Notes under the pieces: generated by a model
Database searches by the model: none
What the model saw: the letters and a program-made list of their open reading frames with translations, nothing else
Told to the model about the DNA's origin: nothing
In this document: positions 1 through 64,000 of the stretch, piece by piece
How the letters are laid out: each line of letters opens with the position of its first letter
Position numbering within the stretch: position 1 is the first letter of the stretch
Origin: Oscillatoria sp. SIO1A7
Lineage (GTDB): Bacteria > Cyanobacteriota > Cyanobacteriia > Cyanobacteriales > Laspinemataceae
Direction: 5' to 3'
Length of the DNA: 64,000 nt
Assembly: GCA_010672965.1 (NCBI GenBank)
Contig: JAAHFN010000009.1
Location: forward strand, 132,682-196,681
Translations under genes and position numbers: made by a program

Positions 1-226
1 TATAGTCCAGGGCGGCTTGCAATTCTTGTTCGCTGCGGCCTTTCACTTGTTCTTGCCGGTCTGAGTTGAGAAGGCTAACTACCAGTCCTAAAATGGGCGT
101 GATAATCAACCCTCCCATTGCGATCGCCACCAGCAGCTCGATTAGAGTAAAGCCCAGGGTAAAGCCGCCCGGTTTTTTCCGTTCCTGGCGGCGTCGGCGC
201 AGTAGTTTTCTTAGTCCCTTCATCAT
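1..226 (-). CDS. hpsC: Hormogonium polysaccharide pseudopilin HpsC, N-terminal part (cut by window edge)
   Basis: About 75 residues are visible; the rest lies beyond position 1. The start is the first of two ATGs at 226. A basic leader rich in Arg and Lys (residues 1-19) is followed by the prepilin peptidase motif GGFTLGFTLIELLVAIAMGG, which contains Gly before Phe and Glu at +5, then a hydrophobic helix. Proteins of this kind are cleaved by PilD and assemble as minor pilins or pseudopilins. It lies 22 nt downstream of hpsB on the same strand, so hpsA-hpsB-hpsC probably form one operon. Naming it HpsC rests on gene order; it is certainly a type IV pilin-like protein. The GFTL tetrapeptide occurs twice in tandem, which gives two possible cleavage sites. 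Confidence 0.8.
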   Translation of the reverse strand, partial: MMKGLRKLLRRRRQERKKPGGFTLGFTLIELLVAIAMGGLIITPILGLVVSLLNSDRQEQVKGRSEQELQAALDY

Positions 227-248
227 GGTGCGATTTCCCTGTCTCGAA

Positions 249-923
249 TTAATTGCAAGCATCAGCTCTGGCAGCAGAGGGATTGAGGCGGGAGCAGAAA
301 TCCTCGTAATCGGTACTTCCAGAAATGCTAATTTCCGTGGAGATTTCCACCACTGGCGCTTTGCGATTTCCCGAGCCCCCCGTAAAAGCTGCTTGTTGCG
401 TTCCGGTTTGGAGCGCGATCGCATCCCCAAAGGCATCCGCTCGATAGACCCGCGCCAGCAGTCGGTAACCGTCAGCGGGAGTAGCGCCAGTAGTAGGGTT
501 GAAAGCCACCCCCTGAACCACCATATCCGCGACGCTATCAGGTTTACAGGAACCATCTCCATCCCCATCCACGCAATATAGTTGCCTTCCCGCAGGAACA
601 GTGCAATATGCCCTGTGATTATTGTTGCAGTTGAAGGCTCCCGCAGTCGGAGCTGGCGCTGCTGAGGGTAGGGTACTGCTGGGGGTGGGATGGTTGTTCG
701 TATCCGTCTCAGAGCGCAGATAATCGATATAGGTTCGTGCCGCTTGCTGGCCTAGCTCCACCCGTCGCGCCTGGACTCGGGTCGCCACGGCAATCCCGAG
801 AACCGGCGTAATTCCCACCATCAGAATAGTGACAATTATTATTGCTGCCAAAGACTCGATAATGGTAAACCCCGCTTCCGCCGACTGGCGCAAATTGCCT
901 GGTAGTTTTCGTATCTTCATCAT
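249..923 (-). CDS. hpsB: Hormogonium polysaccharide pseudopilin HpsB
   Basis: 224 residues. A short basic leader ends in the prepilin cleavage motif AGFTIIESLAAIIIVT (about residues 17-32), with Glu at +5 and a transmembrane/assembly helix after it. The globular part has a cysteine pair typical of minor pilins. The start codon overlaps the hpsA stop codon (TAATG at 923), which indicates translational coupling. Known from Nostoc: hps pseudopilins are needed for secretion of the polysaccharide used in hormogonium gliding. Here the role is inferred from position beside hpsA. A generic prepilin-type protein is the fallback call. Confidence 0.85.
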   Translation of the reverse strand: MMKIRKLPGNLRQSAEAGFTIIESLAAIIIVTILMVGITPVLGIAVATRVQARRVELGQQAARTYIDYLRSETDTNNHPTPSSTLPSAAPAPTAGAFNCNNNHRAYCTVPAGRQLYCVDGDGDGSCKPDSVADMVVQGVAFNPTTGATPADGYRLLARVYRADAFGDAIALQTGTQQAAFTGGSGNRKAPVVEISTEISISGSTDYEDFCSRLNPSAARADACN

Positions 924-3900
924 TAACCTCCCGTATTGCTGGTACAGAAGCTGCTCGGACGCTGCTCGTCAGGAGCGGCATTTTTAGTAGGTTCTGCCTG
1001 CAACTTGGCGCATAGCAGGGTTTCAATCCAGTCGTCATCCCGGCTCACTTCCCGGAAGAATTCGTTAGGAGAATTATCGGCAGGGGGCAGGGTGAAGGTT
1101 TGGGCAAACAAGTCCGGCGGCTGAGACAGCAACCCTACATCAAAACCCCAATTACGACTTGGCCCATTGAAGAAGGGCGTCTTACCCTGACCCACGTTGA
1201 TGTTATAGATCTGCGGGTAGTCGAAAAGATTTCCATTGGGAGGAGGCGTACTCGGTATCAATGGCTGAAACGGTCCGCTAGCATATTTACTGCGACCCAA
1301 CTGGATGAACGAGCCAAGGATTGTTGTCGTATAGAAGTTTCCACGTCTAATGCGCCAGTTTTCCAGCAAGCGAGGCAAGTTTTGCATCCCGCCATTGTAG
1401 TCGCCGCTACCGCCATTAATAGCCCGGGACGGCGTATCCCGCGAGCCAATGACGAGATTAAAAGTTGTATCTTGAGCCCTGGGCACCCACCGGGTATCAT
1501 CCCTGACGTCTCTCCTGGACGCTCCTGCCTGGGGATTCGGGAAAGTGGCCGTGTTCTGTGCGGGTGCCCCTGTGCCGTTATGGATTTGCAAGACTGGCAC
1601 TAGCAGGGGTTGCTGCACTGTTCCGCTTGTTACTGTGGTATTTCGGTAAAACAGGGGATAATCGTAGCCCCAGTTATTGGCTCCGTTATTGTTCGTCTTA
1701 AACCACAGAGCATTATCCTGTAGCCGAGGTCGGTTTCCGCTGCTGTAGGCAGGGTAAGAGGTCATTGTACCGCCTGCGGTAACCTCAAGGTCGCCGTAAG
1801 TTGGATAATAAGTCGGTACTGGGCTGCTAGCGTCTGAAATACCCATAGGAACTGGTCTTGGTGGATCGGTTCCGTTGTCTTCTACAACCAAATTGTTGTT
1901 GTCGGTTCCCCCAGTAAACCCGGCATTGACTGTAAAGTTGCTCCCTCGCCATCTTAAGAAAGCAACGCGGCGAGGATACCGCTGATCTGCGGGATTTTTA
2001 GGCGGCAAAGCAGTAGTACCAGCTAGTAACCTGGTTGGATCGAACGAGGTTATCTGTACTAGCTGGTATGTTTTTATATCTCTTTCTACGTCTTCTGGTC
2101 GGTCTGCATTTCCATCTTCATTAACATCAATGTTGTCTCCAGCTACCTTAATGCTTGGATCGTCATCACCATCAGTAAAGTCATAACCTACCACCCAGTC
2201 ATCAGGTCCGCAAGCAGAGACTGGCAGCTTGCGGCAGATTTCCATTACATATTCTGGGAAACTACCGCGCCGCTGCACTGGGGTAACAAAGTTGTTGAAA
2301 TAGGAGCTGTTGCGAGGGGTTGCTGGATTGTTGTTGTTCGGATTGTTCTCGTAGCTAGCATCGGTGAAAGTTGTATCCGTGCCATTTAAAATGCCATCTT
2401 CGTTGGTATCAAACTGTCCGCCACTGCTCAAGCCATTGGTTGCAAAATTGTTGGCATAGAAGCCATTAAGCCGGCGAGCTACGTTAGCGGGTACTTGCCT
2501 TTCATCTAAGTTGACTGTAGTGTCATCTTTGTTTCCATTGCTGTTGAGATCCATGTACAGAACTGTCTCGTCCAAGGCAACCCCTGTATCGGTGCTGTCT
2601 CCATCATTATTTAAATCGTAGTTGAAGATTCCAGCATTGTTTCTCAGGTCGAAATCTCCCTCATTGCGGAAGCCGAACTGGAAATTATCCGATAGCAGAG
2701 TTACCGCATCGGCCAGCACCGTCGCCGGTCGCCAACTGTCCCCAGTGCTACAATCGGGCAGCCTCGGATCGTTAACGCGACAAGCAAAATTGGGATTGAG
2801 AGTATTCTGAGCCCGACTGTAGAAGTTGCTCCAATTTGCAGCCAAGGCATTGGTGAACTCTTCTTGGGTATGAGGATTAAAAGTACCCTGGATATAAACG
2901 GGCAAATCGGAAGCCAAGATCAGTCCCTTTTCCTGCACTATCCTTTCCACTGCTAGGGGCGGAGAAGCATCGTTTTGACCGTCGTTATTGCGATCGTTGC
3001 GAGCTAGTCGATCGCCGTTTATCAGCAGAATGCCGTTAGGACGGCGGGTTGGGTCAACTCGGGAATCAGTTGGACTGAGCAGTTCTATGCTCTCTTCAGG
3101 TAGAAGGTTTCCAGCTTCATCGGTTCTCCTGCTCCAATCCATCAGCGCGTCATCTCGGGTTGCGTAGATAATGCCGCTGTTTGGCAGCATATACTCTGGC
3201 TTCGGTTCATTATCCTCTGTAGCGAAGGGTACGTCTTCATTGCGCAGCAGGTTCAAATTCAACTGAGTCGCCCGAATTTCTAAAGGCTGGCGCTCTGCCA
3301 AATCAAGGTCGTACCGGCCGGTTAGCTGGTTGCGGTAATCGATTGTGCTGCTGACATTAAAGGTTTCGTCGTTTGCGGCTCTGTCCGGGTTAGTTGGGTC
3401 TGTATTGTCGGCATCTATAGCCTTTATTTGCCTTGCATCCAAAAAGGCCACTTCCCGAATTGCGTCGGTAGGAACATAAGTGGGGGGAGTACCAAGAGCG
3501 AACCCGTTCGTGCCCAAAATCCCCAAGGAACATAGAGCGGCGTGAATTGCCGATTGCTGCGCTATGGTGCGATCGCCAGCATCTTCCATCAACGCTTCTC
3601 TCAAGGGCTTGTTGACAAAGCGACCATCGGGAAAGACCAAGTTGGCTTGATGGTTGAGAATTCCTTCCACCGTCGTAGAAGTTGCCGTCCCCGGTAATAA
3701 GTCAGTTGTAGCATTCGGGGTAGCAGCGCTGGTCGGAGCCGCAGTGGTTGGAGGACCATACACAACGCCATTATTAGATTTGGCGTTCCTGTCGTCGGCA
3801 CCTGCTATTGGGCTTGCAGCTGGCTTTGCCGTTTTGCTGTTCGTCGGATCGTAATAGCTGCTAACGCAGGCTATAGGAGCTTGTTCCGTATCCCCCTGTT

Positions 3901-6340
3901 CTATAGAGTCGAAGGCGTAGTGATATACCGCCGTCGCCCGCATCCGCAAATCTCCCTTAGCGTATTGAGGCGTATCTGGGTCAATACTCGTAGCCGGTGC
4001 AGTAGCTAGGGTTACATTTGTTAGTTCTTTCCAACCTTCGTCAGGAGTTAAGTTGTCGTTGCTATAGACCTTAGACCCTTGTCCCGGCGACATGGGCATG
4101 GTGTCGGGCCATACAACGGGATATTCTTCCACATCTGTTGTCACCGGATCGTCGTAGGTCGGGACTGGTAGCGGCGGCAGAAAAGACATCAGCCGCTCGT
4201 ACACCCCAGCGCCAGTAATGACCCGCAGCCCCCCCACTCCATCCAGAACTGTTTCCGGTTTCTTAGCTGCGCTTTCTTCCCAGAATTTCCCTCGGCCAGT
4301 TTCCCCGGCGTCGGCCAGAGAGGATACCCGGGTGGTGCGAGTGCGAATCACTTGATCTGGTGCGGGCGGATCGTCCCAGTTGGTCGTGCCGTTTATCTCT
4401 TGGGGAGTATCTTGACCTACAAACTTGTTGCCGTCAGCGTCCCAGCGCAGGGCTGGCAGGTTATTCCCCGCTAAAATCCTGTCTCCCAGAAACTGTTCCT
4501 TGCCCAGCTCTTTTTGTCGTTCTGGTTCCGTGGCTTGGAGCTGACCGGGAACAATACTTAGATTGGTTGGACCGTTATTCGATCCAGTCAGAGCCCGGTT
4601 GGTTGCGGTGCTTTGCGTGGGAAACATCCAGTCATCTGGCGGTCGCAGGCTATCTCCACTGTCCTGCAGTACGTTGCCAGTAGTGAAGCTTCCCAGGGCA
4701 CTATTCCCATCTGCTACTTCGCTAAAAGGAACCTTGCGGGTGCGATTTCTAAAATAAGTTTCTAGCTCTTCTTGCCTGACATCGGCTGCTGTTAAGGTCG
4801 AGTCTGCTGCAATACGTTGGGCGACAGCCTGGCTAACCACCGTTGGATCGGTCGATGAGTTGTTGGCTACTTGCGCTCTTACCAGCAAGTCGATCCGCTG
4901 AGAATAAGCATCGTTGTTATAGATGACAGCCAGGGGAGTTTGGGTCACCGATTGATTGTTGGTATCTACCGAGGCTGTCGGGGCTCCCGTCCTTTCGGTT
5001 TCTTCCTTATCGTACAAATGTACTGTCACCGCATTGCGAAAAATATTATTGTTATCCCCAGTCCAGCCATTGACCACATTGCCGCCGATGATAATCTTGG
5101 CATTCTCCTCGGTGTAGTAGCAGGAGTTAACGCCGCTGACTTGATACAAATCCAGGCTAGCCCCGAAGCCAAAATGGGTAAGTATCAAATTGCCGTTAGT
5201 AACCATCCGCCCGTTCAGGCGAAAAGGCGAACCGGCTCCTATTTCCAGGTCGTCTTCATAGACCACTGCATTATTGAGCAGGGGAACCCGGGAGCGGTCT
5301 TGCTGATATTCCAGACCGGAAAAAGTCGAGCTATTTTTGGTTTCAAAATCGTCGGGATTCTCTGTTGGATTCGACCTACTCAACACGTTGTTGAGGTCGT
5401 TTCCTGTAATGGGTATCGTCGCCGTGAAGACATATATGCTTTTCTTTAGCAATGCTTGGGACTGATACCAACCGGAGGCCCCCACCAAACTGGCGCTGGT
5501 AGCCAGAGCCCCGGCGCATTGGGCGCTGCCTATTCCTTCTACAGGAGGCATAGGGGGCGTTCTAGCATCCAGCCTGCTTCTGGGCCGGTTAAATGCCCCA
5601 GTGCTTGGTTCTCGCTCGGGACTGCGCAAGTAGATGCCGTAGAGGCTGAAGCTATCGTATAGGCCGTTGTTATCCGTATCGACGGGATACCTCCAGGCCG
5701 TGGTTATCTCTTCGTTGTCCTCAAGAGCATTAATGTTGTTATCTTTACCATCTGTATCTATTCCCGAGGTACCATCAAAATCGTACCTAACGCTCAGGCG
5801 CACCTCGTCCCCAAAAGTATAGGTATCCTTAGCCATCGCATCATAGAGAACCCTATCCGATGGAGTGGCCCTAGGGATAGTCGGGTCTCCAGTGAGCAGA
5901 AAGGAAATTTTGGCATTCGCCCGATCCAGTGCCGGTTTTGCCGCGCTAATTGACTCTTCGCTAGCTCTTATCAACTGAGCGTTATTGGCTCGGTCGAAGG
6001 AGCGAATCGTAATGGCGCTGACCACCAATATGACTATCAAAATAATCATGGTCACCGTTGGCAAAACAAAGCCGCCTGCCATTTGGCGAATACGGCGGCT
6101 CTGGCTAATTGGCTGGCGGCGAAGATTGCGGCGGCTCTGGCTAGTTGGCTGGCGGCGAAGATTGCGGCGGCTCTGCCTGTTGCTACGGCCGAGCCGCAGG
6201 AGTCGCCGCAACAGCCAACTGCCCGGGCCTTTTGCTATGGCTCTGGCCAGTTGGCGAATCTGCTTCAATATCCGCCCGAGTAGCTTTAGGAGTTGCTTGA
6301 AGAAAAGATATATAGCCCGATTGACCCTGGGTTTTGACAT
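923..6340 (-). CDS. hpsA: Hormogonium polysaccharide biosynthesis protein HpsA (about 1805 aa)
   Basis: Very large secreted or surface protein. I prefer the start at 6340 (MSKPRVNRA...); an in-frame ATG at 6400 would add 20 residues. The N-terminus is strongly basic and holds a 12-residue Arg-rich unit about 2.5 times, followed by GGFVLPTVTMIILIVILVV, a pilin-like membrane helix without the Glu at +5 of true pilins. The long ectodomain carries many Asp/Asn-rich loops resembling calcium-binding EF-hand or dockerin loops: DTDNNGLYDS (about residue 225), DRNNDGQND (1115), DLNNDGD (1245), DLNSNGNKDD (1265), DTNEDGILNG (1315), DVNEDGNADR (1405). Length, order with hpsB/hpsC and composition fit HpsA. 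Its exact biochemical role is not known from the sequence. Confidence 0.88.
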   Translation of the reverse strand: MSKPRVNRAIYLFFKQLLKLLGRILKQIRQLARAIAKGPGSWLLRRLLRLGRSNRQSRRNLRRQPTSQSRRNLRRQPISQSRRIRQMAGGFVLPTVTMIILIVILVVSAITIRSFDRANNAQLIRASEESISAAKPALDRANAKISFLLTGDPTIPRATPSDRVLYDAMAKDTYTFGDEVRLSVRYDFDGTSGIDTDGKDNNINALEDNEEITTAWRYPVDTDNNGLYDSFSLYGIYLRSPEREPSTGAFNRPRSRLDARTPPMPPVEGIGSAQCAGALATSASLVGASGWYQSQALLKKSIYVFTATIPITGNDLNNVLSRSNPTENPDDFETKNSSTFSGLEYQQDRSRVPLLNNAVVYEDDLEIGAGSPFRLNGRMVTNGNLILTHFGFGASLDLYQVSGVNSCYYTEENAKIIIGGNVVNGWTGDNNNIFRNAVTVHLYDKEETERTGAPTASVDTNNQSVTQTPLAVIYNNDAYSQRIDLLVRAQVANNSSTDPTVVSQAVAQRIAADSTLTAADVRQEELETYFRNRTRKVPFSEVADGNSALGSFTTGNVLQDSGDSLRPPDDWMFPTQSTATNRALTGSNNGPTNLSIVPGQLQATEPERQKELGKEQFLGDRILAGNNLPALRWDADGNKFVGQDTPQEINGTTNWDDPPAPDQVIRTRTTRVSSLADAGETGRGKFWEESAAKKPETVLDGVGGLRVITGAGVYERLMSFLPPLPVPTYDDPVTTDVEEYPVVWPDTMPMSPGQGSKVYSNDNLTPDEGWKELTNVTLATAPATSIDPDTPQYAKGDLRMRATAVYHYAFDSIEQGDTEQAPIACVSSYYDPTNSKTAKPAASPIAGADDRNAKSNNGVVYGPPTTAAPTSAATPNATTDLLPGTATSTTVEGILNHQANLVFPDGRFVNKPLREALMEDAGDRTIAQQSAIHAALCSLGILGTNGFALGTPPTYVPTDAIREVAFLDARQIKAIDADNTDPTNPDRAANDETFNVSSTIDYRNQLTGRYDLDLAERQPLEIRATQLNLNLLRNEDVPFATEDNEPKPEYMLPNSGIIYATRDDALMDWSRRTDEAGNLLPEESIELLSPTDSRVDPTRRPNGILLINGDRLARNDRNNDGQNDASPPLAVERIVQEKGLILASDLPVYIQGTFNPHTQEEFTNALAANWSNFYSRAQNTLNPNFACRVNDPRLPDCSTGDSWRPATVLADAVTLLSDNFQFGFRNEGDFDLRNNAGIFNYDLNNDGDSTDTGVALDETVLYMDLNSNGNKDDTTVNLDERQVPANVARRLNGFYANNFATNGLSSGGQFDTNEDGILNGTDTTFTDASYENNPNNNNPATPRNSSYFNNFVTPVQRRGSFPEYVMEICRKLPVSACGPDDWVVGYDFTDGDDDPSIKVAGDNIDVNEDGNADRPEDVERDIKTYQLVQITSFDPTRLLAGTTALPPKNPADQRYPRRVAFLRWRGSNFTVNAGFTGGTDNNNLVVEDNGTDPPRPVPMGISDASSPVPTYYPTYGDLEVTAGGTMTSYPAYSSGNRPRLQDNALWFKTNNNGANNWGYDYPLFYRNTTVTSGTVQQPLLVPVLQIHNGTGAPAQNTATFPNPQAGASRRDVRDDTRWVPRAQDTTFNLVIGSRDTPSRAINGGSGDYNGGMQNLPRLLENWRIRRGNFYTTTILGSFIQLGRSKYASGPFQPLIPSTPPPNGNLFDYPQIYNINVGQGKTPFFNGPSRNWGFDVGLLSQPPDLFAQTFTLPPADNSPNEFFREVSRDDDWIETLLCAKLQAEPTKNAAPDEQRPSSFCTSNTGG
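6093..6179 (-). repeat. hpsA: 36-bp tandem repeat inside hpsA (about 2.4 copies)
   Basis: Two units at 6093-6128 and 6129-6164 differ at one base (taatt/tagtt), followed by 15 bases of a third. In hpsA they encode repeats of QSRRNLRRQP plus TS or IS, just before the membrane helix. The number of positive charges on the cytoplasmic side can therefore vary by slippage without a frameshift. Confidence 0.9.
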
Positions 6341-6400
6341 GGTTTGGTCCCTGGCTGTAAGCTTGGCGAGAACTAGCGACAAAAACAGCGAAAGAGGCAA

Positions 6401-6997
6401 CCCTGGCAGTTGCCTATTCCCGTCCTAACCTCATTTCAATGCGATCGTCAACCGTGAAAATTCAGAGGCTAAGTAATTGCAGATCTTGCTTAATTTTTTC
6501 TATTATACCTATTTGCACAATCAATATATATAGCTTTCTGTAGGGGCGATTCGCGAATCGCCCCTACAGGGTATTTTATGCCATTTATTATAGATATCCG
6601 GTCTGTTAGTAGAGAGGGATATCTAATCAAGGTAAATAATCAAACCAACAAGCGATGCACCAGCTTTTCTTTTAACTCGTCGGTCCTAATTTATAAGTAG
6701 AGAGCCTCTTTTGACGATCGCGATTGAGTTAGAGGAGAGACTATATATATAGTACCCACTCTTGAGCAAAAAGCGATCGCTCTTCGGCAAAAAGCAAAAA
6801 AGCGGTCAGCTCTCAGCTCTCAGCAGTCAGCTAAAAGCACGGATTAGCAAAAAGCTCAGAGCTGAGAGCCTTCTTGGGATGGCATTGGGCAAATAGCTAA
6901 TTGACAAGGCTTTGACTGAAAGCTGACTGCTGATAGCTGAGAGCTTGCTATAAAACTCAAATCTCTCCCCAATGCCCCATGCCCCATGCCCAATTCC
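6401..6997. other. Intergenic space between hpsA and rpmB
   Basis: About 600 bases with no convincing gene. It holds a 32-bp perfect palindrome (6538-6569), AT-rich stretches at 6480-6540 and 6590-6760 that could contain the hpsA promoter, and low-complexity repeats based on cagtcagct/agctctcagct at 6805-6950. Confidence 0.7.
6538..6569. repeat. 32-bp perfect palindrome; core also present inside clpB
   Basis: Both halves match exactly around the centre TTCG|CGAA. The inner 28 bases (6540-6567) are identical to 29004-29031 in clpB. It would form a hairpin in RNA from either strand. It looks like a small dispersed palindromic repeat. Confidence 0.95.
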
Positions 6998-7234
6998 CTA
7001 AACTTTATTCAAGTCAATGCCCGCTTCTTTAGCAAAAGCTTGCAAGCCTTTGCGCTGCAGGGTCTTAATCGCTGTGGTAGAGAGGCGCAACCTCACCCAG
7101 CGCTTGCCTTGGGGCCACCAAACTCGCTTCCACTGTAGGTTAACTTCCTGGAGCTTATGGGTGCGCCGGTGGGAGTGGGAGACGGACATGGCATTGTTAG
7201 CCTTTTTGCCGGTAAGCTGGCATCTGCGTGACAT
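6998..7234 (-). CDS. rpmB: 50S ribosomal protein L28
   Basis: 78 residues, the normal length in cyanobacteria. It begins [20 protein letters not shown] and continues with the conserved [13 protein letters not shown] and [17 protein letters not shown] segments of the L28 family. Part of the large ribosomal subunit. It lies about 210 bp downstream of htpG on the same strand, separated by a repeat patch, so it may share that transcript or have its own promoter. Confidence 0.97.
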
Positions 7235-7269
7235 AGAGATTCTCCGCGAAATTTAAGTTCTATCGAGTA

Positions 7270-7443
7270 AAGACTATTGTAGAACGGGGCATTGGGCATT
7301 GGGCATTGGGCATTGGCTAGAAACCGGGTTTCTTACCAACATTCTCCGGTTGTTACCAAAAATTGTGGCAGAAACCCGGTTTCTTTAGGTTGCGCGTCTT
7401 CCAATGCCCCACACCCCACACCCTACACCCCACACCCTACACC
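7270..7443. repeat. Short tandem heptamer repeats and AAACCCGGTTT palindromes
   Basis: Contains a run of gggcatt heptamers (about 7285-7316), two copies of the dispersed palindrome agaaacccggtttct in opposite order (about 7319-7335 and 7371-7385), and a run of caccc(c/t)a heptamers up to the htpG stop codon. Such STRR sequences are a known cyanobacterial feature. Confidence 0.85.
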
Positions 7444-9426
7444 CTAGCCATTCGTGGCGCGATCGGTCAGGCGGGTGAGGACCTGGTTGGAACGCTCTAC
7501 AAAAGACTTCATGCCATCGGCGTCAAAAGCCTTCTGAGCCATAAGCGCCAAGTCATAGACATGCTGGCAAATCATCTCTGCCAGCTCCGCCGAGGGAGAT
7601 TTGCCGCTCCCTTGAATAATGCTGCCTTGGCTCAAAGAAGCCAGATGTTGGATTAGAGGGTGGGAAGTATTGACCAGCAAAATATGCTCTTCGGGGAACT
7701 GAGCCATCTCCTGAGCTACCAAAGCATTCATATCCCGCAAGCGGCGCAGAAACTCCGGCAGGAGAACCATTGCCGGGGGCGTGCTTTCCGGGTTATCGGA
7801 CTTGAGCGCCTCGGTCTTGATATTGACCTTGGGCTTATTGAGGGCCTGCTCGAAGATTTCCTTAATCTGTTCGCTGCGAGTCTTGTTAGTGGTCGGATCG
7901 ACTATCTCGGCATCCTGATTTTTGTCCAGGAGTTGGTCGTCTATCTCGGAGTCCACCCGCGAGAACTTGACATCTGTATGCTCGCGCTCCAGGAAGCTAA
8001 TAAAGTGGGGGTCGATGAAGGCGTCCATATAAAGGACTTCCAGCCCTTGACTTTTGTGGAGTTCTATATAAGGAGACTGGCTGACTTCATCGGTGCAGTA
8101 GAATACCCGATTTGGACGATCTTCTTTATTGCGCTCCAGATATTCTTCCAGAGTCGTGTAGGAAGGCCCATCGCTAGTACCCTCGGGGGTAACGTTTTTC
8201 CAGGCATCCCCTTCCTCGGACTGGACTTCCACCGCTGGGGCTTCCGGTTGGGCGGGATTGAGTTCAGCGGTGGTGCGAAAAACGACAATATCTTGGGTTT
8301 GTTTTTTGAATTTCTCGTCGTTGAGGCAGCCAAACTTGACGAAGGTGCCGATATCCTGCCAGCAGCGGATATATTCTGCCCGGTCTTCCTTATATAGGGC
8401 ATTGAGGCGATCGCCCACTTTCTTGGCAATAAAATCGGCAATCTTGCGCACCGTGCGGTCCATTTGCAAGGCGCTGCGGGAGACATTCAGGGGGATATCG
8501 GGACTATCCAGCACCCCGCGCATGGGCAGGAGAAACTTGGGAATAATCTCTTCGACATGTTCGCTGACAAAAACCTGATTGCAGAAAAGCTTAATCTCCC
8601 CCTTAGTCACGTCAACGTCGGGCCGCATTTTGGGGAAATAGAGAATCCCGTTGACCAGGAAGGGATAGTCTGTATTGAGGTGAACCCAGAGCAGGGGTTC
8701 TTCTTGGAAGGGATAGAGATAGCGATAAAATTCTAGATAATCTTCTTTAGTCAGGCTGCTGGGAGATTCGCGCCAAAGGGCCTTTTGCTTATTGACGACT
8801 TCCCCATTCAGCTTAATCGGCACCGCCATAAAGTCGCAGTAGGTTTTGACCAACTGCTTAATCCGAGCCTCCTCCAGATATTCTTTATCTTCTTCGGGAA
8901 TAGTCAGAGTAATAGTGGTGCCGCGATCGCTGCGGCTGGACTCGCCCAGTTCAAAGGTAGGGGAACCGTCGCAGGACCAATGAACCGCCTCAGCTCCTTC
9001 TTTATAGGAGAGAGTATCGATTTCTACCTGAGTGGCTACCATAAAAGAGGAATAGAAGCCGAGACCGAAATGGCCGATAATTTGTTGGCTGCCCCCACCT
9101 TTATATTTATTGAGAAATTCTTCAGCGCTAGAGAAAGCAACTTGATTGATGTATTTTTTCACCTCGTCGGCGGTCATACCGATACCGTTGTCGGAGATGG
9201 AAAGAGTGTTTTTGCTTTTATCTACGGCGATGACAATTTCCGGTTCGCCGACTTCGCCGCTTAGTTCTCCAGAGTAGGAGACCATCTTGAGCTTCTCGAT
9301 GGCATCTACGGCGTTGGAGACCAGTTCTCGAAAGAATATCTCGTGGTCGGAGTATAGGGACTTCTTGATAATGGGGAATATATTCTCGGTATGAATCGAG
9401 ATTGTGCCTTTTTCGAGTACTGCCAT
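7444..9426 (-). CDS. htpG: Molecular chaperone HtpG (Hsp90)
   Basis: 660 residues, full length for cyanobacterial HtpG. The N-terminal GHKL ATPase domain shows RELVSNAVDAIEKL (catalytic Glu34, Mg-binding Asn38), DNGIGM near 80 and the lid/ATP motif GHFGLGFYSSFMV near 120. The middle domain includes LPMRGVLDSPDIPLNVSR, and a C-terminal dimerisation region follows. There is no MEEVD tail, as expected for bacteria. It acts as a cytosolic dimer that refolds client proteins under heat and other stress. The 3' end runs directly into a heptamer-repeat patch. Confidence 0.98.
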   Translation of the reverse strand: MAVLEKGTISIHTENIFPIIKKSLYSDHEIFFRELVSNAVDAIEKLKMVSYSGELSGEVGEPEIVIAVDKSKNTLSISDNGIGMTADEVKKYINQVAFSSAEEFLNKYKGGGSQQIIGHFGLGFYSSFMVATQVEIDTLSYKEGAEAVHWSCDGSPTFELGESSRSDRGTTITLTIPEEDKEYLEEARIKQLVKTYCDFMAVPIKLNGEVVNKQKALWRESPSSLTKEDYLEFYRYLYPFQEEPLLWVHLNTDYPFLVNGILYFPKMRPDVDVTKGEIKLFCNQVFVSEHVEEIIPKFLLPMRGVLDSPDIPLNVSRSALQMDRTVRKIADFIAKKVGDRLNALYKEDRAEYIRCWQDIGTFVKFGCLNDEKFKKQTQDIVVFRTTAELNPAQPEAPAVEVQSEEGDAWKNVTPEGTSDGPSYTTLEEYLERNKEDRPNRVFYCTDEVSQSPYIELHKSQGLEVLYMDAFIDPHFISFLEREHTDVKFSRVDSEIDDQLLDKNQDAEIVDPTTNKTRSEQIKEIFEQALNKPKVNIKTEALKSDNPESTPPAMVLLPEFLRRLRDMNALVAQEMAQFPEEHILLVNTSHPLIQHLASLSQGSIIQGSGKSPSAELAEMICQHVYDLALMAQKAFDADGMKSFVERSNQVLTRLTDRATNG

Positions 9427-9962
9427 AGCTATTTCCTAATTGCGCGTCAAGTATCTGAAACCGATAGCCTCCTACCATCTCCCCTGGAGTTGCCTCGGGC
9501 GCAGGCATTTTTTTGTGGGACAATTGGCCTGCGAGACAATCGGGCAGTGGGGAGACTAGCGACTATCAAGGGTTAGTCCAAGAATGATTGTGAGCGATCG
9601 CGCCGAAATTCCGGTAATGGATCCCCCCCAAAGGCCGATTCGGATTACCGTATCTTATAAGATTGGCTTGGTTTCTACTGATGGGCCAGAAACCCGGTTT
9701 TTCCAAAAAACCGGGTTTCTCATATGTCGCAAAAAAAGCCTGAGCCAGAAACCAGGTAATTCCTGCCAATACCTTCGCCAAAAGGCAAAACCTTCTTATT
9801 TGTAGGTTGGTTTTAACGGAGTGAAACCCAACAATACCGGACAATGGCGATCGTATTGTCCAAAAAATAGGGTCTCTCATATATCGCAAAAAAGCCGGAG
9901 CCAGAAACCCGGGGGTTCAAAAAAACCGGGTTTCTCATATATCCTATAATAGGAGCTAAAGA
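9427..9962. repeat. Intergenic space with repeated AAACCCGGTTT hairpins
   Basis: No gene seen. From about 9686 to 9945 a module is repeated: a hairpin of the form gaaacccggtttt...aaaaccgggtttc, then catat(g/a)tcgcaaaaaa and gagccagaaacc. Two or more degenerate copies lie head to tail before the sulfotransferase gene, with a ttcgccaaaa segment that recurs near 13996. A HIP1-rich stretch separates them from the htpG start. Confidence 0.8.
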
Positions 9963-10808
9963 GTGAAAGTTTCCCCTCGATTGTCAAAAATAGTAGATAA
10001 AATTAGCCCCAGCCCCTTGAGGTTATTGCCAGATTTCATAATTATCGGAACTCAAAAGGGAGGAACAAGCTCCCTATACAGTTATTTGAGCCAACATCCT
10101 TGCGTCCGAGCCGCTGCAGTCAAAGAAGTTCATTTTTTTGACGAAAACTTTGACAAAGGACTGAATTGGTATCGGCGCTTTTTTCCTACTCTAGCTCACA
10201 AAGTTGCCGATTTAAATCTCAAGAAAAAGCAGCGAATGCTTACGGGAGAGGCCAGTCCTTATTATATATTCCATCCCCTAGCAGCCAAAAGAATAGCAGC
10301 AATAATACCCAAAGTAAAGCTCGTAGCCATGTTGAGAAATCCGGTGACCCGAGCGTATTCTCACTACCAGCATGAGGTGAGAGCAGGGGACGAGCATTTG
10401 TCTTCTTTTGCAGAAGCGATCGCCCAGGAGGAAGAAAGACTCAAGGGAGAAAAAGAAAAAATATTAGCTGACGAACAATACAATAGTTTTAATTATCGCC
10501 ACTATTCTTACTTAGCCAGGGGCATCTATGCCGACCAACTAGAAACCTGGTTTAGTTTTTTCTCACCAGAGCAGATTTTAATTATAGCAAGCGAAGAATT
10601 TTACGCCAATCCAGCTAGCATTTATCAAAAAACTTTAAATTTTCTTAACTTACCGGATTTTGAGCTAAAATCTTATGGTAAATATAATACCAATCAATAC
10701 GAGGGCATGGATGCGACTCTGCACCAAAAAATAGGCGCTTATTTTCAGCCGCACAATGAAAGGTTAGCTAATATGTTAGGGCGGCAATTTGAATGGGACA
10801 AAGAATAG
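9963..10808 (+). CDS. Sulfotransferase of the heparan N-deacetylase/N-sulfotransferase-like type
   Basis: 281 residues with a GTG start. It has the 5'-phosphosulfate loop of PAPS-dependent sulfotransferases, IIGTQKGGTSSLYSYL (about residues 27-42), including the catalytic Lys, and the 3'-phosphate motif LRNPVTRAYSHYQHE (about 123-137). The family transfers sulfate from PAPS to sugar hydroxyl or amino groups. There is no signal peptide or membrane segment, so it is probably cytosolic and acts on lipid-linked or nucleotide-linked sugars, which is inference. It is the first of three unlike sulfotransferases in the glycan island and is followed by an MBOAT acyltransferase on the same strand. Confidence 0.9.
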   Translation: MKVSPRLSKIVDKISPSPLRLLPDFIIIGTQKGGTSSLYSYLSQHPCVRAAAVKEVHFFDENFDKGLNWYRRFFPTLAHKVADLNLKKKQRMLTGEASPYYIFHPLAAKRIAAIIPKVKLVAMLRNPVTRAYSHYQHEVRAGDEHLSSFAEAIAQEEERLKGEKEKILADEQYNSFNYRHYSYLARGIYADQLETWFSFFSPEQILIIASEEFYANPASIYQKTLNFLNLPDFELKSYGKYNTNQYEGMDATLHQKIGAYFQPHNERLANMLGRQFEWDKE

Positions 10809-10812
10809 AGTA

Positions 10813-10968
10813 ATATCAAATCAGCTTAAACAACCGCACAATTTGAACCCTCCCGTAGGACGGGCGTCTCGCCTGTCCGCCATGCCCAGGGACAGGCGAG
10901 GGACAGGCGGGATGCCCGTCCTACGGGAAGATCGATTTGTCTTTAGGGCGATTAAACGGATTTGATAT
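10813..10968. mobile_element. MITE, ATATCAAATC family, copy 1
   Basis: Bounded by inverted ends atatcaaatcagcttaaac and ttaaacggatttgatat. The inside is a large hairpin based on cccgtaggacgggcgtc and its complement, with gacaggcg repeats in the loop. No reading frame of note. Related copies are at 42872-43024, 57143-57291 and 58147-58236, with one lone end at 12508. Confidence 0.85.
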
Positions 10969-10998
10969 AATTTTTTTTAATCCTTTGGTCGAGCGATC

Positions 10999-12471
10999 GT
11001 GTTATTTAACTCTTACATTTTCATTTTTGGATTTTTGCCGGTTGCCCTCTTAGTATTTTTTGCTTGGGCAAAGTTCGGCTCGGTGAGAGCGGCGCGAGTC
11101 TGGATGGCGATCGCCTCTGTATTCTTTTACGGTTACTGGAATATTGCCTATCTGCCCCTACTCTTAATTTCTATTGCTCTCAACTACGGCCTAGGGCAGG
11201 AAATCAATCGCGCTCGGGCAGGAAGTCGCTATGCTAAAATCCTGCTGGTAGGAGGCATAGGCGCTAACCTGGCGATTTTGGGCTATTACAAATACGCCAG
11301 TTTTTTTGCAAGTTCCGCTAACGAGCTTCTACAAACAAACTGGCAAGTCCCCGATATAGTCCTGCCCCTGGCTATTTCTTTTTATACCTTCACCCAAATG
11401 GCCTATCTGGTGGATGCTTATCGCGGTGAAATCAAAAATGCCAACTACGATTTTGTCACCTACGGGCTATTTGTATCCTTCTTTCCTCAGCTCATAGCAG
11501 GACCAATTCTGCGTCACGACGAACTAATTCCCCAATTTCGCAAAGAGCGCAATTTCATCTTTTCCTCTCGCAATTTTGCCCGGGGCTTGACGCTATTTAT
11601 TTTGGGGCTATCCAAAAAAGTATTAATCGCAGATAATTTATCCCCCTGGGTTGCATCCGCGTTCGACCATGCCAGCGCCGTCAGCTTCCTAGAAGCCTGG
11701 ATAGGTGCTTTAAGCTATACCTTGCAGCTTTATTTTGATTTTTCTGGCTACTCGGATATGGCGATTGGCTTGGGATGGATGGTTAATATCCGCCTGCCGA
11801 TCAATTTTAATTCCCCTTACAAAGCGACATCGATCGCCGACTTCTGGCGAAGATGGCACATTACCCTATCTAGTTTTTTACGAGATTATCTATACATACC
11901 CCTAGGTGGTAACCGGCGAGGCGAAATCCGCCGCTATATTAATTTAATAATTACCATGCTGCTGGGGGGACTGTGGCACGGTGCTGGCTGGTCTTTTGTG
12001 ATTTGGGGCGGATTGCACGGATTATTTTTAGCTATAGAGCAGGCATGGCGTCGGTTGAATATTGCCTTGCCAAAAATCCTGGCATGGGCGATCGCTTTTA
12101 TTGCCGTTGTCGTCGGTTGGGTGCTGTTTCGCGCTACGACCATCAGCGATGCCATAGAAATTTTACAAGCAATGGCGGGGACGAAAGGCATTCTCTTACC
12201 CCAGACTTTCAAAAGCTTTTTGGGTTGGTTGCCAACGGGCGGACTGTTTAAAGGATGGCAAGAATTAACCTACCTCCCGGATGTAGGAGGTCGAAACAGT
12301 ATCGTTATTCTGGTTGCGTTGATGCTAGCAGTTACCCTGTTACCCAATAGCCAACAAATCATGGAGCGCTTTAAGCCGACATGGTGGGTCGCTGGGTTGG
12401 CCAGCACTCTCGCTCTTTTCTGCTTGCTCTCACTCAATCGAGTATCTGAATTCCTCTATTTTCAGTTTTGA
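10999..12471 (+). CDS. MBOAT family O-acyltransferase (AlgI-like)
   Basis: 490 residues, GTG start, about ten or more hydrophobic segments. It shows the MBOAT signatures QLIAGPILRHDEL, DFSGYSDMAIGLG, FWRRWHITLSSFLRDYLYIP and GLWHGAGWSFVIWGGLHG, the last with the invariant histidine. Members such as AlgI carry acetyl groups across the membrane for transfer to exported polysaccharides. The next gene encodes an SGNH-fold membrane-anchored protein, the usual partner (compare AlgJ/AlgX or PatB). Inference: this pair O-acetylates the polysaccharide made by this island. Confidence 0.93.
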   Translation: MLFNSYIFIFGFLPVALLVFFAWAKFGSVRAARVWMAIASVFFYGYWNIAYLPLLLISIALNYGLGQEINRARAGSRYAKILLVGGIGANLAILGYYKYASFFASSANELLQTNWQVPDIVLPLAISFYTFTQMAYLVDAYRGEIKNANYDFVTYGLFVSFFPQLIAGPILRHDELIPQFRKERNFIFSSRNFARGLTLFILGLSKKVLIADNLSPWVASAFDHASAVSFLEAWIGALSYTLQLYFDFSGYSDMAIGLGWMVNIRLPINFNSPYKATSIADFWRRWHITLSSFLRDYLYIPLGGNRRGEIRRYINLIITMLLGGLWHGAGWSFVIWGGLHGLFLAIEQAWRRLNIALPKILAWAIAFIAVVVGWVLFRATTISDAIEILQAMAGTKGILLPQTFKSFLGWLPTGGLFKGWQELTYLPDVGGRNSIVILVALMLAVTLLPNSQQIMERFKPTWWVAGLASTLALFCLLSLNRVSEFLYFQF

Positions 12472-12479
12472 TATAGCAA

Positions 12480-12550
12480 TAAGCAGTCAGCAGTCAGCGG
12501 TCAGCTTATATCAAATCCGGTTAAACAGTTACAATATTTGTAGGTTCCCC
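12480..12550. repeat. Lone end of ATATCAAATC element plus cagtcagc repeats
   Basis: A short cagtcagcggtcagc run is followed at 12508 by atatcaaatccggttaaac, one end of the MITE family seen at 10813. No matching second end is found before the next gene, so this is a solo or truncated copy just upstream of the SGNH-protein gene. Confidence 0.7.
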
Positions 12551-12568
12551 GGGAGCGCCCTAACCTTA

Positions 12569-13738
12569 ATGCGTAGTGCTAAAATGAAACCTTACCGCCG
12601 ATATAGTTTGTTAGTTGCTGCCTTTTTGCTAGGTCAGTCAATAATTGTTACCTTATTTAATCTAGCCATTGACCCCTATACTACTTTCAATAGTCCGGCC
12701 ATATTGGGTTTTAACAAAGTCAAGCCCAAGCAAGACAAACAGGTAAGGATGTATAAGGCGATCGCCATTACCCGCCTTCAACCCAAAATAGTTTTTATTG
12801 GTTCCTCCAGAACGGAGTTTGGCTTAGACCCGTCGCATCCTGTTTTCGAGGGCGATAGACCCTACAATCTGGCCGTTACCGGGGCGAATATATATGAAGC
12901 CAAGCGCTATCTAGACCATGCGATCGCCAACCAGCCCAATCTCAAAAAGGCGATCGTTGGTTTGGATTTTTTTATGTTTAACGATAGAGGCAAAAATGCT
13001 CCCGATTTTAGAGAAAGCCGATTGGGAGTCGATAGATTTACTATCCCAGATAAGATTAACTCGCTCTTTTCTATCGATGCTTTTATAGCCAGTCTCATTA
13101 CCATTCAATCCAATCTTAAGGAAACCAACGCGCCTGGGTATTTTTACTCCGATGGCAGGCGAGTTCCAGGATACTACAGGAAACATGTCTATCTCAACCA
13201 GCACAACCGCTGGATTTTTAAGGCCAGTCTCAGACGAAATCGGTTTTTAATTGGCGGAGACAAGCCAGAAGAACGCTCTAATATTTCAGAAAAATACTTA
13301 AACAGCCTCAAAGCGATCGTCGAAATTTGCCAAACACAAAAAATTGACTGCCAATTTTTTATATCTCCCTCCCATGTTAGCCAATGGGAGTTTATTAGGT
13401 TATCAGGTGTTTGGCCGCTGTTCGAGCAATGGAAACGCGAAATAGTTGAAATAACCCCCGTCTGGGATTTTTCCGGTTACAACAGCATTACCACAGAACC
13501 AATCGGTCGTCGGATGAAATATTACTTAGATAACTCTCACTATCTAAAGCCAGTTGGAGATTTACTGCTCAATCGCATCTTTCAATATCGAGAAGAAAGC
13601 GTCCCAGGGGATTTCGGCGTTAAGATAGATACCGACAATATTGAAAGCCACCTTGAAAAAATACGGAGCGATCGCGAAGTCTGGTCACTAAATAACCCCG
13701 ATGAGGTAAAGTGGGTACAAAGGGTCAAGCAAAAATAA
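12569..13738 (+). CDS. SGNH-fold protein, likely acetyltransferase partner of the MBOAT protein
   Basis: 389 residues. A second ATG at 12584 (MKPYRRY) is equally plausible. The N-terminus is one basic segment plus a transmembrane helix (about residues 12-31), so the rest should be periplasmic. Candidate catalytic sites of the SGNH superfamily are FIGSSRTEFGLDP (Ser), NLAVTGANIYEAKRYL, and DNSHYLKPVGDLLLNRI (Asp-x-x-His) near the C-terminus. Known: alginate and peptidoglycan acetylation systems pair an MBOAT protein with such a protein. The call rests on motifs and the adjoining MBOAT gene; no close named family is recognised. Confidence 0.7.
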   Translation: MRSAKMKPYRRYSLLVAAFLLGQSIIVTLFNLAIDPYTTFNSPAILGFNKVKPKQDKQVRMYKAIAITRLQPKIVFIGSSRTEFGLDPSHPVFEGDRPYNLAVTGANIYEAKRYLDHAIANQPNLKKAIVGLDFFMFNDRGKNAPDFRESRLGVDRFTIPDKINSLFSIDAFIASLITIQSNLKETNAPGYFYSDGRRVPGYYRKHVYLNQHNRWIFKASLRRNRFLIGGDKPEERSNISEKYLNSLKAIVEICQTQKIDCQFFISPSHVSQWEFIRLSGVWPLFEQWKREIVEITPVWDFSGYNSITTEPIGRRMKYYLDNSHYLKPVGDLLLNRIFQYREESVPGDFGVKIDTDNIESHLEKIRSDREVWSLNNPDEVKWVQRVKQK

Positions 13739-13827
13739 TTGGGAATGGGGCATGGGGCATGGGGCATGGGGCATGGGGCATTGCTAAAAGTGAAAAGTGA
13801 AAAGTTAGTATTAATAGTGAAAAGTCA

Positions 13828-13974
13828 ATAGTGAAGGGGAGCATTTCACTTTTGTAAACAGTAGCCCTCTTGGGCTTGGTTTGTGTAGCCGCGCCAGCCG
13901 CGAGCGGAGGCGGGGCTTACGCCTATAGGCGTCAGGCGGCGGGCGTGCAAAATTGAAATGCTCCCATAGTGAAG
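13828..13974. mobile_element. 129-bp MITE with 17-bp inverted ends and 9-bp target duplication
   Basis: The element is 13837-13965. Its ends gggagcatttcactttt and aaaattgaaatgctccc are inverted with one mismatch. It is flanked on both sides by the exact direct repeat atagtgaag (13828-13836 and 13966-13974). The inside contains a GC-rich stretch with cgcctataggcg that recurs in inverted orientation at about 43170-43240. No coding capacity. Confidence 0.85.
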
Positions 13975-14290
13975 AGCCAGAAACCCAACAATACCTTCGC
14001 CAAAATCAAAAATCAGAGCGATCTCGGGTAGTGGTAAACAAGTAATGGTTTTAGAGGCCACAACCCTCGATCTGCTGTAGAAAAATCATTACCTGTTTAG
14101 CACTACCCGAGATCGTAGCGATCGGCTCTGGGACGAAAGCCAACAAATACCCGATCGTTTCCGAACGCCGGATCAAAAAACCGGGTTTCTCATAATGATT
14201 TAGAAAAGGAATGCTATATTCCAATGCCCAATGCCCAATGCCCAATGCCCCATGCCCCCATGCCCAATGCCCAATGCCCCCCTAAGCAAT
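13975..14290. repeat. Intergenic repeats between the SGNH-protein gene and the esterase gene
   Basis: Contains a long imperfect inverted repeat: gagcgatctcgggtagtg near 14016 and cactacccgagatcgtagcg near 14101, both next to gtaatggtttt/aaaaatcattac segments. Then come an aaaccgggtttctcat half-palindrome (14179) and a run of gcccaat heptamers (14224-14280). No gene seen. Confidence 0.65.
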
Positions 14291-15151
14291 TTATTTACTT
14301 GGCTCGGTCATGGTTAGCCAAGCTTTAGCAAAGCGATCGCCTAGCAAGATTGTGCCTTTGGAGTCAAAATGAATTTTATCCCGGTCTAAACTAAGGTCGC
14401 GAGTTTCCACAGCACTGGTAAAAGCAACATCTGCCTCTACTTGGCGCTGGGCAGTCCTGACCGCTTCGCCGCAGCAACTGTTATCGTTACTAAAATGAAC
14501 CATCCCATATATAAAAGGAAGATTTGGGCTATGGAAGTCCTCCCGAAGCGCACTGATAAAATTGGTTAAATTTGATTGGTAATACTCAGCCATATCCTCG
14601 TTACTGGCATCAGTCTCCCCCTGCATCCAAAAGAAACCGGCAATTTCTACATGACATCCGAGGGACTTAAGAGCGGCGATCGCCTCGTTCGTCCTTTTTT
14701 TCATGCGCGGATAGAGAGAGTCATCATCATCTGGATTCCATTGATATGCCAAATTAGACCCATTGCGAGCGTATTTTACTAGAGCTATTTTTTGCTTGAG
14801 GTTGTCGGCAATTTCCGAACCGAGGGAAATTTCCGGACCAAACCCAGATCCATTGGCAACTTTGTGGCTATGTTCGGGATGGTGTTTCTTAAAAGGCGGC
14901 ACGGGTAGGGTTAAATCCGGTCCGAGTACCGGCTCCGTTGGAGGGGAAAGCGTCACCCAGGTACTGGAGCGATCGTACCAGAGGACATTATCCTGCGACT
15001 CCAGTTGGCTTGGTTCCAAATCTTCAAGATTAGACTTGTAGCCAACCATGTTAGATTGCCCTGCCAAAATGAAAAGTTTGAGCGATAAGTCTTGGGAGGC
15101 TGTCATAACAAAAGTCAAAACAACAAAAACGATACTTTGCAAAATCCACAT
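14291..15151 (-). CDS. Sialate O-acetylesterase-like carbohydrate esterase (SASA/DUF303)
   Basis: 286 residues. The N-terminal hydrophobic stretch (residues 2-19) is a signal peptide or anchor, so it probably acts outside the cytoplasm. The family motif FILAGQSNMVGY (catalytic Ser about residue 34) is followed by KYARNGSNLAYQW, FFWMQGETDA and the C-terminal DKIHFDSKG, which supplies the Asp-His pair. These SGNH-fold enzymes remove O-acetyl groups from sugars. Next to an MBOAT/SGNH acetylation pair, it may trim acetyl groups on the exported polymer; this is inference. Confidence 0.85.
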   Translation of the reverse strand: MWILQSIVFVVLTFVMTASQDLSLKLFILAGQSNMVGYKSNLEDLEPSQLESQDNVLWYDRSSTWVTLSPPTEPVLGPDLTLPVPPFKKHHPEHSHKVANGSGFGPEISLGSEIADNLKQKIALVKYARNGSNLAYQWNPDDDDSLYPRMKKRTNEAIAALKSLGCHVEIAGFFWMQGETDASNEDMAEYYQSNLTNFISALREDFHSPNLPFIYGMVHFSNDNSCCGEAVRTAQRQVEADVAFTSAVETRDLSLDRDKIHFDSKGTILLGDRFAKAWLTMTEPSK

Positions 15152-15170
15152 AGCTATTTTAAAATATTTT

Positions 15171-15323
15171 TATAGCCTTTCTCAAATTGATGTGAGATAT
15201 CTGGGGGATGCAATATCCCAATATGAGAATCCCCGTTATATAGCAGAGATTGTCGCTCATGATGCTGTCGCTCCTAAGTTTCCGAACCCGATCGTTTATT
15301 ACACTTATTTGAGAAACGCTATA
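15171..15323. mobile_element. MITE, TATAGC-TTCTCAAAT family, copy 1
   Basis: 153 bp bounded by tatagcctttctcaaatt and atttgagaaacgctata in inverted order. Interior sequence (ggatgcaatatccca...gagattgtcgctcatgatgctgtcgc) matches the reverse complement of the element at 54062-54202, though diverged. It gives rise to an open frame on the plus strand that should not be read as a gene. Confidence 0.8.
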
Positions 15324-15399
15324 GAAAAGCGTTTGCTTCAAGAAACCGCTTTTCTAGCCCACAATCAGTTTTGCGATAAACCCGTTTTCTGGCCTTACG

Positions 15400-16248
15400 T
15401 CAGTTAGCTTTAGAGTTGAGTCTATCTAGATCGATCGCAGAGATTCGATTGAGAATGTACTGCCTTTGACTCTCGTCGAAAATTTCATAAAATTTCTGAG
15501 AATTAGTGCTTTTGATTTTACTTCCCACCGATCGCCCTGCCTCATCCATACTCACTTGCTGGGCTACCGAGCCGAAATTATCCAGCATACTATCGTCAAA
15601 TTCTATCCCCAGAAAGTCGCAAATTTTCACTAAAGTGCTGCGGGGTTCTTCTACAAGATTCTCATACCTAACTAGAGTATGATTTGGCTTTTGCAAATGG
15701 CGATCGCTCAGGGGTATAGCCTCTAGCCAGCGTCCGATACAGCGATCGATATCCAGAGCCCCTTTCCAAGGTTTGGGATATTTGTGAGTCACCTCATACA
15801 ATGAGGCCACAACATCGGCTCCATTGCGGACTATATGAATAAAGCGCACTCCAGCAATTAATTTTTCAATTGTTTCTACATAGTATAGATGTTCGGGAGT
15901 TTTTTCCAGCCAAATGCTCTTGCCTTGTTCTTTGGTTAAGCTCTCTAGAATGCCAATCATTTTTTTGAGATATAAGCTCATTAAAGGAATCCGGGGCAAG
16001 CTTTGGAGCAGCTCGGGACGCTTAAGATGCTCTGTAAAAAATTCCCTCAGCCAGGGATTCAACTGCCGGGATACCATACCGAATGCTTGCCGCTTTGGTT
16101 CGTATTGAGGGACTCCGTAAAAAAAGAATTTTGTCTCTGGAAAAGAAGCGATCGCCGGATGTGCTGCTAACATACTTTGCAGCAATGTCGTTCCCGAGCG
16201 AGGACATCCCACTAAAAAAATTGGGAATTGGTCGCCACACCTGCCCAT
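15400..16248 (-). CDS. Sulfotransferase family protein (second type)
   Basis: About 282 residues from the ATG at 16248 (MGRCGDQFPIFLVG). A longer frame to 16317 exists, but the extra 23 residues are encoded by gcccaat-type repeat DNA and a generic hairpin, so I choose the inner start. PAPS motifs: FLVGCPRSGTTLLQSML with catalytic Arg/Ser region near the N-terminus, and FIHIVRNGADVVASLYEV for the 3'-phosphate. It is unlike the sulfotransferases at 9963 and 26624, so it probably modifies a different position or sugar. It is on the minus strand, convergent with neighbouring plus-strand genes only through repeats. Confidence 0.88.
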   Translation of the reverse strand: MGRCGDQFPIFLVGCPRSGTTLLQSMLAAHPAIASFPETKFFFYGVPQYEPKRQAFGMVSRQLNPWLREFFTEHLKRPELLQSLPRIPLMSLYLKKMIGILESLTKEQGKSIWLEKTPEHLYYVETIEKLIAGVRFIHIVRNGADVVASLYEVTHKYPKPWKGALDIDRCIGRWLEAIPLSDRHLQKPNHTLVRYENLVEEPRSTLVKICDFLGIEFDDSMLDNFGSVAQQVSMDEAGRSVGSKIKSTNSQKFYEIFDESQRQYILNRISAIDLDRLNSKAN

Positions 16249-16787
16249 TGGGAACTCCCCTCCTGGGAGGGGTTGGGGGTGGGTGGCATTCGGCATTGGG
16301 AATTGGGCATTAGGCATGGGGCATTGGGAATTGGGCTAAAACTGCGGTGTAGGGTGTAGGGTGTAGGGTATAGGGGGAGAGACCCCTCCACGATGAGAGG
16401 AGCAGTTCACTTTTGCACTCTTGTTGCCCTTAAGGGCCTTGTTTAGAGTGTAGGGTGTAGGGTGTAGGGGGAGAGACCCCTCGACGAGAGGAGCAGTTCA
16501 CTTTTGCACTCTTGTTGCCCTTAAGGGCCTTGTTTAGAGTGTAGAGTGTAGGGTGTAGGGTGTAGGGTAGGGTGTTGATTCTTAGGGTTTTTAGTGACTA
16601 ACGGTTATCGTCACGATGAAAACCAGAAACCTCGGTTACCGTAGGGCTTCCAGCTCCCGAAAGCGGTTGGGAAATAGTATGAAGTTTCCCTACACAAGAG
16701 CACCCCACACAAGAGCACCCTACCCTAGCCCCACACCCTACCCTAGCCCCACACCCTACACCCTACACCCTAAACCCTAATTATGAT
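16249..16787. repeat. Dense STRR block with a tandem duplication of about 95 bp
   Basis: Heptamers of the gggtgta and caccctac kinds and gggcatt runs fill most of the space. A unit holding gagacccctc, gaggagcagttcactttt, gcactcttgttgcccttaag and gccttgtttagagtg appears twice in direct order, about 16370-16465 and 16468-16555. A segment with gaaaaccagaaacctcgg follows at 16617. No gene is supported; the repeats reach the start of the next gene. Confidence 0.85.
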
Positions 16788-17786
16788 ATGCCCCTAATAT
16801 CTATAATCATGCCCGCCTACAACGGAGAAAAGACGATTCGAGAAACAGTGGAATCGGTTATCAGCCAAAGCCAACCGGACTGGGAGCTAATCGCGATCGA
16901 TGATGGTTCGCAAGATTCAACAGTAGAAATTCTATCTAGCATCGGAGACCCCCGGGTGAAAGTATTTTCCTACTTCAATTCTGGCCCATCTACGAGTCGC
17001 AACCGTGGCATTGCCCGTGCTAGAGGGGACTATATTTCCTTCATCGATGCAGACGACCTATGGACTCCTGATAAGCTAGAATCTCAATTACAGGCCCTGC
17101 AAAAGCATCCCCAAGCTGCTCTGGCTTATAGTTGGATTAATTTTATTGATGAATCGAGTCAGTTTGCGCGCAGGGGCAGTTACGTCGCGCTCAACGGTAA
17201 TGTTTATGCCAATCTCCTAATAGTGAATTTTTTGGAATCGGGATCTAACCCTTTGATTCGGCGAGAGGCTTTAACTGAAGTCGGTGGCTTTGATGAATCG
17301 CTAACTCATGGTGAGGATTGGGATTTGTGGCTGCGGTTGGCAGCTAGCTATGATTTTGTTGCGGTACCTTCTCCACAAGTTTTGTATCGAGTAGGTTCTA
17401 TTTCAGCAACTTCTAATGTTTCCAAGCAGGAAGCAGGAATGCTCAGAGTCATCGATCGCGCTTTCGAGCAAGCGCCGGAAACTTTGCAATATCTGAAGCC
17501 ATACAGCCTGGGCAATACTTACAAGTATCTGACTTTCAAGGCTCTTGAGGGTTGTCCAGAAGGCGAGAAGGGCTTAATCGGGGGGCGATTTATCTGGCAA
17601 GCTATTAGAAGCGATCGCACTTTACTCCGGAAGCGAGTTATCTGGAAAGCCTGGTTAAAAATAGCTCTTGTGCTTCTCCTTCCTCCTCAAATAGCCAGGC
17701 CATTGCTCTTTAAAATGGGGTCACTATCGAACCTCGAAGCTTTACTGGCTCACATTATCGCGGAGCCAGAAACCAGGTTTCTTTGA
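16788..17786 (+). CDS. Family 2 glycosyltransferase (sibling 1 of 3)
   Basis: 332 residues, GT-A fold. It begins MPLISIIMPAYNGEKTIRET, has the nucleotide-sugar site IAIDDGSQDST (about residues 36-46) and the metal-binding motif SFIDADDLWTPDKLE (about 84-98), and then GFDESLTHGEDWDLWLRL with the acceptor-side ED. It is a close sibling of the genes at 22497 and 23507, with the same start and layout. The last eight residues, AEPETRFL, are encoded by the dispersed repeat gagccagaaaccaggtttct, which also supplies the frame up to the stop; siblings lack this tail. Sugar donor unknown. Confidence 0.92.
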   Translation: MPLISIIMPAYNGEKTIRETVESVISQSQPDWELIAIDDGSQDSTVEILSSIGDPRVKVFSYFNSGPSTSRNRGIARARGDYISFIDADDLWTPDKLESQLQALQKHPQAALAYSWINFIDESSQFARRGSYVALNGNVYANLLIVNFLESGSNPLIRREALTEVGGFDESLTHGEDWDLWLRLAASYDFVAVPSPQVLYRVGSISATSNVSKQEAGMLRVIDRAFEQAPETLQYLKPYSLGNTYKYLTFKALEGCPEGEKGLIGGRFIWQAIRSDRTLLRKRVIWKAWLKIALVLLLPPQIARPLLFKMGSLSNLEALLAHIIAEPETRFL

Positions 17787-17843
17787 TTAAAAGCTCTGCA
17801 ACTAAGAAATCTTAAGCTAAAACCTCAAAAGCCAAGGGTAAAA

Positions 17844-20800
17844 ATGAAACTAAAATTGTTCGAGCCTCAAAACTCAAAACTCACAACAAAACTTTTATGG
17901 CTAGCCAGCAGTACCCTTCTCTTGGTGGCAGCAACTAATGCCCCAGCAGCAGCTCAGGTTATCGTAGTAGAAGAACGCTTTCAGGACACGAATCTTAACC
18001 CCACCTTTGCGCCTGATTGGAGATTTGGGATTGGCGATCGCGCTCCCGCTCCCGTATCAGATCCCCCTTGCCTAACTGCAGCTCCCTTAACGGCTCCTAT
18101 ACCTACTCCACTCTCTGCAACTCCTCCAACCTCTGGTTCTGGGTTTATTCCTGGCTGCCCTAACGATACCGGCAGTCCAAGTCCTTTTGTGCGCGACCCA
18201 GTAGGTTCGGGAACCCTCAGACTAACTCCCAGTAAAGGAGGAGGTGCTACTGGAGGCGACAGACAAGCAACCTTTGTACTTTTCGATCGAGCTATTGACT
18301 CGGGTCAAGGGCTTCAAATTACCTTCAATTTTTATGTTTACGACGGCTTCACCCCGGCCTTTCCACCAACTATACCGGTAGACACCACCGATGGAGCTGA
18401 CGGGTTTAGTTTCTTCTTGATTAATGGTACGGCGAACCCAACCACAGCAGGTTCCTTCGGTGGCTCCCTTGGCTATGCTCAATGCGACGAATTTGCTATG
18501 GGCGACATGGGAGCAAATCGCAACAGATGCGTGCCAAACGGAAATTTTGGAGACACTCTCCCTGGGATAGCAGGCGGTTATGTGGGTATTGGCTTTGATG
18601 AATTTGGCAATTTTTCCAATCCAACCGGCGGTCGTATTGGTGGAACGGCAAATGTACCGGACTCAATTGCGATTAGAGGAGCGGGCAGCGGAACTACCGG
18701 ATACGAATACTTAACTGGAACTGCCAATCTCACAGGTGTTGCTGGGGGCGGTAGTATCGACGCCAATCAAACCACTCGTCCTACTGCTAGAACTGCCAGA
18801 ATTACTCTAACGCCCGATAATAGAATTTCAGTTGAAGTAGATTTTGGCTCTGGCTTTGTAGAGTTCATTCCTCCCCTTGACTTATCAACGGCACCAGGCC
18901 AACCGGCCTTCCCTCCTACTTTCAAATTTGGTTTTGCCGCCTCTACCGGAGGTGCAAGAGCCGTTCACGAAATTGACAATTTGACAGTCACCGCTGTCCC
19001 CCCGGACTTAAGCATTAATAAAACAAGTAATACAGCTACTTTCGCCGGAGGCCAGAACCAATACACCTTGCAGGTTCAAAATTCCGCTTCAGCAGGCAAC
19101 ACCTTCGCCCCCATTACCGTAACCGACACCCTACCCGCAGGCTTCACCTTTGTCTCGGGTACTGGCGACAACTGGGCCTGCTCTGCTGTGGGACAAGACG
19201 TAACCTGTACCTACACGGATCCCGACACGAATTTCACCCCCGGCGCCAGGATTCAAGTCAGAGATCCCGTCACGGGAAATATAAGCAATACAACCAAAAC
19301 CACTGACGTCCGACGAGGCGAGAGCCTACCTCCCATTACCCTCACCGTCGATGTTACTGCTCCTCCCTCTCCCCCTACCTACGACAACACCGCAACGGTT
19401 AATACTCTCGGGGATAGCGACACGACCAACAACAGCAGCACCGACACAGTCACAGTTACCGGAGAGCCGCGACTCGGCGTTGCCAAAGCAGCGGGAGCGG
19501 TTGTCGATAATGGCGATGGCACTTTCACCATTCCTTACACCGTCACTTTACAAAACCTCGGCAATCTGGATATTACCGACCTACAAGTAACGGAAAATCT
19601 TGCCACTACCTTTGCCGCAGCTAGTTCCTTTACATTAGTAGGCGGTTCTCTCAGCAGCCCCACCCTAACAGTCAACTCTAGCTTTGACGGGAATACAAAC
19701 CAAAACATGCTCGATACGGGCAACAGTCTAGCAGTGGGGGCAACAGCCCAGATAACATTCCAAGTAACAATTAATCCGGGAAACACCATCAGTTATAGTA
19801 ATAGCGTTACGGGAACTGGTACGGGTGGCGGCACCCCAGTTAGCGACGTTTCTACTAATGGCACAGACCCCGATAACGATGGAGGAGATGCGGCCAACGA
19901 CGATAATAGCGATGCTATAGATAACAACGACCCCACCCCGATAACTCTTTCCGAAACACCGCAACTGGGGGTCGCCAAAGCAGCGGGAACTATTACCGAC
20001 AATGGCAATGGCACCTTCAACGTGCCCTTTACCATTACCGTGCAAAACACCGGCAACGTGCAGGTCAACAATCTGCAAGTAGTTGAAAACTTGACTACTA
20101 CTTTTCCAAGTCCGGCCTCTTTTACTATTGCTTCTTCCACCAGCTCGGGTCTAACAGTCAACCCTAATTTCAACGGCAGCACCGATACCAATCTTTTGGC
20201 GGGTAGCGATGTCTTAGCCGTCGGCTCCACTGCCACGATCGACCTCCAGGTTACGCTAACTCCCGGACCCAACCCCGGAGCCTTTAACAATACCGCTAGT
20301 GCTAGCGGCACCAGTCCTAGCGGCGGCACCGTTGAAGACATCTCCACAAACGGGAGCAATCCCGACGCCGATGGCAATGGGAACCCCAGCGATAACGTAC
20401 CAACCCCCATTCTCATTCCGCGACTGGGGGTAGCCAAAGCAGCGGGAACTATTACCGACAATGGCAATGGCAGCTTCACTATTCCTTACACTGTTGTTTT
20501 AGAAAACTTGGGTAACGTCGAACTAAGCAACCTCCAAGTTGTAGAGAATCTCAGCACCACCTTTGCCGGAGCGACCTCTTTTACGGTGGATTCGATTAGC
20601 AGCCCCGACGGACTAACAGTTAATAGCAGCTTTAACGGCAGTAGCGATACCAACCTGCTCCTCGCCAGCAACCCTGCAAATGTTATTGCAGTGGCAGGGA
20701 CGGCTCGAATTGTTTTCAATGTGACGGTGACACCGGGCACTAACTTTGGCCCCTATAACAACACCGCTTCTGGCAGCGCCACCGGTCCGGGGGGGGCTAC

Positions 20801-22163
20801 TCCAGTCAGCGATAACTCTAACAATGGCAGCGACCCCGACCCCAACAACGACGGCAACCCAAACGATAACAGCATTCCCACATCGGTGACTTTTGGATCT
20901 AGTTCTGACTTGTCGGTAAACAAAACAGTCAATAATTCCAATCCTTCCGTGGGCGACATTATTACCTACACCATAGCCGTCACCAACGATGGGCCAGATA
21001 CTGCGACGGGGGTCCAGGTCAGCGAACCCCTGGCTTCTGGATTAACCTTCCAGTCCTCAAGCGAGAGTCAAGGCAGTTATGACAGCGGCACCGGCACCTG
21101 GACTGTAGGCACTCTGGCCAATGGAGCTAGCGCGACTCTGACCGTAACTGTCCGAGTTGATAGTGCCAGCCCCATAACGAACACTGCTACTGCCTCCGCC
21201 GACCAGACAGACCCGGATCCCACAGATAATCAATCCAGCGTCACCGTGCCGGATCAAAATGCTGACTTGCAGCTTACCAAGACAGTTGATAATTTTAACC
21301 CGAGCGTTGGCGAACAAGTTACCTACACCATCACCTTGAGGAACAATGGGCCGGGAACTGCCACTAACGTCCGAGTTACCGAGCAACTGCCAGCGGGTCT
21401 GACCTTCGTTTCTGCCAATGCCAGCGCGGGCAGTTTCAACAGCGGTACTGGTATTTGGGCTTTTAGCAGTTTGTCTAATGGGGCGATCGCCACTTTGCGG
21501 ATTGTGGCCACTGTCAACACTGCCAACCCAGTCACCAATACAGCGCAAATTACTGGCTCCGACCAGACCGACCCCAACCCGGGAAATAACCAGGGAAGTG
21601 CGACGGTGCCAAGCATTGGAACCCCAAGACTGCGCCTGGTGAAACGAGTTACCGGATTGAACGGTGCCACCTTTAACGATCTTCTCGACGATCCTAGCGA
21701 TAGCGATAATGCTTCGGACTGGCCATCGAACTATCTGCGAGGACAAATCGACGTTCCCCAAGTCCGCCCGGGAGATGAAGTGGAATATACGATTTATTTC
21801 CTTTCTGATGGAACAGCTGAGGCTCGGAACGTACAGATCTGCGATTTCGTGCCGTTGAATCAAACTTTTGTGGAGAATGCTTTTAATGATGTGACTCCAG
21901 CGGCCAATGGCCTTGCTGGGGTAAACCGAGGTATGGCGATCGCTTTTGGCAATGGCACTGCCTTATCTTATACCAATGCCAACGATGGAGACAACAGCCG
22001 CTTTATTTCCCCGGGAAGCTCGATTCCAGCGGCCTGTGTTGCCCTTGGTGCTTCCAATAATGGCAAGGGCGCAATCCTATTTAGACCGCAAAGCATACCT
22101 AATTTTTCCAGCGACGGCAATAATTCTTTTGGCTTTATCCGCTTCCGAGCTAGAGTGGATTAG
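17844..22163 (+). CDS. Large secreted protein: L-type lectin-like domain plus DUF11-type repeats
   Basis: 1439 residues. A signal peptide is visible (hydrophobic LLWLASSTLLLVAATNAPAAAQ, residues 17-38, cleavage near AAA-Q). Residues about 50-395 resemble an L-type lectin/concanavalin-like domain (DGFSFFLING, GYVGIGFDEFGNF, KFGFAASTGG). Then come Ig-like repeats: one DUF11-like unit near 395-540, three units starting LGVAKAAG (near 545, 710, 860), and two DUF11 units starting with LSVNKTVNN and LQLTKTVDN (near 1010 and 1130). The acidic D-N-rich linkers NGSDPDPNND resemble calcium-binding sites. It is probably surface-exposed and sugar-binding; function is inferred. It lies between two sibling glycosyltransferases. 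Confidence 0.85.
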   Translation: MKLKLFEPQNSKLTTKLLWLASSTLLLVAATNAPAAAQVIVVEERFQDTNLNPTFAPDWRFGIGDRAPAPVSDPPCLTAAPLTAPIPTPLSATPPTSGSGFIPGCPNDTGSPSPFVRDPVGSGTLRLTPSKGGGATGGDRQATFVLFDRAIDSGQGLQITFNFYVYDGFTPAFPPTIPVDTTDGADGFSFFLINGTANPTTAGSFGGSLGYAQCDEFAMGDMGANRNRCVPNGNFGDTLPGIAGGYVGIGFDEFGNFSNPTGGRIGGTANVPDSIAIRGAGSGTTGYEYLTGTANLTGVAGGGSIDANQTTRPTARTARITLTPDNRISVEVDFGSGFVEFIPPLDLSTAPGQPAFPPTFKFGFAASTGGARAVHEIDNLTVTAVPPDLSINKTSNTATFAGGQNQYTLQVQNSASAGNTFAPITVTDTLPAGFTFVSGTGDNWACSAVGQDVTCTYTDPDTNFTPGARIQVRDPVTGNISNTTKTTDVRRGESLPPITLTVDVTAPPSPPTYDNTATVNTLGDSDTTNNSSTDTVTVTGEPRLGVAKAAGAVVDNGDGTFTIPYTVTLQNLGNLDITDLQVTENLATTFAAASSFTLVGGSLSSPTLTVNSSFDGNTNQNMLDTGNSLAVGATAQITFQVTINPGNTISYSNSVTGTGTGGGTPVSDVSTNGTDPDNDGGDAANDDNSDAIDNNDPTPITLSETPQLGVAKAAGTITDNGNGTFNVPFTITVQNTGNVQVNNLQVVENLTTTFPSPASFTIASSTSSGLTVNPNFNGSTDTNLLAGSDVLAVGSTATIDLQVTLTPGPNPGAFNNTASASGTSPSGGTVEDISTNGSNPDADGNGNPSDNVPTPILIPRLGVAKAAGTITDNGNGSFTIPYTVVLENLGNVELSNLQVVENLSTTFAGATSFTVDSISSPDGLTVNSSFNGSSDTNLLLASNPANVIAVAGTARIVFNVTVTPGTNFGPYNNTASGSATGPGGATPVSDNSNNGSDPDPNNDGNPNDNSIPTSVTFGSSSDLSVNKTVNNSNPSVGDIITYTIAVTNDGPDTATGVQVSEPLASGLTFQSSSESQGSYDSGTGTWTVGTLANGASATLTVTVRVDSASPITNTATASADQTDPDPTDNQSSVTVPDQNADLQLTKTVDNFNPSVGEQVTYTITLRNNGPGTATNVRVTEQLPAGLTFVSANASAGSFNSGTGIWAFSSLSNGAIATLRIVATVNTANPVTNTAQITGSDQTDPNPGNNQGSATVPSIGTPRLRLVKRVTGLNGATFNDLLDDPSDSDNASDWPSNYLRGQIDVPQVRPGDEVEYTIYFLSDGTAEARNVQICDFVPLNQTFVENAFNDVTPAANGLAGVNRGMAIAFGNGTALSYTNANDGDNSRFISPGSSIPAACVALGASNNGKGAILFRPQSIPNFSSDGNNSFGFIRFRARVD

Positions 22164-22272
22164 GGAATTTGCATGGGGCATGGGACATGGGGCATGGGGC
22201 ATGGGGTGTGGGGTGTCGGGCGATATCTCAGAAACCCGGTTTTTTGAAGTCTAAGAAACGGGGTTTCTATCT
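22164..22272. repeat. STRR and AAACCCGGTTT hairpin after the lectin/DUF11 gene
   Basis: A gggcatg/gggtgtg heptamer run (22172-22218) is followed by gaaacccggttttttgaagtctaagaaacggggtttc, an imperfect hairpin of the dispersed aaacccgg type, which could also serve as a transcription stop. Confidence 0.75.
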
Positions 22273-22459
22273 TATTCACTGGACAGTGCGAAGTTCTCAT
22301 ATAACTTCTTGTCATCAGCGGGTTTCAGCCAGATCGACCGTAGGATTGGCAGTTAGCGGGTCTTAAGGGCTGCAAGGGCTGCAAGCAACGAGAGTGAAAG
22401 CGTTTGGGCATGCGCGAGTATTTCTTGTTTTACGATAACTTCGCACTCTCCAGTTATTC
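22273..22459. mobile_element. 177-bp MITE with 18-bp inverted ends and 5-bp target duplication
   Basis: The element spans 22278-22454. Ends actggacagtgcgaagtt (22278-22295) and aacttcgcactctccagt (22437-22454) are inverted with one mismatch. Both sides carry the direct repeat tattc (22273-22277 and 22455-22459). The inside has a doubled gggctgcaa and no gene. No other copy is in this window. Confidence 0.85.
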
Positions 22460-22496
22460 AGGATTTCTATAACAAACAAGCCAATCCAAAATCATT

Positions 22497-23483
22497 ATGC
22501 CACTTATTTCTGTGATTATCCCAGTTTATAACGGTGAAAAAACAATTCGAGAGACAATAGAATCAGTCTGCAATCAAACTCTATCAGACTGGGAACTAAT
22601 CGTCATAAATGATGGCTCGCAAGACAGTACCTTGGAGACTCTCTCTAGCATCCAAGACCCTCGGTTGAAAGTATTTTCTTACCCCAATGCAGGTCAAGCT
22701 GCCAGTCGTAACCGAGGACTGGCTCTTGCTTCTGGTAAATATATTTCTTTTCTGGATGCGGACGACTTATGGACTGCGGATAAGCTAGAGTTACAATTAA
22801 AAGCGCTTGAAAACAATCCAGAAGCCGCCGTAGCTTATAGCTGGAGCAATTGTATTGATGAATCCGGTCAATTTTATCGTCGAGGTATCCATATTGCTTT
22901 GAATGGAGATGTTTATGCAAATTTGTTATTAATTTATTTTTTGGAAAATGGTTCTAACGCATTGATTCGCAGACAGGCTCTAGATGAAATAGGTGGTTTT
23001 GACGAATCCCTGCCACCGGCTGAGGATTGGGATTTTTGGCTGAGAGTTGGGGCTCGCTACCCTTTTGTGGCCGTACCAGTACCGCAAATTTTATACCGAG
23101 TATCTGCTAATTCCGCATCTACTAATATCTGGAGAATGGAAAGAGCTGCCTCCCTAGTAATTGAACGAGCTTTTGCTAAGAGTCCTGCATCGCTACAATA
23201 CCTGAAAAATCCAAGCCTTGGCAATCTCTACAAGTACCTAACTAGCAAAGCTCTTGAAGGGGAGCCCAAAAAAGAGCATATTTTGACTGCTGCACGGTTG
23301 CTTGCGAAAGCATTGCAATACGATCGCTCTCTTCTGGGCAAGAAAGTCGTAGCGAAAGTATTGTTGAAAATAGCAGCGATCGCCATCTTGCCCCCCGAGA
23401 AGGCGCAAGAATTATTTGCTAAGTTTGAAAATATATTCAACACGACCACGATTCTTGGCTATTTACGCAGAGATCCCTTCTAA
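22497..23483 (+). CDS. Family 2 glycosyltransferase (sibling 2 of 3)
   Basis: 328 residues, GT-A fold with MPLISVIIPVYNGEKTIRET, VINDGSQDST, SFLDADDLWTADKLE (DxD) and GFDESLPPAEDWDFWLRVG. It is highly similar to the genes at 16788 and 23507, so these come from duplication. A C-terminal hydrophobic stretch (LLKIAAIAILPPEKAQ) may bind the membrane. It sits 24 nt before sibling 3, so the two are probably co-transcribed. Donor and acceptor are unknown. Confidence 0.92.
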   Translation: MPLISVIIPVYNGEKTIRETIESVCNQTLSDWELIVINDGSQDSTLETLSSIQDPRLKVFSYPNAGQAASRNRGLALASGKYISFLDADDLWTADKLELQLKALENNPEAAVAYSWSNCIDESGQFYRRGIHIALNGDVYANLLLIYFLENGSNALIRRQALDEIGGFDESLPPAEDWDFWLRVGARYPFVAVPVPQILYRVSANSASTNIWRMERAASLVIERAFAKSPASLQYLKNPSLGNLYKYLTSKALEGEPKKEHILTAARLLAKALQYDRSLLGKKVVAKVLLKIAAIAILPPEKAQELFAKFENIFNTTTILGYLRRDPF

Positions 23484-23506
23484 GCAGGTAAGCAAAATTA
23501 TTTGAT

Positions 23507-24463
23507 ATGCCTCTCATTTCTGTTATTATTCCCGTTTACAATGGCGAAAAAACGATTAACGAGACGATTCAATCCGTCTTGAAGCAAACGCTATCCGATT
23601 TGGAAATAATCGTTATTGATGATGGATCTCAAGACGGAACTTTAGAGATTGTCAAAGGCATACAAGACGAACGGATAAAAGTGTTTTCTTATCCGAATGC
23701 TGGATTATCATCTAGTCGCAACCGAGGTTTTTCTCATGCTGTAGGGGAATTTATTTCTTTCTTGGATGCTGACGATCTCTGGCTGCCAGATAAGCTAGAG
23801 TCTCAATTTAGGGCGCTGCAAGAAAATCCCCAAGCTGCCCTGGCTTATAGCTGGACTGATTATATTGACGAATCCGGTCAATGGCTGCATCCAGGCGATC
23901 GCATCACCGTAAAAGGAGAAGCTTACGAACTAATCTTGTTAGGAAACTTTTTAGAAAGTGGCTCCAATGCTTTGCTTCGCAGGGAAGCTTTTACAAAAGC
24001 CGGTGTTTTTGACGAATCATTAGTAGCAGGAGAAGATTGGGATTTATTCATTCGCATTGCTGCTGTTGGCTATAAGTTTGTCGCCACAGAGAAAGCTCAA
24101 ATATGGTATCGCATGACTGATACTTCTATGTCTTCAAACTTTTCCCGACAAGAAGCAGAATGCTTAAAAGTTATTAATCAAGCATTTAGTCTGGCTCCCG
24201 AATCTTTACTTTATTTGAAGAGCCGCAGCATTGCTAACCTCTACCAATACCTTATGTTTAGAACCCTCAAAGGCTCTCTATCGAGAGAGAAGAATCTATT
24301 AGCTGCTCGATATTTTTGGCAAGCAGTCAGAAACGATCCTGCTCTACTGCGGCGGCGATCGCGACTAATGGCTATCGTATTTCTTAAAATAGCTGCTGGA
24401 ATTATTTTCCCTCCCGCACAAGCTCGAATTTTGTTAGAGCGAATCAAAAAAATATTTGCCTAG
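23507..24463 (+). CDS. Family 2 glycosyltransferase (sibling 3 of 3)
   Basis: 318 residues with the same order of motifs: MPLISVIIPVYNGEKTINET, VIDDGSQDGT, SFLDADDLWLPDKLE and VFDESLVAGEDWDLFIRI. The tail FLKIAAGIIFPPAQARILL matches its siblings in position. The downstream space holds a lone gggagcatttcagtttt (about 24474), one end of the MITE type seen at 13837. The gene converges with the HpsE-like genes on the minus strand. Confidence 0.92.
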   Translation: MPLISVIIPVYNGEKTINETIQSVLKQTLSDLEIIVIDDGSQDGTLEIVKGIQDERIKVFSYPNAGLSSSRNRGFSHAVGEFISFLDADDLWLPDKLESQFRALQENPQAALAYSWTDYIDESGQWLHPGDRITVKGEAYELILLGNFLESGSNALLRREAFTKAGVFDESLVAGEDWDLFIRIAAVGYKFVATEKAQIWYRMTDTSMSSNFSRQEAECLKVINQAFSLAPESLLYLKSRSIANLYQYLMFRTLKGSLSREKNLLAARYFWQAVRNDPALLRRRSRLMAIVFLKIAAGIIFPPAQARILLERIKKIFA

Positions 24464-24556
24464 CTTCCCTAGGGGAGCATTTCAGTTTTCTATATAGTGC
24501 CGCAACGTACTAGGTGGGGTGTGGGGAAATTTCATGTTATTTTGCGATCGCCAGAC

Positions 24557-25504
24557 TTACTTGCTAAAATTTTTCTGCAAATAAAAGAACGGACTCATCA
24601 AGCTACCCCAGAAAAATTCCAACTCAAAGGCAGCAATAAGATCGCTTTTCAACCGACCTCTATACTTGAGCGAGTGCAAAATTAATCGTCGCAAGTTTCC
24701 CAGGATAGTTTTCGCAAAAATAATTGGTTTTTGCCAAGGCAGAGCGTTAATCATCCGAAGCTGGCAAGTTGCTAAACCACAAGCACGAGCCAGAGAAAGC
24801 AAATAATCTTTCTCCAGTCGCCAGTGCGGTATCTGATGCTGGATATGCATGGCAGGGTTGTAGCAAATTTCCCAGCCAGCTTTGTACATATAAAGTAATG
24901 GCTCGTAGTCATCTCCCCTTGCCAAAGCCTTGCCTACATTGCCAACCGCTTCGGGAACAGTAGGAACGCATTCGCGCCATGCTTGTTTTCTAACTACCAA
25001 ACCAGCACCGGGGGGAAGTCTTAAATTTTCTGGCTCGAACTGATGGGGCTCAGAGCTATGTTCTCGGATAGCCAAAAACTGTTGTATTTTTTCAAAACCT
25101 TCCGGAGGTTTAACTTCAAAATCTCCGTGAATTTGACCGCTATACGCTCCCGCTTTGGGGTGCTGTTTGCCGAAAGAATAGGCAGCCCCCACCCAGTCAG
25201 CATGGGGTAAGTTATCATCATCTAGAAAACCAATAAAGGTGCCATTAGCTTCCCTAATCGCTCTTTGTCTAGCATAGGCTAGCCCTTGCTGGCTTTCAAA
25301 ACAATATCGGAGTGGGAAGCGATCGCTCCAATCTTTTTGAAAATTACGGACAATCTTAGCAGTATCGTCGTTGCTGTTGTTATCTATAACAATTACTTCC
25401 CAGGAAATATTATCTGTCTCAATCTGCTGCTGCAGCTTCTCCAGAACTTTTGATAATCTGCTGGCTCCATTATATGTTGGAATGACTACCGTAAAATCTA
25501 GCAT
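24557..25504 (-). CDS. hpsE: HpsE-type family 2 glycosyltransferase (copy B)
   Basis: 315 residues. It begins MLDFTVVIPTYNGASRLSKV and has VIVIDNNSNDDTAKIV, the long metal motif FIGFLDDDNLPHADWV, the family-typical PKAGAYSGQIHGDFEV and PPGAGLVVRKQAW. This layout is that of the glycosyltransferase HpsE of hormogonium polysaccharide synthesis. It follows copy A on the same strand with a 27-nt gap. It has the same architecture as copy A but is clearly diverged, so a different linkage is likely. The symbol reflects family membership and not proven function. Confidence 0.75.
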   Translation of the reverse strand: MLDFTVVIPTYNGASRLSKVLEKLQQQIETDNISWEVIVIDNNSNDDTAKIVRNFQKDWSDRFPLRYCFESQQGLAYARQRAIREANGTFIGFLDDDNLPHADWVGAAYSFGKQHPKAGAYSGQIHGDFEVKPPEGFEKIQQFLAIREHSSEPHQFEPENLRLPPGAGLVVRKQAWRECVPTVPEAVGNVGKALARGDDYEPLLYMYKAGWEICYNPAMHIQHQIPHWRLEKDYLLSLARACGLATCQLRMINALPWQKPIIFAKTILGNLRRLILHSLKYRGRLKSDLIAAFELEFFWGSLMSPFFYLQKNFSK

Positions 25505-25531
25505 TGATTATCTTATAATTATTTATTATTT

Positions 25532-26542
25532 TCACTCTTCTAATTTTGTTATAGATATAGGTTCGGAGACGCTAGGAAAATCAAATATGTTTTTTCCCGT
25601 TAAATATCCATTTCTCCACAAGTAAAATGAACTCACTAAGCTGCTAACAAAAAGCTCCATCTCGCAAGCAGCTACTACCTCCGTTTTCACCTGGGTGCCG
25701 TATTTGAGTAAATGAACGGCTATTTTCCGTAAATCGTTCAGCATATAAGCCACAAATGCTAGGGGTCTTACCCAAGGTTTAACGCTCAACATCCGGGTAA
25801 CGTGACGGCTGAGGCCAATGCCTCGGAAAAAAGAAATTAAATAATCTTTCTCTAAGCGCCGCCGAGCTATTTTGTGCTTCATCTGCATTCTGGGATTGTA
25901 CCAAATTTCCCAGCCCGCCTGTTGAATATAAGACAAAACCTCCAGGTCTTCGCTCGTCAGCATACTACCACCAGCGCGACCGTTCAAAATGCTGCGGTTG
26001 GGAACGCTGTTTTGCCAAGCTTCCTTCCGCACTACCAATCCTGCCGAAGGAGGCAGCACTTTTTTTTGAGGTTCGTACAGAATTGGAGTTTGCCCCCGCT
26101 CGGTAATCGCAAAAAATGCCTTAATTCGCTGAAAGTTAGGCGGTGTTTCTACTTCAAAATCACCATGAATTTGACTGCCGTAAGCACCAGCTTTTGGATG
26201 TTCTTGGCTAAAAGCATAAGCTGCGGCTACCCAGTTAGGTTCTGGTAGATTATCATCATCTAAGAATCCAACTAAAGGGGCGATCGCTTCCTTGATAGCT
26301 CGTTTGCGGGCAAACCCAGCTCCTTGCTGATTTTCAAGGCAATACTTTAGGTAACATGAAAAAGGCCAGCTCGATTGATAGTCTCTAACAACTTGGGCTG
26401 TTTTATCTATACTGTTGTTGTCAACTACAAGAATTTCCCAAGAAAAATTTTCTGTATTAACTTGCGTTTTCAAACAATCTAAAACCTGCGGCAAACGCTT
26501 TTCGCCATTATAGGTACAGATAGCTACAGTAAAATGCACCAT
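25532..26542 (-). CDS. hpsE: HpsE-type family 2 glycosyltransferase (copy A)
   Basis: 336 residues. MVHFTVAICTYNGEKRLPQV, ILVVDNNSIDKTAQVV, LVGFLDDDNLPEPNWVAAAY, PKAGAYGSQIHGDFEV and PPSAGLVVRKEAW match the HpsE layout. It is cytosolic or membrane-associated and would add a sugar to a lipid-linked chain. Its presence about 20 kb from hpsABC, across htpG, supports the idea that the whole left half of the window serves gliding polysaccharide production. It lies about 80 nt downstream of a sulfotransferase on the same strand. Confidence 0.8.
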   Translation of the reverse strand: MVHFTVAICTYNGEKRLPQVLDCLKTQVNTENFSWEILVVDNNSIDKTAQVVRDYQSSWPFSCYLKYCLENQQGAGFARKRAIKEAIAPLVGFLDDDNLPEPNWVAAAYAFSQEHPKAGAYGSQIHGDFEVETPPNFQRIKAFFAITERGQTPILYEPQKKVLPPSAGLVVRKEAWQNSVPNRSILNGRAGGSMLTSEDLEVLSYIQQAGWEIWYNPRMQMKHKIARRRLEKDYLISFFRGIGLSRHVTRMLSVKPWVRPLAFVAYMLNDLRKIAVHLLKYGTQVKTEVVAACEMELFVSSLVSSFYLWRNGYLTGKNIFDFPSVSEPISITKLEE

Positions 26543-26623
26543 AATTTTTATCTGCTGATTTATGCTATATGGACTATACTCAGAAACCGGGTTTCTTCAA
26601 TAACCCCGGTTTCTTTAGCATTG

Positions 26624-27439
26624 CTATATATCAAACTCTGGAAAAAGAGAAAATAATATTCTTTCTTTATCTCTGACAATTTGTTTTGTTTCTGTCGTAT
26701 AGTATTTTTCCCATTTTTGCTCTTGTCTCCTTCCTGACTTTGGTGCAGTAGGGGGAACAATTTTATCTTGTTCTATAATGAAGTTTATTTTTTTTGCATC
26801 GTATCCTACATTTACCAGAAATTCAAACAGTTCTTGATTTAACCGATTTGTTTTCAGAAAATGCACCGGAAACATATCTTCTCTGTATTTTTGAGAAGCA
26901 ATGTAAGTTTCATCTATAGTGGCTAAAATTGTTGGTAGTGGCTTTTTTAAAAATCTGAACATAAAATCGCGGGTTATCCTGCCCAAGAATTTTTCTGGCT
27001 CTAGGTTTGGTGTTTTTAATTCTTGGAATTCCCAGTTATTGTTAATAGACAGATAATCATTAAAGGAAATTTTAGGAAAATGCGGATAACAATCGAGTAA
27101 CTTACTGACATCGGAGGCTAAGTGTTCTGGATGAGTTTTCCACCATCCATATTCATACATAGATACATATAAATCGTAGGGATTTCTAATGGTGGATATT
27201 ATAGGTTTTGCCCTAAAAGATGCCGGAATTTGACGGCAGCCAGCGTGCTTTTTTGGGTAGGCTGCATATCGATCCGTATCAATAATCCCGCCACCTGCTG
27301 TGCCAAAAGTTACTCCTAGAAAACGAGTTAGGCTTGTCTTATATCCTTTGCCAGCATGCAGCTTGTGGAGCATTGCCGAGACAAAGGTTCCACCTGTTTT
27401 GGGGTAATGAATATAGACAAAGCGATCGCTTAGTATCAT
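26624..27439 (-). CDS. Sulfotransferase family protein (third type, Sulfotransfer_2-like)
   Basis: 271 residues. The phosphosulfate loop FVYIHYPKTGGTFVSAML is at the N-terminus (residues 7-24) with catalytic Lys14, and PIISTIRNPYDLYVSMYEY near residue 84 binds the 3'-phosphate. It differs in spacing and surroundings from the other two sulfotransferases here. It is probably the first gene of a minus-strand unit with the two HpsE-type genes. The region between it and copy A contains an agaaaccgggtttct hairpin (26580-26612). Confidence 0.87.
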   Translation of the reverse strand: MILSDRFVYIHYPKTGGTFVSAMLHKLHAGKGYKTSLTRFLGVTFGTAGGGIIDTDRYAAYPKKHAGCRQIPASFRAKPIISTIRNPYDLYVSMYEYGWWKTHPEHLASDVSKLLDCYPHFPKISFNDYLSINNNWEFQELKTPNLEPEKFLGRITRDFMFRFLKKPLPTILATIDETYIASQKYREDMFPVHFLKTNRLNQELFEFLVNVGYDAKKINFIIEQDKIVPPTAPKSGRRQEQKWEKYYTTETKQIVRDKERILFSLFPEFDI

Positions 27440-27505
27440 TTTTTATCTAACTCAGCTCGTATCTAAACATTCATAGGCTATGCTAACGCTATGCTAACCA
27501 ACCAC

Positions 27506-30364
27506 TCAAAGTCGCTTGCTCTTTACTTCTATAGTGTCGCCAGTAATGGGGAAAGAGCGATCGTCGCCGCTTGCCCTTACCGGCTCGGAGACGCCAGACC
27601 AGGGATCGGAGTCGGGGTTCTCATTGGGCGCATCTTCTGAAGAGGGATTGTTTTCTAGAATAGGAGCCGAGCGATCGCTCTTTTTCTCCTTTACTTCTGA
27701 CGGTTCGCCAACAATCTCCGGTAACTCGGCGCTAAACTCTAGATTCCCATCCCCTTCATATATATATATAGTGTCCCCAGCCACGAACTTCTCTTCTAGA
27801 AGCAGATTGGCAATTGGATTTTCTAGCTTTTGCTGAATCGCCCGTTTTAGGGGTCTTGCCCCATAATTTGGGTCGTAACCTACCTCGACAATAAATTCCT
27901 GGGCCGTTGGCATTAATTGCAAGCTGATTTTTTGGTCGGCTAGCAGCTTTTCTAAGCGCTTGACTTGTATGCCGACAATTTCTCGCAGTTCGGAGCGGCT
28001 CAGAGCATGGAAGATAATCGGATCGTCAACGCGGTTGAGAAACTCGGGGCGAAAACGGGACCTCAGCTCTTGCATCACCCATTTTCGCATTTCCTCGTAT
28101 TTAGAATCATCCCCAGCCAAATCCAGAATGCGATCGCTGCCAATATTGCTGGTCATAATAATGACGGTATTCCTAAAATCTACCGTCCTGCCTTGAGAAT
28201 CGGTAATCCTTCCCTCGTCGAGAACTTGCAGCAGAATATTAAATACGTCTGGGTGGGCTTTTTCCACTTCATCGAAGAGGACCGTAGAATAAGGTTGACG
28301 GCGAATCGCTTCGGTCAATTGGCCCCCAGCATCGTAGCCTACATAGCCGGGAGGCGCTCCCACCAAGCGAGAGACCGAGTGCTTTTCCATATACTCGGAC
28401 ATATCGATGCGCACGATCGCATCCTCGCTATCAAACATAGCCTCAGCCAAAGCGCGAGCTAGTTCCGTCTTGCCCACCCCTGTCGGTCCCATAAACAAAA
28501 AAGAACCAATGGGACGGCTTGGGTCCTTCATTCCGGCCCGGGCGCGACGAATAGCAGCGGCTACGGACGAGACTGCTTCGTGCTGGCCGATAACCCGCTG
28601 GTGCAGATAAGATTCGAGCTGTAGTAATTTCTGGCGCTCTGATTCTAGGAGCCGATTAACGGGAATGCCGGTCCATTTGGCGACGATTTCAGCAATATCG
28701 GATTCGGTGACTTGCTGCCGCAACAGGGTCGCCCCTTGGGCTTGGAGTTCTTTGAGCTTCGTTTCTTTAGTTTCGCGATCGCGCTGCAGTCCCTCCAACT
28801 TCCCATACTTGAGTTTTGCCGCCCGTTCCAAGTCATACTTGCGCTCCGCCTGTTCGATTTGCAGCCTTATCTGGTCCTCTTTTTCCTTAAGCCCGTTGAT
28901 ATCATCTAACAGCTCCTTCTGGCTTTGCCACTGAGAATTGAGCTTTTCTTGTTTTTCCTTAAGGCTGCTAATTTCGACATTAATTCCCTGCAACCGCTCC
29001 TGGGTAGGGGCGATTCGCGAATCGCCCCTACTGGATGTCACTTCTCCTTCCCCTTCCAGAGATAGCTTCTCCATTTCCAGTTGCATCAACCGGCGCTCGA
29101 CATTTTCCAACTCAGTCGGCTTGGAGGTAATCTCCATTTTCAGCTTGGCCGCTGCTTCATCTACCAGGTCAATGGCTTTATCGGGCAAAAAGCGATCGCT
29201 AATATAGCGATCGGACAGGGTAGCCGCCGCCACCAGAGCCGAGTCCAGAATCTTAACTCCGTGGTGAACCTCATAGCGTTCCTTCAGTCCCCGAAGAATA
29301 GAGATAGTATTCTCCACCCTAGGCTCGACCACCGCAATTTGCTGAAACCGGCGTTCTAGAGCGGCATCCTTTTCTATATATTTGCGATATTCCTCAACAG
29401 TAGTGGCCCCGATGCAGCGCAATTCCCCTCTAGCCAGCATCGGTTTGAGCAGATTGCTGGCATCCATTGTTCCTTGCCCCGCTCCAGTGCCGATAACTGT
29501 ATGCAGTTCGTCAATAAATAGGACAATCTGACCGTCCGATGCAGTGACTTCCCGCAGTACGGACCTGAGTCTCTCTTCAAATTGGCCTCGGAATTTGGCT
29601 CCGGCAATCAGACTGCCCATATCTAGGGAAATCAATTGTCGGTTTTTCAGGGATTCGGGAACGTCGCCGTTAATGATGCGTTGGGCTAGTCCTTCTGCGA
29701 TCGCCGTTTTCCCCACCCCGGGCTCCCCAATTAAAACCGGATTATTTTTTCTGCGTCTAGACAGAACCTGAATTACCCGGCGAATTTCGTCATCCCGCCC
29801 AATCACCGGATCTAGCCTGCCTGCCTTGGCATGTTCGGTCAGGTCTCGCCCGTATTTTTCCAAGACATCATACTGGCTTTCTGGGTTTTCGTCTTGGACC
29901 TTAGCGCTGCCTCGGGTCGCTTCGATCGCCGCTTCTAGCTGTTGTTTATCAAAAGGAGTGCGGGGTTCTTTGCTAGAAGCCTTGAAAGCTCTGCGACCGA
30001 TGCGATCGTCCTCCGCCAAAGCCAGAAGCAAATGTTCGACGGAGATATACTTATCATCTCGTTCTGCACGGGCCGCCTCTGCCTTGTCCAACATCAAGTC
30101 TAGCCCGCGTCCGAGATAAAGCTCGCTCACTTTGGGAGCCTTCGGCCGTTGCTGGGCAAAATTGCTTAGTTGTTGCAGGAGCTTTTCGGGAAGAACCTGG
30201 GCGCGATTCAAAATTTTATTGGCCAATCCTTCTTGTTCTAGGAGGGCAATGGCCAAATGCTCTACCTCTAAATATTGATGTTGGTAGCGACGGCTAACCT
30301 CTTGGGATTTGACTATCGCGTCCCAAGCTGGATCTGTAAACTTGTTAGAGTCAGTCGGCTGCAT
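27506..30364 (-). CDS. clpB: ATP-dependent disaggregase ClpB (Hsp104), with internal insertion and long acidic tail
   Basis: 952 residues against about 870-880 usual. Order: N domain (residues 1-150), AAA+ 1 with Walker A GEPGVGKT (about 215), coiled-coil M domain (about 410-540), AAA+ 2 with GPTGVGKT (about 625), and the C-terminal domain. It resolubilises protein aggregates with DnaK. Two oddities are visible. A 28-bp palindromic repeat sits inside the M-domain coding region and encodes [11 protein letters not shown] (about residues 443-453). About 71 extra residues rich in Asp, Glu, Pro and Ser follow the usual end. The frame is intact, so the protein is probably functional. Confidence 0.97.
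29004..29031. repeat. clpB: 28-bp palindromic repeat within clpB coding sequence
   Basis: Perfect palindrome identical to 6540-6567. On the coding strand it reads in frame as about nine residues in the first half of the ClpB M domain, a region where other ClpB proteins have a shorter linker. The frame before and after is normal. Confidence 0.95.
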
Positions 30365-30563
30365 CTTGTCAGTGCTAGGGACCTTATTTTTAGGGTGTAG
30401 GGTGTGGGGTGTAGGGGGTGTAGGGTGTAGGGAGTGACAATGGAACCCTTATACAGGGCTCAGGACGGACATGGGGACCGGGTAAGCAGGGGAGACCGGG
30501 GGAGGGAAATGTTCCCAATGCCCAATGCCCTACACCCCACACCCTACACCCTACACCCTATCT
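30365..30563. repeat. STRR patch between gloA and clpB
   Basis: Runs of gggtgta heptamers (30395-30433) and their complement ccctacacccc/caccctac (30526-30560) lie in inverted order around a short unique stretch, so RNA across it could fold into a hairpin that separates gloA from clpB. Confidence 0.8.
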
Positions 30564-30995
30564 TTATGCCATTGCTGCTGCCGGTTCTTGCTTGACGCCA
30601 TGATAACCTTGGCTGCCTTTTTGAATTAACTCAATTTTGTAGCCACTTGGATCGGTTACGAAAGCAATTACTGTGGTGCCGTGTTTCATTGGCCCGGGTT
30701 CTCTGGTTACTTGGCCGCCCTTGGCTTTGATTTCCTCGCAAGTCCCGTAAATATCATCCACCTCGATGGCAATGTGGCCATATCCGCTTCCCAAATCGTA
30801 CTCCTCTACGCCCCAGTTATAAGTCAGCTCCAGGACTGTATTATCCGCTTCGTCCCCATAGCCGATGAAGGCGAGAGTGAATTCGCCGCTGGGATAGTCC
30901 TTCTGGCGCAAGAATTTCATGCCCAAGACGTTGCAGTAAAAGTCTAGAGATTTTTCTAGGTTGCCGACTCGCAACATGGTATGTAACAAACGCAT
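30564..30995 (-). CDS. gloA: Lactoylglutathione lyase (glyoxalase I)
   Basis: 143 residues from [20 protein letters not shown], the usual start; an ATG 12 nt upstream would add META. Metal ligands of glyoxalase I can be seen: His in RLLHT, Glu in TVLELTYNW, His in GYGHIAIEV and Glu in GYKIELIQ. It converts the methylglyoxal-glutathione adduct to lactoylglutathione in the cytosol. The C-terminus is slightly longer than the E. coli protein and Ala-rich, which is common in cyanobacteria. Confidence 0.96.
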
Positions 30996-31029
30996 GGCCG
31001 TCTCCACATTTCTTTACGTTATTTTACAT

Positions 31030-31357
31030 TTGTTGATTATATAGCAGGGCATTGGGCATGGGGCATGGGGCATGGGGCATGGGGCATGGGGCATGGGGCA
31101 AAGTGCAGGACTTACGCATAGACTCTATTTGTAGGGTGCTACTTGCGCACCGAACTCTATCTTGACTTACGCATTAACGCTATATACGGTAGGAGCGATT
31201 TCACCATTTGCCCTACATTTAGGATAGGGACTTGCGCAAAAATAAAGTACCAGTCCAAGAGCGTTCTTTGACCACCGTTCGGGCGCTCGCTTGTCGAAGC
31301 CCCCGGTACATTATTAACTTGCAAGTCCCATACATCTCTACAATTTGCGTAAGTCCT
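31030..31357. repeat. STRR run and AGGACTTACGC-type element
   Basis: A gggcatg heptamer run (about 31045-31098) is followed by an element with ends aggacttacgca (31107) and tgcgtaagtcct (31346-31357). It is longer (251 bp) than other copies and contains an extra gacttacgcattaacgc, suggesting nested or duplicated insertions. The upstream region of gloA (31008-31030) shows no clear promoter. Confidence 0.75.
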
Positions 31358-31517
31358 ATCTATTTGTAGCGCTCGATATGAAATACGAGCTAGAAGCGCT
31401 GCTCGATCGGCGGGTCGATCTCGTTAGCCGGCGGGCGATCGCGCAAAGGCGAGTTTTACCTATTTCATCCCCAACGGTGGGTTCGGCGCTATAGAGCCAA
31501 ACCCGACCTCTACGCAT
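31356..31517 (-). pseudogene. Truncated PemK/MazF-type toxin gene
   Basis: The start overlaps the end of the antitoxin-like gene. The first 22 residues, MRRGRVWLYSAEPTVGDEIG plus KT, match the conserved N-terminus of MazF/PemK endoribonucleases. After about residue 24 the match ends and the frame runs through sequence that is antisense to a nucleotidyltransferase fragment, stopping at 53 residues instead of about 110. The conserved PCVIVS strand and the later core are absent, so it cannot be an active toxin. Confidence 0.65.
31366..31452 (+). pseudogene. Fragment of MNT-type nucleotidyltransferase (toxin-antitoxin family)
   Basis: Plus-strand frame from about 31366 reads ...LDMKYELEALL then DRRVDLVSRRAIAQ, which matches the C-terminal part of small minimal nucleotidyltransferases (consensus LE.LLGRKVDLVTRRAI). 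The N-terminal catalytic GSxxxG-DxD part is missing; the sequence before it is the end of an AGGACTTACGC element. The fragment overlaps, on the opposite strand, the tail of the broken MazF-like gene. Confidence 0.55.
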
Positions 31518-31659
31518 AGTCGCTATATTCGTAGAATTCTTCGTCACAAGTATCCACAAACTCAGTCAGTTCGCTACCTTCTGCATAATAAGGACGCATA
31601 ATTTCCGCCGCATCCTTTAAGCTGAGTTTTTCCTTTTTGTCCGTGTTTTCTGTAACCAT
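31510..31659 (-). CDS. Small antitoxin-like protein (49 aa) next to a broken MazF
   Basis: 49 residues beginning MVTENTDKKEKLSLKDAAEI and ending in EEFYEYSDYA. The pattern LKDAAEIM..YY..GSELTEF..., ending in DEEFYEY, resembles small proteins encoded just before MazF/PemK toxins in cyanobacteria. The stop codon lies within the toxin start region (8-nt overlap), typical of a coupled antitoxin-toxin pair. It is intact although its toxin is truncated. Named function is inferred; the frame itself is clear. Confidence 0.6.
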   Translation of the reverse strand: MVTENTDKKEKLSLKDAAEIMRPYYAEGSELTEFVDTCDEEFYEYSDYA

Positions 31660-31947
31660 AGCAATCCTAAATTGTTTGCGATATATGAGAAAACCGGTTT
31701 TTTGAATTGAAACAACCTGGTTTCTGGCTCACAATTTTATTTAGCATAAATTTAAATTCATTAATTTTATTCAAAAAATACTAATATACCCCAATTACCA
31801 TTAACTGCTATTTGACTCAAAGCTACTCAAAGCTTTTGAGCTGGCGTTAGGGTGAGGTAGGCTAAAGCTACTTTACACCGAGCTTGGCGCGATCGCACCA
31901 AATCCCGATAAATGGTTGGGACGAAAGCTTCTGCTGGAGCCCGAATA
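31660..31947. other. Intergenic space with no gene seen
   Basis: Includes an aaaccggttttttgaatt...aacctggtttct hairpin of the dispersed repeat type (about 31690-31722), an AT-rich stretch at 31735-31800 and a short gctactcaaagc repeat at 31816-31835. Possible promoter of the antitoxin-like gene lies near 31735-31770 but no clear boxes are seen. Confidence 0.5.
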
Positions 31948-32114
31948 CTACTGGCGAACAGTGATGCTATCGCGGCTCATTTCTATTAGTGAATGTTGCT
32001 CTAACAGCTCAACAATTTTGGATAGGCCGTTCGCAAATAATTCCTCAAGTTTCGCATTGGTGATGTTACCCGCGCCAATCTCACGGGTAAATGGGCATCG
32101 ACAATAAATTTCAT
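31948..32114 (-). pseudogene. DUF5615 PIN-like toxin gene with an internal deletion
   Basis: The ATG overlaps the TGA of the DUF433 gene. The first residues MKFIVDAHLPVRLAR match the N-terminus of DUF5615 proteins (MKFLVDAQLPRRLAR). Directly after, and in another frame, comes GNITNAKLEELFANGLSKIV and then a tail to TVRQ-stop, matching the family C-terminus. Some 55-65 middle codons, including most acidic active-site residues, are missing and the join is out of frame. The toxin is dead. Confidence 0.7.
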
Positions 32115-32347
32115 GGCACGATTTGATGGACGCTTTTGACTTGAGTCAACCGAGTGGCAAAGACTAAGGCAGCAAAGATATCTTCGCGCTCCAGATCTTC
32201 GTAGTCTGCTAATATCTCGTCAATACTCATGCCAGCACTTAGCAGTTCCAACATCGATTCTACCGGATATCGCAGACCTCTGATGCAAGGTTTGCCGTGA
32301 CATATATTCGGATCGAGCGTAATTCGCTTTAGGAGTGAATTTTTCAT
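32111..32347 (-). CDS. DUF433 antitoxin
   Basis: 78 residues, typical for DUF433. It begins MKNSLLKRITLDPNICHGKP and carries the family signature GKPCIRGLRYPVESMLELL followed by the helix-turn-helix-like GMSIDEILADYEDLEREDI. DUF433 proteins neutralise PIN-like DUF5615 toxins and bind their own promoter. The partner gene overlaps by 4 nt but has an internal deletion, so this antitoxin is an orphan remnant or a possible trans-acting antitoxin. Confidence 0.85.
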   Translation of the reverse strand: MKNSLLKRITLDPNICHGKPCIRGLRYPVESMLELLSAGMSIDEILADYEDLEREDIFAALVFATRLTQVKSVHQIVP

Positions 32348-32552
32348 TGCTTTTGTCGCTATCTAAGGGTTTTTGCGCTGCGTTTTGGCGAAGGTATTGT
32401 CCAAAAAAACCGGGTTTATATCGTCTCGGCCTTTGGCGCGATCGCGCTTCGCTAATGTTTTCCCAAACACAACCAACAAAACCTCCATCGTTTAAAATGA
32501 GCCTGTAAATTACCTGAAGTAATATTACAGATATACAATAAAAGGAGCAGAA

Positions 32553-33425
32553 ATGTTCGAGATTGTTTCCCAGCAAAAACAGTACCTAACCTACAGTCTC
32601 ACCGATACAGTCGCCCAGTCTGAAATCGACGTAGTGCCGGAACGAGGAGGAATTATCCTAGGGTGGCGGATAGGAGGTAAAGATATTTTCTATCTAGATA
32701 CGGAACGCTTTGCCAATCCAGAATTATCCATCCGGGGAGGCAATCCCATCCTTTTCCCGATTTGTGGGAATTTGCCCGATAACGTTTATCGCCATAATAA
32801 TAAGGAGTACGCTCTCAAACAGCATGGCTTTGCTCGGAACCTACCCTGGGAAGTTGCCGAAGAAGAAACTAATAGCGATCGCGCCGCTATAACTCTGGCC
32901 CTCCACAGCAACGACGAGACCCTAGCGGCCTTCCCTTTTCAGTTCCAAGTGTCCTTTACCTATCAGCTTGCTGGTAACAGTATCGAAATTATCCAGCGTT
33001 ACACCAACACTGGCTCGGAACCCATGCCCTTCTCCACGGGATTCCATCCTTACTTTTTGGTCACTGACAAAGCCCAACTCCAGTTTCAAATCCCATCCAG
33101 CGAATATTGGGACCAAAAAAACCATACCACTCACTCCTTTACCGGCTCTTTTGACTTCGAGTTGGATGAAATTGATGTAGCCTTTGGCGACCTCACGGCC
33201 CAGTCTGCCAGGGTCATTGACCCCAGTCGGCAACTAGAGCTGATTCTGGAATATGACGATGCCTATTCCTACCTGGTCTTCTGGACTCTCAAAGGAAAAG
33301 ACTATTATTGTTTGGAGCCCTGGAGCGCTCCTCGCAATGCTTTGAATAGCGGCAAAAATCTGATGGTCCTAGCGCCGGGAGAGACCCGCGAAAGCACGGT
33401 CCGCTATGCAGCAAAATTTTTCTAA
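32553..33425 (+). CDS. Aldose 1-epimerase family protein
   Basis: 290 residues, beta-sandwich galactose mutarotase-like fold. Visible signatures: GGNPILFPICGNLPDN, KQHGFARNLPWEV (His at the first active-site position), STGFHPYFLV (second His) and YCLEPWSAPRNAL with the C-terminal Glu. It is related to the glucose-6-phosphate 1-epimerase-like branch and interconverts alpha and beta forms of a sugar or sugar phosphate in the cytosol. AGGAG at 32542-32546 serves as ribosome binding site. Substrate cannot be told from sequence. Confidence 0.88.
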   Translation: MFEIVSQQKQYLTYSLTDTVAQSEIDVVPERGGIILGWRIGGKDIFYLDTERFANPELSIRGGNPILFPICGNLPDNVYRHNNKEYALKQHGFARNLPWEVAEEETNSDRAAITLALHSNDETLAAFPFQFQVSFTYQLAGNSIEIIQRYTNTGSEPMPFSTGFHPYFLVTDKAQLQFQIPSSEYWDQKNHTTHSFTGSFDFELDEIDVAFGDLTAQSARVIDPSRQLELILEYDDAYSYLVFWTLKGKDYYCLEPWSAPRNALNSGKNLMVLAPGETRESTVRYAAKFF

Positions 33426-33492
33426 AAAACTATTGCCATTTTTCCAAAAGGTGTGTTATGATAATCGAGGATTGGAAAAAACACTTCCAACT

Positions 33493-33564
33493 GGGTTGCT
33501 AACTCAATGGTAGAGTACTCGGCTTTTAACCGATTAGTTCCGGGTTCGAGTCCCGGGCGACCCA
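33493..33564 (+). tRNA. trnK: tRNA-Lys (anticodon UUU)
   Basis: Acceptor arms GGGTTGC and GCGACCC pair with one G-U, the T arm CCGGGTTCGAGTCCCGG is perfect, and the anticodon loop is CTTTTAA. CCA is not encoded. A terminator-like hairpin follows at 33596. Confidence 0.96.
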
Positions 33565-33595
33565 TATTTTAAATCCATATACTAAAAAACTATCC

Positions 33596-33642
33596 AAAAG
33601 TCGGACCTTACTATGGGTTCGACTTTTAGTATTTTTATTTTT
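33596..33642 (+). terminator. Rho-independent terminator after tRNA-Lys
   Basis: Stem AAAAGTCGGACC (33596-33607) pairs with GGTTCGACTTTT (33616-33627) with one G-U, followed by agtatttttattttt. Confidence 0.75.
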
Positions 33643-33954
33643 GGCCCGCTATAAGGGATCGTCTTATAGCATTTTGATTTATGAATGCTACAGATCGATA
33701 GAATAAAATTTTCTCGTTTGCTGGTGCGTTCGATCCCCCCAACCCCTCTTTAAAAGGGGGGCTCGGAAAATTATCGGAGAATTTCCTCCTTTTTAAGGGG
33801 GGATCTGAATTGTTGCAACCAAAAGATCTGTAATCCAAATTTTTGCTCAAAGATCTGCAAAAGTTGAAAATTATATTAAAATTGAGATATAAATAATTAA
33901 ACAAATCTAAAGCTAACTCTCTGACAACAAACTAGCTACCTAGGAGGATATAAT
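33643..33954. other. Upstream region of the aldolase gene with a repeat
   Basis: Contains an inverted repeat based on ccccaacccctctttaaaaggggg and tcctcctttttaaggggg (33737-33808), a common cyanobacterial dispersed hairpin. AT-rich sequence from 33840 to 33935 probably holds the promoter. AGGAGG at 33942-33947 is the ribosome binding site. Confidence 0.6.
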
Positions 33955-35034
33955 ATGGCGCTCGTACCAATGCGGCTGCTGCTGGAACACGCGGCTGAGA
34001 ACGATTACGGCTTGCCCGCATATAACGTCAATAATATGGAGCAGATCCAGGCGATTATGCAGGCGGCCAATGAGACCAACAGCCCTGTGATCCTGCAAGC
34101 TTCTCGCGGCGCTCGCAAGTATGCTGGGGAAAATTTCCTGCGCCATCTGATTCTGGCTGCAGTAGAAACCTACCCCCACATCCCCATTGTCATGCACCAA
34201 GATCATGGCAATAGCCCAGCCACCTGCTACTCTGCAATTCGCAACGGTTTCACCAGCGTGATGATGGATGGTTCCCTGGAAGCGGATGCCAAGACTCCAG
34301 CCAGCTTTGATTACAACGTCAAGGTCACCAAGGAAGTGGTTGACGTGGCCCACTCAATCGGCGCTAGCGTTGAAGGCGAACTGGGTTGCCTCGGTTCTCT
34401 GGAAACCATGCAGGGTGACAAGGAAGACGGTCACGGTGCAGAAGGCGTTCTGACTCGCGAGCAATTGCTGACGGATCCCGATGAAGCGGTTGCATTTGTG
34501 GAGCAAACCCAAGTAGATGCTTTGGCAGTGGCGATCGGCACCAGCCACGGTGCTTATAAGTTCAGCCGCAAGCCGACTGGGGAAATTCTGGCCATCAGCC
34601 GGATTGAAGAAATTCACCGCCGCCTGCCCAACACCCACTTGGTAATGCACGGTTCCTCCTCCGTACCTCAAGATCTGATCGAATTGATTAACCAGTACGG
34701 CGGCGCTATTCCCGAAACCTACGGCGTGCCCGTGGAAGAAATCCAAAAGGGAATTAAGAGCGGCGTGCGCAAGGTGAACATCGATACCGACAACCGTTTG
34801 GCTATTACCGCTGCTATCCGCGAGGCTGCTGCTAAGGATCCTTCCAACTTTGACCCCCGTCACTTCCTGAAGCCTTCCATCAAGTATATGCAGAAAGTCT
34901 GTGCCGCTCGCTATGAAGACTTTGGCAGCGCCGGTAACGCCAGCAAGATTAAGCAAATAAGCCTGGATGATTTTGCCGCCAAGTATGCTAGTGGCGAACT
35001 GACCGCTATTGCTAAGAAGGCTGTGGCTGTCTAA
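33955..35034 (+). CDS. fba: Fructose-bisphosphate aldolase, class II (Calvin cycle type)
   Basis: 359 residues, full length. Zinc-binding and active-site segments: [35 protein letters not shown] (catalytic Asp and zinc His), [33 protein letters not shown] and [17 protein letters not shown]. It interconverts fructose bisphosphate and the triose phosphates, and also sedoheptulose bisphosphate, in glycolysis and the Calvin cycle. Strong ribosome binding site AGGAGG eight bases before ATG fits high expression, as does the even codon use. Confidence 0.98.
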
Positions 35035-35050
35035 ATATTCAATAGACTAT

Positions 35051-35091
35051 GAAGCCAGAAGGGGCGATCGCTCATTATCCCTTCTGCCTTC
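35051..35091 (+). terminator. Possible terminator hairpin after fba
   Basis: GAAGCCAGAAGGG pairs with CCCTTCTGCCTTC (one mismatch) 17 nt after the stop codon. There is no long T run, so the call is weak. Confidence 0.35.
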
Positions 35092-35109
35092 TGACTTGCA
35101 AATAAATTA

Positions 35110-35447
35110 TTGTGGGTAGTGGTTTTTCGCTGCCCTATTTTTTTTGCAAACAGGACTTACGCATCTACGCTAGTATTCTGTCAAGACAGAATTGGGCATT
35201 GGGCATTGGGCATTGGGCATTGGGCAAGCCCCGTAGGCGTAGCCCGCCCTCCGGGGCGTAGGGGCGGCTACGCCTACGGAAAAAATTGCTGAACTATTCA
35301 AAACTACCTTGACGGGCTACTAGCCGTTCGGGCTGAGCTTGTCGTTGGCGTAGCCTGCGCGCAAGCGCTTAGCCCACCCCACACCCCCCACACCCCACAC
35401 CCCACACCCTACACCCCACACCCTACACCCCACACCCCACACCCCAC
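35110..35447. repeat. Repeat-filled spacer
   Basis: Holds a lone aggacttacgca end (35153), a gggcatt heptamer run (35191-35224), a GC-rich hairpin based on cgtaggcgtagcccgcc (35227-35280), and a long caccccacaccctac STRR run (35374-35447). No gene is supported. Confidence 0.8.
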
Positions 35448-35481
35448 AAAAAAAATACCGTCCCAATTGCGATCGGGACGG
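35448..35481 (-). terminator. Strong rho-independent terminator (minus strand)
   Basis: On the minus strand CCGTCCC, a 10-nt loop with gatcgcaatt and GGGACGG, then TA and eight Ts. It ends transcription coming from higher coordinates, either the candidate RNA at 35488-35640 or the PEP-CTERM gene. Confidence 0.85.
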
Positions 35482-35487
35482 AGGGGA

Positions 35488-35640
35488 AATAAGGGGTCTA
35501 ACACTCAATTGCCGTTTTGAGAGTAGCAGGCAGGGGATTCAATACCTACCAGCTATGAGCAAAGAGATGTGGATTGTTTTATCCGTTTCTAGCATAACCG
35601 CTATAAGCTAGAAATGTGTAGAGGTAACTGACCCCTATGG
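35488..35640 (-). ncRNA. Candidate structured small RNA upstream of a terminator
   Basis: No reading frame of note, but several paired segments: gacccct (35630-35636) with aggggtc (35492-35498) would close the molecule, and TTTCTAGC/GCTAGAAA (35586-35614) forms an internal hairpin. A terminator follows directly. The shape, a closing stem around a long partly open middle, recalls 6S-like RNAs, but no family is recognised. It could also be the 3' leader of the PEP-CTERM transcript. Strand is chosen from the terminator. Confidence 0.35.
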
Positions 35641-35860
<220 letters not shown>

Positions 35861-36667
35861 TTACTGCGATCGCTTTTTGCCTTTCAATAGAGAACCAACA
35901 CCAGCAGCACCTATGCCCAATAGACCAATTGCCGAGGAAGGTTCGGGTACGGAAGTCGATGCTGCCGTCGATTCGTAGCTCAAGTCTGAAAACTTCACGT
36001 CTTTCTGAGAAGCAGTATATAAAGCAACGTGACCGGGATCGAAATTCCTGCCAAGCTCTTCGGCATCAATCTCGAATATCGTCTGGCCATCGATGTCAAT
36101 CTTGATGCCTTCTTCTTCATACAGCAAGGCAAACTCATATTCTGTTAAGTCTTGCCAGCCTTTATCTTGACCAAAATCAGAACGCAGGACGTCAAAACGG
36201 CTGCGATTGGCGTATGCACCATATTTTCCACTGACCTTTGCTAACGAAAGTCCTTCTTTATGGCTGCCTTGATCTGCCTGCTTCCAATCAAAGAGAAAAA
36301 AGCTTGATTCGCCAGTAGCTTCTATATTGTCACCAGTCGGAGACTCAAGACCAAACATAAGTCCCATCCAATCGTCATCTTGCTTGGTATCAACTTTGAA
36401 CTTTCCTCGAATAATCGTATTAATGAACTTATCGGGACTTACAAAAAATGTTCCGCTACCCTCGTGAATGTCTTGAACAACTGAAGTGCCATCGTCAGAC
36501 ACTACCCAATTTCCCTTTTCTAGAATTCCTTGTTGCGTCCATTCCCTTAAGTCAATTGCCTTCGGCCCCAAGGAACCGGCATAGGCTGATGAATGGTACG
36601 TTAAGGTTCCTAAAGTGATGACTGCAACTCCTAGCGTAATTTTGCATAAATCTTGGACAGGACGCAT
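35861..36667 (-). CDS. PEP-CTERM anchored secreted protein
   Basis: 268 residues from MRPVQDLCKI; an in-frame ATG at 36691 would add eight. A signal peptide is present (KITLGVAVITLGTLTYHSSAYA). The middle part resembles the concanavalin-like C-terminal domain of thrombospondin-type proteins (TQQGILEKGNWVVSDDGTS, DDDWMGLMFGLES, GIKIDIDGQTIFEID, GHVALYTASQ). The C-terminus is VPEPSSAIGLLGIGAAGVG followed by a basic tail, the PEP-CTERM signal handled by exosortase. It is probably secreted and surface-bound or part of the extracellular matrix. No exosortase gene is in the window. Confidence 0.88.
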   Translation of the reverse strand: MRPVQDLCKITLGVAVITLGTLTYHSSAYAGSLGPKAIDLREWTQQGILEKGNWVVSDDGTSVVQDIHEGSGTFFVSPDKFINTIIRGKFKVDTKQDDDWMGLMFGLESPTGDNIEATGESSFFLFDWKQADQGSHKEGLSLAKVSGKYGAYANRSRFDVLRSDFGQDKGWQDLTEYEFALLYEEEGIKIDIDGQTIFEIDAEELGRNFDPGHVALYTASQKDVKFSDLSYESTAASTSVPEPSSAIGLLGIGAAGVGSLLKGKKRSQ

Positions 36668-36691
36668 AAACTGACTCCTACAAAAGGTCAT

Positions 36692-36835
36692 AATTTGAAC
36701 GTGGGGCTAAGCTAGGGGCTAAGCTAGGCAAAATATTAGAGTCTAGCCGTTCCAATTATGTATCGGTTCAAAATTGAAGCGTTTTGCGAGAATTGCCGAG
36801 TTTGTAACAAAACTTTACCTTAGCAGGACCCTTTC
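36692..36835. promoter_or_regulatory. Upstream region of the PEP-CTERM gene
   Basis: Begins with a doubled gggctaagctag (36704-36727) and is moderately AT-rich. The promoter of the PEP-CTERM gene should lie here. No defined boxes can be assigned. Confidence 0.3.
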
Positions 36836-37024
36836 ACAGGGGTAGGTTTTTTATATATATTTGATGTTTTGAAGGTGTAGGGCTTTCGGGGGCGTAGGGG
36901 CGACAGCATTCCCGAGACGGCCTTTGCTCTCCTCGCAAAAATTATTGCATTGGAATGCTTCGCCCTCTTATGCTTGAAGGCTTAGTAAGAGAGATTGTAA
37001 AAAACCTACAAAACCTACCCTTGT
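36836..37024. mobile_element. 189-bp inverted-repeat element holding part of another MITE
   Basis: Ends acaggggtaggtttttta (36836) and gtaaaaaacctac-aaaacctacccttgt (to 37024) are inverted copies with a short duplication at the right end. The inside contains taggggcgacagcattcccg and ggaatgcttcgccc, which match the middle of the element at 54062-54202. It lies between the PEP-CTERM gene and the 3' end of the regulator gene. Confidence 0.65.
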
Positions 37025-37053
37025 AAGCACCTGTCCCTCCCCGAAGACCGCCC

Positions 37054-37380
37054 TCAGCAACAGTCTTGATTCAAACAACAGGCCCGAATATCTGGGTTAT
37101 TTTCGCAACAATCGTTGAGCAAAAAAGACATTAAACCGCCGATCTGCTTGAAGTTGGCGCGGTAGATAATATTTCGCGATTGGCGTTCGGAGGAAATCAC
37201 CCCCGCATTCTCTAGGGTTGACAAGTGAAAAGAGGCCCGTGAAGAAGTCGCATCCACCTGCCTACCCACATCCCCTGCTGATGCTCCGTTGTCACCACAA
37301 ATCACCAGATAGCGAACGATTTTCAGCCTAGTCTCCTGAGACAGTGCATCGAGCATCTTAATTGCTTGGCTTTCGTTCAT
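37054..37380 (-). CDS. ArsR/SmtB-type transcriptional regulator with Cys-rich tail
   Basis: 108 residues. A winged helix-turn-helix of the ArsR family: ALSQETRLKIVRYLV, SAGDVGRQVDATSSRASFHL (recognition helix) and LENAGVISSERQSRNIIYRA. The C-terminus DCCENNPDIRACCLNQDCC has six cysteines, fit for binding a soft metal or metalloid. It is divergent from a glutathione transferase gene, and a perfect inverted repeat lies between them, overlapping its start. Known: ArsR proteins leave DNA on binding metal or on thiol oxidation. Inference: it represses itself and the transferase. Confidence 0.92.
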   Translation of the reverse strand: MNESQAIKMLDALSQETRLKIVRYLVICGDNGASAGDVGRQVDATSSRASFHLSTLENAGVISSERQSRNIIYRANFKQIGGLMSFLLNDCCENNPDIRACCLNQDCC

Positions 37381-37381
37381 A

Positions 37382-37413
37382 ATATTTCAATATCTATTGA
37401 GATATTGAAATAT
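37382..37413. promoter_or_regulatory. Operator: 13-bp perfect inverted repeat between regulator and transferase genes
   Basis: ATATTTCAATATC (37382-37394), six-base spacer, GATATTGAAATAT (37401-37413). Placement one base from the regulator ATG and about 75 bp upstream of the transferase start fits an ArsR-type operator that controls both genes. Confidence 0.85.
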
Positions 37414-37488
37414 AGCCTAGTTCTCCCCATGTTGAGAACAAAAACAAAATTTGCCAGGGATTGGCATAAAGAAAGCGAGGTGTCAAAA

Positions 37489-38208
37489 ATGAAAATCGTC
37501 AGTTTCAAAATTTGTCCGTTCGTACAGCGCGTTACAGCTATTCTCCAAGCAAAAGGCGTTGACTACGATATTGAATATATAGATTTGAGCAACAAACCGC
37601 AGTGGTTTTTGGATATTTCGCCGAACGGCCAGGTCCCGATTCTGGTTACCGATGACGATAGTATTTTGTTTGAATCCGATGCCATCGTGGAATATCTCGA
37701 TGAAGTGGCTGGGACGCCGATTTCGTCAGAAAACCCGGTCAAAAAGGCCCAAGATCGCGCTTGGTCTTACTTGGCCTCAAAGAATTACTTGGTCCAGTGC
37801 AGCGCTCAACGCAGTCCCGATGCAAAAACCCTTGAAGAACGTGCGACAAAACTTTCAAAGGCGTTTGGAAAAATAGAAGCGAGGCTCGGTGAGGGTCAAT
37901 ATGCAGATGGCGATCGCATCGGGATGATAGACATAGCTTGGTTGCCTTTACTACATCGGGCTTCGATAGTCGAGCGGCAATCCGGCTACGACTTCCTTGG
38001 CGATTTTCCCAAAGTAAAACGGTGGCAACAGAACCTCTTAGCCACGGGAATTCCCGAGAAATCCGTGTCAGAAGATTTTAAGGATCGCTTTAATGCTTTC
38101 TACCTTGCAGAATCGACCTATCTTGGTCAACTAGCAAAAGACAAACAAGATCTAGCCTGCGATGGGTCTCCTGAATGCAGACCCGAAGACATGGCCTGTT
38201 GTGCGTAG
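37489..38208 (+). CDS. Glutathione S-transferase family protein with Cys-rich C-terminus
   Basis: 239 residues from MKIVSFKICPFVQRVTAILQ; the longer upstream frame covers the operator and is not chosen. GAGGTG lies 13 bases before the ATG. The N-terminal thioredoxin fold has CPFV (catalytic Cys, as in omega- or dehydroascorbate-type enzymes), NGQVPILVTDDD and LFESDAIVEYLDE (glutathione binding). The helical domain follows. The extension ends CDGSPECRPEDMACCA with five cysteines, unusual in the family and echoing the tail of the divergent regulator. Probably detoxifies a thiol-reactive compound or metalloid; substrate unknown. Confidence 0.9.
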   Translation: MKIVSFKICPFVQRVTAILQAKGVDYDIEYIDLSNKPQWFLDISPNGQVPILVTDDDSILFESDAIVEYLDEVAGTPISSENPVKKAQDRAWSYLASKNYLVQCSAQRSPDAKTLEERATKLSKAFGKIEARLGEGQYADGDRIGMIDIAWLPLLHRASIVERQSGYDFLGDFPKVKRWQQNLLATGIPEKSVSEDFKDRFNAFYLAESTYLGQLAKDKQDLACDGSPECRPEDMACCA

Positions 38209-38639
38209 GTCAAAATTGCGATCGCTCCGGGAGCCGATCGCCCGTGCCTCGGCTCCGTCAGGCAGCTTTGCAAAACAAGGCAAATCGTTGTAGAATCTCG
38301 AAAAAGCAAGGAGGTGCAATCGCCCAGATACCTCCCTGGTGCAAATAGCCTCAATAGGCGCGATCGCTTCTCGGTGCCAATAAAAGAGCGATCGCGCCAA
38401 CGAGTGCGGAAGTTGGGGCTCGCTCGCGACAGAGCCAATTCGTCGCCCCCGCTCCCTGACTTCCCGCCTAATTTTGGCAGCCTAATTTTGGCAGCCTAAT
38501 TTTGGCAGCCTAATTTTGGCCAGTGGTAAAAACCTGGGTAATTTCTCCCAAAGGAAAGCCACCCGCTGCCGCGATCTGCTGCAAGATCGGCGGGGCTTTG
38601 GGGTGGGCTAATTCCCATCCGGGCTAGCTATTGGAGTAT
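38209..38639. repeat. Intergenic space with a 14-bp tandem repeat
   Basis: HIP1-rich sequence with no convincing gene. The 14-bp unit cctaattttggcag is repeated four times at 38467-38521. Open frames here on either strand have odd composition and no recognisable motif. Confidence 0.75.
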
Positions 38640-38796
38640 GCGAAAGGACTTGTTGCCCGCAAGTCCTTTCGCTCCTCTAGCAGTCCGGTTTTAAGGGATA
38701 AATTTATCTTTGAGTGAAAACACCTCCTTGCTAAGGTTTACTTTTCGTGTGTGGTAATGTGATAAAGGGTCGCGGTTAGCCGTGGCCCCTTTTTTT
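38640..38796 (+). ncRNA. Candidate small RNA between two strong hairpins
   Basis: Opens with a perfect 13-bp hairpin (GCGAAAGGACTTG at 38640-38652, CAAGTCCTTTCGC at 38660-38672) and ends with a rho-independent terminator. The stretch between has no open frame of note. It may be a free small RNA or the 3' end of a transcript from the transferase gene, where the first hairpin would be a weak stop. No known family is recognised. Confidence 0.35.
38767..38796 (+). terminator. Rho-independent terminator
   Basis: GGGTCGCGG (38767-38775) pairs with CCGTGGCCC (38780-38788) with two G-U pairs and a four-base loop, followed by seven Ts. Confidence 0.88.
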
Positions 38797-39276
38797 GCCC
38801 CTCTAGGGAGCAATAACAATATATTAGCACTGCTTTGGTCGAATTTCAATACTTGATGCAGAAAATTTCTGCACTTTCTGCACTTTCTGCACTTTCTGCA
38901 CCTTCTGCACTGTTGTATAGCCTAATGTTACAGCCTCGATCGCTATTGCCTCATTCAGGACCCAATAGATTTGCTGGCACCACAAATGTTGCCGGCCATT
39001 CCCCTACAAGTTTTTCCACGAACGACTTAGAATTACTATATATATAGGTCAAAATTGCGATCGCTCCTTATCGCAGCCTAAAAAAAGCTTCTTTTAGTAA
39101 AAAATACTTACCCTGTCCCTTGCTACCTTCTGTACCTGGATGGGATATTTTTGCTTTGGCAATCCTGGCTCAGGCAAAATATGGGAACAAAAGAGAGTCA
39201 GAAATAGTCATTTTTGGAATCTACGCTTCCGTAACAACTCAAATCTTTTATTCCCAATCGGGGCTCCATATAAATT
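38797..39276. repeat. Upstream region of the protease gene with a 9-bp tandem repeat
   Basis: Nine-base unit tttctgcac is repeated five times at 38866-38910 (last unit cttctgcac). The rest, to 39276, shows no gene. The protease promoter should lie in 39050-39270 but no clear boxes are seen. Confidence 0.7.
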
Positions 39277-42200
39277 ATGTCTGTCAGTCTGTTTGACTCC
39301 AGGTTCTATGCCGCTGCTAACCCCGACTTAGCAGCGGCTGGAATAACTGCGCCGGAAGAATTATACGAACATTTTAGGATAAAAGGATTAGAGGAAGGAC
39401 GTTTATTTTCTCCCCTGGTCGATATTAACTTTTACCGAAACAGTAACGGCGACTTGGCTAGAGCGGGCTTAACTACTAATACAGATCTATACGAACATTT
39501 GCAAAGACACGGGGTCGATGACAATCGCCAATTCTCGCCGCTGATTGACATCGATTATTATTTGCGCCAAAACCCGGATGTAGCTCTAGCAACTGGGGGC
39601 GATCGCGAAGCAGCCCTGGAACATTTGCAGCAAGGAGGTTTGAGGGAAAACCGCCAATTCTCGCAACTGGTAGATTTAAACTTTTATTTAGCCGCGAACC
39701 CAGACCTAAACCAATCATTAGCAGGAAACAGAGAAGAAGCTTTGCAACATCTGCTGCTGTATGGCCTGGGGGAAGGACGACAATTTTTAGCCGGGGATAT
39801 GGGCTTATTGGCTGCGGCTAGCGGAGTTGGCCAGCCGCTAAGCTTTGCTGATGTCATAGGCATAAACGATTCGGAAGATTATTATAAATTTCGCATCGAT
39901 ACTCTTAGCGACGTGAGCCTCAATCTCAAAGGCATAAGCCTGCCGGCAAGGCTGAGATTAATTCGGGACGCCAACAACAATGGACTGCCGGATGAGGGAG
40001 AAAGGGTTCTGGCGATCGCCGCCGAAGAAAACAATCTAGAAGTAATAGAAGCTTTCGGCTTAACCCCCGGCAACTACTTTATCCAAGTTTCCAACAAGGA
40101 AGAAAACGAAGCAGATACTGCCTACGAGCTAACTGGGTTCGTCTCAAAAGCAGAAATCCTGGAAAGTTCTTCAGCAACACTAGCACGACCCCAAGCCGGT
40201 AACGCTCTATCAACAGCGTTGAATCTTGGTTTTCTCCATGCCTCCCAAGCAGTAAAAGATGCAATTACCAATAATCGTCCCCAGCATTTCTACCAATTTC
40301 AGCTCCATACTCGCTCTGAAGTTCGTCTCAGTCTCGAAGGTCTTAGCTCTGACGTTCTTATCCAAGTAATTCAGGACATCAATAGGAATGGTATCGCCGA
40401 TGCTGGGGAGATTGTCGAAACAATTCCGGCTCCCACAGAACCCGTTGACTTGAATGGCAATGGAACTATAGATTTTGACGAGCTAGCTGCATGGATTAGC
40501 GGCGACACTCTAGAAGTACCCTATCCAGATGCGATCGTAGTTCCAGATCTGTCACCGGGCAATTACTTTATCCAACTATCTAAAGTAGAAGAGGCAAATG
40601 GTGGAGAAACTGGCTACGCCTTAAACTTGGATGCCGTTCCCATAGGCGCTCCAACAGGTGGGGCGGCAAATGCAGAGCCAGTTTCTTGGGGCTCTTTGGG
40701 AATTCTAGGAGGCTCTCGACTGGAAATAAATGATTTTATCGGCCATGCCAACCCCTACGACTTTTACTCGTTGCAAATAGAAGACGATAGTAACGTCAAA
40801 ATCACTCTGGAAAGTGCCAACGTCGATGCCGACTTAATTCTAATTCACGACCTAGATGATAAGGGCGGTTTTGGTTTTAACGAGATAATCGCCTTTCCGC
40901 CACAAGAAAGAAGCCAAAGCCAAGAAATAGAGCGCTTTTTAGGAGACGGGACCTACTTTGTCGGCGTAACCAAAGTTTGGGACAATACCCCCTATACCCT
41001 GAGCGTAGAAGAAATATCCGACGACTTACCCGCAGACAGTGCGGGCAATGATTTCAGTCAAGCCACCAATATCGGCATTCCCAACGGTCGGGAAATAAAT
41101 GAATTCGTCGGCAACGACGACCCCGAAGATTATTACCAATTCCAGGTCGATAGCTTAAGCGAAGTCAGCTTGGGGCTTTTTAATCTAACTGGGAATGCTA
41201 GCTTGCAGCTAGTTCGCGATAGCAACGGCAATGGCTTTTTGGATGGAGATGAAACGATCGCCGCTTCCGAAGCCAAGGGCGCTAGGGCGGAAGCGATCGA
41301 TCGGATTTTGCTGCCGGGAAACTATTTCGTCCGAGTATCTCAGGTTCAGCGCGATTCCTCCTATACTTTGTGGTCGAATGCCGTCCCCATATCTCCACCT
41401 ACAGTAGATGCGGGCAATTCCTTATCTGCTGCCTTTGACTTAGGCAATATTTCTGGCAATATTTCTAGTAATAGCGCTAGCTTGCAAACAACACCTCAAA
41501 CCAAAAGCGATATTCTCACAGTTGAAGACCGCCACGATTTCTATAAATTCTCTCTAACTGCCAGCAGCGATCTTAGTATTTTTCTCGACAATATGAGCGC
41601 CAATGCCGATTTGAGGCTGGTTCGGGACGCTAATGCTAACGGTCTCGTCGAGCCCGAGGAGATATTGGCCGTATCTGGGGAAGGAGGAGCAACTCTCGAA
41701 GAGATTAATATAGGCGGATTAGCTCCAGGAAATTATTATGTTTGGGTTTCTCAGACTTTAGGTAGCACTTATTACGATCTCAATATTGTCGCTAATAATT
41801 TTAACCGAGCATACGGGCATGGTCTGGTAGATGCAAAAGTAGCAGTAGCTTCGGCAATAGGATCTGCTCCTTTTCCAGAAATAGCTCCTCTGGGGGGAAC
41901 CGACTGGGGATTGGATTTAATCAATGCTCCAGAAGTTTGGAACCAAGGCTACACGGGGGAAGGAATGGTAGTAGCAGTTGTGGATAGCGGCGTTGACTAT
42001 ATGCACCAAGATTTGGATGACAATATTTGGATCAATAGCGACGAGATTCCCGGCAATGGCATAGATGATGACAATAATGGCTTTATTGACGATCTGACGG
42101 GTTGGGATTTTTGGGAAGGAGATAACGATCCGAGAGATTTAGATCCTCTAGGCGGTCATGGCACCCATGTGGCCGGCATTATAGCTGGAGAAAATAATGG

Positions 42201-42807
42201 CATTGGCGTTACGGGCGTGGCTCCGAATGCAAAAATCATGCCGGTACGAGTTATCGGAACTTTTCGAGGTGAAAGCGAGCCGATTGTAGCCGGTATCCGT
42301 TATGCCGTGGATAATGGGGCGAATATTATTAACTTGAGTTTGGGAGGTTCGGTTCTTAATGAGGCACAGCGAGAGGCGATTCGCTATGCCACCGACCGAG
42401 GGGTGGTGGTAGTGATGGCTGCCGGGAACGACGGCCTTACTAATTTTGGCGGAGGAAAACGCTTCAGTCCGACGAGGTATCCAGCAGGATTGGCTTCGGA
42501 AGTAGGTATTTCTGTTGGAGCTGTAGATAGCAGTGGGGCGATCGCTGAGTTTTCCAATCGCGCCAATACCGCTTTTTTAGATTATGTAGTTGCTCCCGGC
42601 GAGGAGGTTTTTTCCTCTGTGCTAGTCGATACTTACCAATTCTGGGACGGAACTTCGATGGCTGCTCCCCATGTGGCTGGGGTAGCGGCTCTGATTAAGG
42701 AAGCCAATCCCAATTTATCCCCCGCTGCAGTAGAAGATATTATTACTGGGACTGCCAATCCCAATCTGGTTCTAGAGACTGGGGAATATAATCTTTTGGA
42801 TCGATAG
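39277..42807 (+). CDS. Subtilisin-type (S8) serine protease with N-terminal repeats and PPC domains
   Basis: 1176 residues. Residues 1-170 hold four repeats of the form FDxxFYxxxNPDLA...LYEHFxxxGLxEGRxFSP. Residues about 175-860 hold several bacterial pre-peptidase C-terminal (PPC) domains, each ending in LxPGNYFIQVS or similar. The catalytic domain is at the C-terminus: Asp in VVAVVDSGVDYMH (about 905), His in GGHGTHVAGIIAGENN (about 967), Ser in DGTSMAAPHVAGVAAL (about 1128). No classical signal peptide is seen. The order, with the protease last, is the reverse of most PPC proteases. A segment like the usual end of S8 domains (YGHGLVDAKVAV) precedes the catalytic Asp. Confidence 0.93.
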   Translation: MSVSLFDSRFYAAANPDLAAAGITAPEELYEHFRIKGLEEGRLFSPLVDINFYRNSNGDLARAGLTTNTDLYEHLQRHGVDDNRQFSPLIDIDYYLRQNPDVALATGGDREAALEHLQQGGLRENRQFSQLVDLNFYLAANPDLNQSLAGNREEALQHLLLYGLGEGRQFLAGDMGLLAAASGVGQPLSFADVIGINDSEDYYKFRIDTLSDVSLNLKGISLPARLRLIRDANNNGLPDEGERVLAIAAEENNLEVIEAFGLTPGNYFIQVSNKEENEADTAYELTGFVSKAEILESSSATLARPQAGNALSTALNLGFLHASQAVKDAITNNRPQHFYQFQLHTRSEVRLSLEGLSSDVLIQVIQDINRNGIADAGEIVETIPAPTEPVDLNGNGTIDFDELAAWISGDTLEVPYPDAIVVPDLSPGNYFIQLSKVEEANGGETGYALNLDAVPIGAPTGGAANAEPVSWGSLGILGGSRLEINDFIGHANPYDFYSLQIEDDSNVKITLESANVDADLILIHDLDDKGGFGFNEIIAFPPQERSQSQEIERFLGDGTYFVGVTKVWDNTPYTLSVEEISDDLPADSAGNDFSQATNIGIPNGREINEFVGNDDPEDYYQFQVDSLSEVSLGLFNLTGNASLQLVRDSNGNGFLDGDETIAASEAKGARAEAIDRILLPGNYFVRVSQVQRDSSYTLWSNAVPISPPTVDAGNSLSAAFDLGNISGNISSNSASLQTTPQTKSDILTVEDRHDFYKFSLTASSDLSIFLDNMSANADLRLVRDANANGLVEPEEILAVSGEGGATLEEINIGGLAPGNYYVWVSQTLGSTYYDLNIVANNFNRAYGHGLVDAKVAVASAIGSAPFPEIAPLGGTDWGLDLINAPEVWNQGYTGEGMVVAVVDSGVDYMHQDLDDNIWINSDEIPGNGIDDDNNGFIDDLTGWDFWEGDNDPRDLDPLGGHGTHVAGIIAGENNGIGVTGVAPNAKIMPVRVIGTFRGESEPIVAGIRYAVDNGANIINLSLGGSVLNEAQREAIRYATDRGVVVVMAAGNDGLTNFGGGKRFSPTRYPAGLASEVGISVGAVDSSGAIAEFSNRANTAFLDYVVAPGEEVFSSVLVDTYQFWDGTSMAAPHVAGVAALIKEANPNLSPAAVEDIITGTANPNLVLETGEYNLLDR

Positions 42808-42871
42808 CATTTTTTGTAAAGCCTCCCGGAGCCCTGCGGTAAGTAAACCGCAAACCGCCATAAGCGGCGTT

Positions 42872-43024
42872 ATATCAAGTCCGGTAAAATACCCACAGAA
42901 AAAATTTGGAATCTCCCGTAGGACGGGCGTCCCGCCTGTCCCCCCTCCGCCCCAAGGACAGGCGGGACGCCCGTCCTACGCAGAACTTGACTTTTTTTTT
43001 GGGGCATTCAACCCGACATGATAT
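42872..43024. mobile_element. MITE, ATATCAAATC family, copy with GACGGGCG hairpin
   Basis: Ends atatcaagtccggt (42872) and acccgacatgatat (to 43024). The core hairpin (cgtaggacgggcgtcccgcc and its complement) is like that of the copy at 10813-10968. The ends are more decayed. Confidence 0.75.
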
Positions 43025-43422
43025 TACGTCTGATATAACTGACATCCATGCCTATCCTGCCTACCCAGAGCCAGAAACCCGGTTTTTTCAAAAACCGGGT
43101 TTCTCATATGTCGCAAATGACTTAGGAATGCTTATACCAAATCCGGTATAGATAGGATGCTATCGATCGCTGCCGCCTAACGCCTATAGGCGTAAGCCCC
43201 GCCTCCGCTCGCGGCTGGCGCGGCTACACAAACAAAGCCCAAGGGGCTCTCTTGGAAGAAAACATCTTTTATAAACCGGATTTGGTATTAGGTGCGCATT
43301 GCGCACCGCATTGCGCACCCTACTAATATTGTCAATGCCCAATGCCCAATGCCCAATGGCCCATTCCCAATGCCCAATGCCTCATTGCCAAAACTAAAAA
43401 CTCAAAACTTAAAACTCAAAGC
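43025..43422. repeat. Mixed repeats after the protease gene
   Basis: Hairpin agaaacccggttttttcaaaaaccgggtttct (43074-43107) followed by catatgtcgc, as at 9715. Then a GC-rich stretch with cgcctataggcg (about 43180-43235), the inverted counterpart of the inside of the 13837 element, a ttgcgcaccgcattgcgcaccc repeat (43297-43320), and a gcccaat run. No gene seen. Confidence 0.75.
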
Positions 43423-44061
43423 TTAATTATTCCGTCTTTCCGATTCCTCGCGAATCGCATTAAGAGTAGGCTTTAAAGAATTTCTAAAAATAGTATAGAA
43501 TGCTATTTTTGGTATGCCCGGGTTTGGTTGTGCTTCTACTGAATATTCGAGCAGCAATTCAGGTTTCGCCTGGTTAGAAGCAGATAATTCTTGAAGCTGC
43601 CAGTAGCCTTGCATGCTTTGTAAGTCGCCATCAATCAGGCGAAAGTCTATTCTAGATTTTGGTGTTTGGATGCTTTCAGTTACCAAGCGCGATCGCGCCG
43701 TCACTCCCAAAACTTGACGCTCGTCAATTTGTTCGACAACCCATCGGTTATCTGCGCTCTCTATAATTTTGCTGGAAACTGTATTGGGCAGAAAGCTAGA
43801 AAGATTGTTATAATCTGTCAGCACTGACCAGACTGTTTCCGGGGAGGCCGCTATCAATATTTTTGCTAAATACTTGCCCTTTTCCCCAGTAATAATTGTT
43901 TGACCTTCGCGTAAGGCAGTTTCCTCCCAGTCCTCAAGCTGGGCGTAGAGTTCGCGAACTTCCTGGGCGCGGACTGGAACTGCAGTCAGCAATCCTAGAA
44001 AAGCGATAACAGAAATACAAGCGATCGCTAAGCGGTTTGCTAGAGATTTAGAGTTATTCAT
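43423..44061 (-). CDS. SRPBCC (START-like) family protein, exported
   Basis: 212 residues from MNNSKSLANRL; an upstream in-frame ATG at 44091 is possible. A signal peptide ends near VPVRAQE. The mature part fits the cyclase/aromatase or coenzyme Q-binding SRPBCC fold: GKYLAKILIAASPETVWSVL, TDYNNLSSFLPNTVSSKII, RLIDGDLQSMQGYW and a C-terminal long helix. Such proteins bind hydrophobic ligands. Periplasmic or thylakoid-lumen location is inferred. The ligand is not known. Confidence 0.85.
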   Translation of the reverse strand: MNNSKSLANRLAIACISVIAFLGLLTAVPVRAQEVRELYAQLEDWEETALREGQTIITGEKGKYLAKILIAASPETVWSVLTDYNNLSSFLPNTVSSKIIESADNRWVVEQIDERQVLGVTARSRLVTESIQTPKSRIDFRLIDGDLQSMQGYWQLQELSASNQAKPELLLEYSVEAQPNPGIPKIAFYTIFRNSLKPTLNAIREESERRNN

Positions 44062-44091
44062 TTTGGTGACAAACGTCGATAAATATAGCAT

Positions 44092-44401
44092 ATAGTCTCG
44101 ACCCGAGGCCAGAAAGCCGGTTTCTCAAATCAAAGAAACCGGCTTTCGTAAGATTAGCGAATGATTTGGGAGATTTGGGATTGCTAGATCGGGACTTACC
44201 GATAGACTCTTTATGTAGTGGGCAGCATGTAGCACCAATAGTAGTCTGTCAAGGTAGTTTTGAATAGTTAAGTAGTTTTTTTCCGATGCCCAATGCGAAC
44301 ATGCCCAATGCCTATATATTATAGCTCTTCAAAAGCGCTTCGCATATCTTGCACATTCATGCGTATTAATGGTATGCCGAGAGCTATTGCGATTAAAACT
44401 A
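44092..44401. other. Intergenic space with hairpin and half-elements
   Basis: An aaagccggtttctcaaatcaaagaaaccggcttt hairpin (44112-44146), possibly a bidirectional stop, and a decayed end gggacttaccgatagactc (44190) of the AGGACTTACGC family. No gene seen. Confidence 0.6.
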
Positions 44402-44782
44402 TTAAAACTCATCGTAGTTATAGTCGCCGCCGCCTTGGCTATATTCTTGCCTTGCTTGCTCTGCATCTTTTTTGGAACCAAGTAGGTCGAGTCGCTCTAC
44501 TCGGATAACGGGCTTGGAGCGAGGGGCACCTGTGGAGCGATCGGTCCAACGATCGAACTTTAAGGAGCCCTGAATCCCAATTAAGTTACCTTTGCGAACG
44601 TAGTTGTGAGCGATTTCGGCAGTTCTGTCCCAGAACTCCAAATCAAACCAGTCGGGTTGGTCGTTCTTGCTGCGACGGTTGACTGCCAGGGTCAGATTGC
44701 AGACGGCTTTGCCGGAACTTAAATATTTAATCTCCGGGTCCCTACCCGCACGGCCGACTAAGTGGATCGCATTGAGACTCAT
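44402..44782 (-). CDS. ssb: Single-stranded DNA-binding protein
   Basis: 126 residues, OB fold: MSLNAIHLVGRAGRDPEIKY, VCNLTLAVNRRSKNDQPDWF, LEFWDRTAEIAHNYVRKGNL and IGIQGSLKFDRW. The acidic tip YNYDEF ends in Phe, as in SSB tails that bind repair proteins. It is short compared with E. coli but normal for one cyanobacterial SSB type. It protects single strands in replication and repair. Confidence 0.95.
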   Translation of the reverse strand: MSLNAIHLVGRAGRDPEIKYLSSGKAVCNLTLAVNRRSKNDQPDWFDLEFWDRTAEIAHNYVRKGNLIGIQGSLKFDRWTDRSTGAPRSKPVIRVERLDLLGSKKDAEQARQEYSQGGGDYNYDEF

Positions 44783-45267
44783 ACCGATTTTTCCTGTTAC
44801 TTACTAATGGTTTTAGGGGACAAGACTTACGTTTTTGCTGTTGCTCGCTGTTGGGCCAGCCCTTGCCGCTCTATTCGCTAATTGCTAACGGCTATAAAAG
44901 TGCAAATTGAAAGATACAGATCTAGCGGTGGTTGAGGCAAGCGCTTTTTTTGTGGCCCGTTGTCTTATGGAGAGAAAGCGATCCTATGGGAGCCTAATAA
45001 TTTGGTCCAATAATTATTGTGTTTGAGAATAATAATATCTACAGGCTCCGGATGGAGCTAGCCCTTGTCAGGATGATACTGGGAAAGCGATCGCGGAGGG
45101 ATCTCCTCTTAGGATCGTGCCGGTCTGACTGGACTCAGATGAAAAAATCATATAGAATCCATCACGGTTAATTTTTTCTGTTACATTGTAGTCGCACATT
45201 GGTAGCCGCACATTGGTAGTCGCATATTGTAGTCGCACGGTACTGAACAAAGGGAGCTGAGAAAAAA
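44783..45267. other. Upstream region shared by ssb and mreB, with a 14-bp repeat
   Basis: No gene is supported. An imperfect 14-bp unit (tgtagtcgcacatt / ggtagccgcacatt / ggtagtcgcatatt / gtagtcgcac) is repeated at 45187-45238, immediately before the mreB ribosome binding site. The divergent promoters of ssb and mreB should lie here. Confidence 0.6.
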
Positions 45268-46308
45268 GTGGGTTTTTTAAATTTTCCTTCCTTGTCTCCG
45301 GGCATGGGAATAGATCTGGGTACGGCAAATACCCTAGTGTATGTATCCGGCAAAGGGATCGTACTGCAAGAACCGTCGGTAGTAGCCATAGACAAACACG
45401 ATGGCACGGCCTTGGCGGTGGGGGAGGATGCAAAAAAAATGCTCGGGAGAACCCCAGGAGACGTGATGGCTCTGCGTCCCCTGCGTGATGGGGTGATTGC
45501 AGATTCTGATATAACAGAAATGATGCTAAGTCAGTTTATCCGTAGAGTTAACGAAGGCAAAATGTTTAGGCCCATAATTGTGATTGGCATCCCCAGTGGG
45601 GTGACGGGGGTGGAACGCCGAGCGGTGATGGATGCTGCAGAAAAAGCTGGAGCCAAAGAAGTGTATCTGATTGAGGAGCCAGTCGCAGCGGCGATCGGAG
45701 CTGGGCTGCCCGTAGCAGAACCAACGGGCAACATGATTATAGACATAGGCGGTGGGACCACGGAGGTAGCGGTTCTCAGTTTGCAAGGGACGGTTCTGAG
45801 CGAATCGGTGCGGGTGGCAGGAGACGAACTAAGCGATTCTATTTCTCAGTATATGAAAAAAGTCCATAACTTAGTTATTGGCGAGCGCACCGCTGAGGAT
45901 ATTAAGATTCAGGTTGGCTCGGCCTACCCCACAGAAGACGATGACGATCCGATTATGGAAGTCCGGGGCTTGCACCTGCTGTCTGGATTGCCGCGAACCG
46001 TAAGTATTAAAGGAGGGGAAATTCGCGAAAGCATGGCAGAACCTCTAGCCGTAATTGTCGATGCGGTCAAGCGGACTCTGGAGCGAACTCCTCCAGAGCT
46101 GGCTGCAGATATTATTGATAGAGGGATAATGCTAGCTGGGGGGGGAGCTTTGTTAAGAGGTCTGGATACCTTAATAGGCCACGAAACTGGAATTGTAACT
46201 CATGTGGCGGCAGATCCCCTAAGCTGCGTGGTTTTGGGAACTGGTAGGGTTTTGGAGAATTTTTCCCAACTGGGAAGGGTTTTCAGCCGTCGTTCTCGAA
46301 AAGTATAA
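45268..46308 (+). CDS. mreB: Rod shape-determining actin homologue MreB
   Basis: 346 residues with a GTG start; GGGAG lies 11 bases upstream. Actin-fold ATP sites: MGIDLGTANTLVYVSGKGI (phosphate 1), GNMIIDIGGGTTEVAVLSL (phosphate 2) and GIMLAGGGALLRGLDTLIG (adenosine). It forms membrane-associated filaments that guide cell-wall elongation. It is followed by mreC and mreD in the same direction, the usual mre operon. Confidence 0.98.
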   Translation: MGFLNFPSLSPGMGIDLGTANTLVYVSGKGIVLQEPSVVAIDKHDGTALAVGEDAKKMLGRTPGDVMALRPLRDGVIADSDITEMMLSQFIRRVNEGKMFRPIIVIGIPSGVTGVERRAVMDAAEKAGAKEVYLIEEPVAAAIGAGLPVAEPTGNMIIDIGGGTTEVAVLSLQGTVLSESVRVAGDELSDSISQYMKKVHNLVIGERTAEDIKIQVGSAYPTEDDDDPIMEVRGLHLLSGLPRTVSIKGGEIRESMAEPLAVIVDAVKRTLERTPPELAADIIDRGIMLAGGGALLRGLDTLIGHETGIVTHVAADPLSCVVLGTGRVLENFSQLGRVFSRRSRKV

Positions 46309-46488
46309 ATGTGCAATTTAAAAGTCGGAAGTAATTCTGAGATTTTAAGAATAATTCTGAGATTTCAAGAGTTTCTACCGCCGATCGCTCGAGTATATTC
46401 ACTTAACTTTGCTTAATTGTGTGCTTCGCGATCGCGCAGCCTCCTTAAAAACTGTTATTAATAATCTGTACATCGATCGAGAGTCTGA

Positions 46489-47265
46489 ATGTATACGTTG
46501 CGTCGCTGGTGGGGTCGTCATGGTTTGCAACTCGTCCTGCTGGGTATAACCATTAGTGTCGCCTTATGGATTCGCTATACCCAAGGTTCTATCGTCCCGG
46601 AGGTCTATCAGTGGATTGCTCGCCCTTTCGAGACCCAACCCAAAGAGCTGACAAATGCCAAAATCGAGGAACTGCAACTGCAGCTCCAGGAATTAAAGGC
46701 ACAAAACAAACAAATTAAAGAGCTATTGGGCTATGTCAAGGTTAATAAGCTCAAACCCATTGTCGCACCAGTGGTCGGTAGGAGTGCCGACCACTGGTGG
46801 GAGCAGCTGACTTTAGGTCGAGGTAGCGAAGATGGGATTCAAAAAGATTTTACCGTTACTGCTCCTGGAGGTTTAATAGGGCGGGTTGTCAGCGTCACCG
46901 CTAACAGCAGCAGAGTTCTCCTAGTAGGCGATCCCAGTTTTAAAGCAGGAGTAATTGTCAGTCGCAGTCGCGATATGGGCGTGATGCGAGGAAAAGGAGA
47001 TAGAGAAGCGCAGATGGAGTTTTTTGATAAGCTCCCAGATGTCCGCGAAGGCGATGCGGTTATGATATCTTCCTTAAGCAAGATGTTTCCGCCCGGATTG
47101 CCTGTAGGTCGTGTCAAGTCCGTTAATTTGAAGAAAAGTCCGGCTCCCGAAGCAACAATTGAGCTGGCTGCACCTATTAGTTCTCTAGAGTGGGTCGCTG
47201 TTTATCCCCATTATCCAGTTTTCAGCGAACAGATATCTACAGGTTATCAGGAGCAGCCAAAGTAA
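46489..47265 (+). CDS. mreC: Rod shape-determining protein MreC
   Basis: 258 residues. One N-terminal transmembrane helix (LQLVLLGITISVALWIRY), then a coiled coil (KIEELQLQLQELKAQNKQIK) and the beta-barrel MreC domain with DHWWEQLTLGRGSEDGI and GGLIGRVVSVTANSSRVLL. It is periplasmic and links MreB to the wall synthases. It sits 180 bp after mreB and its stop overlaps the mreD start. Confidence 0.96.
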   Translation: MYTLRRWWGRHGLQLVLLGITISVALWIRYTQGSIVPEVYQWIARPFETQPKELTNAKIEELQLQLQELKAQNKQIKELLGYVKVNKLKPIVAPVVGRSADHWWEQLTLGRGSEDGIQKDFTVTAPGGLIGRVVSVTANSSRVLLVGDPSFKAGVIVSRSRDMGVMRGKGDREAQMEFFDKLPDVREGDAVMISSLSKMFPPGLPVGRVKSVNLKKSPAPEATIELAAPISSLEWVAVYPHYPVFSEQISTGYQEQPK

Positions 47266-47825
47266 TGACAAGTTTCTCTTTCAGAAATGTATCTCGCTGG
47301 TCTCCCGAGAGTAAGCTAATTGCCAATGCGCTGATAACGATAGGCTCGGTTTTTCTCTGTCTATTAGTGCTGCCCAGTAGGTTGCCCGGTATGGAAATAT
47401 TGGAAATAGGTCCAAACTGGCTGTTGATTTGGGTAGTTGCCTGGAGCGTCAAGCGGACGCAAATACAAGGCTGTATGGCTGGGGTGGTTTTAGGGCTCCT
47501 TCAAGATGGTATGACAGCTCCATTCCCATCTCATTCTATTGGTTTGGCTGTGGCAGGATATCTCACCGGGCGCTTGCAAAAACAGAAGTATATTCAAGAA
47601 GATTTTATTTCTGTGGCTTTGATAGTGTTTGGGATGGCGATCGTCTCAGAAACAATAACGGCTCTACAGTTTCTTCTAGTCGGCCGCTCTGTCATGGGAC
47701 TTTGGATAGATTACCAGCGCATTGTCCTTGTTTCCGCTATCCTTAGCAGTTTGTGGGCTCCTATTGTCTATTATCCCCTCAATCGTTGGTGGTCTTCGAT
47801 GCAAGTTAAGGAAAAAGTCAAATAA
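47265..47825 (+). CDS. mreD: Rod shape-determining protein MreD
   Basis: 186 residues from the ATG that shares its A with the mreC stop (TAATG). About five hydrophobic segments: ALITIGSVFLCLLVLP, GPNWLLIWVVAWSV, AGVVLGLLQDGM, FISVALIVFGMAIVSETI and a C-terminal one, as in MreD. It is an inner-membrane partner of MreC. A longer upstream frame overlapping mreC is rejected. Confidence 0.93.
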   Translation: MTSFSFRNVSRWSPESKLIANALITIGSVFLCLLVLPSRLPGMEILEIGPNWLLIWVVAWSVKRTQIQGCMAGVVLGLLQDGMTAPFPSHSIGLAVAGYLTGRLQKQKYIQEDFISVALIVFGMAIVSETITALQFLLVGRSVMGLWIDYQRIVLVSAILSSLWAPIVYYPLNRWWSSMQVKEKVK

Positions 47826-48104
47826 TTAATAAAAGTAAAATAGCAGTAAGCAATCGGCTGTCAGCAGTCAGTTCTAGGCTTCGGCCACCGGGCTCTCCTG
47901 AGCCCTATGCGCCCTTGAGCTACGGCTATGCCCTCTGGGGCATGGGGCTAAGGAGATCCTTGTCGTAGGCGACAGCCTGGGTTCGCGCGCTTCGCGCATA
48001 GGGCTAGGCCAACAGGCTATTGCCGTTACTAGGGAGGCGCAAGCTTTTAATTGCCCTAACCAAATATGCGTAATGCGATAACTTATTAAGTATTAAATTA
48101 TTGA
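47826..48104. repeat. GC-rich intergenic repeat
   Basis: Contains cggctgtcagcagtcag, several short inverted pairs around ccctatgcgc/gcgcataggg and ttcgcgcgcttcgcgc. It would fold strongly. No gene seen. Confidence 0.55.
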
Positions 48105-48632
48105 TTACTCAGACGGAGCAAGCCGTTTGCGCAATGATTCGGATCTCTTTTTAGCTGTTTTATTTTTCGATTCGTAACGCAGTGCATTTTCGTAAACTTC
48201 CAGAGCCTGAGCTGTTAAGTTTTTGCGTTCGTAGGCAAATCCGATATTATTCAGGGCGGTAACATATTCTGGATTTATTTTTAAGGCTTCTTTATACTGG
48301 CGAATTGCCAAGTCGTACTGTTCTTGGGCAGAGTATGCAAAACCCAAAGCGTTATAAGCTAATGCTTTTATTTCTGGTTCTATTCCTTTAAATTTGATGA
48401 TTTTTTTGAAAATAGGGATTGCTTGCGAAAACAAGCTTTTGTCCAAAAGAATGCTACCTAGTTCGTAATATTCTTCTACGGTGGCATCTTCTTTAGCTAG
48501 CTTATTCTGCAACTTAGATAAACGACTTTCCACTTTGCGAATTTTGAACGCTTGCCGCAAAACAAACCAAGCAGGAGCAGCGAGCAAAACTACTAAAACA
48601 GAAAGATAAGTAATGGTTAGAGATTTATCCAT
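48105..48632 (-). CDS. TPR protein, Ycf37-like (photosystem I assembly)
   Basis: 175 residues. One N-terminal membrane helix (TYLSVLVVLLAAPAWFVL) is followed by a basic coiled segment and three TPR units: EYYELGSILLDKSLFSQAIP, LAYNALGFAYSAQEQYDLAI and ALNNIGFAYERKNLTAQALE. Length and layout match cyanobacterial Ycf37, a thylakoid protein that helps assemble photosystem I. The assignment to Ycf37 is by layout; a generic TPR protein is the safe call. Confidence 0.8.
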   Translation of the reverse strand: MDKSLTITYLSVLVVLLAAPAWFVLRQAFKIRKVESRLSKLQNKLAKEDATVEEYYELGSILLDKSLFSQAIPIFKKIIKFKGIEPEIKALAYNALGFAYSAQEQYDLAIRQYKEALKINPEYVTALNNIGFAYERKNLTAQALEVYENALRYESKNKTAKKRSESLRKRLAPSE

Positions 48633-48934
48633 AATATTGTTTCATGTTTCAATAGACAGGGTATAATTTCTTAGCTTTCAGCTTACAAGGGCGGGCAGTG
48701 GGCTGACCCCTTTTATTTAACCTAAACTCATAGGGCTTACTGACTGACTTCAATGCCCAATACCTGGGCGCTTAGGGATTTCGGCACCGTAGTTTTCGCT
48801 GGTCCCGTCCTAGGAATTGGGTAATTTATTTCTTGGAATTCCCTTAATTCCAATTCTCCAATTCCCCATGCCCAATGCGAACATGCCCAATTCCCCATGC
48901 CCCATTCCCCATTTCGCTCCTCAAAATTCAAAAC
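48633..48934. repeat. Intergenic spacer with STRR
   Basis: gaattcccttaattccaattctccaattcccc and gcccaat runs (48831-48908) and an aaaattcaaaacttaaaactcaac stretch (48922-48947) that reaches into the next stop codon region. The Ycf37-like gene has no clear promoter visible here. No gene seen. Confidence 0.65.
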
Positions 48935-49741
48935 TTAAAACTCAACATTTAAAGGCAGTCCCCAGTATCGAGCCCGTTCCAGCAGCCAACCTTCGGCCCG
49001 AGCTTGGGATATAATTCGGTTGACTTGCTGGCGCAATTCTCGATACTGTTTTCCTTTTGGCATGGCTGCTGCTAGGGGCCGGGAAGAAAGCTCTAGAGGA
49101 AGCAAATTGTATTCGGGATGCTCCTGTACCCAGCCAGCGATAACGCTGGTATCCCCTGCAAAAGCAGTAGCGCCGCCGGTTTCTAGGATATTCAGGGCCT
49201 CTTGATAAGAATTTACTCCTATGAGCTTGGCTTTTGGCAATCGATATCGCACTACAGCAATAGTGCTGGAGCGATTGAGGACTGCGATCCGATCGAGAAC
49301 AAAGTCTGGATATAGAGGCGAGGGTACTTTGGCGACCAAAGCAGTTCCATCTATATAGTATGGCAAGCTGAAGCTGACTAACCGGGAGCGGACGGGTGTG
49401 GCGGTAATTCGAGCGATCGCCAGATCCACTTGCCCATCTATTACTGCTGCCAGTCGCTTTTGATTAGTGACTGGCAGCAGTTCCACTTTCTGAGAGTCTC
49501 CCAATAGCTCCTGGGCTAAGCGCCGAGCCAGGTCAATTTCCAAACCTTGTAACTTTCCCGTGGCATCCCGAAATCCTAGGGGTCGGATATTATCTTTCAC
49601 CGCCACAATTAAATAACCCCGTTTTGTTATGTCTGGGAACTCCGCTGCGTTCCCAGGCCATAAGGTTAGCAGGGATACCAATATGGCACCCAGACAAGCC
49701 AATCCCAGAATTGTCCTCGATTTTTTACCTTGCAGGGGCAT
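48935..49741 (-). CDS. Amino-acid-type ABC transporter substrate-binding protein
   Basis: 268 residues from MPLQGKKSRTILG; a longer frame starts within heptamer repeat DNA and is not chosen. A signal peptide ends near WPGNAAEF. The family 3 solute-binding fold shows RGYLIVAVKDNIRPLGFRD, KLQGLEIDLARRLAQELL, VDLAIARITATPVRSRLVSF and FSLPYYIDGTALVAK. It binds a small ligand such as an amino acid in the periplasm. No permease or ATPase gene is next to it, so it is an orphan binding protein. Confidence 0.9.
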   Translation of the reverse strand: MPLQGKKSRTILGLACLGAILVSLLTLWPGNAAEFPDITKRGYLIVAVKDNIRPLGFRDATGKLQGLEIDLARRLAQELLGDSQKVELLPVTNQKRLAAVIDGQVDLAIARITATPVRSRLVSFSLPYYIDGTALVAKVPSPLYPDFVLDRIAVLNRSSTIAVVRYRLPKAKLIGVNSYQEALNILETGGATAFAGDTSVIAGWVQEHPEYNLLPLELSSRPLAAAMPKGKQYRELRQQVNRIISQARAEGWLLERARYWGLPLNVEF

Positions 49742-49999
49742 AAAAATTAGGGTGTGGGGTGTGGGGTGTGGGGTGTGAGGTATAGGCAAGGATGATAAGG
49801 TATTTCCAAATAAATATTTTTTCCTCGTTTCCCCGTAGGACAGGCAACTGAAAAGTCTCTGTCTTCCGGACAGGCGCTCCGCCCGTCCTACGAAGCAGGA
49901 TAATTTATTTCTTGGAATTCCCTAAATGTTGCATAAAGGCAGGGTATTTATTTCTTATCCCTACACCCCACACCCTACACAAGAGCACCCTAGTTATTG
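49742..49999. repeat. STRR and GACAGGCG hairpin
   Basis: gggtgtg heptamers (49749-49780), an inverted pair cccgtaggacaggc/ggcgctccgcccgtcctacg (49832-49892), and caccctac repeats up to the rplT stop codon. No gene. Confidence 0.7.
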
Positions 50000-50356
50000 C
50001 TATTTCCCAGCTTCAGCGGCCACTTCAACCACTTGGGCAAAGCTATCGGGATCCATGATGGCCAATTGTGCCAGCATCTTGCGGTTGAGTTGGACATCGG
50101 CTTTCTTGAGATTGCCTATGAACTGGCTGTAGCTCATACCGTTTTGTCGGGATGCTGCATTAATGCGTGCGATCCACAGGCGGCGAAAATCTCGCTTGCG
50201 CTTGCGGCGATCGCGGTAAGCATTCCGCAGGGCTTTCATTACCTGCTGGCTTGCCATGCGAAACAGCTTCGAGTGAGAGCCTCGAAATCCCTTGGCAAGT
50301 TTGAGAATTTTTTTGCGGCGCTTGCGAGCCACATTGCCGCGTTTTACTCGGGTCAT
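50000..50356 (-). CDS. rplT: 50S ribosomal protein L20
   Basis: 118 residues, family-normal length: [58 protein letters not shown] and [18 protein letters not shown]. It binds 23S rRNA early in assembly. It follows rpmI on the same strand, 246 bp apart, wider than in most bacteria. infC is not adjacent. Confidence 0.98.
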
Positions 50357-50602
50357 TGTTCCTTATTAGCTGTCAGTTATTTTTGTATTTAGGGCCAGAT
50401 TTCCTCTCGTCCATCCTCTGCGCATCCCGAACGGACATCAAATTCGCACGGGTTGCGCTTTTGGGGACCTCGATACATGAGTTTTATCTTCAAATCGAAA
50501 AGTACAGATGTGGGAAAGGTTGTCAGTTTTGAGATTGAAATTTGAAATTTCTAATTCAACACTTAAAACTCTCAAGCTAAAAACTTCCCCAATATCCACA
50601 CC

Positions 50603-50800
50603 TTATAAATAAGGGAGCATTCCGCGCACGTTATCTTCATCGCGCTCGTTTACTAGGGCCTTAGTGGAGAGCCGACGCTTCCGAGCCGAACTCTTGTGCT
50701 GGAGTAGGTGACTCTTGAAGGCTTTGCGGCGAAATATTTTACCGCTGCCCGTAGCTCTAAAGCGCTTGGCAGCAGATTTGCGGGTTTTTAATTTTGGCAT
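50603..50800 (-). CDS. rpmI: 50S ribosomal protein L35
   Basis: 65 residues, full length: [60 protein letters not shown]. Conserved pair with rplT. Confidence 0.98.
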
Positions 50801-50946
50801 CGACCTGCTTTAATTCGGCACAATCGATCATTCTACTACTTTATGTATCTTTTGCCAAAGAGAATTTTTGCCCATCCTTTCTATGACCGTGTTGCAACAC
50901 TATAATAGCCGGTATTATATTAAAAACTTGAATTATTATTTTAAAC

Positions 50947-51036
50947 AGGACTTACGCTGGTAAGCCAGATCTAAAGCTACAAATAGAGTCTGGTGCTACT
51001 GTAGCACCCTACATAAAGAGTCTATGCGTAAGTCCT
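50947..51036. mobile_element. MITE, AGGACTTACGC family (90 bp)
   Basis: Ends aggacttacgc and gcgtaagtcct are perfect inverted copies. The inside has gtagcaccctac and two related gagtct segments. Similar elements at 51609, 56327 and 57393; single ends at 35153, 60269 and 63338. Confidence 0.85.
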
Positions 51037-51179
51037 ATTAAATAAGAGCAACTATAGGGCAATAGCCCTATAGTTGCTAAATGAGTATTTTGTGTAAGTC
51101 CCTTTCTATATATAGATATCCCTTTGAGGTGATAGCTACTTAGTTAGCTGAGGTATCTCTATCTAAGGCTCGGATAAAA

Positions 51180-51271
51180 CGGAGAGGGAGGGATTCGAAC
51201 CCTCGGTACGGAGTTACCAACCGTACAACAGATTAGCAATCTGCCGCTTTCGACCACTCAGCCACCTCTCC
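51180..51271 (-). tRNA. trnS: tRNA-Ser (anticodon GCU)
   Basis: Acceptor GGAGAGG/CCTCTCC, discriminator G, anticodon loop TTGCTAA with GCU, a long variable arm (TTGTACGGTTGGTAACTCCGT) typical of class II tRNAs, and a T arm GAGGGTTCGAATCCCTC. CCA is not encoded. Confidence 0.96.
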
Positions 51272-51608
51272 AGGTTGACTGAATATCAGTGTAACACATC
51301 TTTGGCAAAAGTGACCCCAAATTAGAAATAATTTTTGAAATTTTCTGAAGAGTCTTGTTGCGCATTGCCTTACTGCAACAGCAGATAAAGAAATAGAGAG
51401 ATGGCAAGCGATCGAGAATTAGGAGTAGAATTGGCAAAAGCGATCGCCCTTGGCTCGACAAAGATGGCGCAAATTACCCGCTCGGACTCTATATGCAGAG
51501 TAGAAATACAATTATAAGCACTATATATAAATTGTCTTGTCCGTAAGTTCTTGCTGATTCATTGTGATTTATGCCTGGGGAGCGCTCGGGAGCAGATTTG
51601 GCATGAAC
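51272..51608. other. Intergenic space with no gene seen
   Basis: AT-rich, with a HIP1 pair at 51408-51448. No frame with recognisable motifs and no repeat apart from short atatata runs. Confidence 0.5.
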
Positions 51609-51698
51609 GGGACTTACGCAAATTGGACGATTTAATTATATATAGTGTAGAGTGCGCGGTGCGACACCCTACAAATAGAGTATCTCTGCGTAACTCCT
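51609..51698. mobile_element. MITE, AGGACTTACGC family (90 bp, slightly decayed)
   Basis: Ends gggacttacgca and tgcgtaactcct, each with one change. Inside, gtgcgcggtgcgacaccctac resembles the module in the 56327 copy. Confidence 0.75.
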
Positions 51699-51856
51699 GA
51701 TTAATTAGACACAGAAACAAAAACAGAAACAAAAACAGATAGGGCTATAAACCCTATCTGAGAACAAATTTCTTTTCAAATCCAAAATTTACTCAACAAC
51801 TCCGAACCTATATAAGTTGTTTGGAGATGTAGAAGGACGATTTTTGTATCGGCAGA

Positions 51857-52198
51857 CTAAGCAGCAGCTTTGTCAATCTGGACAGTCCATTGTTTGGAAG
51901 ACCAGGGAGCTATTCCCTCGTTAATAGACCAGACCTGCTCGCCATCAGCTTTAACGGATACCTCGAATTGGCCGGTATAAGCGAAGTTGCTACCAATAAA
52001 GACGAGGTTGCCCGAGCCTCCAATGGAGTCAAGAATGCCGCTCAGATCGATGGTTGCACCAGGATTGACATCAGCATTGGCTTCGTAAGAATAAACCGTG
52101 AACCGCTTGTCTTCAGAATCAGGGTTTAATAATATGGCGAGCCGATTGTCAGCTCGGCTAACTTCGACGGTAATGGTACTTTTGTATGATACGCTCAT
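51857..52198 (-). CDS. Hypothetical 113-residue beta-rich protein
   Basis: Not recognised. The start MSVSYKSTITVEVSRADNRL has a good GGAG ribosome binding site (52207-52210 region, agaataaag between). No signal peptide, membrane helix or cysteine. Alternating hydrophobic pattern and many Gly, Asp, Asn and Ser (DLSGILDSIGGSGNLVFIG, AYTGQFEVSVKADGEQVW) suggest a small beta-sandwich. The C-terminus is WSSKQWTVQIDKAAA. It is isolated between long AT-rich spaces, which fits an independently regulated gene or recent arrival. No function is offered. Confidence 0.7.
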   Translation of the reverse strand: MSVSYKSTITVEVSRADNRLAILLNPDSEDKRFTVYSYEANADVNPGATIDLSGILDSIGGSGNLVFIGSNFAYTGQFEVSVKADGEQVWSINEGIAPWSSKQWTVQIDKAAA

Positions 52199-53049
52199 GC
52201 TTTATTCTCCTTTAGTACAGGGGTATTAGCTGTTGCTCGTACTTATTAAATCATATCTTAGAATAATATACAACCCCTTTCTTAGTTATAATCGCTCCTA
52301 GAACTAAAGCCCTTTTCCTGCAAGGGTTTCGTCTCTAATCTGGTTCGCTCGGGCGATCGCAGACTACAAAGGAACTGCTATACTTAGATTTCCAAGTCTA
52401 AAGCAGCGACCGAGCCCAGTAAACAAAGAGTAATGAGCTTTCCCTAACTTACCACCTTTATAGGTCCAACAACTCTCGTCCGAGATTTTTGTATAAGAAG
52501 CCACATTTCTTCTGTTTGAGAAATAGGCGCATTTTTCAATTGCCTCTTTTCAATGCACTTCTCAATGTGAGATTCATAAGTATTTATCAATTTAAATTAT
52601 AAGTTTTTCTAATTAGACTCTTTTATTAATTTAATTTTTTATGCGTAAGGTTACGCAGGCTTTTCCCACCGCCGCAAATAATCTGTAAAATTTTAAGTAT
52701 TTTTTTTATTAAGATATATTTTGATGACCATATTTATAATATTGCCTTAATTTAGATAGCATCAAAAGGCTAGATAGACTCAAAAGGCGAAAATACTAAG
52801 TTTTTTAGGTGCTGAGAGTTTTAGCAGTGCCGGGGGAATGACTCTGCTTTGACAAACTTAATATTAAGATATTTTGCACTCCCGAGTCAAGGGGTTGCAC
52901 AAATTTTTTTCAGTAATTGTGGCCCCTAATTATTATTAGGCCCCTTTGTTACCCGGCCTCTACTCCCTACTCCCTGCCCGCGATTTCCTAGCAATTGCGC
53001 AAAAAGCTTCTGGTAAAATCTTTAAGGTTTCTTTCTATAACTTTTAGCA
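52199..53049. other. Long AT-rich intergenic space
   Basis: 850 bases with no gene or repeat recognised. AT content is high at 52480-52800. A TTGACA-like box at 52854 upstream of plsX has no convincing -10 partner. It must contain promoters for the divergent 113-residue protein gene and the plsX operon. Confidence 0.55.
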
Positions 53050-54066
53050 ATGGGATCGACTCGCGCGCGGATTGCAATAGATGCTATGGGCGGGGATAAT
53101 GCCCCTGCCGAAATCGTCGCTGGAGCCCTCAGAGCCCAGCAGGAGCTAGGAGTAGAGGTTTTGCTAGTTGGCGATCGCGAACGGATTGAAGCCACAAGCG
53201 ATTGGGATGGCAATTCGTCTGAGATAGAAATTGTCCCGGCCGAAGGGGTTGTGGAAATGGACGAAGAGGCTTTGAGCGCCCTGAAGCGCAAACCCAAGGC
53301 TTCTATTGCGGTGGCAATGAAACTGGTCAAGGAAAAACGGGCCGATGCCGTGGTTTCTGCCGGTCACTCTGGCGCTGCAATGGCCGCTGCCCTATTGCGG
53401 TTGGGACGCCTGCCAGGGATTGACCGGCCTGCTATTGGTGCCGTTTTTCCAACCAGAGTGCCTGGAAAGTCAGCGATATTGCTGGATGCAGGAGCCAATG
53501 TAGATTGCCGTCCTAAATTTTTGGAGCAATTCGGCTTGATGGGAACCATCTATAGCCAACATGTTCTGGGCGTACCCGAGCCAAAGGTAGGATTGCTCAA
53601 TATTGGGGAAGAAGCTTCAAAGGGAGACGAGCTGACAGTTCGCACCTATGAACTGCTTGAGGAAAATCCTCATATCCCCTTCATAGGCAATGCCGAAGGT
53701 CGAGACGTACTCTCGGGCCGCTTTGACGTGGTAGTCTGTGATGGCTTTGTGGGCAATGTCTTGCTCAAATTCGCAGAATCAACTGGCGAGGTGGTAATGA
53801 GGACCATCGAAGGGGCATTTAAGCAAGCAATAATTAGTAACCCAGAAAGCGAGATTAATTTGAAACCACTTATCAAGCAGATCAAGGATAAGATGGACCC
53901 CGAAGAACGTGGGGGTGGTTTGTTACTTGGGGTGGCCGGGATTTGTATCATAAGCCACGGCAGCTCCAAGGCTCCTTCAATTTTTAATGCGATCCGGTTG
54001 GCCAAAGATGCGATCGAAAATCAGGTTCTAGAGCGAATCCAAAGAGTACAGAAAGAGGTAATATAG
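53050..54066 (+). CDS. plsX: Phosphate acyltransferase PlsX
   Basis: 338 residues: RIAIDAMGGDNAPAEIVAGA, DAVVSAGHSGAAMAAALLRL, PAIGAVFPTRVPGKSAILLD, NIGEEASKGDELTVRTYELL and GGGLLLGVAGICIISHGSSK are PlsX hallmarks. It makes acyl phosphate from acyl-ACP for phospholipid synthesis. It heads the plsX-fabH-fabD-plsC cluster. Its last codons and stop (TAG at 54064-54066) lie within the left end of a MITE. Confidence 0.97.
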   Translation: MGSTRARIAIDAMGGDNAPAEIVAGALRAQQELGVEVLLVGDRERIEATSDWDGNSSEIEIVPAEGVVEMDEEALSALKRKPKASIAVAMKLVKEKRADAVVSAGHSGAAMAAALLRLGRLPGIDRPAIGAVFPTRVPGKSAILLDAGANVDCRPKFLEQFGLMGTIYSQHVLGVPEPKVGLLNIGEEASKGDELTVRTYELLEENPHIPFIGNAEGRDVLSGRFDVVVCDGFVGNVLLKFAESTGEVVMRTIEGAFKQAIISNPESEINLKPLIKQIKDKMDPEERGGGLLLGVAGICIISHGSSKAPSIFNAIRLAKDAIENQVLERIQRVQKEVI

Positions 54067-54202
54067 CGTTTCTCAAATAAGTGTAATAAAAGAAACGTAG
54101 GGGCGACAGCATCCCGAGCGACTATCTCTTAGCTACGAACGGTAATTCCCATACTGGGATGCTTCGCCCCAGACACCTTACATCAATTTGAGAACCGCTA
54201 TA
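54062..54202. mobile_element. MITE, TATAGC-TTCTCAAAT family, copy 2 (overlaps plsX stop)
   Basis: 141 bp with ends tatagcgtttctcaaataag and caatttgagaaccgctata. The inside has taggggcgacagcatcccga and tgggatgcttcgcccc as a second inverted pair. Match in reverse orientation to 15171-15323. The first bases supply the plsX stop codon. It separates plsX from fabH. Confidence 0.88.
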
Positions 54203-54298
54203 GACAATTAATTCTCGCTCCTGCGAATAGCAAGCTGTAGGCAAAAAGCTAGTAGCCTGCTTATGAAAGATGATGAAGCGACCGATGGAGAATAGACA

Positions 54299-55303
54299 TT
54301 GAAACAACTAGGGGCAGGGATTGCAATTACAGGGAGCGGCTCCGCCACCCCAGCAGTTTCCCTGGATAATCATGCGCTTTCTAAGATCGTCGATACCTCT
54401 GATGAGTGGATTAGGACGCGAACCGGAATCGAGTCTCGGCATTTGGCTAAGGCCGAAGAGTCCCTAACTGATTTGGCTGTCGCTTCTGCTTCGGCAGCGA
54501 TCGCCCAGGCAGGAATAACCCCGGAGGATTTGGACCTAATTATTTTGGCCACATCTACAGCGGACGATCTATTTGGCAGCGCCAGTAAAATTCAGGCTAA
54601 CCTCGGGGCTACAAGAGCGGTCGCTTTCGATCTGACTGCTGCTTGCTCCGGTTTTATTTTTGGTTTAGTTACGGGTGCCCAATTCATTCGCACGGGAGCT
54701 TACCAAAATGTCTTGTTGATTGGTGCCGATATTCTTTCGCGCTGGCTAGACTGGTCCGATCGCACGACTTGCGTCTTGTTTGGAGATGGAGCCGGAGCCG
54801 TAGTTATGCAGGCATCAGCAACTGAGGACGATAGCTTGCTTGGATTTGAACTGCGCAGCGATGGCAAACAAAATGACTGCCTAAAGCTCTCTTACCGATC
54901 GGGCTCTCAAGAACTAACGAGTAATGTTTCTGTAGGCTCTGGCAGCTATCGCCCTATTACCATGAACGGGCGCGAGGTCTATCGCTTTGCAGTCCAAAAA
55001 GTGCCCGAAGCGATCGAAAAAGCTCTATTTCGCGCCAACCTCAATACTGAGGAAGTCGATTGGCTGCTATTGCACCAAGCCAATCAGCGCATTCTCGATT
55101 CTGTAGCCGATCGCCTAAAAATTCCCCAAGATAAAGTGCTGAGCAATCTAGCATCCTACGGCAATACTTCAGCGGCATCTATCCCTATTGCCCTGGATGA
55201 GGCGGTTCGCGCGGGCAAAATTAAACCGGGCCATGTCATAGCTGCTTCTGGCTTTGGTGCTGGCCTGACCTGGGGAGTCGCAATTTTTAAATGGGGTAGA
55301 TAA
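54299..55303 (+). CDS. fabH: 3-oxoacyl-ACP synthase III (FabH)
   Basis: 334 residues starting at TTG; an upstream ATG runs into a stop, and GGAG lies 12 bases before the TTG. Catalytic triad: Cys in DLTAACSGFIFGL (about 113), His in WLLLHQANQRILD (about 255) and Asn in ASYGNTSAASIPIAL (about 285). It condenses acetyl-CoA with malonyl-ACP to start fatty acid synthesis. The distance from plsX (232 bp) is larger than usual because of the MITE. Confidence 0.97.
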   Translation: MKQLGAGIAITGSGSATPAVSLDNHALSKIVDTSDEWIRTRTGIESRHLAKAEESLTDLAVASASAAIAQAGITPEDLDLIILATSTADDLFGSASKIQANLGATRAVAFDLTAACSGFIFGLVTGAQFIRTGAYQNVLLIGADILSRWLDWSDRTTCVLFGDGAGAVVMQASATEDDSLLGFELRSDGKQNDCLKLSYRSGSQELTSNVSVGSGSYRPITMNGREVYRFAVQKVPEAIEKALFRANLNTEEVDWLLLHQANQRILDSVADRLKIPQDKVLSNLASYGNTSAASIPIALDEAVRAGKIKPGHVIAASGFGAGLTWGVAIFKWGR

Positions 55304-55413
55304 AGTCGCAAATCCTTTGCCAATAAATCCTTTCTGTGCTATTGCCCCGAAGCGGTATTGACGATCGCAACGGTAATTTGGCACGATTTTTTTGAAAATA
55401 AGTAACAAGCAAT

Positions 55414-56298
55414 ATGACTAAAACAGTATGGGTGTTTCCGGGACAGGGTTCCCAAGTGAAGGACATGGGCGTTGATTTGTTCTCCCTGCCAGAGGCAAAA
55501 GAAAAATTGGAATTCGCTCAGCAAATTCTCGGCTGGTCGGTGCCGGAAATATGCAAAAGCGAAGAAAAACTTTCCCATACCCCCTATACGCAACCGGCTC
55601 TCTATACAGTCGAAAGCCTTCTAGTCGATCTAATGCGATCGCGCGGCGCTAAACCCCAGCTTGTAGCCGGTCATAGTCTGGGGGAATATGTCGCCCTGTA
55701 CGCCGCCGGGGTTTTTAATTTCCAAGCTGGCTTGGCTCTAGTTAAGCAGCGATCGGAATTAATGAATAAAGCGGATGAGGGTCAAATGGCAGCTCTGATG
55801 GGGTTTGACCGAGAGGAACTAGAAGAAAAAATAGCGCAAAATAAATATAAAGATGTTGTTATTGCCAATGACAACAGTCCCGCTCAAGTAGTTATCTCCG
55901 GCACAAAAGCAGCAGTAGAGGAAATAATAGCCAATATTAAAGTAAAACGGGCTGTTAAATTAAAAGTTAGCAAGGCATTTCACTCCCCTTTTATGGAATC
56001 AGCTTCGGCAGAGTTCGAGAAGGTGCTAGATTCCGTTCCCTTTACCGATGCTGAAATTGCCGTCATATCTAATGTAGATCCAACCCCTGCAACGGCAGCA
56101 GAAATTCTCAAAGAACGCCTCAAGCGTCAGATAGTAGGTTCGGTGCGATGGCGGGAAATTTCCTTGCAGCTTCCCGAAGAAGGGGTGGAACGAGTGGTAG
56201 AAATTGGTCCGGGAAAAGTCCTGACTGGCTTGATTAAACGCACCTGCTCTGGGTTAACTTTGCAAAATGTCAGCAGCGCCGCAGATTTGCCCAATTAA
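55414..56298 (+). CDS. fabD: Malonyl-CoA:ACP transacylase (FabD)
   Basis: 294 residues: TKTVWVFPGQGSQVKDMGVD, LVAGHSLGEYVALYAAGVF with the catalytic Ser (about 90), QRSELMNKADEGQMAALMG with the substrate Arg, and KAFHSPFMESA with the catalytic His (about 193). It loads malonyl groups on ACP. It follows fabH by 110 bp, same strand. Confidence 0.97.
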   Translation: MTKTVWVFPGQGSQVKDMGVDLFSLPEAKEKLEFAQQILGWSVPEICKSEEKLSHTPYTQPALYTVESLLVDLMRSRGAKPQLVAGHSLGEYVALYAAGVFNFQAGLALVKQRSELMNKADEGQMAALMGFDREELEEKIAQNKYKDVVIANDNSPAQVVISGTKAAVEEIIANIKVKRAVKLKVSKAFHSPFMESASAEFEKVLDSVPFTDAEIAVISNVDPTPATAAEILKERLKRQIVGSVRWREISLQLPEEGVERVVEIGPGKVLTGLIKRTCSGLTLQNVSSAADLPN

Positions 56299-56326
56299 AT
56301 ACTTGCTATTCGGTACTCGATAAACC

Positions 56327-56417
56327 AGGACTTACGCAGAGACATTATTTGTAGGGTGCCGCACCGCGCACCAAGCACTATACTTATAATTAGATACCGT
56401 ACAAAAGCGTAAGTCCT
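56327..56417. mobile_element. MITE, AGGACTTACGC family (91 bp) between fabD and plsC
   Basis: Perfect ends aggacttacgc and gcgtaagtcct. The interior has gtagggtgccgcaccgcgcac. It sits in the short space between two genes of the lipid cluster. Confidence 0.87.
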
Positions 56418-56441
56418 ATAAAAAATAAAAATTCGTAAAAA

Positions 56442-57098
56442 ATGAAAGATGAAGTTGAGCTAGAAAAAAAGCGCGAACCAATTGAGAGCTTGATTCTCTA
56501 TCATTTGTTTAAATGGTCTGTGGTTAGCCCCATGCTCCATATCTACTTTCGGGGTCGGATTTACGGTGCCGAACGGGTGCCAGAGTCCGGTCCGCTAGTG
56601 GTGGTTGGCAATCATGCTAGCGATTTTGACCCGCCAATAGTCTCGAATTGCCTCCGGCGACCGGTGGCATTTATGGCCAAAGAAGAGTTATTTCAGGTTC
56701 CCATTCTCAAGGATGCGATTCGCTTGTATGGAGCTTATCCAGTTCGTCGCGGCTCTGTCGATCGCTCTGCCCTAAAAGCTGCCCTATCCTATCTGAAAGA
56801 GGGATGGGCAACAGGGGTATTTTTGCAAGGCACTCGCACGCCAAATGCTCGGATTACAAATCCCAAACTCGGAGCCGCACTTATTGCCGCTAAGACTAAA
56901 GCTCCCTTATTGCCGGTGAGTTTGTGGGGAACGCAAAATATCGTTAAAAAAGGTTCTCTTTTGCCAAAGCCAGTGCCAGTAACGGTGCGGATTGGCGAGT
57001 TAATTGACGCGCCCAGTTCTACCGAACGAGAAGAATTAGAGGCTGTCACCGATCGCTGTGTTGAAGCAATTCATGCCCTGCATGACTTAGGACGTTGA
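56442..57098 (+). CDS. plsC: 1-acyl-sn-glycerol-3-phosphate acyltransferase (PlsC)
   Basis: 218 residues. Motif I VVGNHASDFDPPI (HX4D), the lysophosphatidate site FLQGTRTPNARI in place of the usual EGTR, and APLLPVSLWGTQNI (motif IV). It adds the second acyl chain in phosphatidate synthesis at the membrane. The change of Glu to Gln in motif III (QGTR) is noteworthy but occurs in cyanobacterial homologues as far as I recall. Last gene of the lipid cluster. Confidence 0.93.
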   Translation: MKDEVELEKKREPIESLILYHLFKWSVVSPMLHIYFRGRIYGAERVPESGPLVVVGNHASDFDPPIVSNCLRRPVAFMAKEELFQVPILKDAIRLYGAYPVRRGSVDRSALKAALSYLKEGWATGVFLQGTRTPNARITNPKLGAALIAAKTKAPLLPVSLWGTQNIVKKGSLLPKPVPVTVRIGELIDAPSSTEREELEAVTDRCVEAIHALHDLGR

Positions 57099-57142
57099 AG
57101 AAAGTTGAATTTAATTTATCTAAACTGTATTTTTGAAAGTTA

Positions 57143-57291
57143 ATATCAAATCCGGTTAAACAGTCACAGTTTGTAGGGGCGGTGCCCCCGTGCCCGCCCC
57201 GGCCGCCCCCCGGCCGCCCCGGTTGGTCTGGGGCAACCACGCTCGGGAAAAGCCCCTACGGGATTTATGTGTAATTAACCTGATTTGATAT
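57143..57291. mobile_element. MITE, ATATCAAATC family (149 bp, GC-rich core)
   Basis: Ends atatcaaatccggttaaac and ggtaa...ttgatat pattern (attaacctgatttgatat). The core is gtaggggcggtgcccccg with ccggccgccccc repeated, closed by cccctacggg. Confidence 0.82.
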
Positions 57292-57392
57292 AAGCAATTC
57301 GCAACTTTTCAGCTCAATGCAGCTCAATGCCACCCCGACCCCTCCCCGACCCCTCCCAGGGTAGGTTGCCCAATGCGTTGCCCAGTGCCCAC
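57292..57392. repeat. Short direct repeats
   Basis: cagctcaatg twice (57309-57328) and ccccgacccctcc twice (57334-57357). No gene. Confidence 0.6.
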
Positions 57393-57480
57393 AGGAATTA
57401 CGCACTGGCTCTACGCATAGGGGCAACCACGGGGGGATTGCCCCTACAAATACTAAATATGGATAGTTTGCGTAATTCCT
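57393..57480. mobile_element. MITE, AGGACTTACGC family, variant with AGGAATTACGC ends
   Basis: Ends aggaattacgca and tgcgtaattcct match perfectly with each other and differ from the family at the same base in both ends. The core ggcaaccacggggggattgcccc resembles the core of the 58147 element, which belongs to another end-type. Confidence 0.82.
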
Positions 57481-57502
57481 GGCCCAATTCCCAATTTCCA
57501 AT

Positions 57503-58057
57503 TTATTTGCTCTTGGCTTTGGCAAGGCTGGCTCCCGTGTGACCCGTGGCCAGCCAAAAGACAGCTCGGGCACCGTCGCGAATTGCTTTTTCTATCGGTT
57601 CTGGCGATCGCCCGGAGGGTACTGATAAAGGTTTGAAGCCAATTCCTCGGCTGCCCAAAACAATTTCGCCAATGATACAAGCGCGGCGCATATGGTCGTC
57701 TGAGGTAACTAGATAAACGCTGGTAATTTTGCGCGATCGCAATCTATCTACCAGGGTGGTGAAGTTAGTTACCGTATCTACTGCGCTATAGTCTAAATGA
57801 ACGCGAGCCCTATCTATTCCTGCTTTCTCAAAAATCCATTCTGCATATTCAATATTGCTCCCGCTCGATACCCAAATTTCTAATTCGGTATGTACGCTAG
57901 CAAATTCCGCTGCAAATTCTTCTCGCTCTATTGCCCCACCCAGGACTAACAATGCCTGGGGCTTGTCAAGATAATTTCTAAATTGCTTGTAACCCATCCA
58001 AGACACTACAGATAATCCTAATAAGAGCCATAGAAGACGAGGCCGCCTCGGTTTCAT
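57503..58057 (-). CDS. YdcF/ElyC-type DUF218 membrane protein
   Basis: 184 residues from MKPRRPRLLWLLLG; an upstream frame to 58114 is less likely. One N-terminal membrane helix is followed by the DUF218 domain: KPQALLVLGGAIEREEFAAE, VWVSSGS-like IWVSSGSNIEYAEWIFEKAG, YSAVDTVTNFTTLVDRLRSR and VYLVTSDDHMRRACIIGEIV. DUF218 proteins are linked to envelope synthesis but their reaction is not well defined. It is alone on the minus strand between MITEs. Confidence 0.88.
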   Translation of the reverse strand: MKPRRPRLLWLLLGLSVVSWMGYKQFRNYLDKPQALLVLGGAIEREEFAAEFASVHTELEIWVSSGSNIEYAEWIFEKAGIDRARVHLDYSAVDTVTNFTTLVDRLRSRKITSVYLVTSDDHMRRACIIGEIVLGSRGIGFKPLSVPSGRSPEPIEKAIRDGARAVFWLATGHTGASLAKAKSK

Positions 58058-58146
58058 ATCTGAAAACAACTTGAAATATAGCAAAAGATTAAAGCGCAAG
58101 AGATTAAAGCGCAAGATATTTCGTCAGAATTGAATTCGACGAAATG

Positions 58147-58236
58147 ATATCAAATCCGGTTAATTAGCTACAGCTCGGGGCAGCCACGGGGGGACTGCCC
58201 CTACAAATACTGGAATTGTTTAAACGGATTTGATAT
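58147..58236. mobile_element. MITE, ATATCAAATC family (90 bp, shortest copy)
   Basis: Ends atatcaaatccggttaa and tttaaacggatttgatat. The core cggggcagccacggggggactgcccc is short. It lies between the DUF218 gene and the tRNA-Arg 3' exon. Confidence 0.85.
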
Positions 58237-58391
58237 AAATTCTGGCGCCATCTAATTCTGACGCTAGAGATCGGGCGATTGCCAAAAATAGGTTCGCCCG
58301 ATCCAAATATAAGCTATTTGTGAGTTCTTAGCCCTGCAAACAGGACAGGTTAAACGGGACTGGCCGGACTCGAACCGGCGACCTAGCGCTT

Positions 58392-59258
58392 CAGATTTGT
58401 GCGAGTTTCCTCACTCTCTGGACTATTCCTTCACCATAAGCCCTTGGGCCTTTAGGTGGTGGCCGTAATGTTTGAGGAAGTTTCTAGGAGATAGAGCATA
58501 CTATCCGGTAAATAAGGCCCCACGAAAGAGAGAAATCTTTTTCCTTCCCGGGTTCCCATGCGCAGGCGATATGACCCTTTACTTTGGACTAGACCCCACT
58601 TAAATCCCCAAACTTCAGAGAAATAAGCGGCGATCGCCTCATTCTCTTCTTGAGAGACATAAGTATTCAGGTAGATTTCCAGGGCATGGATCTTGCCATT
58701 TTTTTTCTTAAAGGTCTTCGACCCTTTGTCCGCAAACCAAATTGCTATCCCTTGGGGAGTCAAGAAATTCAGGAATTCCCTAGTAATCTTGCGAGTTCCT
58801 CCTGGATATAGCTTTTTAACTAAAACCCTGGTTAGGGGAATCAGCTTGGGTTCGACGCGAACGAGAATTTGACCTTTTTTTGTCCGTAAATAGCAAGTTT
58901 TCGTGGGTTTTCTAGCGATTTTTTCGAGAATCTCTTTCTTAAAAAGCAGATAATCCTCTTGCTTTATGGAATGCTGGATATAGAAATTGAGCTTAGTTTT
59001 GGCTCCCTTCCCTAATAACATTCCCACCAGAATGCCCCGTTGCTCTAGTTTTGATGAGACATTATAGTCCATCTTGTCTGGTTTCCTCAAACCAGTCTCT
59101 GCACCTTCTCTACCCACTATATAATAGATAGAGCTTGGCTCAAGATTACCGTATTTGCACGGGCGATCGCTCTGGATCTCCCTTGAGTTACAAACTTAGG
59201 CTTCCTTGACTTTGACCACATTCACTTTTGGAGTTTCCCCCAGAGTGCCCGAGCGTTC
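58392..59258 (-). other. Group I intron (867 nt) in tRNA-Arg(CCU)
   Basis: The 5' exon ends in T and the intron ends in G, as required for group I. Core elements are visible: Q aatcttgagcc (59147-59137), R ggtgcagagactgg (59105-59092) and S aaggaatagtcc (58430-58419). A G-rich stretch ctgggggaaac (about 59243-59233) can pair with the 5' exon end as internal guide. The protein gene lies between R and S, that is in the P8 region. Self-splicing is inferred from these motifs. Confidence 0.88.
58452..59072 (-). CDS. LAGLIDADG-type intron protein with lysine at both catalytic sites
   Basis: 206 residues from MDYNVSSKLEQRGIL; GAGG lies 12 bases upstream. An earlier ATG at 59117 would extend through the intron R element. 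It is related to the LAGLIDADG_2 family: motif 1 ILVGMLLGKGAKTK (family: LLLGDG) followed by YIQHSIKQEDYLLFKKEIL, and motif 2 GIAIWFADKGSKTF (family: WFxDDGS), then EIYLNTYVSQEENEAIAAYF. The last acidic residue of each motif, which binds the cleavage metals, is Lys in both. It is thus probably not an active nuclease, but the frame is intact and it may aid folding or splicing of its intron. Confidence 0.85.
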   Translation of the reverse strand: MDYNVSSKLEQRGILVGMLLGKGAKTKLNFYIQHSIKQEDYLLFKKEILEKIARKPTKTCYLRTKKGQILVRVEPKLIPLTRVLVKKLYPGGTRKITREFLNFLTPQGIAIWFADKGSKTFKKKNGKIHALEIYLNTYVSQEENEAIAAYFSEVWGFKWGLVQSKGSYRLRMGTREGKRFLSFVGPYLPDSMLYLLETSSNITATT

Positions 59259-59295
59259 AGGAGGCGCTTGCTCTATCCATCTGAGCTACAGCCCC

Positions 59296-59601
59296 ATTAT
59301 TCAATAATCTTACCCTATCTATAGGGGGAAGACTGTCGTACCGCCCTCTATCTTCTTGAAAGCTAGTAACAACTTCCTAGTATAAATTATCAAACGGAGT
59401 AGATGTCCCTGTTTCCATCATTATAGCAACTAACTTGCTATAGTGCAATACCCTCATGGGCCAATTTTAGGGTCGAGTTTTTAATTTTAAGTTCTAAGTT
59501 TTCAATTAAAGATTGGCAACTCATAACATAAAACCAATGCCCAATGCTTTTGGGCCCAATGCTGCTTGTTATTTGAATAAAGTTAACTACAAGTCATATT
59601 T
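59296..59601. other. Intergenic space before the lipase-like gene
   Basis: No gene seen. It includes the promoter side of the split tRNA (about 59300-59400), an AT-rich stretch, and two caatgcccaatgct/gggcccaatgctg repeats near 59536-59565. Confidence 0.5.
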
Positions 59602-60231
59602 ATGGAAGTCACCGATCGCAATCCCTTAATTTTGGTTCACGGCATCTGGGACACCAGCAAGATTTTCGGTCGGCTTTCTAGCTACTTAAGCGATCGAGGT
59701 TGGTCTGTCAGCGCCTTGGATTTGGTCCCCAATAACTGCTATATCGGTTTGGATAAGCTCGCCGAGCAAGTGGCAGATTATGCGAACAAAACTTTGGGTC
59801 CCGATAAGCCTTTCGATTTAGTCGGTTTCAGCATGGGCGGTATTGTCAGTCGCTACTACATCCAGCGACTCGGAGGAATTAATCGGGTTCGGCGCTTTGT
59901 TACCGTTTCTTCTCCCCATCATGGCACTTTGACGGCCCATGCACTTCCCCTCAAGGGCACCATTCAGATGCGTCCCAATAGCGAATTCCTCCAGGATTTG
60001 AATAGAGATGCGCCCGAAATGCTCGGGCGGCTGAATTTTACCTCTCTATGGACCCCTTTCGATGCCACGATCGTACCTGCAAGCAGTTCTAAAATGCCTG
60101 TGGGTCGGAACGTCAAGCTGCCGGTCAAGATTCATCCCTGGATGATTAGCGATCGCCGCAGTTTAGAAGCGATCGCCCTAGCCCTATCAGAACCTATAAA
60201 ATCTCAGGACGCTCTGCCTAAAAAGATTTGA
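59602..60231 (+). CDS. Alpha/beta hydrolase, triacylglycerol lipase-like
   Basis: 209 residues. Oxyanion segment NPLILVHGIWDTSKIF, nucleophile elbow DLVGFSMGGIVSRYY (Ser about 84), VTVSSPHHGTLTAH, and a likely acid/His pair in SLWTPFDATIVPASSS and KIHPWMISD (His about 190). Typical of small bacterial lipases and of thioesterase-like hydrolases. No signal peptide, so probably cytosolic. Substrate unknown. Confidence 0.88.
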   Translation: MEVTDRNPLILVHGIWDTSKIFGRLSSYLSDRGWSVSALDLVPNNCYIGLDKLAEQVADYANKTLGPDKPFDLVGFSMGGIVSRYYIQRLGGINRVRRFVTVSSPHHGTLTAHALPLKGTIQMRPNSEFLQDLNRDAPEMLGRLNFTSLWTPFDATIVPASSSKMPVGRNVKLPVKIHPWMISDRRSLEAIALALSEPIKSQDALPKKI

Positions 60232-60359
60232 TATAGACTAATGGCTTATAAGCTGTTACGCATTTATAGGACTTACGCTTTCTTGTCTTTGCCAAAGCTA
60301 TATTCTTGCGATCGAAGCTGAATGCCGATAGCTGACTGCTGAAAGCTATTCAAAATTTT

Positions 60360-61022
60360 TTAGCGCTTGAGGGCGAGAGTTAGCCCGTCAGCGATGGAAA
60401 CCAAACTCAGAGTTACCCGTTCGTCTTGATGAAGCTTTTCGTTTAGGTTTCGGATTGCCTGGGTATTGGCATCTTGAATTTCTGGGTCGGCAACTTTTCC
60501 AGACCAAAGTACGTTGTCGATCGCAATTAAACCGCCGGGACGCAGGAGCAACAGCGATCGCTCGTAATAGTTTTCATAGTTTTCTTTATCCGCATCGATA
60601 AAAACAAAATCAAAACTGCCCCTTTGCCCCGATCCAATCAGCTCATCTAGAGTTTCCAGAGCCGGTGCCAGCCGCAGGTCAATTTTGTCAGCTACGCCAG
60701 CCGCCTGCCAATAGCGGCGAGCAATACTGGTATATTCTTCGCTAACATCGCAAGCAATTACTTTGCCGTTTGGAGGGAGAGCCAGTGCGATGGCTAAACT
60801 GCTGTAGCCAGTAAATACGCCGATTTCCAGAGTTTTAGTCGCCCCCAAAAGCTGCACGAGCAGGGCCATAAATTGCCCTTGTTCTGCTGCAATCTGCATA
60901 TTAGCCCAGGGATGATTGGCAGTTTCCGATCGCAGTTGGCCGAGGACATCTGATTCTCGGAGGGAAACCGATCGCAAGTAATCTAACAGGCGATCGTCTA
61001 GTCCCAAAGTTTTTTTACTCAT
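60360..61022 (-). CDS. SAM-dependent O-methyltransferase (caffeoyl-CoA type)
   Basis: 220 residues, class I Rossmann methyltransferase: [20 protein letters not shown] (SAM site), [40 protein letters not shown] (metal-binding Asp pair) and [18 protein letters not shown]. Cation-dependent O-methyltransferases of this group act on catechol-like substrates. The cyanobacterial substrate is not known. It is divergent from the lipoprotein gene. Confidence 0.93.
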
Positions 61023-61089
61023 GGTTTAATGGGGTACAATTCAAAAACCGTTAATTGCTATGATAATGCAAGGAGCGTTCCTTGGAAAA

Positions 61090-61557
61090 ATGAAATTTAA
61101 ATCAATAGCAAGAATAATAGCGATCGCAATTGTAGCAATATTACTAAATAGTTGTAACGTCACTTTTAGCCTCGGGGGATTTGAGCCAAGCCGGGAGGTC
61201 GTGCAACGAGCGATCGCCCTGCAACTGAGCCTGACCCAAAAGGAACTAAGGCAGCACCTCAAGCAGCATAACGTACCTGCTAGCGAGACCCCAGACTATG
61301 ACATAAATAGGGTAGTCATTTCTGCCGAAGAGCCTTTAGCAATTCAAGGAGCGATATCATACCATCTTCGGGGCACCTACAACCTAACCATGAAACTAGC
61401 CGACGGTCGGGCAACGGATAGGGGCAATCCCTTCGATCTATATATACAAAGACAAAAGGAAGGGAAAACCTGGCGTTTGGCTCGACAGCAACCCAGCGGC
61501 CAGAACGACGAGCCCATTTGGGCGACATATTTAATCAAGCCAAGAGGGTATATTTAA
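61090..61557 (+). CDS. Putative lipoprotein of unknown function
   Basis: 155 residues from MKFKSIARIIAIAIVAILLN; an ATG at 61060 is possible but weaker. The N-terminus is a lipoprotein signal with lipobox LLNSC (Cys about residue 22). The mature part has no recognised domain: EPSREVVQRAIALQLSLTQK, a polar middle and YNLTMKLADGRATDRGNPFD, KTWRLARQQPSG near the end. Likely anchored in a membrane facing the periplasm. Confidence 0.8.
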   Translation: MKFKSIARIIAIAIVAILLNSCNVTFSLGGFEPSREVVQRAIALQLSLTQKELRQHLKQHNVPASETPDYDINRVVISAEEPLAIQGAISYHLRGTYNLTMKLADGRATDRGNPFDLYIQRQKEGKTWRLARQQPSGQNDEPIWATYLIKPRGYI

Positions 61558-61563
61558 TTTAAG

Positions 61564-61612
61564 TTTTGACTTTTGACTTTTGACTTTTGACTTTTGACTT
61601 TTGACTTTTGAC
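61564..61612. repeat. Seven tandem ttttgac heptamers
   Basis: Perfect units from 61564 to 61612, followed by ttttac variants to 61627. It lies between the convergent lipoprotein and amidase genes. Confidence 0.95.
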
Positions 61613-61630
61613 TTTTTACTTTTTACTTTC

Positions 61631-62992
61631 CTACAACAAACCCGCCGACTCATACAAGCGTCGAACTAGAGCCATAATCTTAGCGCCATATTGCGTATCT
61701 GCGCTCCAGCGGCCGCTAAGTTGATCGACCAAAGGGGCAATACCTCGCCTGATATATAAAAATCGAGGATCTACCACTGCCTGCACCAGGGGTTCTGTAC
61801 TGGCATAAGCTTTCAAATGTTGGATTTGGGCTCTAACGCCAATGCGAGCGCTGGAAAAAGAAGCCGGATCTGATGCTCCGGCAATCGAGCCCAAACCGGC
61901 AAAGTTGTTTTGACTGGGATTCGGACCGCTGCTAAACTGTAGAAAGTTCGTTTCCAAACACATTTGGCAGAAAGCAATATCATAATTTATCCCCTCAACA
62001 CTGGCTTCTTCGCGATAGATTTTAGCCAGCTCTGCAAACTGAACCAAAGCCTGCTCGTTATTGTTTTTGAGGAACATCATCAACTGAACGTCGGAAGTAT
62101 TGCCATGAGCCATAATCCGATCCAGATATCCGGGACATATCTCTAAAATGGATGTCAGCAATACCGTGCGCTCCCCAGCATTCCAGCCTACGGAAATCTG
62201 AAAATCTCGCAGCTCGATCGCCTTGACATAGACAATATTGTTGTAGTTGATGCGTCTTACCTGAGGAGAAACAGATAAATCTATGCCCAAGCTATCGACG
62301 AGATCTATAGGTATGTAAGAGTTGCCATTGACGATAATCCCCTGTTCCCCGTATTTCTGGCCATTAATATTAATGTCGATCGCAGGATAATTAGTCCGGG
62401 AGGGTGGGGGATTGATGACTGGATCGGTAACGCTTGCGCCTACCCAGGCAGCTAGACCCTCAGCAATTCCCACGGCAAAATCTCGACGCCGATTTTGAAG
62501 TAAGAAGCGATCCTCTGGGTTGGTCAGGAAGCCGACTTCTAGGAGTAGGGAAGGAATCCAAATCTGGCGACAAAAGGCTAAACTGCCGATGCCCGCTACT
62601 GTATCCGGCTGGGCTCCCCGATTGGGTAGCTGGGGAACCCGCCGCAATAGTGCTAGGAGCATTTGTTCCCCGTCCTGTTGCCGTTCGGAATTTTTGGCAA
62701 TGTAATAAGCTGTGGCCCCTCGTAGTTCGGGGTTGGAAAAAGAGTCGGCGTGGATTTCCAGAGCTACATCGCCAGTACGGGCGCGGCCATTAATCCAATC
62801 AATAGTCTGTATCAGACTCAGATCGTCGGGGACAGAGAGGACCTCCAATTTGCGCGATCGCAATTGGGAGACAATCAGATCCCTGAGCAAGATCATTTCT
62901 CTGGCTTCGGTTGTATTGCCAGCGATCGTTCCCGGGTCGAGCGCTCCACCTTCATAACCCCCATGACCTGCAGAAAGAAAAATTCGCCCCAT
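61631..62992 (-). CDS. N-acetylmuramoyl-L-alanine amidase with a glucosaminidase-like C-terminus
   Basis: 453 residues. Residues 1-190 form an Amidase_3 domain with zinc ligands in IFLSAGHGGYEGG (His10), TEAREMILLR (Glu) and VALEIHADSF (His), and the catalytic Glu in LLLEVGFLTN. Residues about 200-275 resemble a stalk-type domain (GEQGIIVNGNSYIPIDLVDS). Residues about 310-453 resemble FlgJ-type glucosaminidase or lysozyme-like domains (EGINYDIAFCQMCLETNFLQ, NNFAGLGSI, GRWSADTQYGAKIMALVRRL). No signal peptide is seen, which is odd for a wall enzyme. It may cut peptide and glycan bonds of peptidoglycan. Confidence 0.88.
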   Translation of the reverse strand: MGRIFLSAGHGGYEGGALDPGTIAGNTTEAREMILLRDLIVSQLRSRKLEVLSVPDDLSLIQTIDWINGRARTGDVALEIHADSFSNPELRGATAYYIAKNSERQQDGEQMLLALLRRVPQLPNRGAQPDTVAGIGSLAFCRQIWIPSLLLEVGFLTNPEDRFLLQNRRRDFAVGIAEGLAAWVGASVTDPVINPPPSRTNYPAIDININGQKYGEQGIIVNGNSYIPIDLVDSLGIDLSVSPQVRRINYNNIVYVKAIELRDFQISVGWNAGERTVLLTSILEICPGYLDRIMAHGNTSDVQLMMFLKNNNEQALVQFAELAKIYREEASVEGINYDIAFCQMCLETNFLQFSSGPNPSQNNFAGLGSIAGASDPASFSSARIGVRAQIQHLKAYASTEPLVQAVVDPRFLYIRRGIAPLVDQLSGRWSADTQYGAKIMALVRRLYESAGLL

Positions 62993-63374
62993 AATTAATA
63001 ATTTTTACCTCAGAGACCACAAATAACCAATTAGAAACCCACCGGGGTAGGTTGGGGTTTCTAGCGCTTGAATTCTTCTGCAAGAAGCAGCGACCTGTCA
63101 AGTATCTTAACACCCAGGGCAAGTCTAGGGTGTGGGGTGTAGGGTGTAGGGTGTAGGGAAATTTCCTGCTATTTTCTCCGTTCGCGTTGGCGTCTCCGTA
63201 AGGAGAATCGCGCTTCGGGAGTAGGAAAGTTCTACAGCTTAGTTGGTTTCGGGTTTTCAGCGTAAAGATACCCGGTTGTCACTAAAACGACGAAAAAGCC
63301 AAGGAAGTCAACACCCTACATTTAGAATTTATGCGTAAGTCCTAAAACTAAAAAACTATACAGTGAGGTTTTAT
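62993..63374. other. Intergenic space before the Uma2 gene
   Basis: A gggtgta run (63130-63158), an imperfect gcgtctccgtaaggagaatcgcgcttcggg segment, and a lone tgcgtaagtcct end (63332-63343) of the MITE family. No gene seen. Confidence 0.6.
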
Positions 63375-63938
63375 ATGACAACGCTGACAATAAAGAGTTG
63401 TAGCGATCGCGAATTTATGGCATTGTCCAAAAACGGACATAACTATGAGTGGGTGAATGGAGAATTGCTGGACATGGGCAATTCAGGGATGAAGCATGGT
63501 GGAATTGGTTCATTCTTAGGTGGACTTTTGGCAATTTATGTTCGTCAGAATAAATTGGGGATTGTATGCGATTATAGTACGGCCTTTGTGTTGAAAACCG
63601 GAAACAAAAGAGCGCCGGATATTTCTTTTGTGGCGAAAGAGAGACTTCAAGGGTTAAAGCGTCCTCCACGGGGTTTGTTTCGAGGTTCTCCCGATCTAGC
63701 GTTTGAAATTATTTCGCCAAACAATACCGTTGAGGAATTGCATGAAAAAATTGTCGAGTATTTTGACAATGAAACTCGGTTATTGTGGGTGATTCATCCC
63801 GATGAGAAATATCTGTTAATTTACCATTCGCCCGAACCCGATCGGTTTCTTACTTCTCAAGACACCTTTGAAGGGGAAGCAATTGTGCCTGGGTTTTCTG
63901 TAGCTGTGGCGGAGTTGTTTGAGGAATGGGATTTTTAA
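63375..63938 (+). CDS. Uma2 family (DUF820) restriction-endonuclease-like protein
   Basis: 187 residues from MTTLTIKSCSDREFMALSKN; an upstream ATG at 63363 is possible. The Uma2 fold is a PD-(D/E)xK nuclease: NYEWVNGELLDMGNSGMKHG, Asp in KRAPDISFVAKERL, Glu in PDLAFEIISPNNT and Lys in LHEKIVEYFDNET, then RLLWVIHPDEKYLLIYHSPE. Such genes are numerous in cyanobacteria, and their substrate is unknown. Confidence 0.92.
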   Translation: MTTLTIKSCSDREFMALSKNGHNYEWVNGELLDMGNSGMKHGGIGSFLGGLLAIYVRQNKLGIVCDYSTAFVLKTGNKRAPDISFVAKERLQGLKRPPRGLFRGSPDLAFEIISPNNTVEELHEKIVEYFDNETRLLWVIHPDEKYLLIYHSPEPDRFLTSQDTFEGEAIVPGFSVAVAELFEEWDF

Positions 63939-64000
63939 GGATAGAGGGCGATCGCTACTTAGAGGGCGATCGCTCAATAATCCCAAATCGCCGGTTTTTC

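Follow-up and report, generated by a model that had tools for sequence, protein, structure and literature searches.

The tRNA-Arg(CCU) gene of Oscillatoria sp. SIO1A7 is interrupted by a group I intron that encodes a LAGLIDADG protein in J7/3. The protein has an I-SceI-like predicted fold, has lost both catalytic acids and is maintained by purifying selection. Since both residues needed for cutting are gone and selection maintains the remainder across dozens of species, the protein has probably become a tRNA-splicing helper. As judged from the sequence, it would be a former homing endonuclease retained for another nucleic-acid-binding job, most likely that of a splicing maturase for its own intron. 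The window is the whole stretch of DNA analysed, 64,000 nucleotides long, and its positions are used below.

The split tRNA-Arg(CCU) gene and its group I intron

On the minus strand, the tRNA-Arg(CCU) gene runs from 59295 to 58355 and is split after U36 by a group I intron of 867 nt. Exon reading, relatives and ARAGORN place the 5' exon at 59259-59295 (GGGGCTGTAGCTCAGATGGATAGAGCAAGCGCCTCCT), which ends with GCGCCTCCT at U36, and the 3' exon at 58355-58391 (AAGCGCTAGGTCGCCGGTTCGAGTCCGGCCAGTCCCG), which extends from AAGCGCTAGG to CAGTCCCG. The joined exons give a tRNA of 74 nt that ARAGORN folds as tRNA-Arg(cct). With the unspliced DNA, ARAGORN in intron mode also recovers the gene with an intron of 867 nt and puts the cut at position 39. 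We place it after position 36, because related genomes with intronless alleles, L078 (...GCCTCCTAAGCG...) among them, show the exon boundary to be there, in agreement with the rule that the 5' exon ends in U and the intron in the omega G. In dozens of other genomes of the order, a group I intron interrupts the tRNA gene at this position between the same exons. The first-pass annotation had proposed the split gene, the cut directly after anticodon position 36 and the 5' T and 3' G; it had also called for an intron-aware tRNA search and a survey of related genomes for intronless alleles. All of these proposals hold, and both checks came out in their favour.

It had further considered that the split gene could be a relic beside a second, intact trnR(CCU). 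A search of the genome (9.08 Mb, estimated completeness 100%) turned up no second CCU tRNA gene, so the relic reading is not supported. The sole pattern match within a tRNA, at C79:21391, was rejected as a candidate because it reads as a class II tRNA with the loop CTGCTAA, that is Ser-GCT. The same genome contains dense tRNA arrays (G000:C79:20017-21769, C172:110740-112065 and C106:127468-134820), in which some tRNAs have weak scores, as in mobile elements.

The intron spans 58392-59258 on the minus strand (GAACGC...AAATCTG, omega G at 58392), as determined from RF00028 and same-site introns. The RF00028 match at 58399-59271 covers the full model length with 47 bits and an E-value of 3.2e-10. 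The covariance-model check suggested earlier thus yields a match, albeit one that misses the gathering score of 50 by 3 bits, a shortfall that is probably explained by the long insert. An internal guide GGG (59248-59250, minus strand), assigned by sequence reading, could pair with the exon CCU as a P1 of 3 bp; the surrounding TCGGGC is conserved in nearly all same-site introns. P3 is formed by GUGGUC (59214-59219) and GGCCAC (58459-58464), both on the minus strand. Over 61 introns all 366 of 366 cells are paired, including compensatory changes from G-C to A-U and from U-A to C-G. P7 pairs GACU (59094-59097, from the RF00028 alignment and family comparison) with AGUC (58421-58424, from the RF00028 alignment), again on the minus strand. 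The window intron combines the P3 and P7 core helices with the 5'-exon U and the terminal G expected of group I introns.

A DUF218/YdcF-like gene (57503-58114, minus strand, Pfam) adjoins the tRNA. Among the loci searched, 63 (including some duplicates) have it beside trnR, next to intron versions that carry the open reading frame (ORF+), lack it (ORF-less) or bear an HNH gene. As this neighbour is kept beside all intron versions, we treat them as one orthologous locus. In the HNH-bearing version, an HNH_2 endonuclease gene lies on the opposite strand in the P5 region instead (L059 1589-2050 and L064 1588-2055, both minus strand).

Insertion of the gene in J7/3 and helix P7.1

The ORF-less introns at the trnR(CCU) site are 204-323 nt long and read AGAGACUAGACGGCCACCACCUAAAGG..., that is the P7 5' strand, a J7/3 of 4 nt, the P3 3' strand and P8. 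In most ORF+ introns the insert between AGAGACU and GGCCAC measures 624-636 nt. The gene is therefore inserted in J7/3, between the P7 5' strand and the P3 3' strand, and is closed by a covarying extra helix, P7.1. The first-pass annotation had located the gene in the P8 region. We reject this placement because the RF00028 alignment had misplaced the P3 3' strand inside the ORF; comparison with the ORF-less introns puts it at GGCCAC, the end of the ORF, and the P3 covariation and P7.1 point to the same site.

P7.1 is formed by GUUUGAGGAA (59083-59092) and UUCCUCAAAC (58470-58479), both on the minus strand. Pairing is found in 205 of 210 cells over 30 distinct ORF+ sequences; shuffling of the 3' strands between sequences lowers this to 165 +/- 5. 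RNA structure and coding sequence overlap extensively: the last codons of the ORF are at the same time the 3' strands of P7.1 and of P3 and the start of P8, stop codon UAA included. The P7.1 5' strand in turn holds a Shine-Dalgarno-like motif, GAGG in the window and GAGG, AGGGAG or AAGGAG among family members. From this location it follows that the folded core should hide the Shine-Dalgarno sequence, so that P7.1 may act as a translation switch that conceals it once the core has folded.

In one clade (L002, L003, L004, L006, L008, L017, L020, L023, L024 and L042) the start codon is apparently AUA, in every case 7-10 nt behind AAGGAG; in L008, L024 and L042 there is no usual in-frame start codon between the upstream stop and this AUA. 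Six ORF-less introns (L079, L080, L081, L082, L083 and L086) retain a P7.1-like insertion of ~40-85 nt in J7/3. Judged from the sequences, either the gene was lost from these introns or P7.1 came first and served as a landing site.

Loss of the catalytic acids and selection on the protein

The LAGLIDADG_2 ORF (58452-59072, minus strand) extends from ATG to TAA and encodes 206 aa, with a PF03161 match at an E-value of 1.2e-33. The ATG at 59072 coincides with a conserved MDY/IDY. A structure model of the window protein has a pLDDT of 90.7 and a pTM of 0.88; a first model, computed from 5 sequences, reached a pLDDT of 45 and was discarded. Among solved structures, I-SceI (Z 21.2, 186 aa, 2.5 A) comes closest in fold, just ahead of I-WcaI (Z 20.9); the bI3 maturase, I-AniI and WhiA (Z 13.4) follow at lower scores. 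Profile match, model and I-SceI match thus agree on a LAGLIDADG fold with two motif helices. Neither motif contributes its catalytic acid. In the sequence alignment, codon 22 (AAG, 59007-59009, minus strand; motif 1 LVGMLLGK) aligns with I-SceI Asp44 and codon 116 (AAA, 58725-58727, minus strand; motif 2 IAIWFADK) with I-SceI Asp145, the catalytic acids of that enzyme. Both are Lys in the window protein. An intron-encoded LAGLIDADG gene had been recognised correctly from the sequence; what the lysines contradict is a normal LAGLIDADG endonuclease.

Sampling of 391 genomes in the order yields at least 41 in which the same 5' tRNA-Arg(CCU) half is followed immediately by a close homologue; in 37 of these 41 the 3' half is matched as well. 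All close copies lie inside the tRNA-Arg(CCU) intron at the same site. Within the window's own family, the ORF is present in 14/14 genomes listed, with two copies frameshifted. The arrangement had been called uncommon, a view that does not extend to this order, where it is not rare.

Catalytic positions were counted over the 38 copies with an intact frame. Both aspartates are kept in only two (L022 and L023), Asp is at neither position in 28, and in 25 both positions lack an acid. The residue at position 22 can be D, E, Q, K, A, T, C, V, N, W, H, R or G. No other of the 206 sites reaches so high an entropy, even though L19, L20 and G21 next to it do not vary. At position 116, beside the invariant D115 and G117, nine residue types occur (K, R, D, N, S, Q, H, A, C). 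Relatives outside tRNA introns (phage contigs, nrd introns, inteins and stand-alone genes) show D/D in 25 of 25 non-redundant sequences. The positions conserved in these relatives and lost in the trnR family are only 22 and 116, together with a mild change from Tyr to Phe at 113. On a tree built without both columns, parsimony requires 17 residue changes at position 22 and 12 at position 116; since the deep branches of the protein tree lack resolution, independent losses are given here as a parsimony count only.

These counts bear directly on whether the protein might still cut or nick DNA by way of other residues. L022 and L023 with both aspartates, and the eight copies with Asp at position 22, are in line with such activity. 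Metals are, however, held by the acids of the LAGLIDADG motifs (PMC5344465), and with 25/38 copies lacking an acid at either position we consider an active enzyme highly improbable.

Purifying selection maintains the protein independently of nuclease activity. Pairs changed at both sites have dN/dS of ~0.02-0.4 overall: 0.075-0.395 in the Q/R clade of eight genomes, 0.02-0.08 for E/R pairs, 0.16 for R/C with C/C and 0.155 for W/K. The values are pairwise NG86 estimates on related sequences and give the direction of selection rather than its exact strength. In lineages dead at both positions the length is constant and the frames stay open. Where pairs are more diverged, the neutral chance of a stop-free frame in one sequence is 0.0003-0.0035, an estimate that is conservative in ignoring indels.

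This result also weighs on a decaying homing endonuclease, functionless after intron fixation and drifting to extinction. The cycle of invasion, degeneration and loss is the usual fate of such genes (PMC1995217, PMC13405050), and the lost catalytic acids, three frameshifted copies and introns with P7.1 but without ORF would all fit it. Against it, dN/dS stays well below 1 where both sites had already been lost, length and frame persist over distances at which a neutral sequence should almost certainly have picked up stops, and the catalytic positions are lost selectively while their neighbours stay invariant. Decay is already disfavoured by dN/dS and the stop-free frames, and we regard it as unlikely. 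The gene can nonetheless be lost, as indicated by P7.1 without a gene in several ORF-less introns and by the three frameshifted copies. The latter (L042, L044 and L045) break at a shared run of 9-10 A (codons FKKKN), which may reflect decay, assembly error or programmed slippage.

A related LAGLIDADG_2 protein occurs in an intron of another tRNA gene as well. A tRNA-Asn(GUU) gene is split by a group I intron in L046 (approx. 1936-2797, minus strand), with matching stretches in L047 and L048 (genomes G108, G032 and G074). By sequence reading the intron sits between U35 and U36; its protein has Lys or Glu in place of the motif-1 acid and keeps the Asp of motif 2. We found no description of a bacterial tRNA-Asn group I intron in the accessible literature. 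In L049 (2588-3628, minus strand), an nrd-like gene has a pair of group I introns together with a match to group II domain V/VI, all in ~1 kb.

Proposed function and known systems

We propose that the intron is an IC3-like group I ribozyme, which self-splices from the tRNA-Arg(CCU) precursor, and that the gene of an I-SceI-type homing endonuclease was inserted into its J7/3 and then closed off by P7.1. Once the intron site was fixed, DNA cutting would have become useless, and both catalytic aspartates could drift to Lys, Arg, Gln, Val, Trp, Cys and other residues in many lineages. The LAGLIDADG scaffold would then have been retained by purifying selection for a second function, presumably RNA binding that aids folding of the intron around a core into which ~620 nt of coding sequence are inserted. 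The location of all close copies within the tRNA-Arg(CCU) intron, the RNA they would serve, is as expected for such a maturase; L022 and L023 with both aspartates count against it. A weaker ribozyme core in ORF+ introns was considered as further support and dropped, as the comparison of P4-P6 shows none (MFE per nt of -0.327 in ORF+ and -0.293 in ORF-less introns). The core of ORF+ introns is not weaker, so a dependence on the protein is not visible in the RNA.

Two other jobs for the scaffold have to be weighed against splicing of its own intron. WhiA is a LAGLIDADG-derived transcription factor and I-TevI is an autorepressor, and the protein could likewise be a non-cutting DNA-binding regulator at trnR or at another site. 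WhiA is among the fold matches, and the Lys or Arg at position 116 in 25/38 copies would suit metal-free backbone binding, of DNA or equally of RNA. With 206 aa, however, there is no room for a second domain such as the helix-turn-helix of WhiA, the intron destroys the protein's own DNA target, and every close copy of the gene sits within the intron, a location that speaks for a role in cis on that intron. A regulator is therefore improbable in our view. The protein could instead be involved in trans in the splicing of the tRNA-Leu intron, since both introns are IC3-like and are the only two group I matches in the genome search. tRNA-Leu(UAA) introns, however, self-splice and are widespread in cyanobacteria, also without such a protein. 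Although trans-acting maturases are known (PMC3073962), we give this role very little weight.

A maturase acting on its own intron remains our preferred reading, and it leads to the prediction that maturation of a bacterial tRNA may require a protein encoded in its intron. Beyond that, there may be a wider pattern, which we put forward tentatively: dedicated maturases derived from I-SceI-type enzymes by repeated loss of both acids could form a widespread bacterial family, tRNA-Arg(CCU) production could depend on them in many cyanobacteria, and the host RNA could time their translation. Such self-timing would build on the Shine-Dalgarno sequence in P7.1 and on the C-terminal codons that form P7.1, P3 and P8.

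Bacterial tRNA group I introns are mostly 200-320 nt long and without genes. The window intron shares with those of tRNA-Leu(UAA), tRNA-Ile(CAU), alpha-proteobacterial tRNA-Arg(CCU) and tRNA-fMet the insertion in the anticodon loop after U, a short P1, an IC3-like core and the omega G, and differs from them by the gene of 206 codons in J7/3. Introns are known in four bacterial tRNA genes (PMC1995217), and, according to a survey from 2017, those of tRNA-Leu and tRNA-fMet were the only ones known until then in cyanobacteria (PMC5733544). Of the proteins encoded in tRNA introns, the characterised one is a PD-(D/E)XK enzyme encoded in P1 of the Synechocystis tRNA-fMet intron (PMC3073962; PMC1995217). 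In the accessible literature, we found no earlier description of the LAGLIDADG family in tRNA-Arg(CCU) introns.

With the monomeric endonucleases I-SceI and I-WcaI, the window protein has in common the predicted fold (Z 21), two motif helices and profile matches at E-values of 1e-9 to 1e-10; in contrast to them, it has Lys for both catalytic aspartates. Degenerate LAGLIDADG maturases are known mainly from organelles. The organellar bI3, bI4 and I-AniI likewise use an intron-encoded LAGLIDADG scaffold with a degenerate or separable nuclease function; they reside in introns of mitochondrial protein genes, whereas the gene for our putative maturase resides in a bacterial tRNA intron. The transition from endonuclease to maturase is usually argued from fungal mitochondria. 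With at least 38 homologues at one orthologous locus, in a series from both residues kept (L022 and L023) through single-dead to fully dead proteins, it can be put to a direct test in bacteria using small purified components.

Among the group I maturases characterised so far, many are LAGLIDADG proteins that are either degenerate or bifunctional (PMC3073962). Maturase-like activity was reported for the LAGLIDADG protein of the Thermotoga neapolitana 23S rRNA intron (PMC3984707), which is also bacterial and intron-encoded and differs in its rRNA host gene. LAGLIDADG ORFs in coral cox1 introns have lost the catalytic acids under purifying selection (PMC5344465), like the family described here, in this case in animal mitochondria and in a protein-coding host gene. 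What appears to be new in the window is thus a probable bacterial tRNA-intron form of a degenerate LAGLIDADG maturase type found mainly in organelles.
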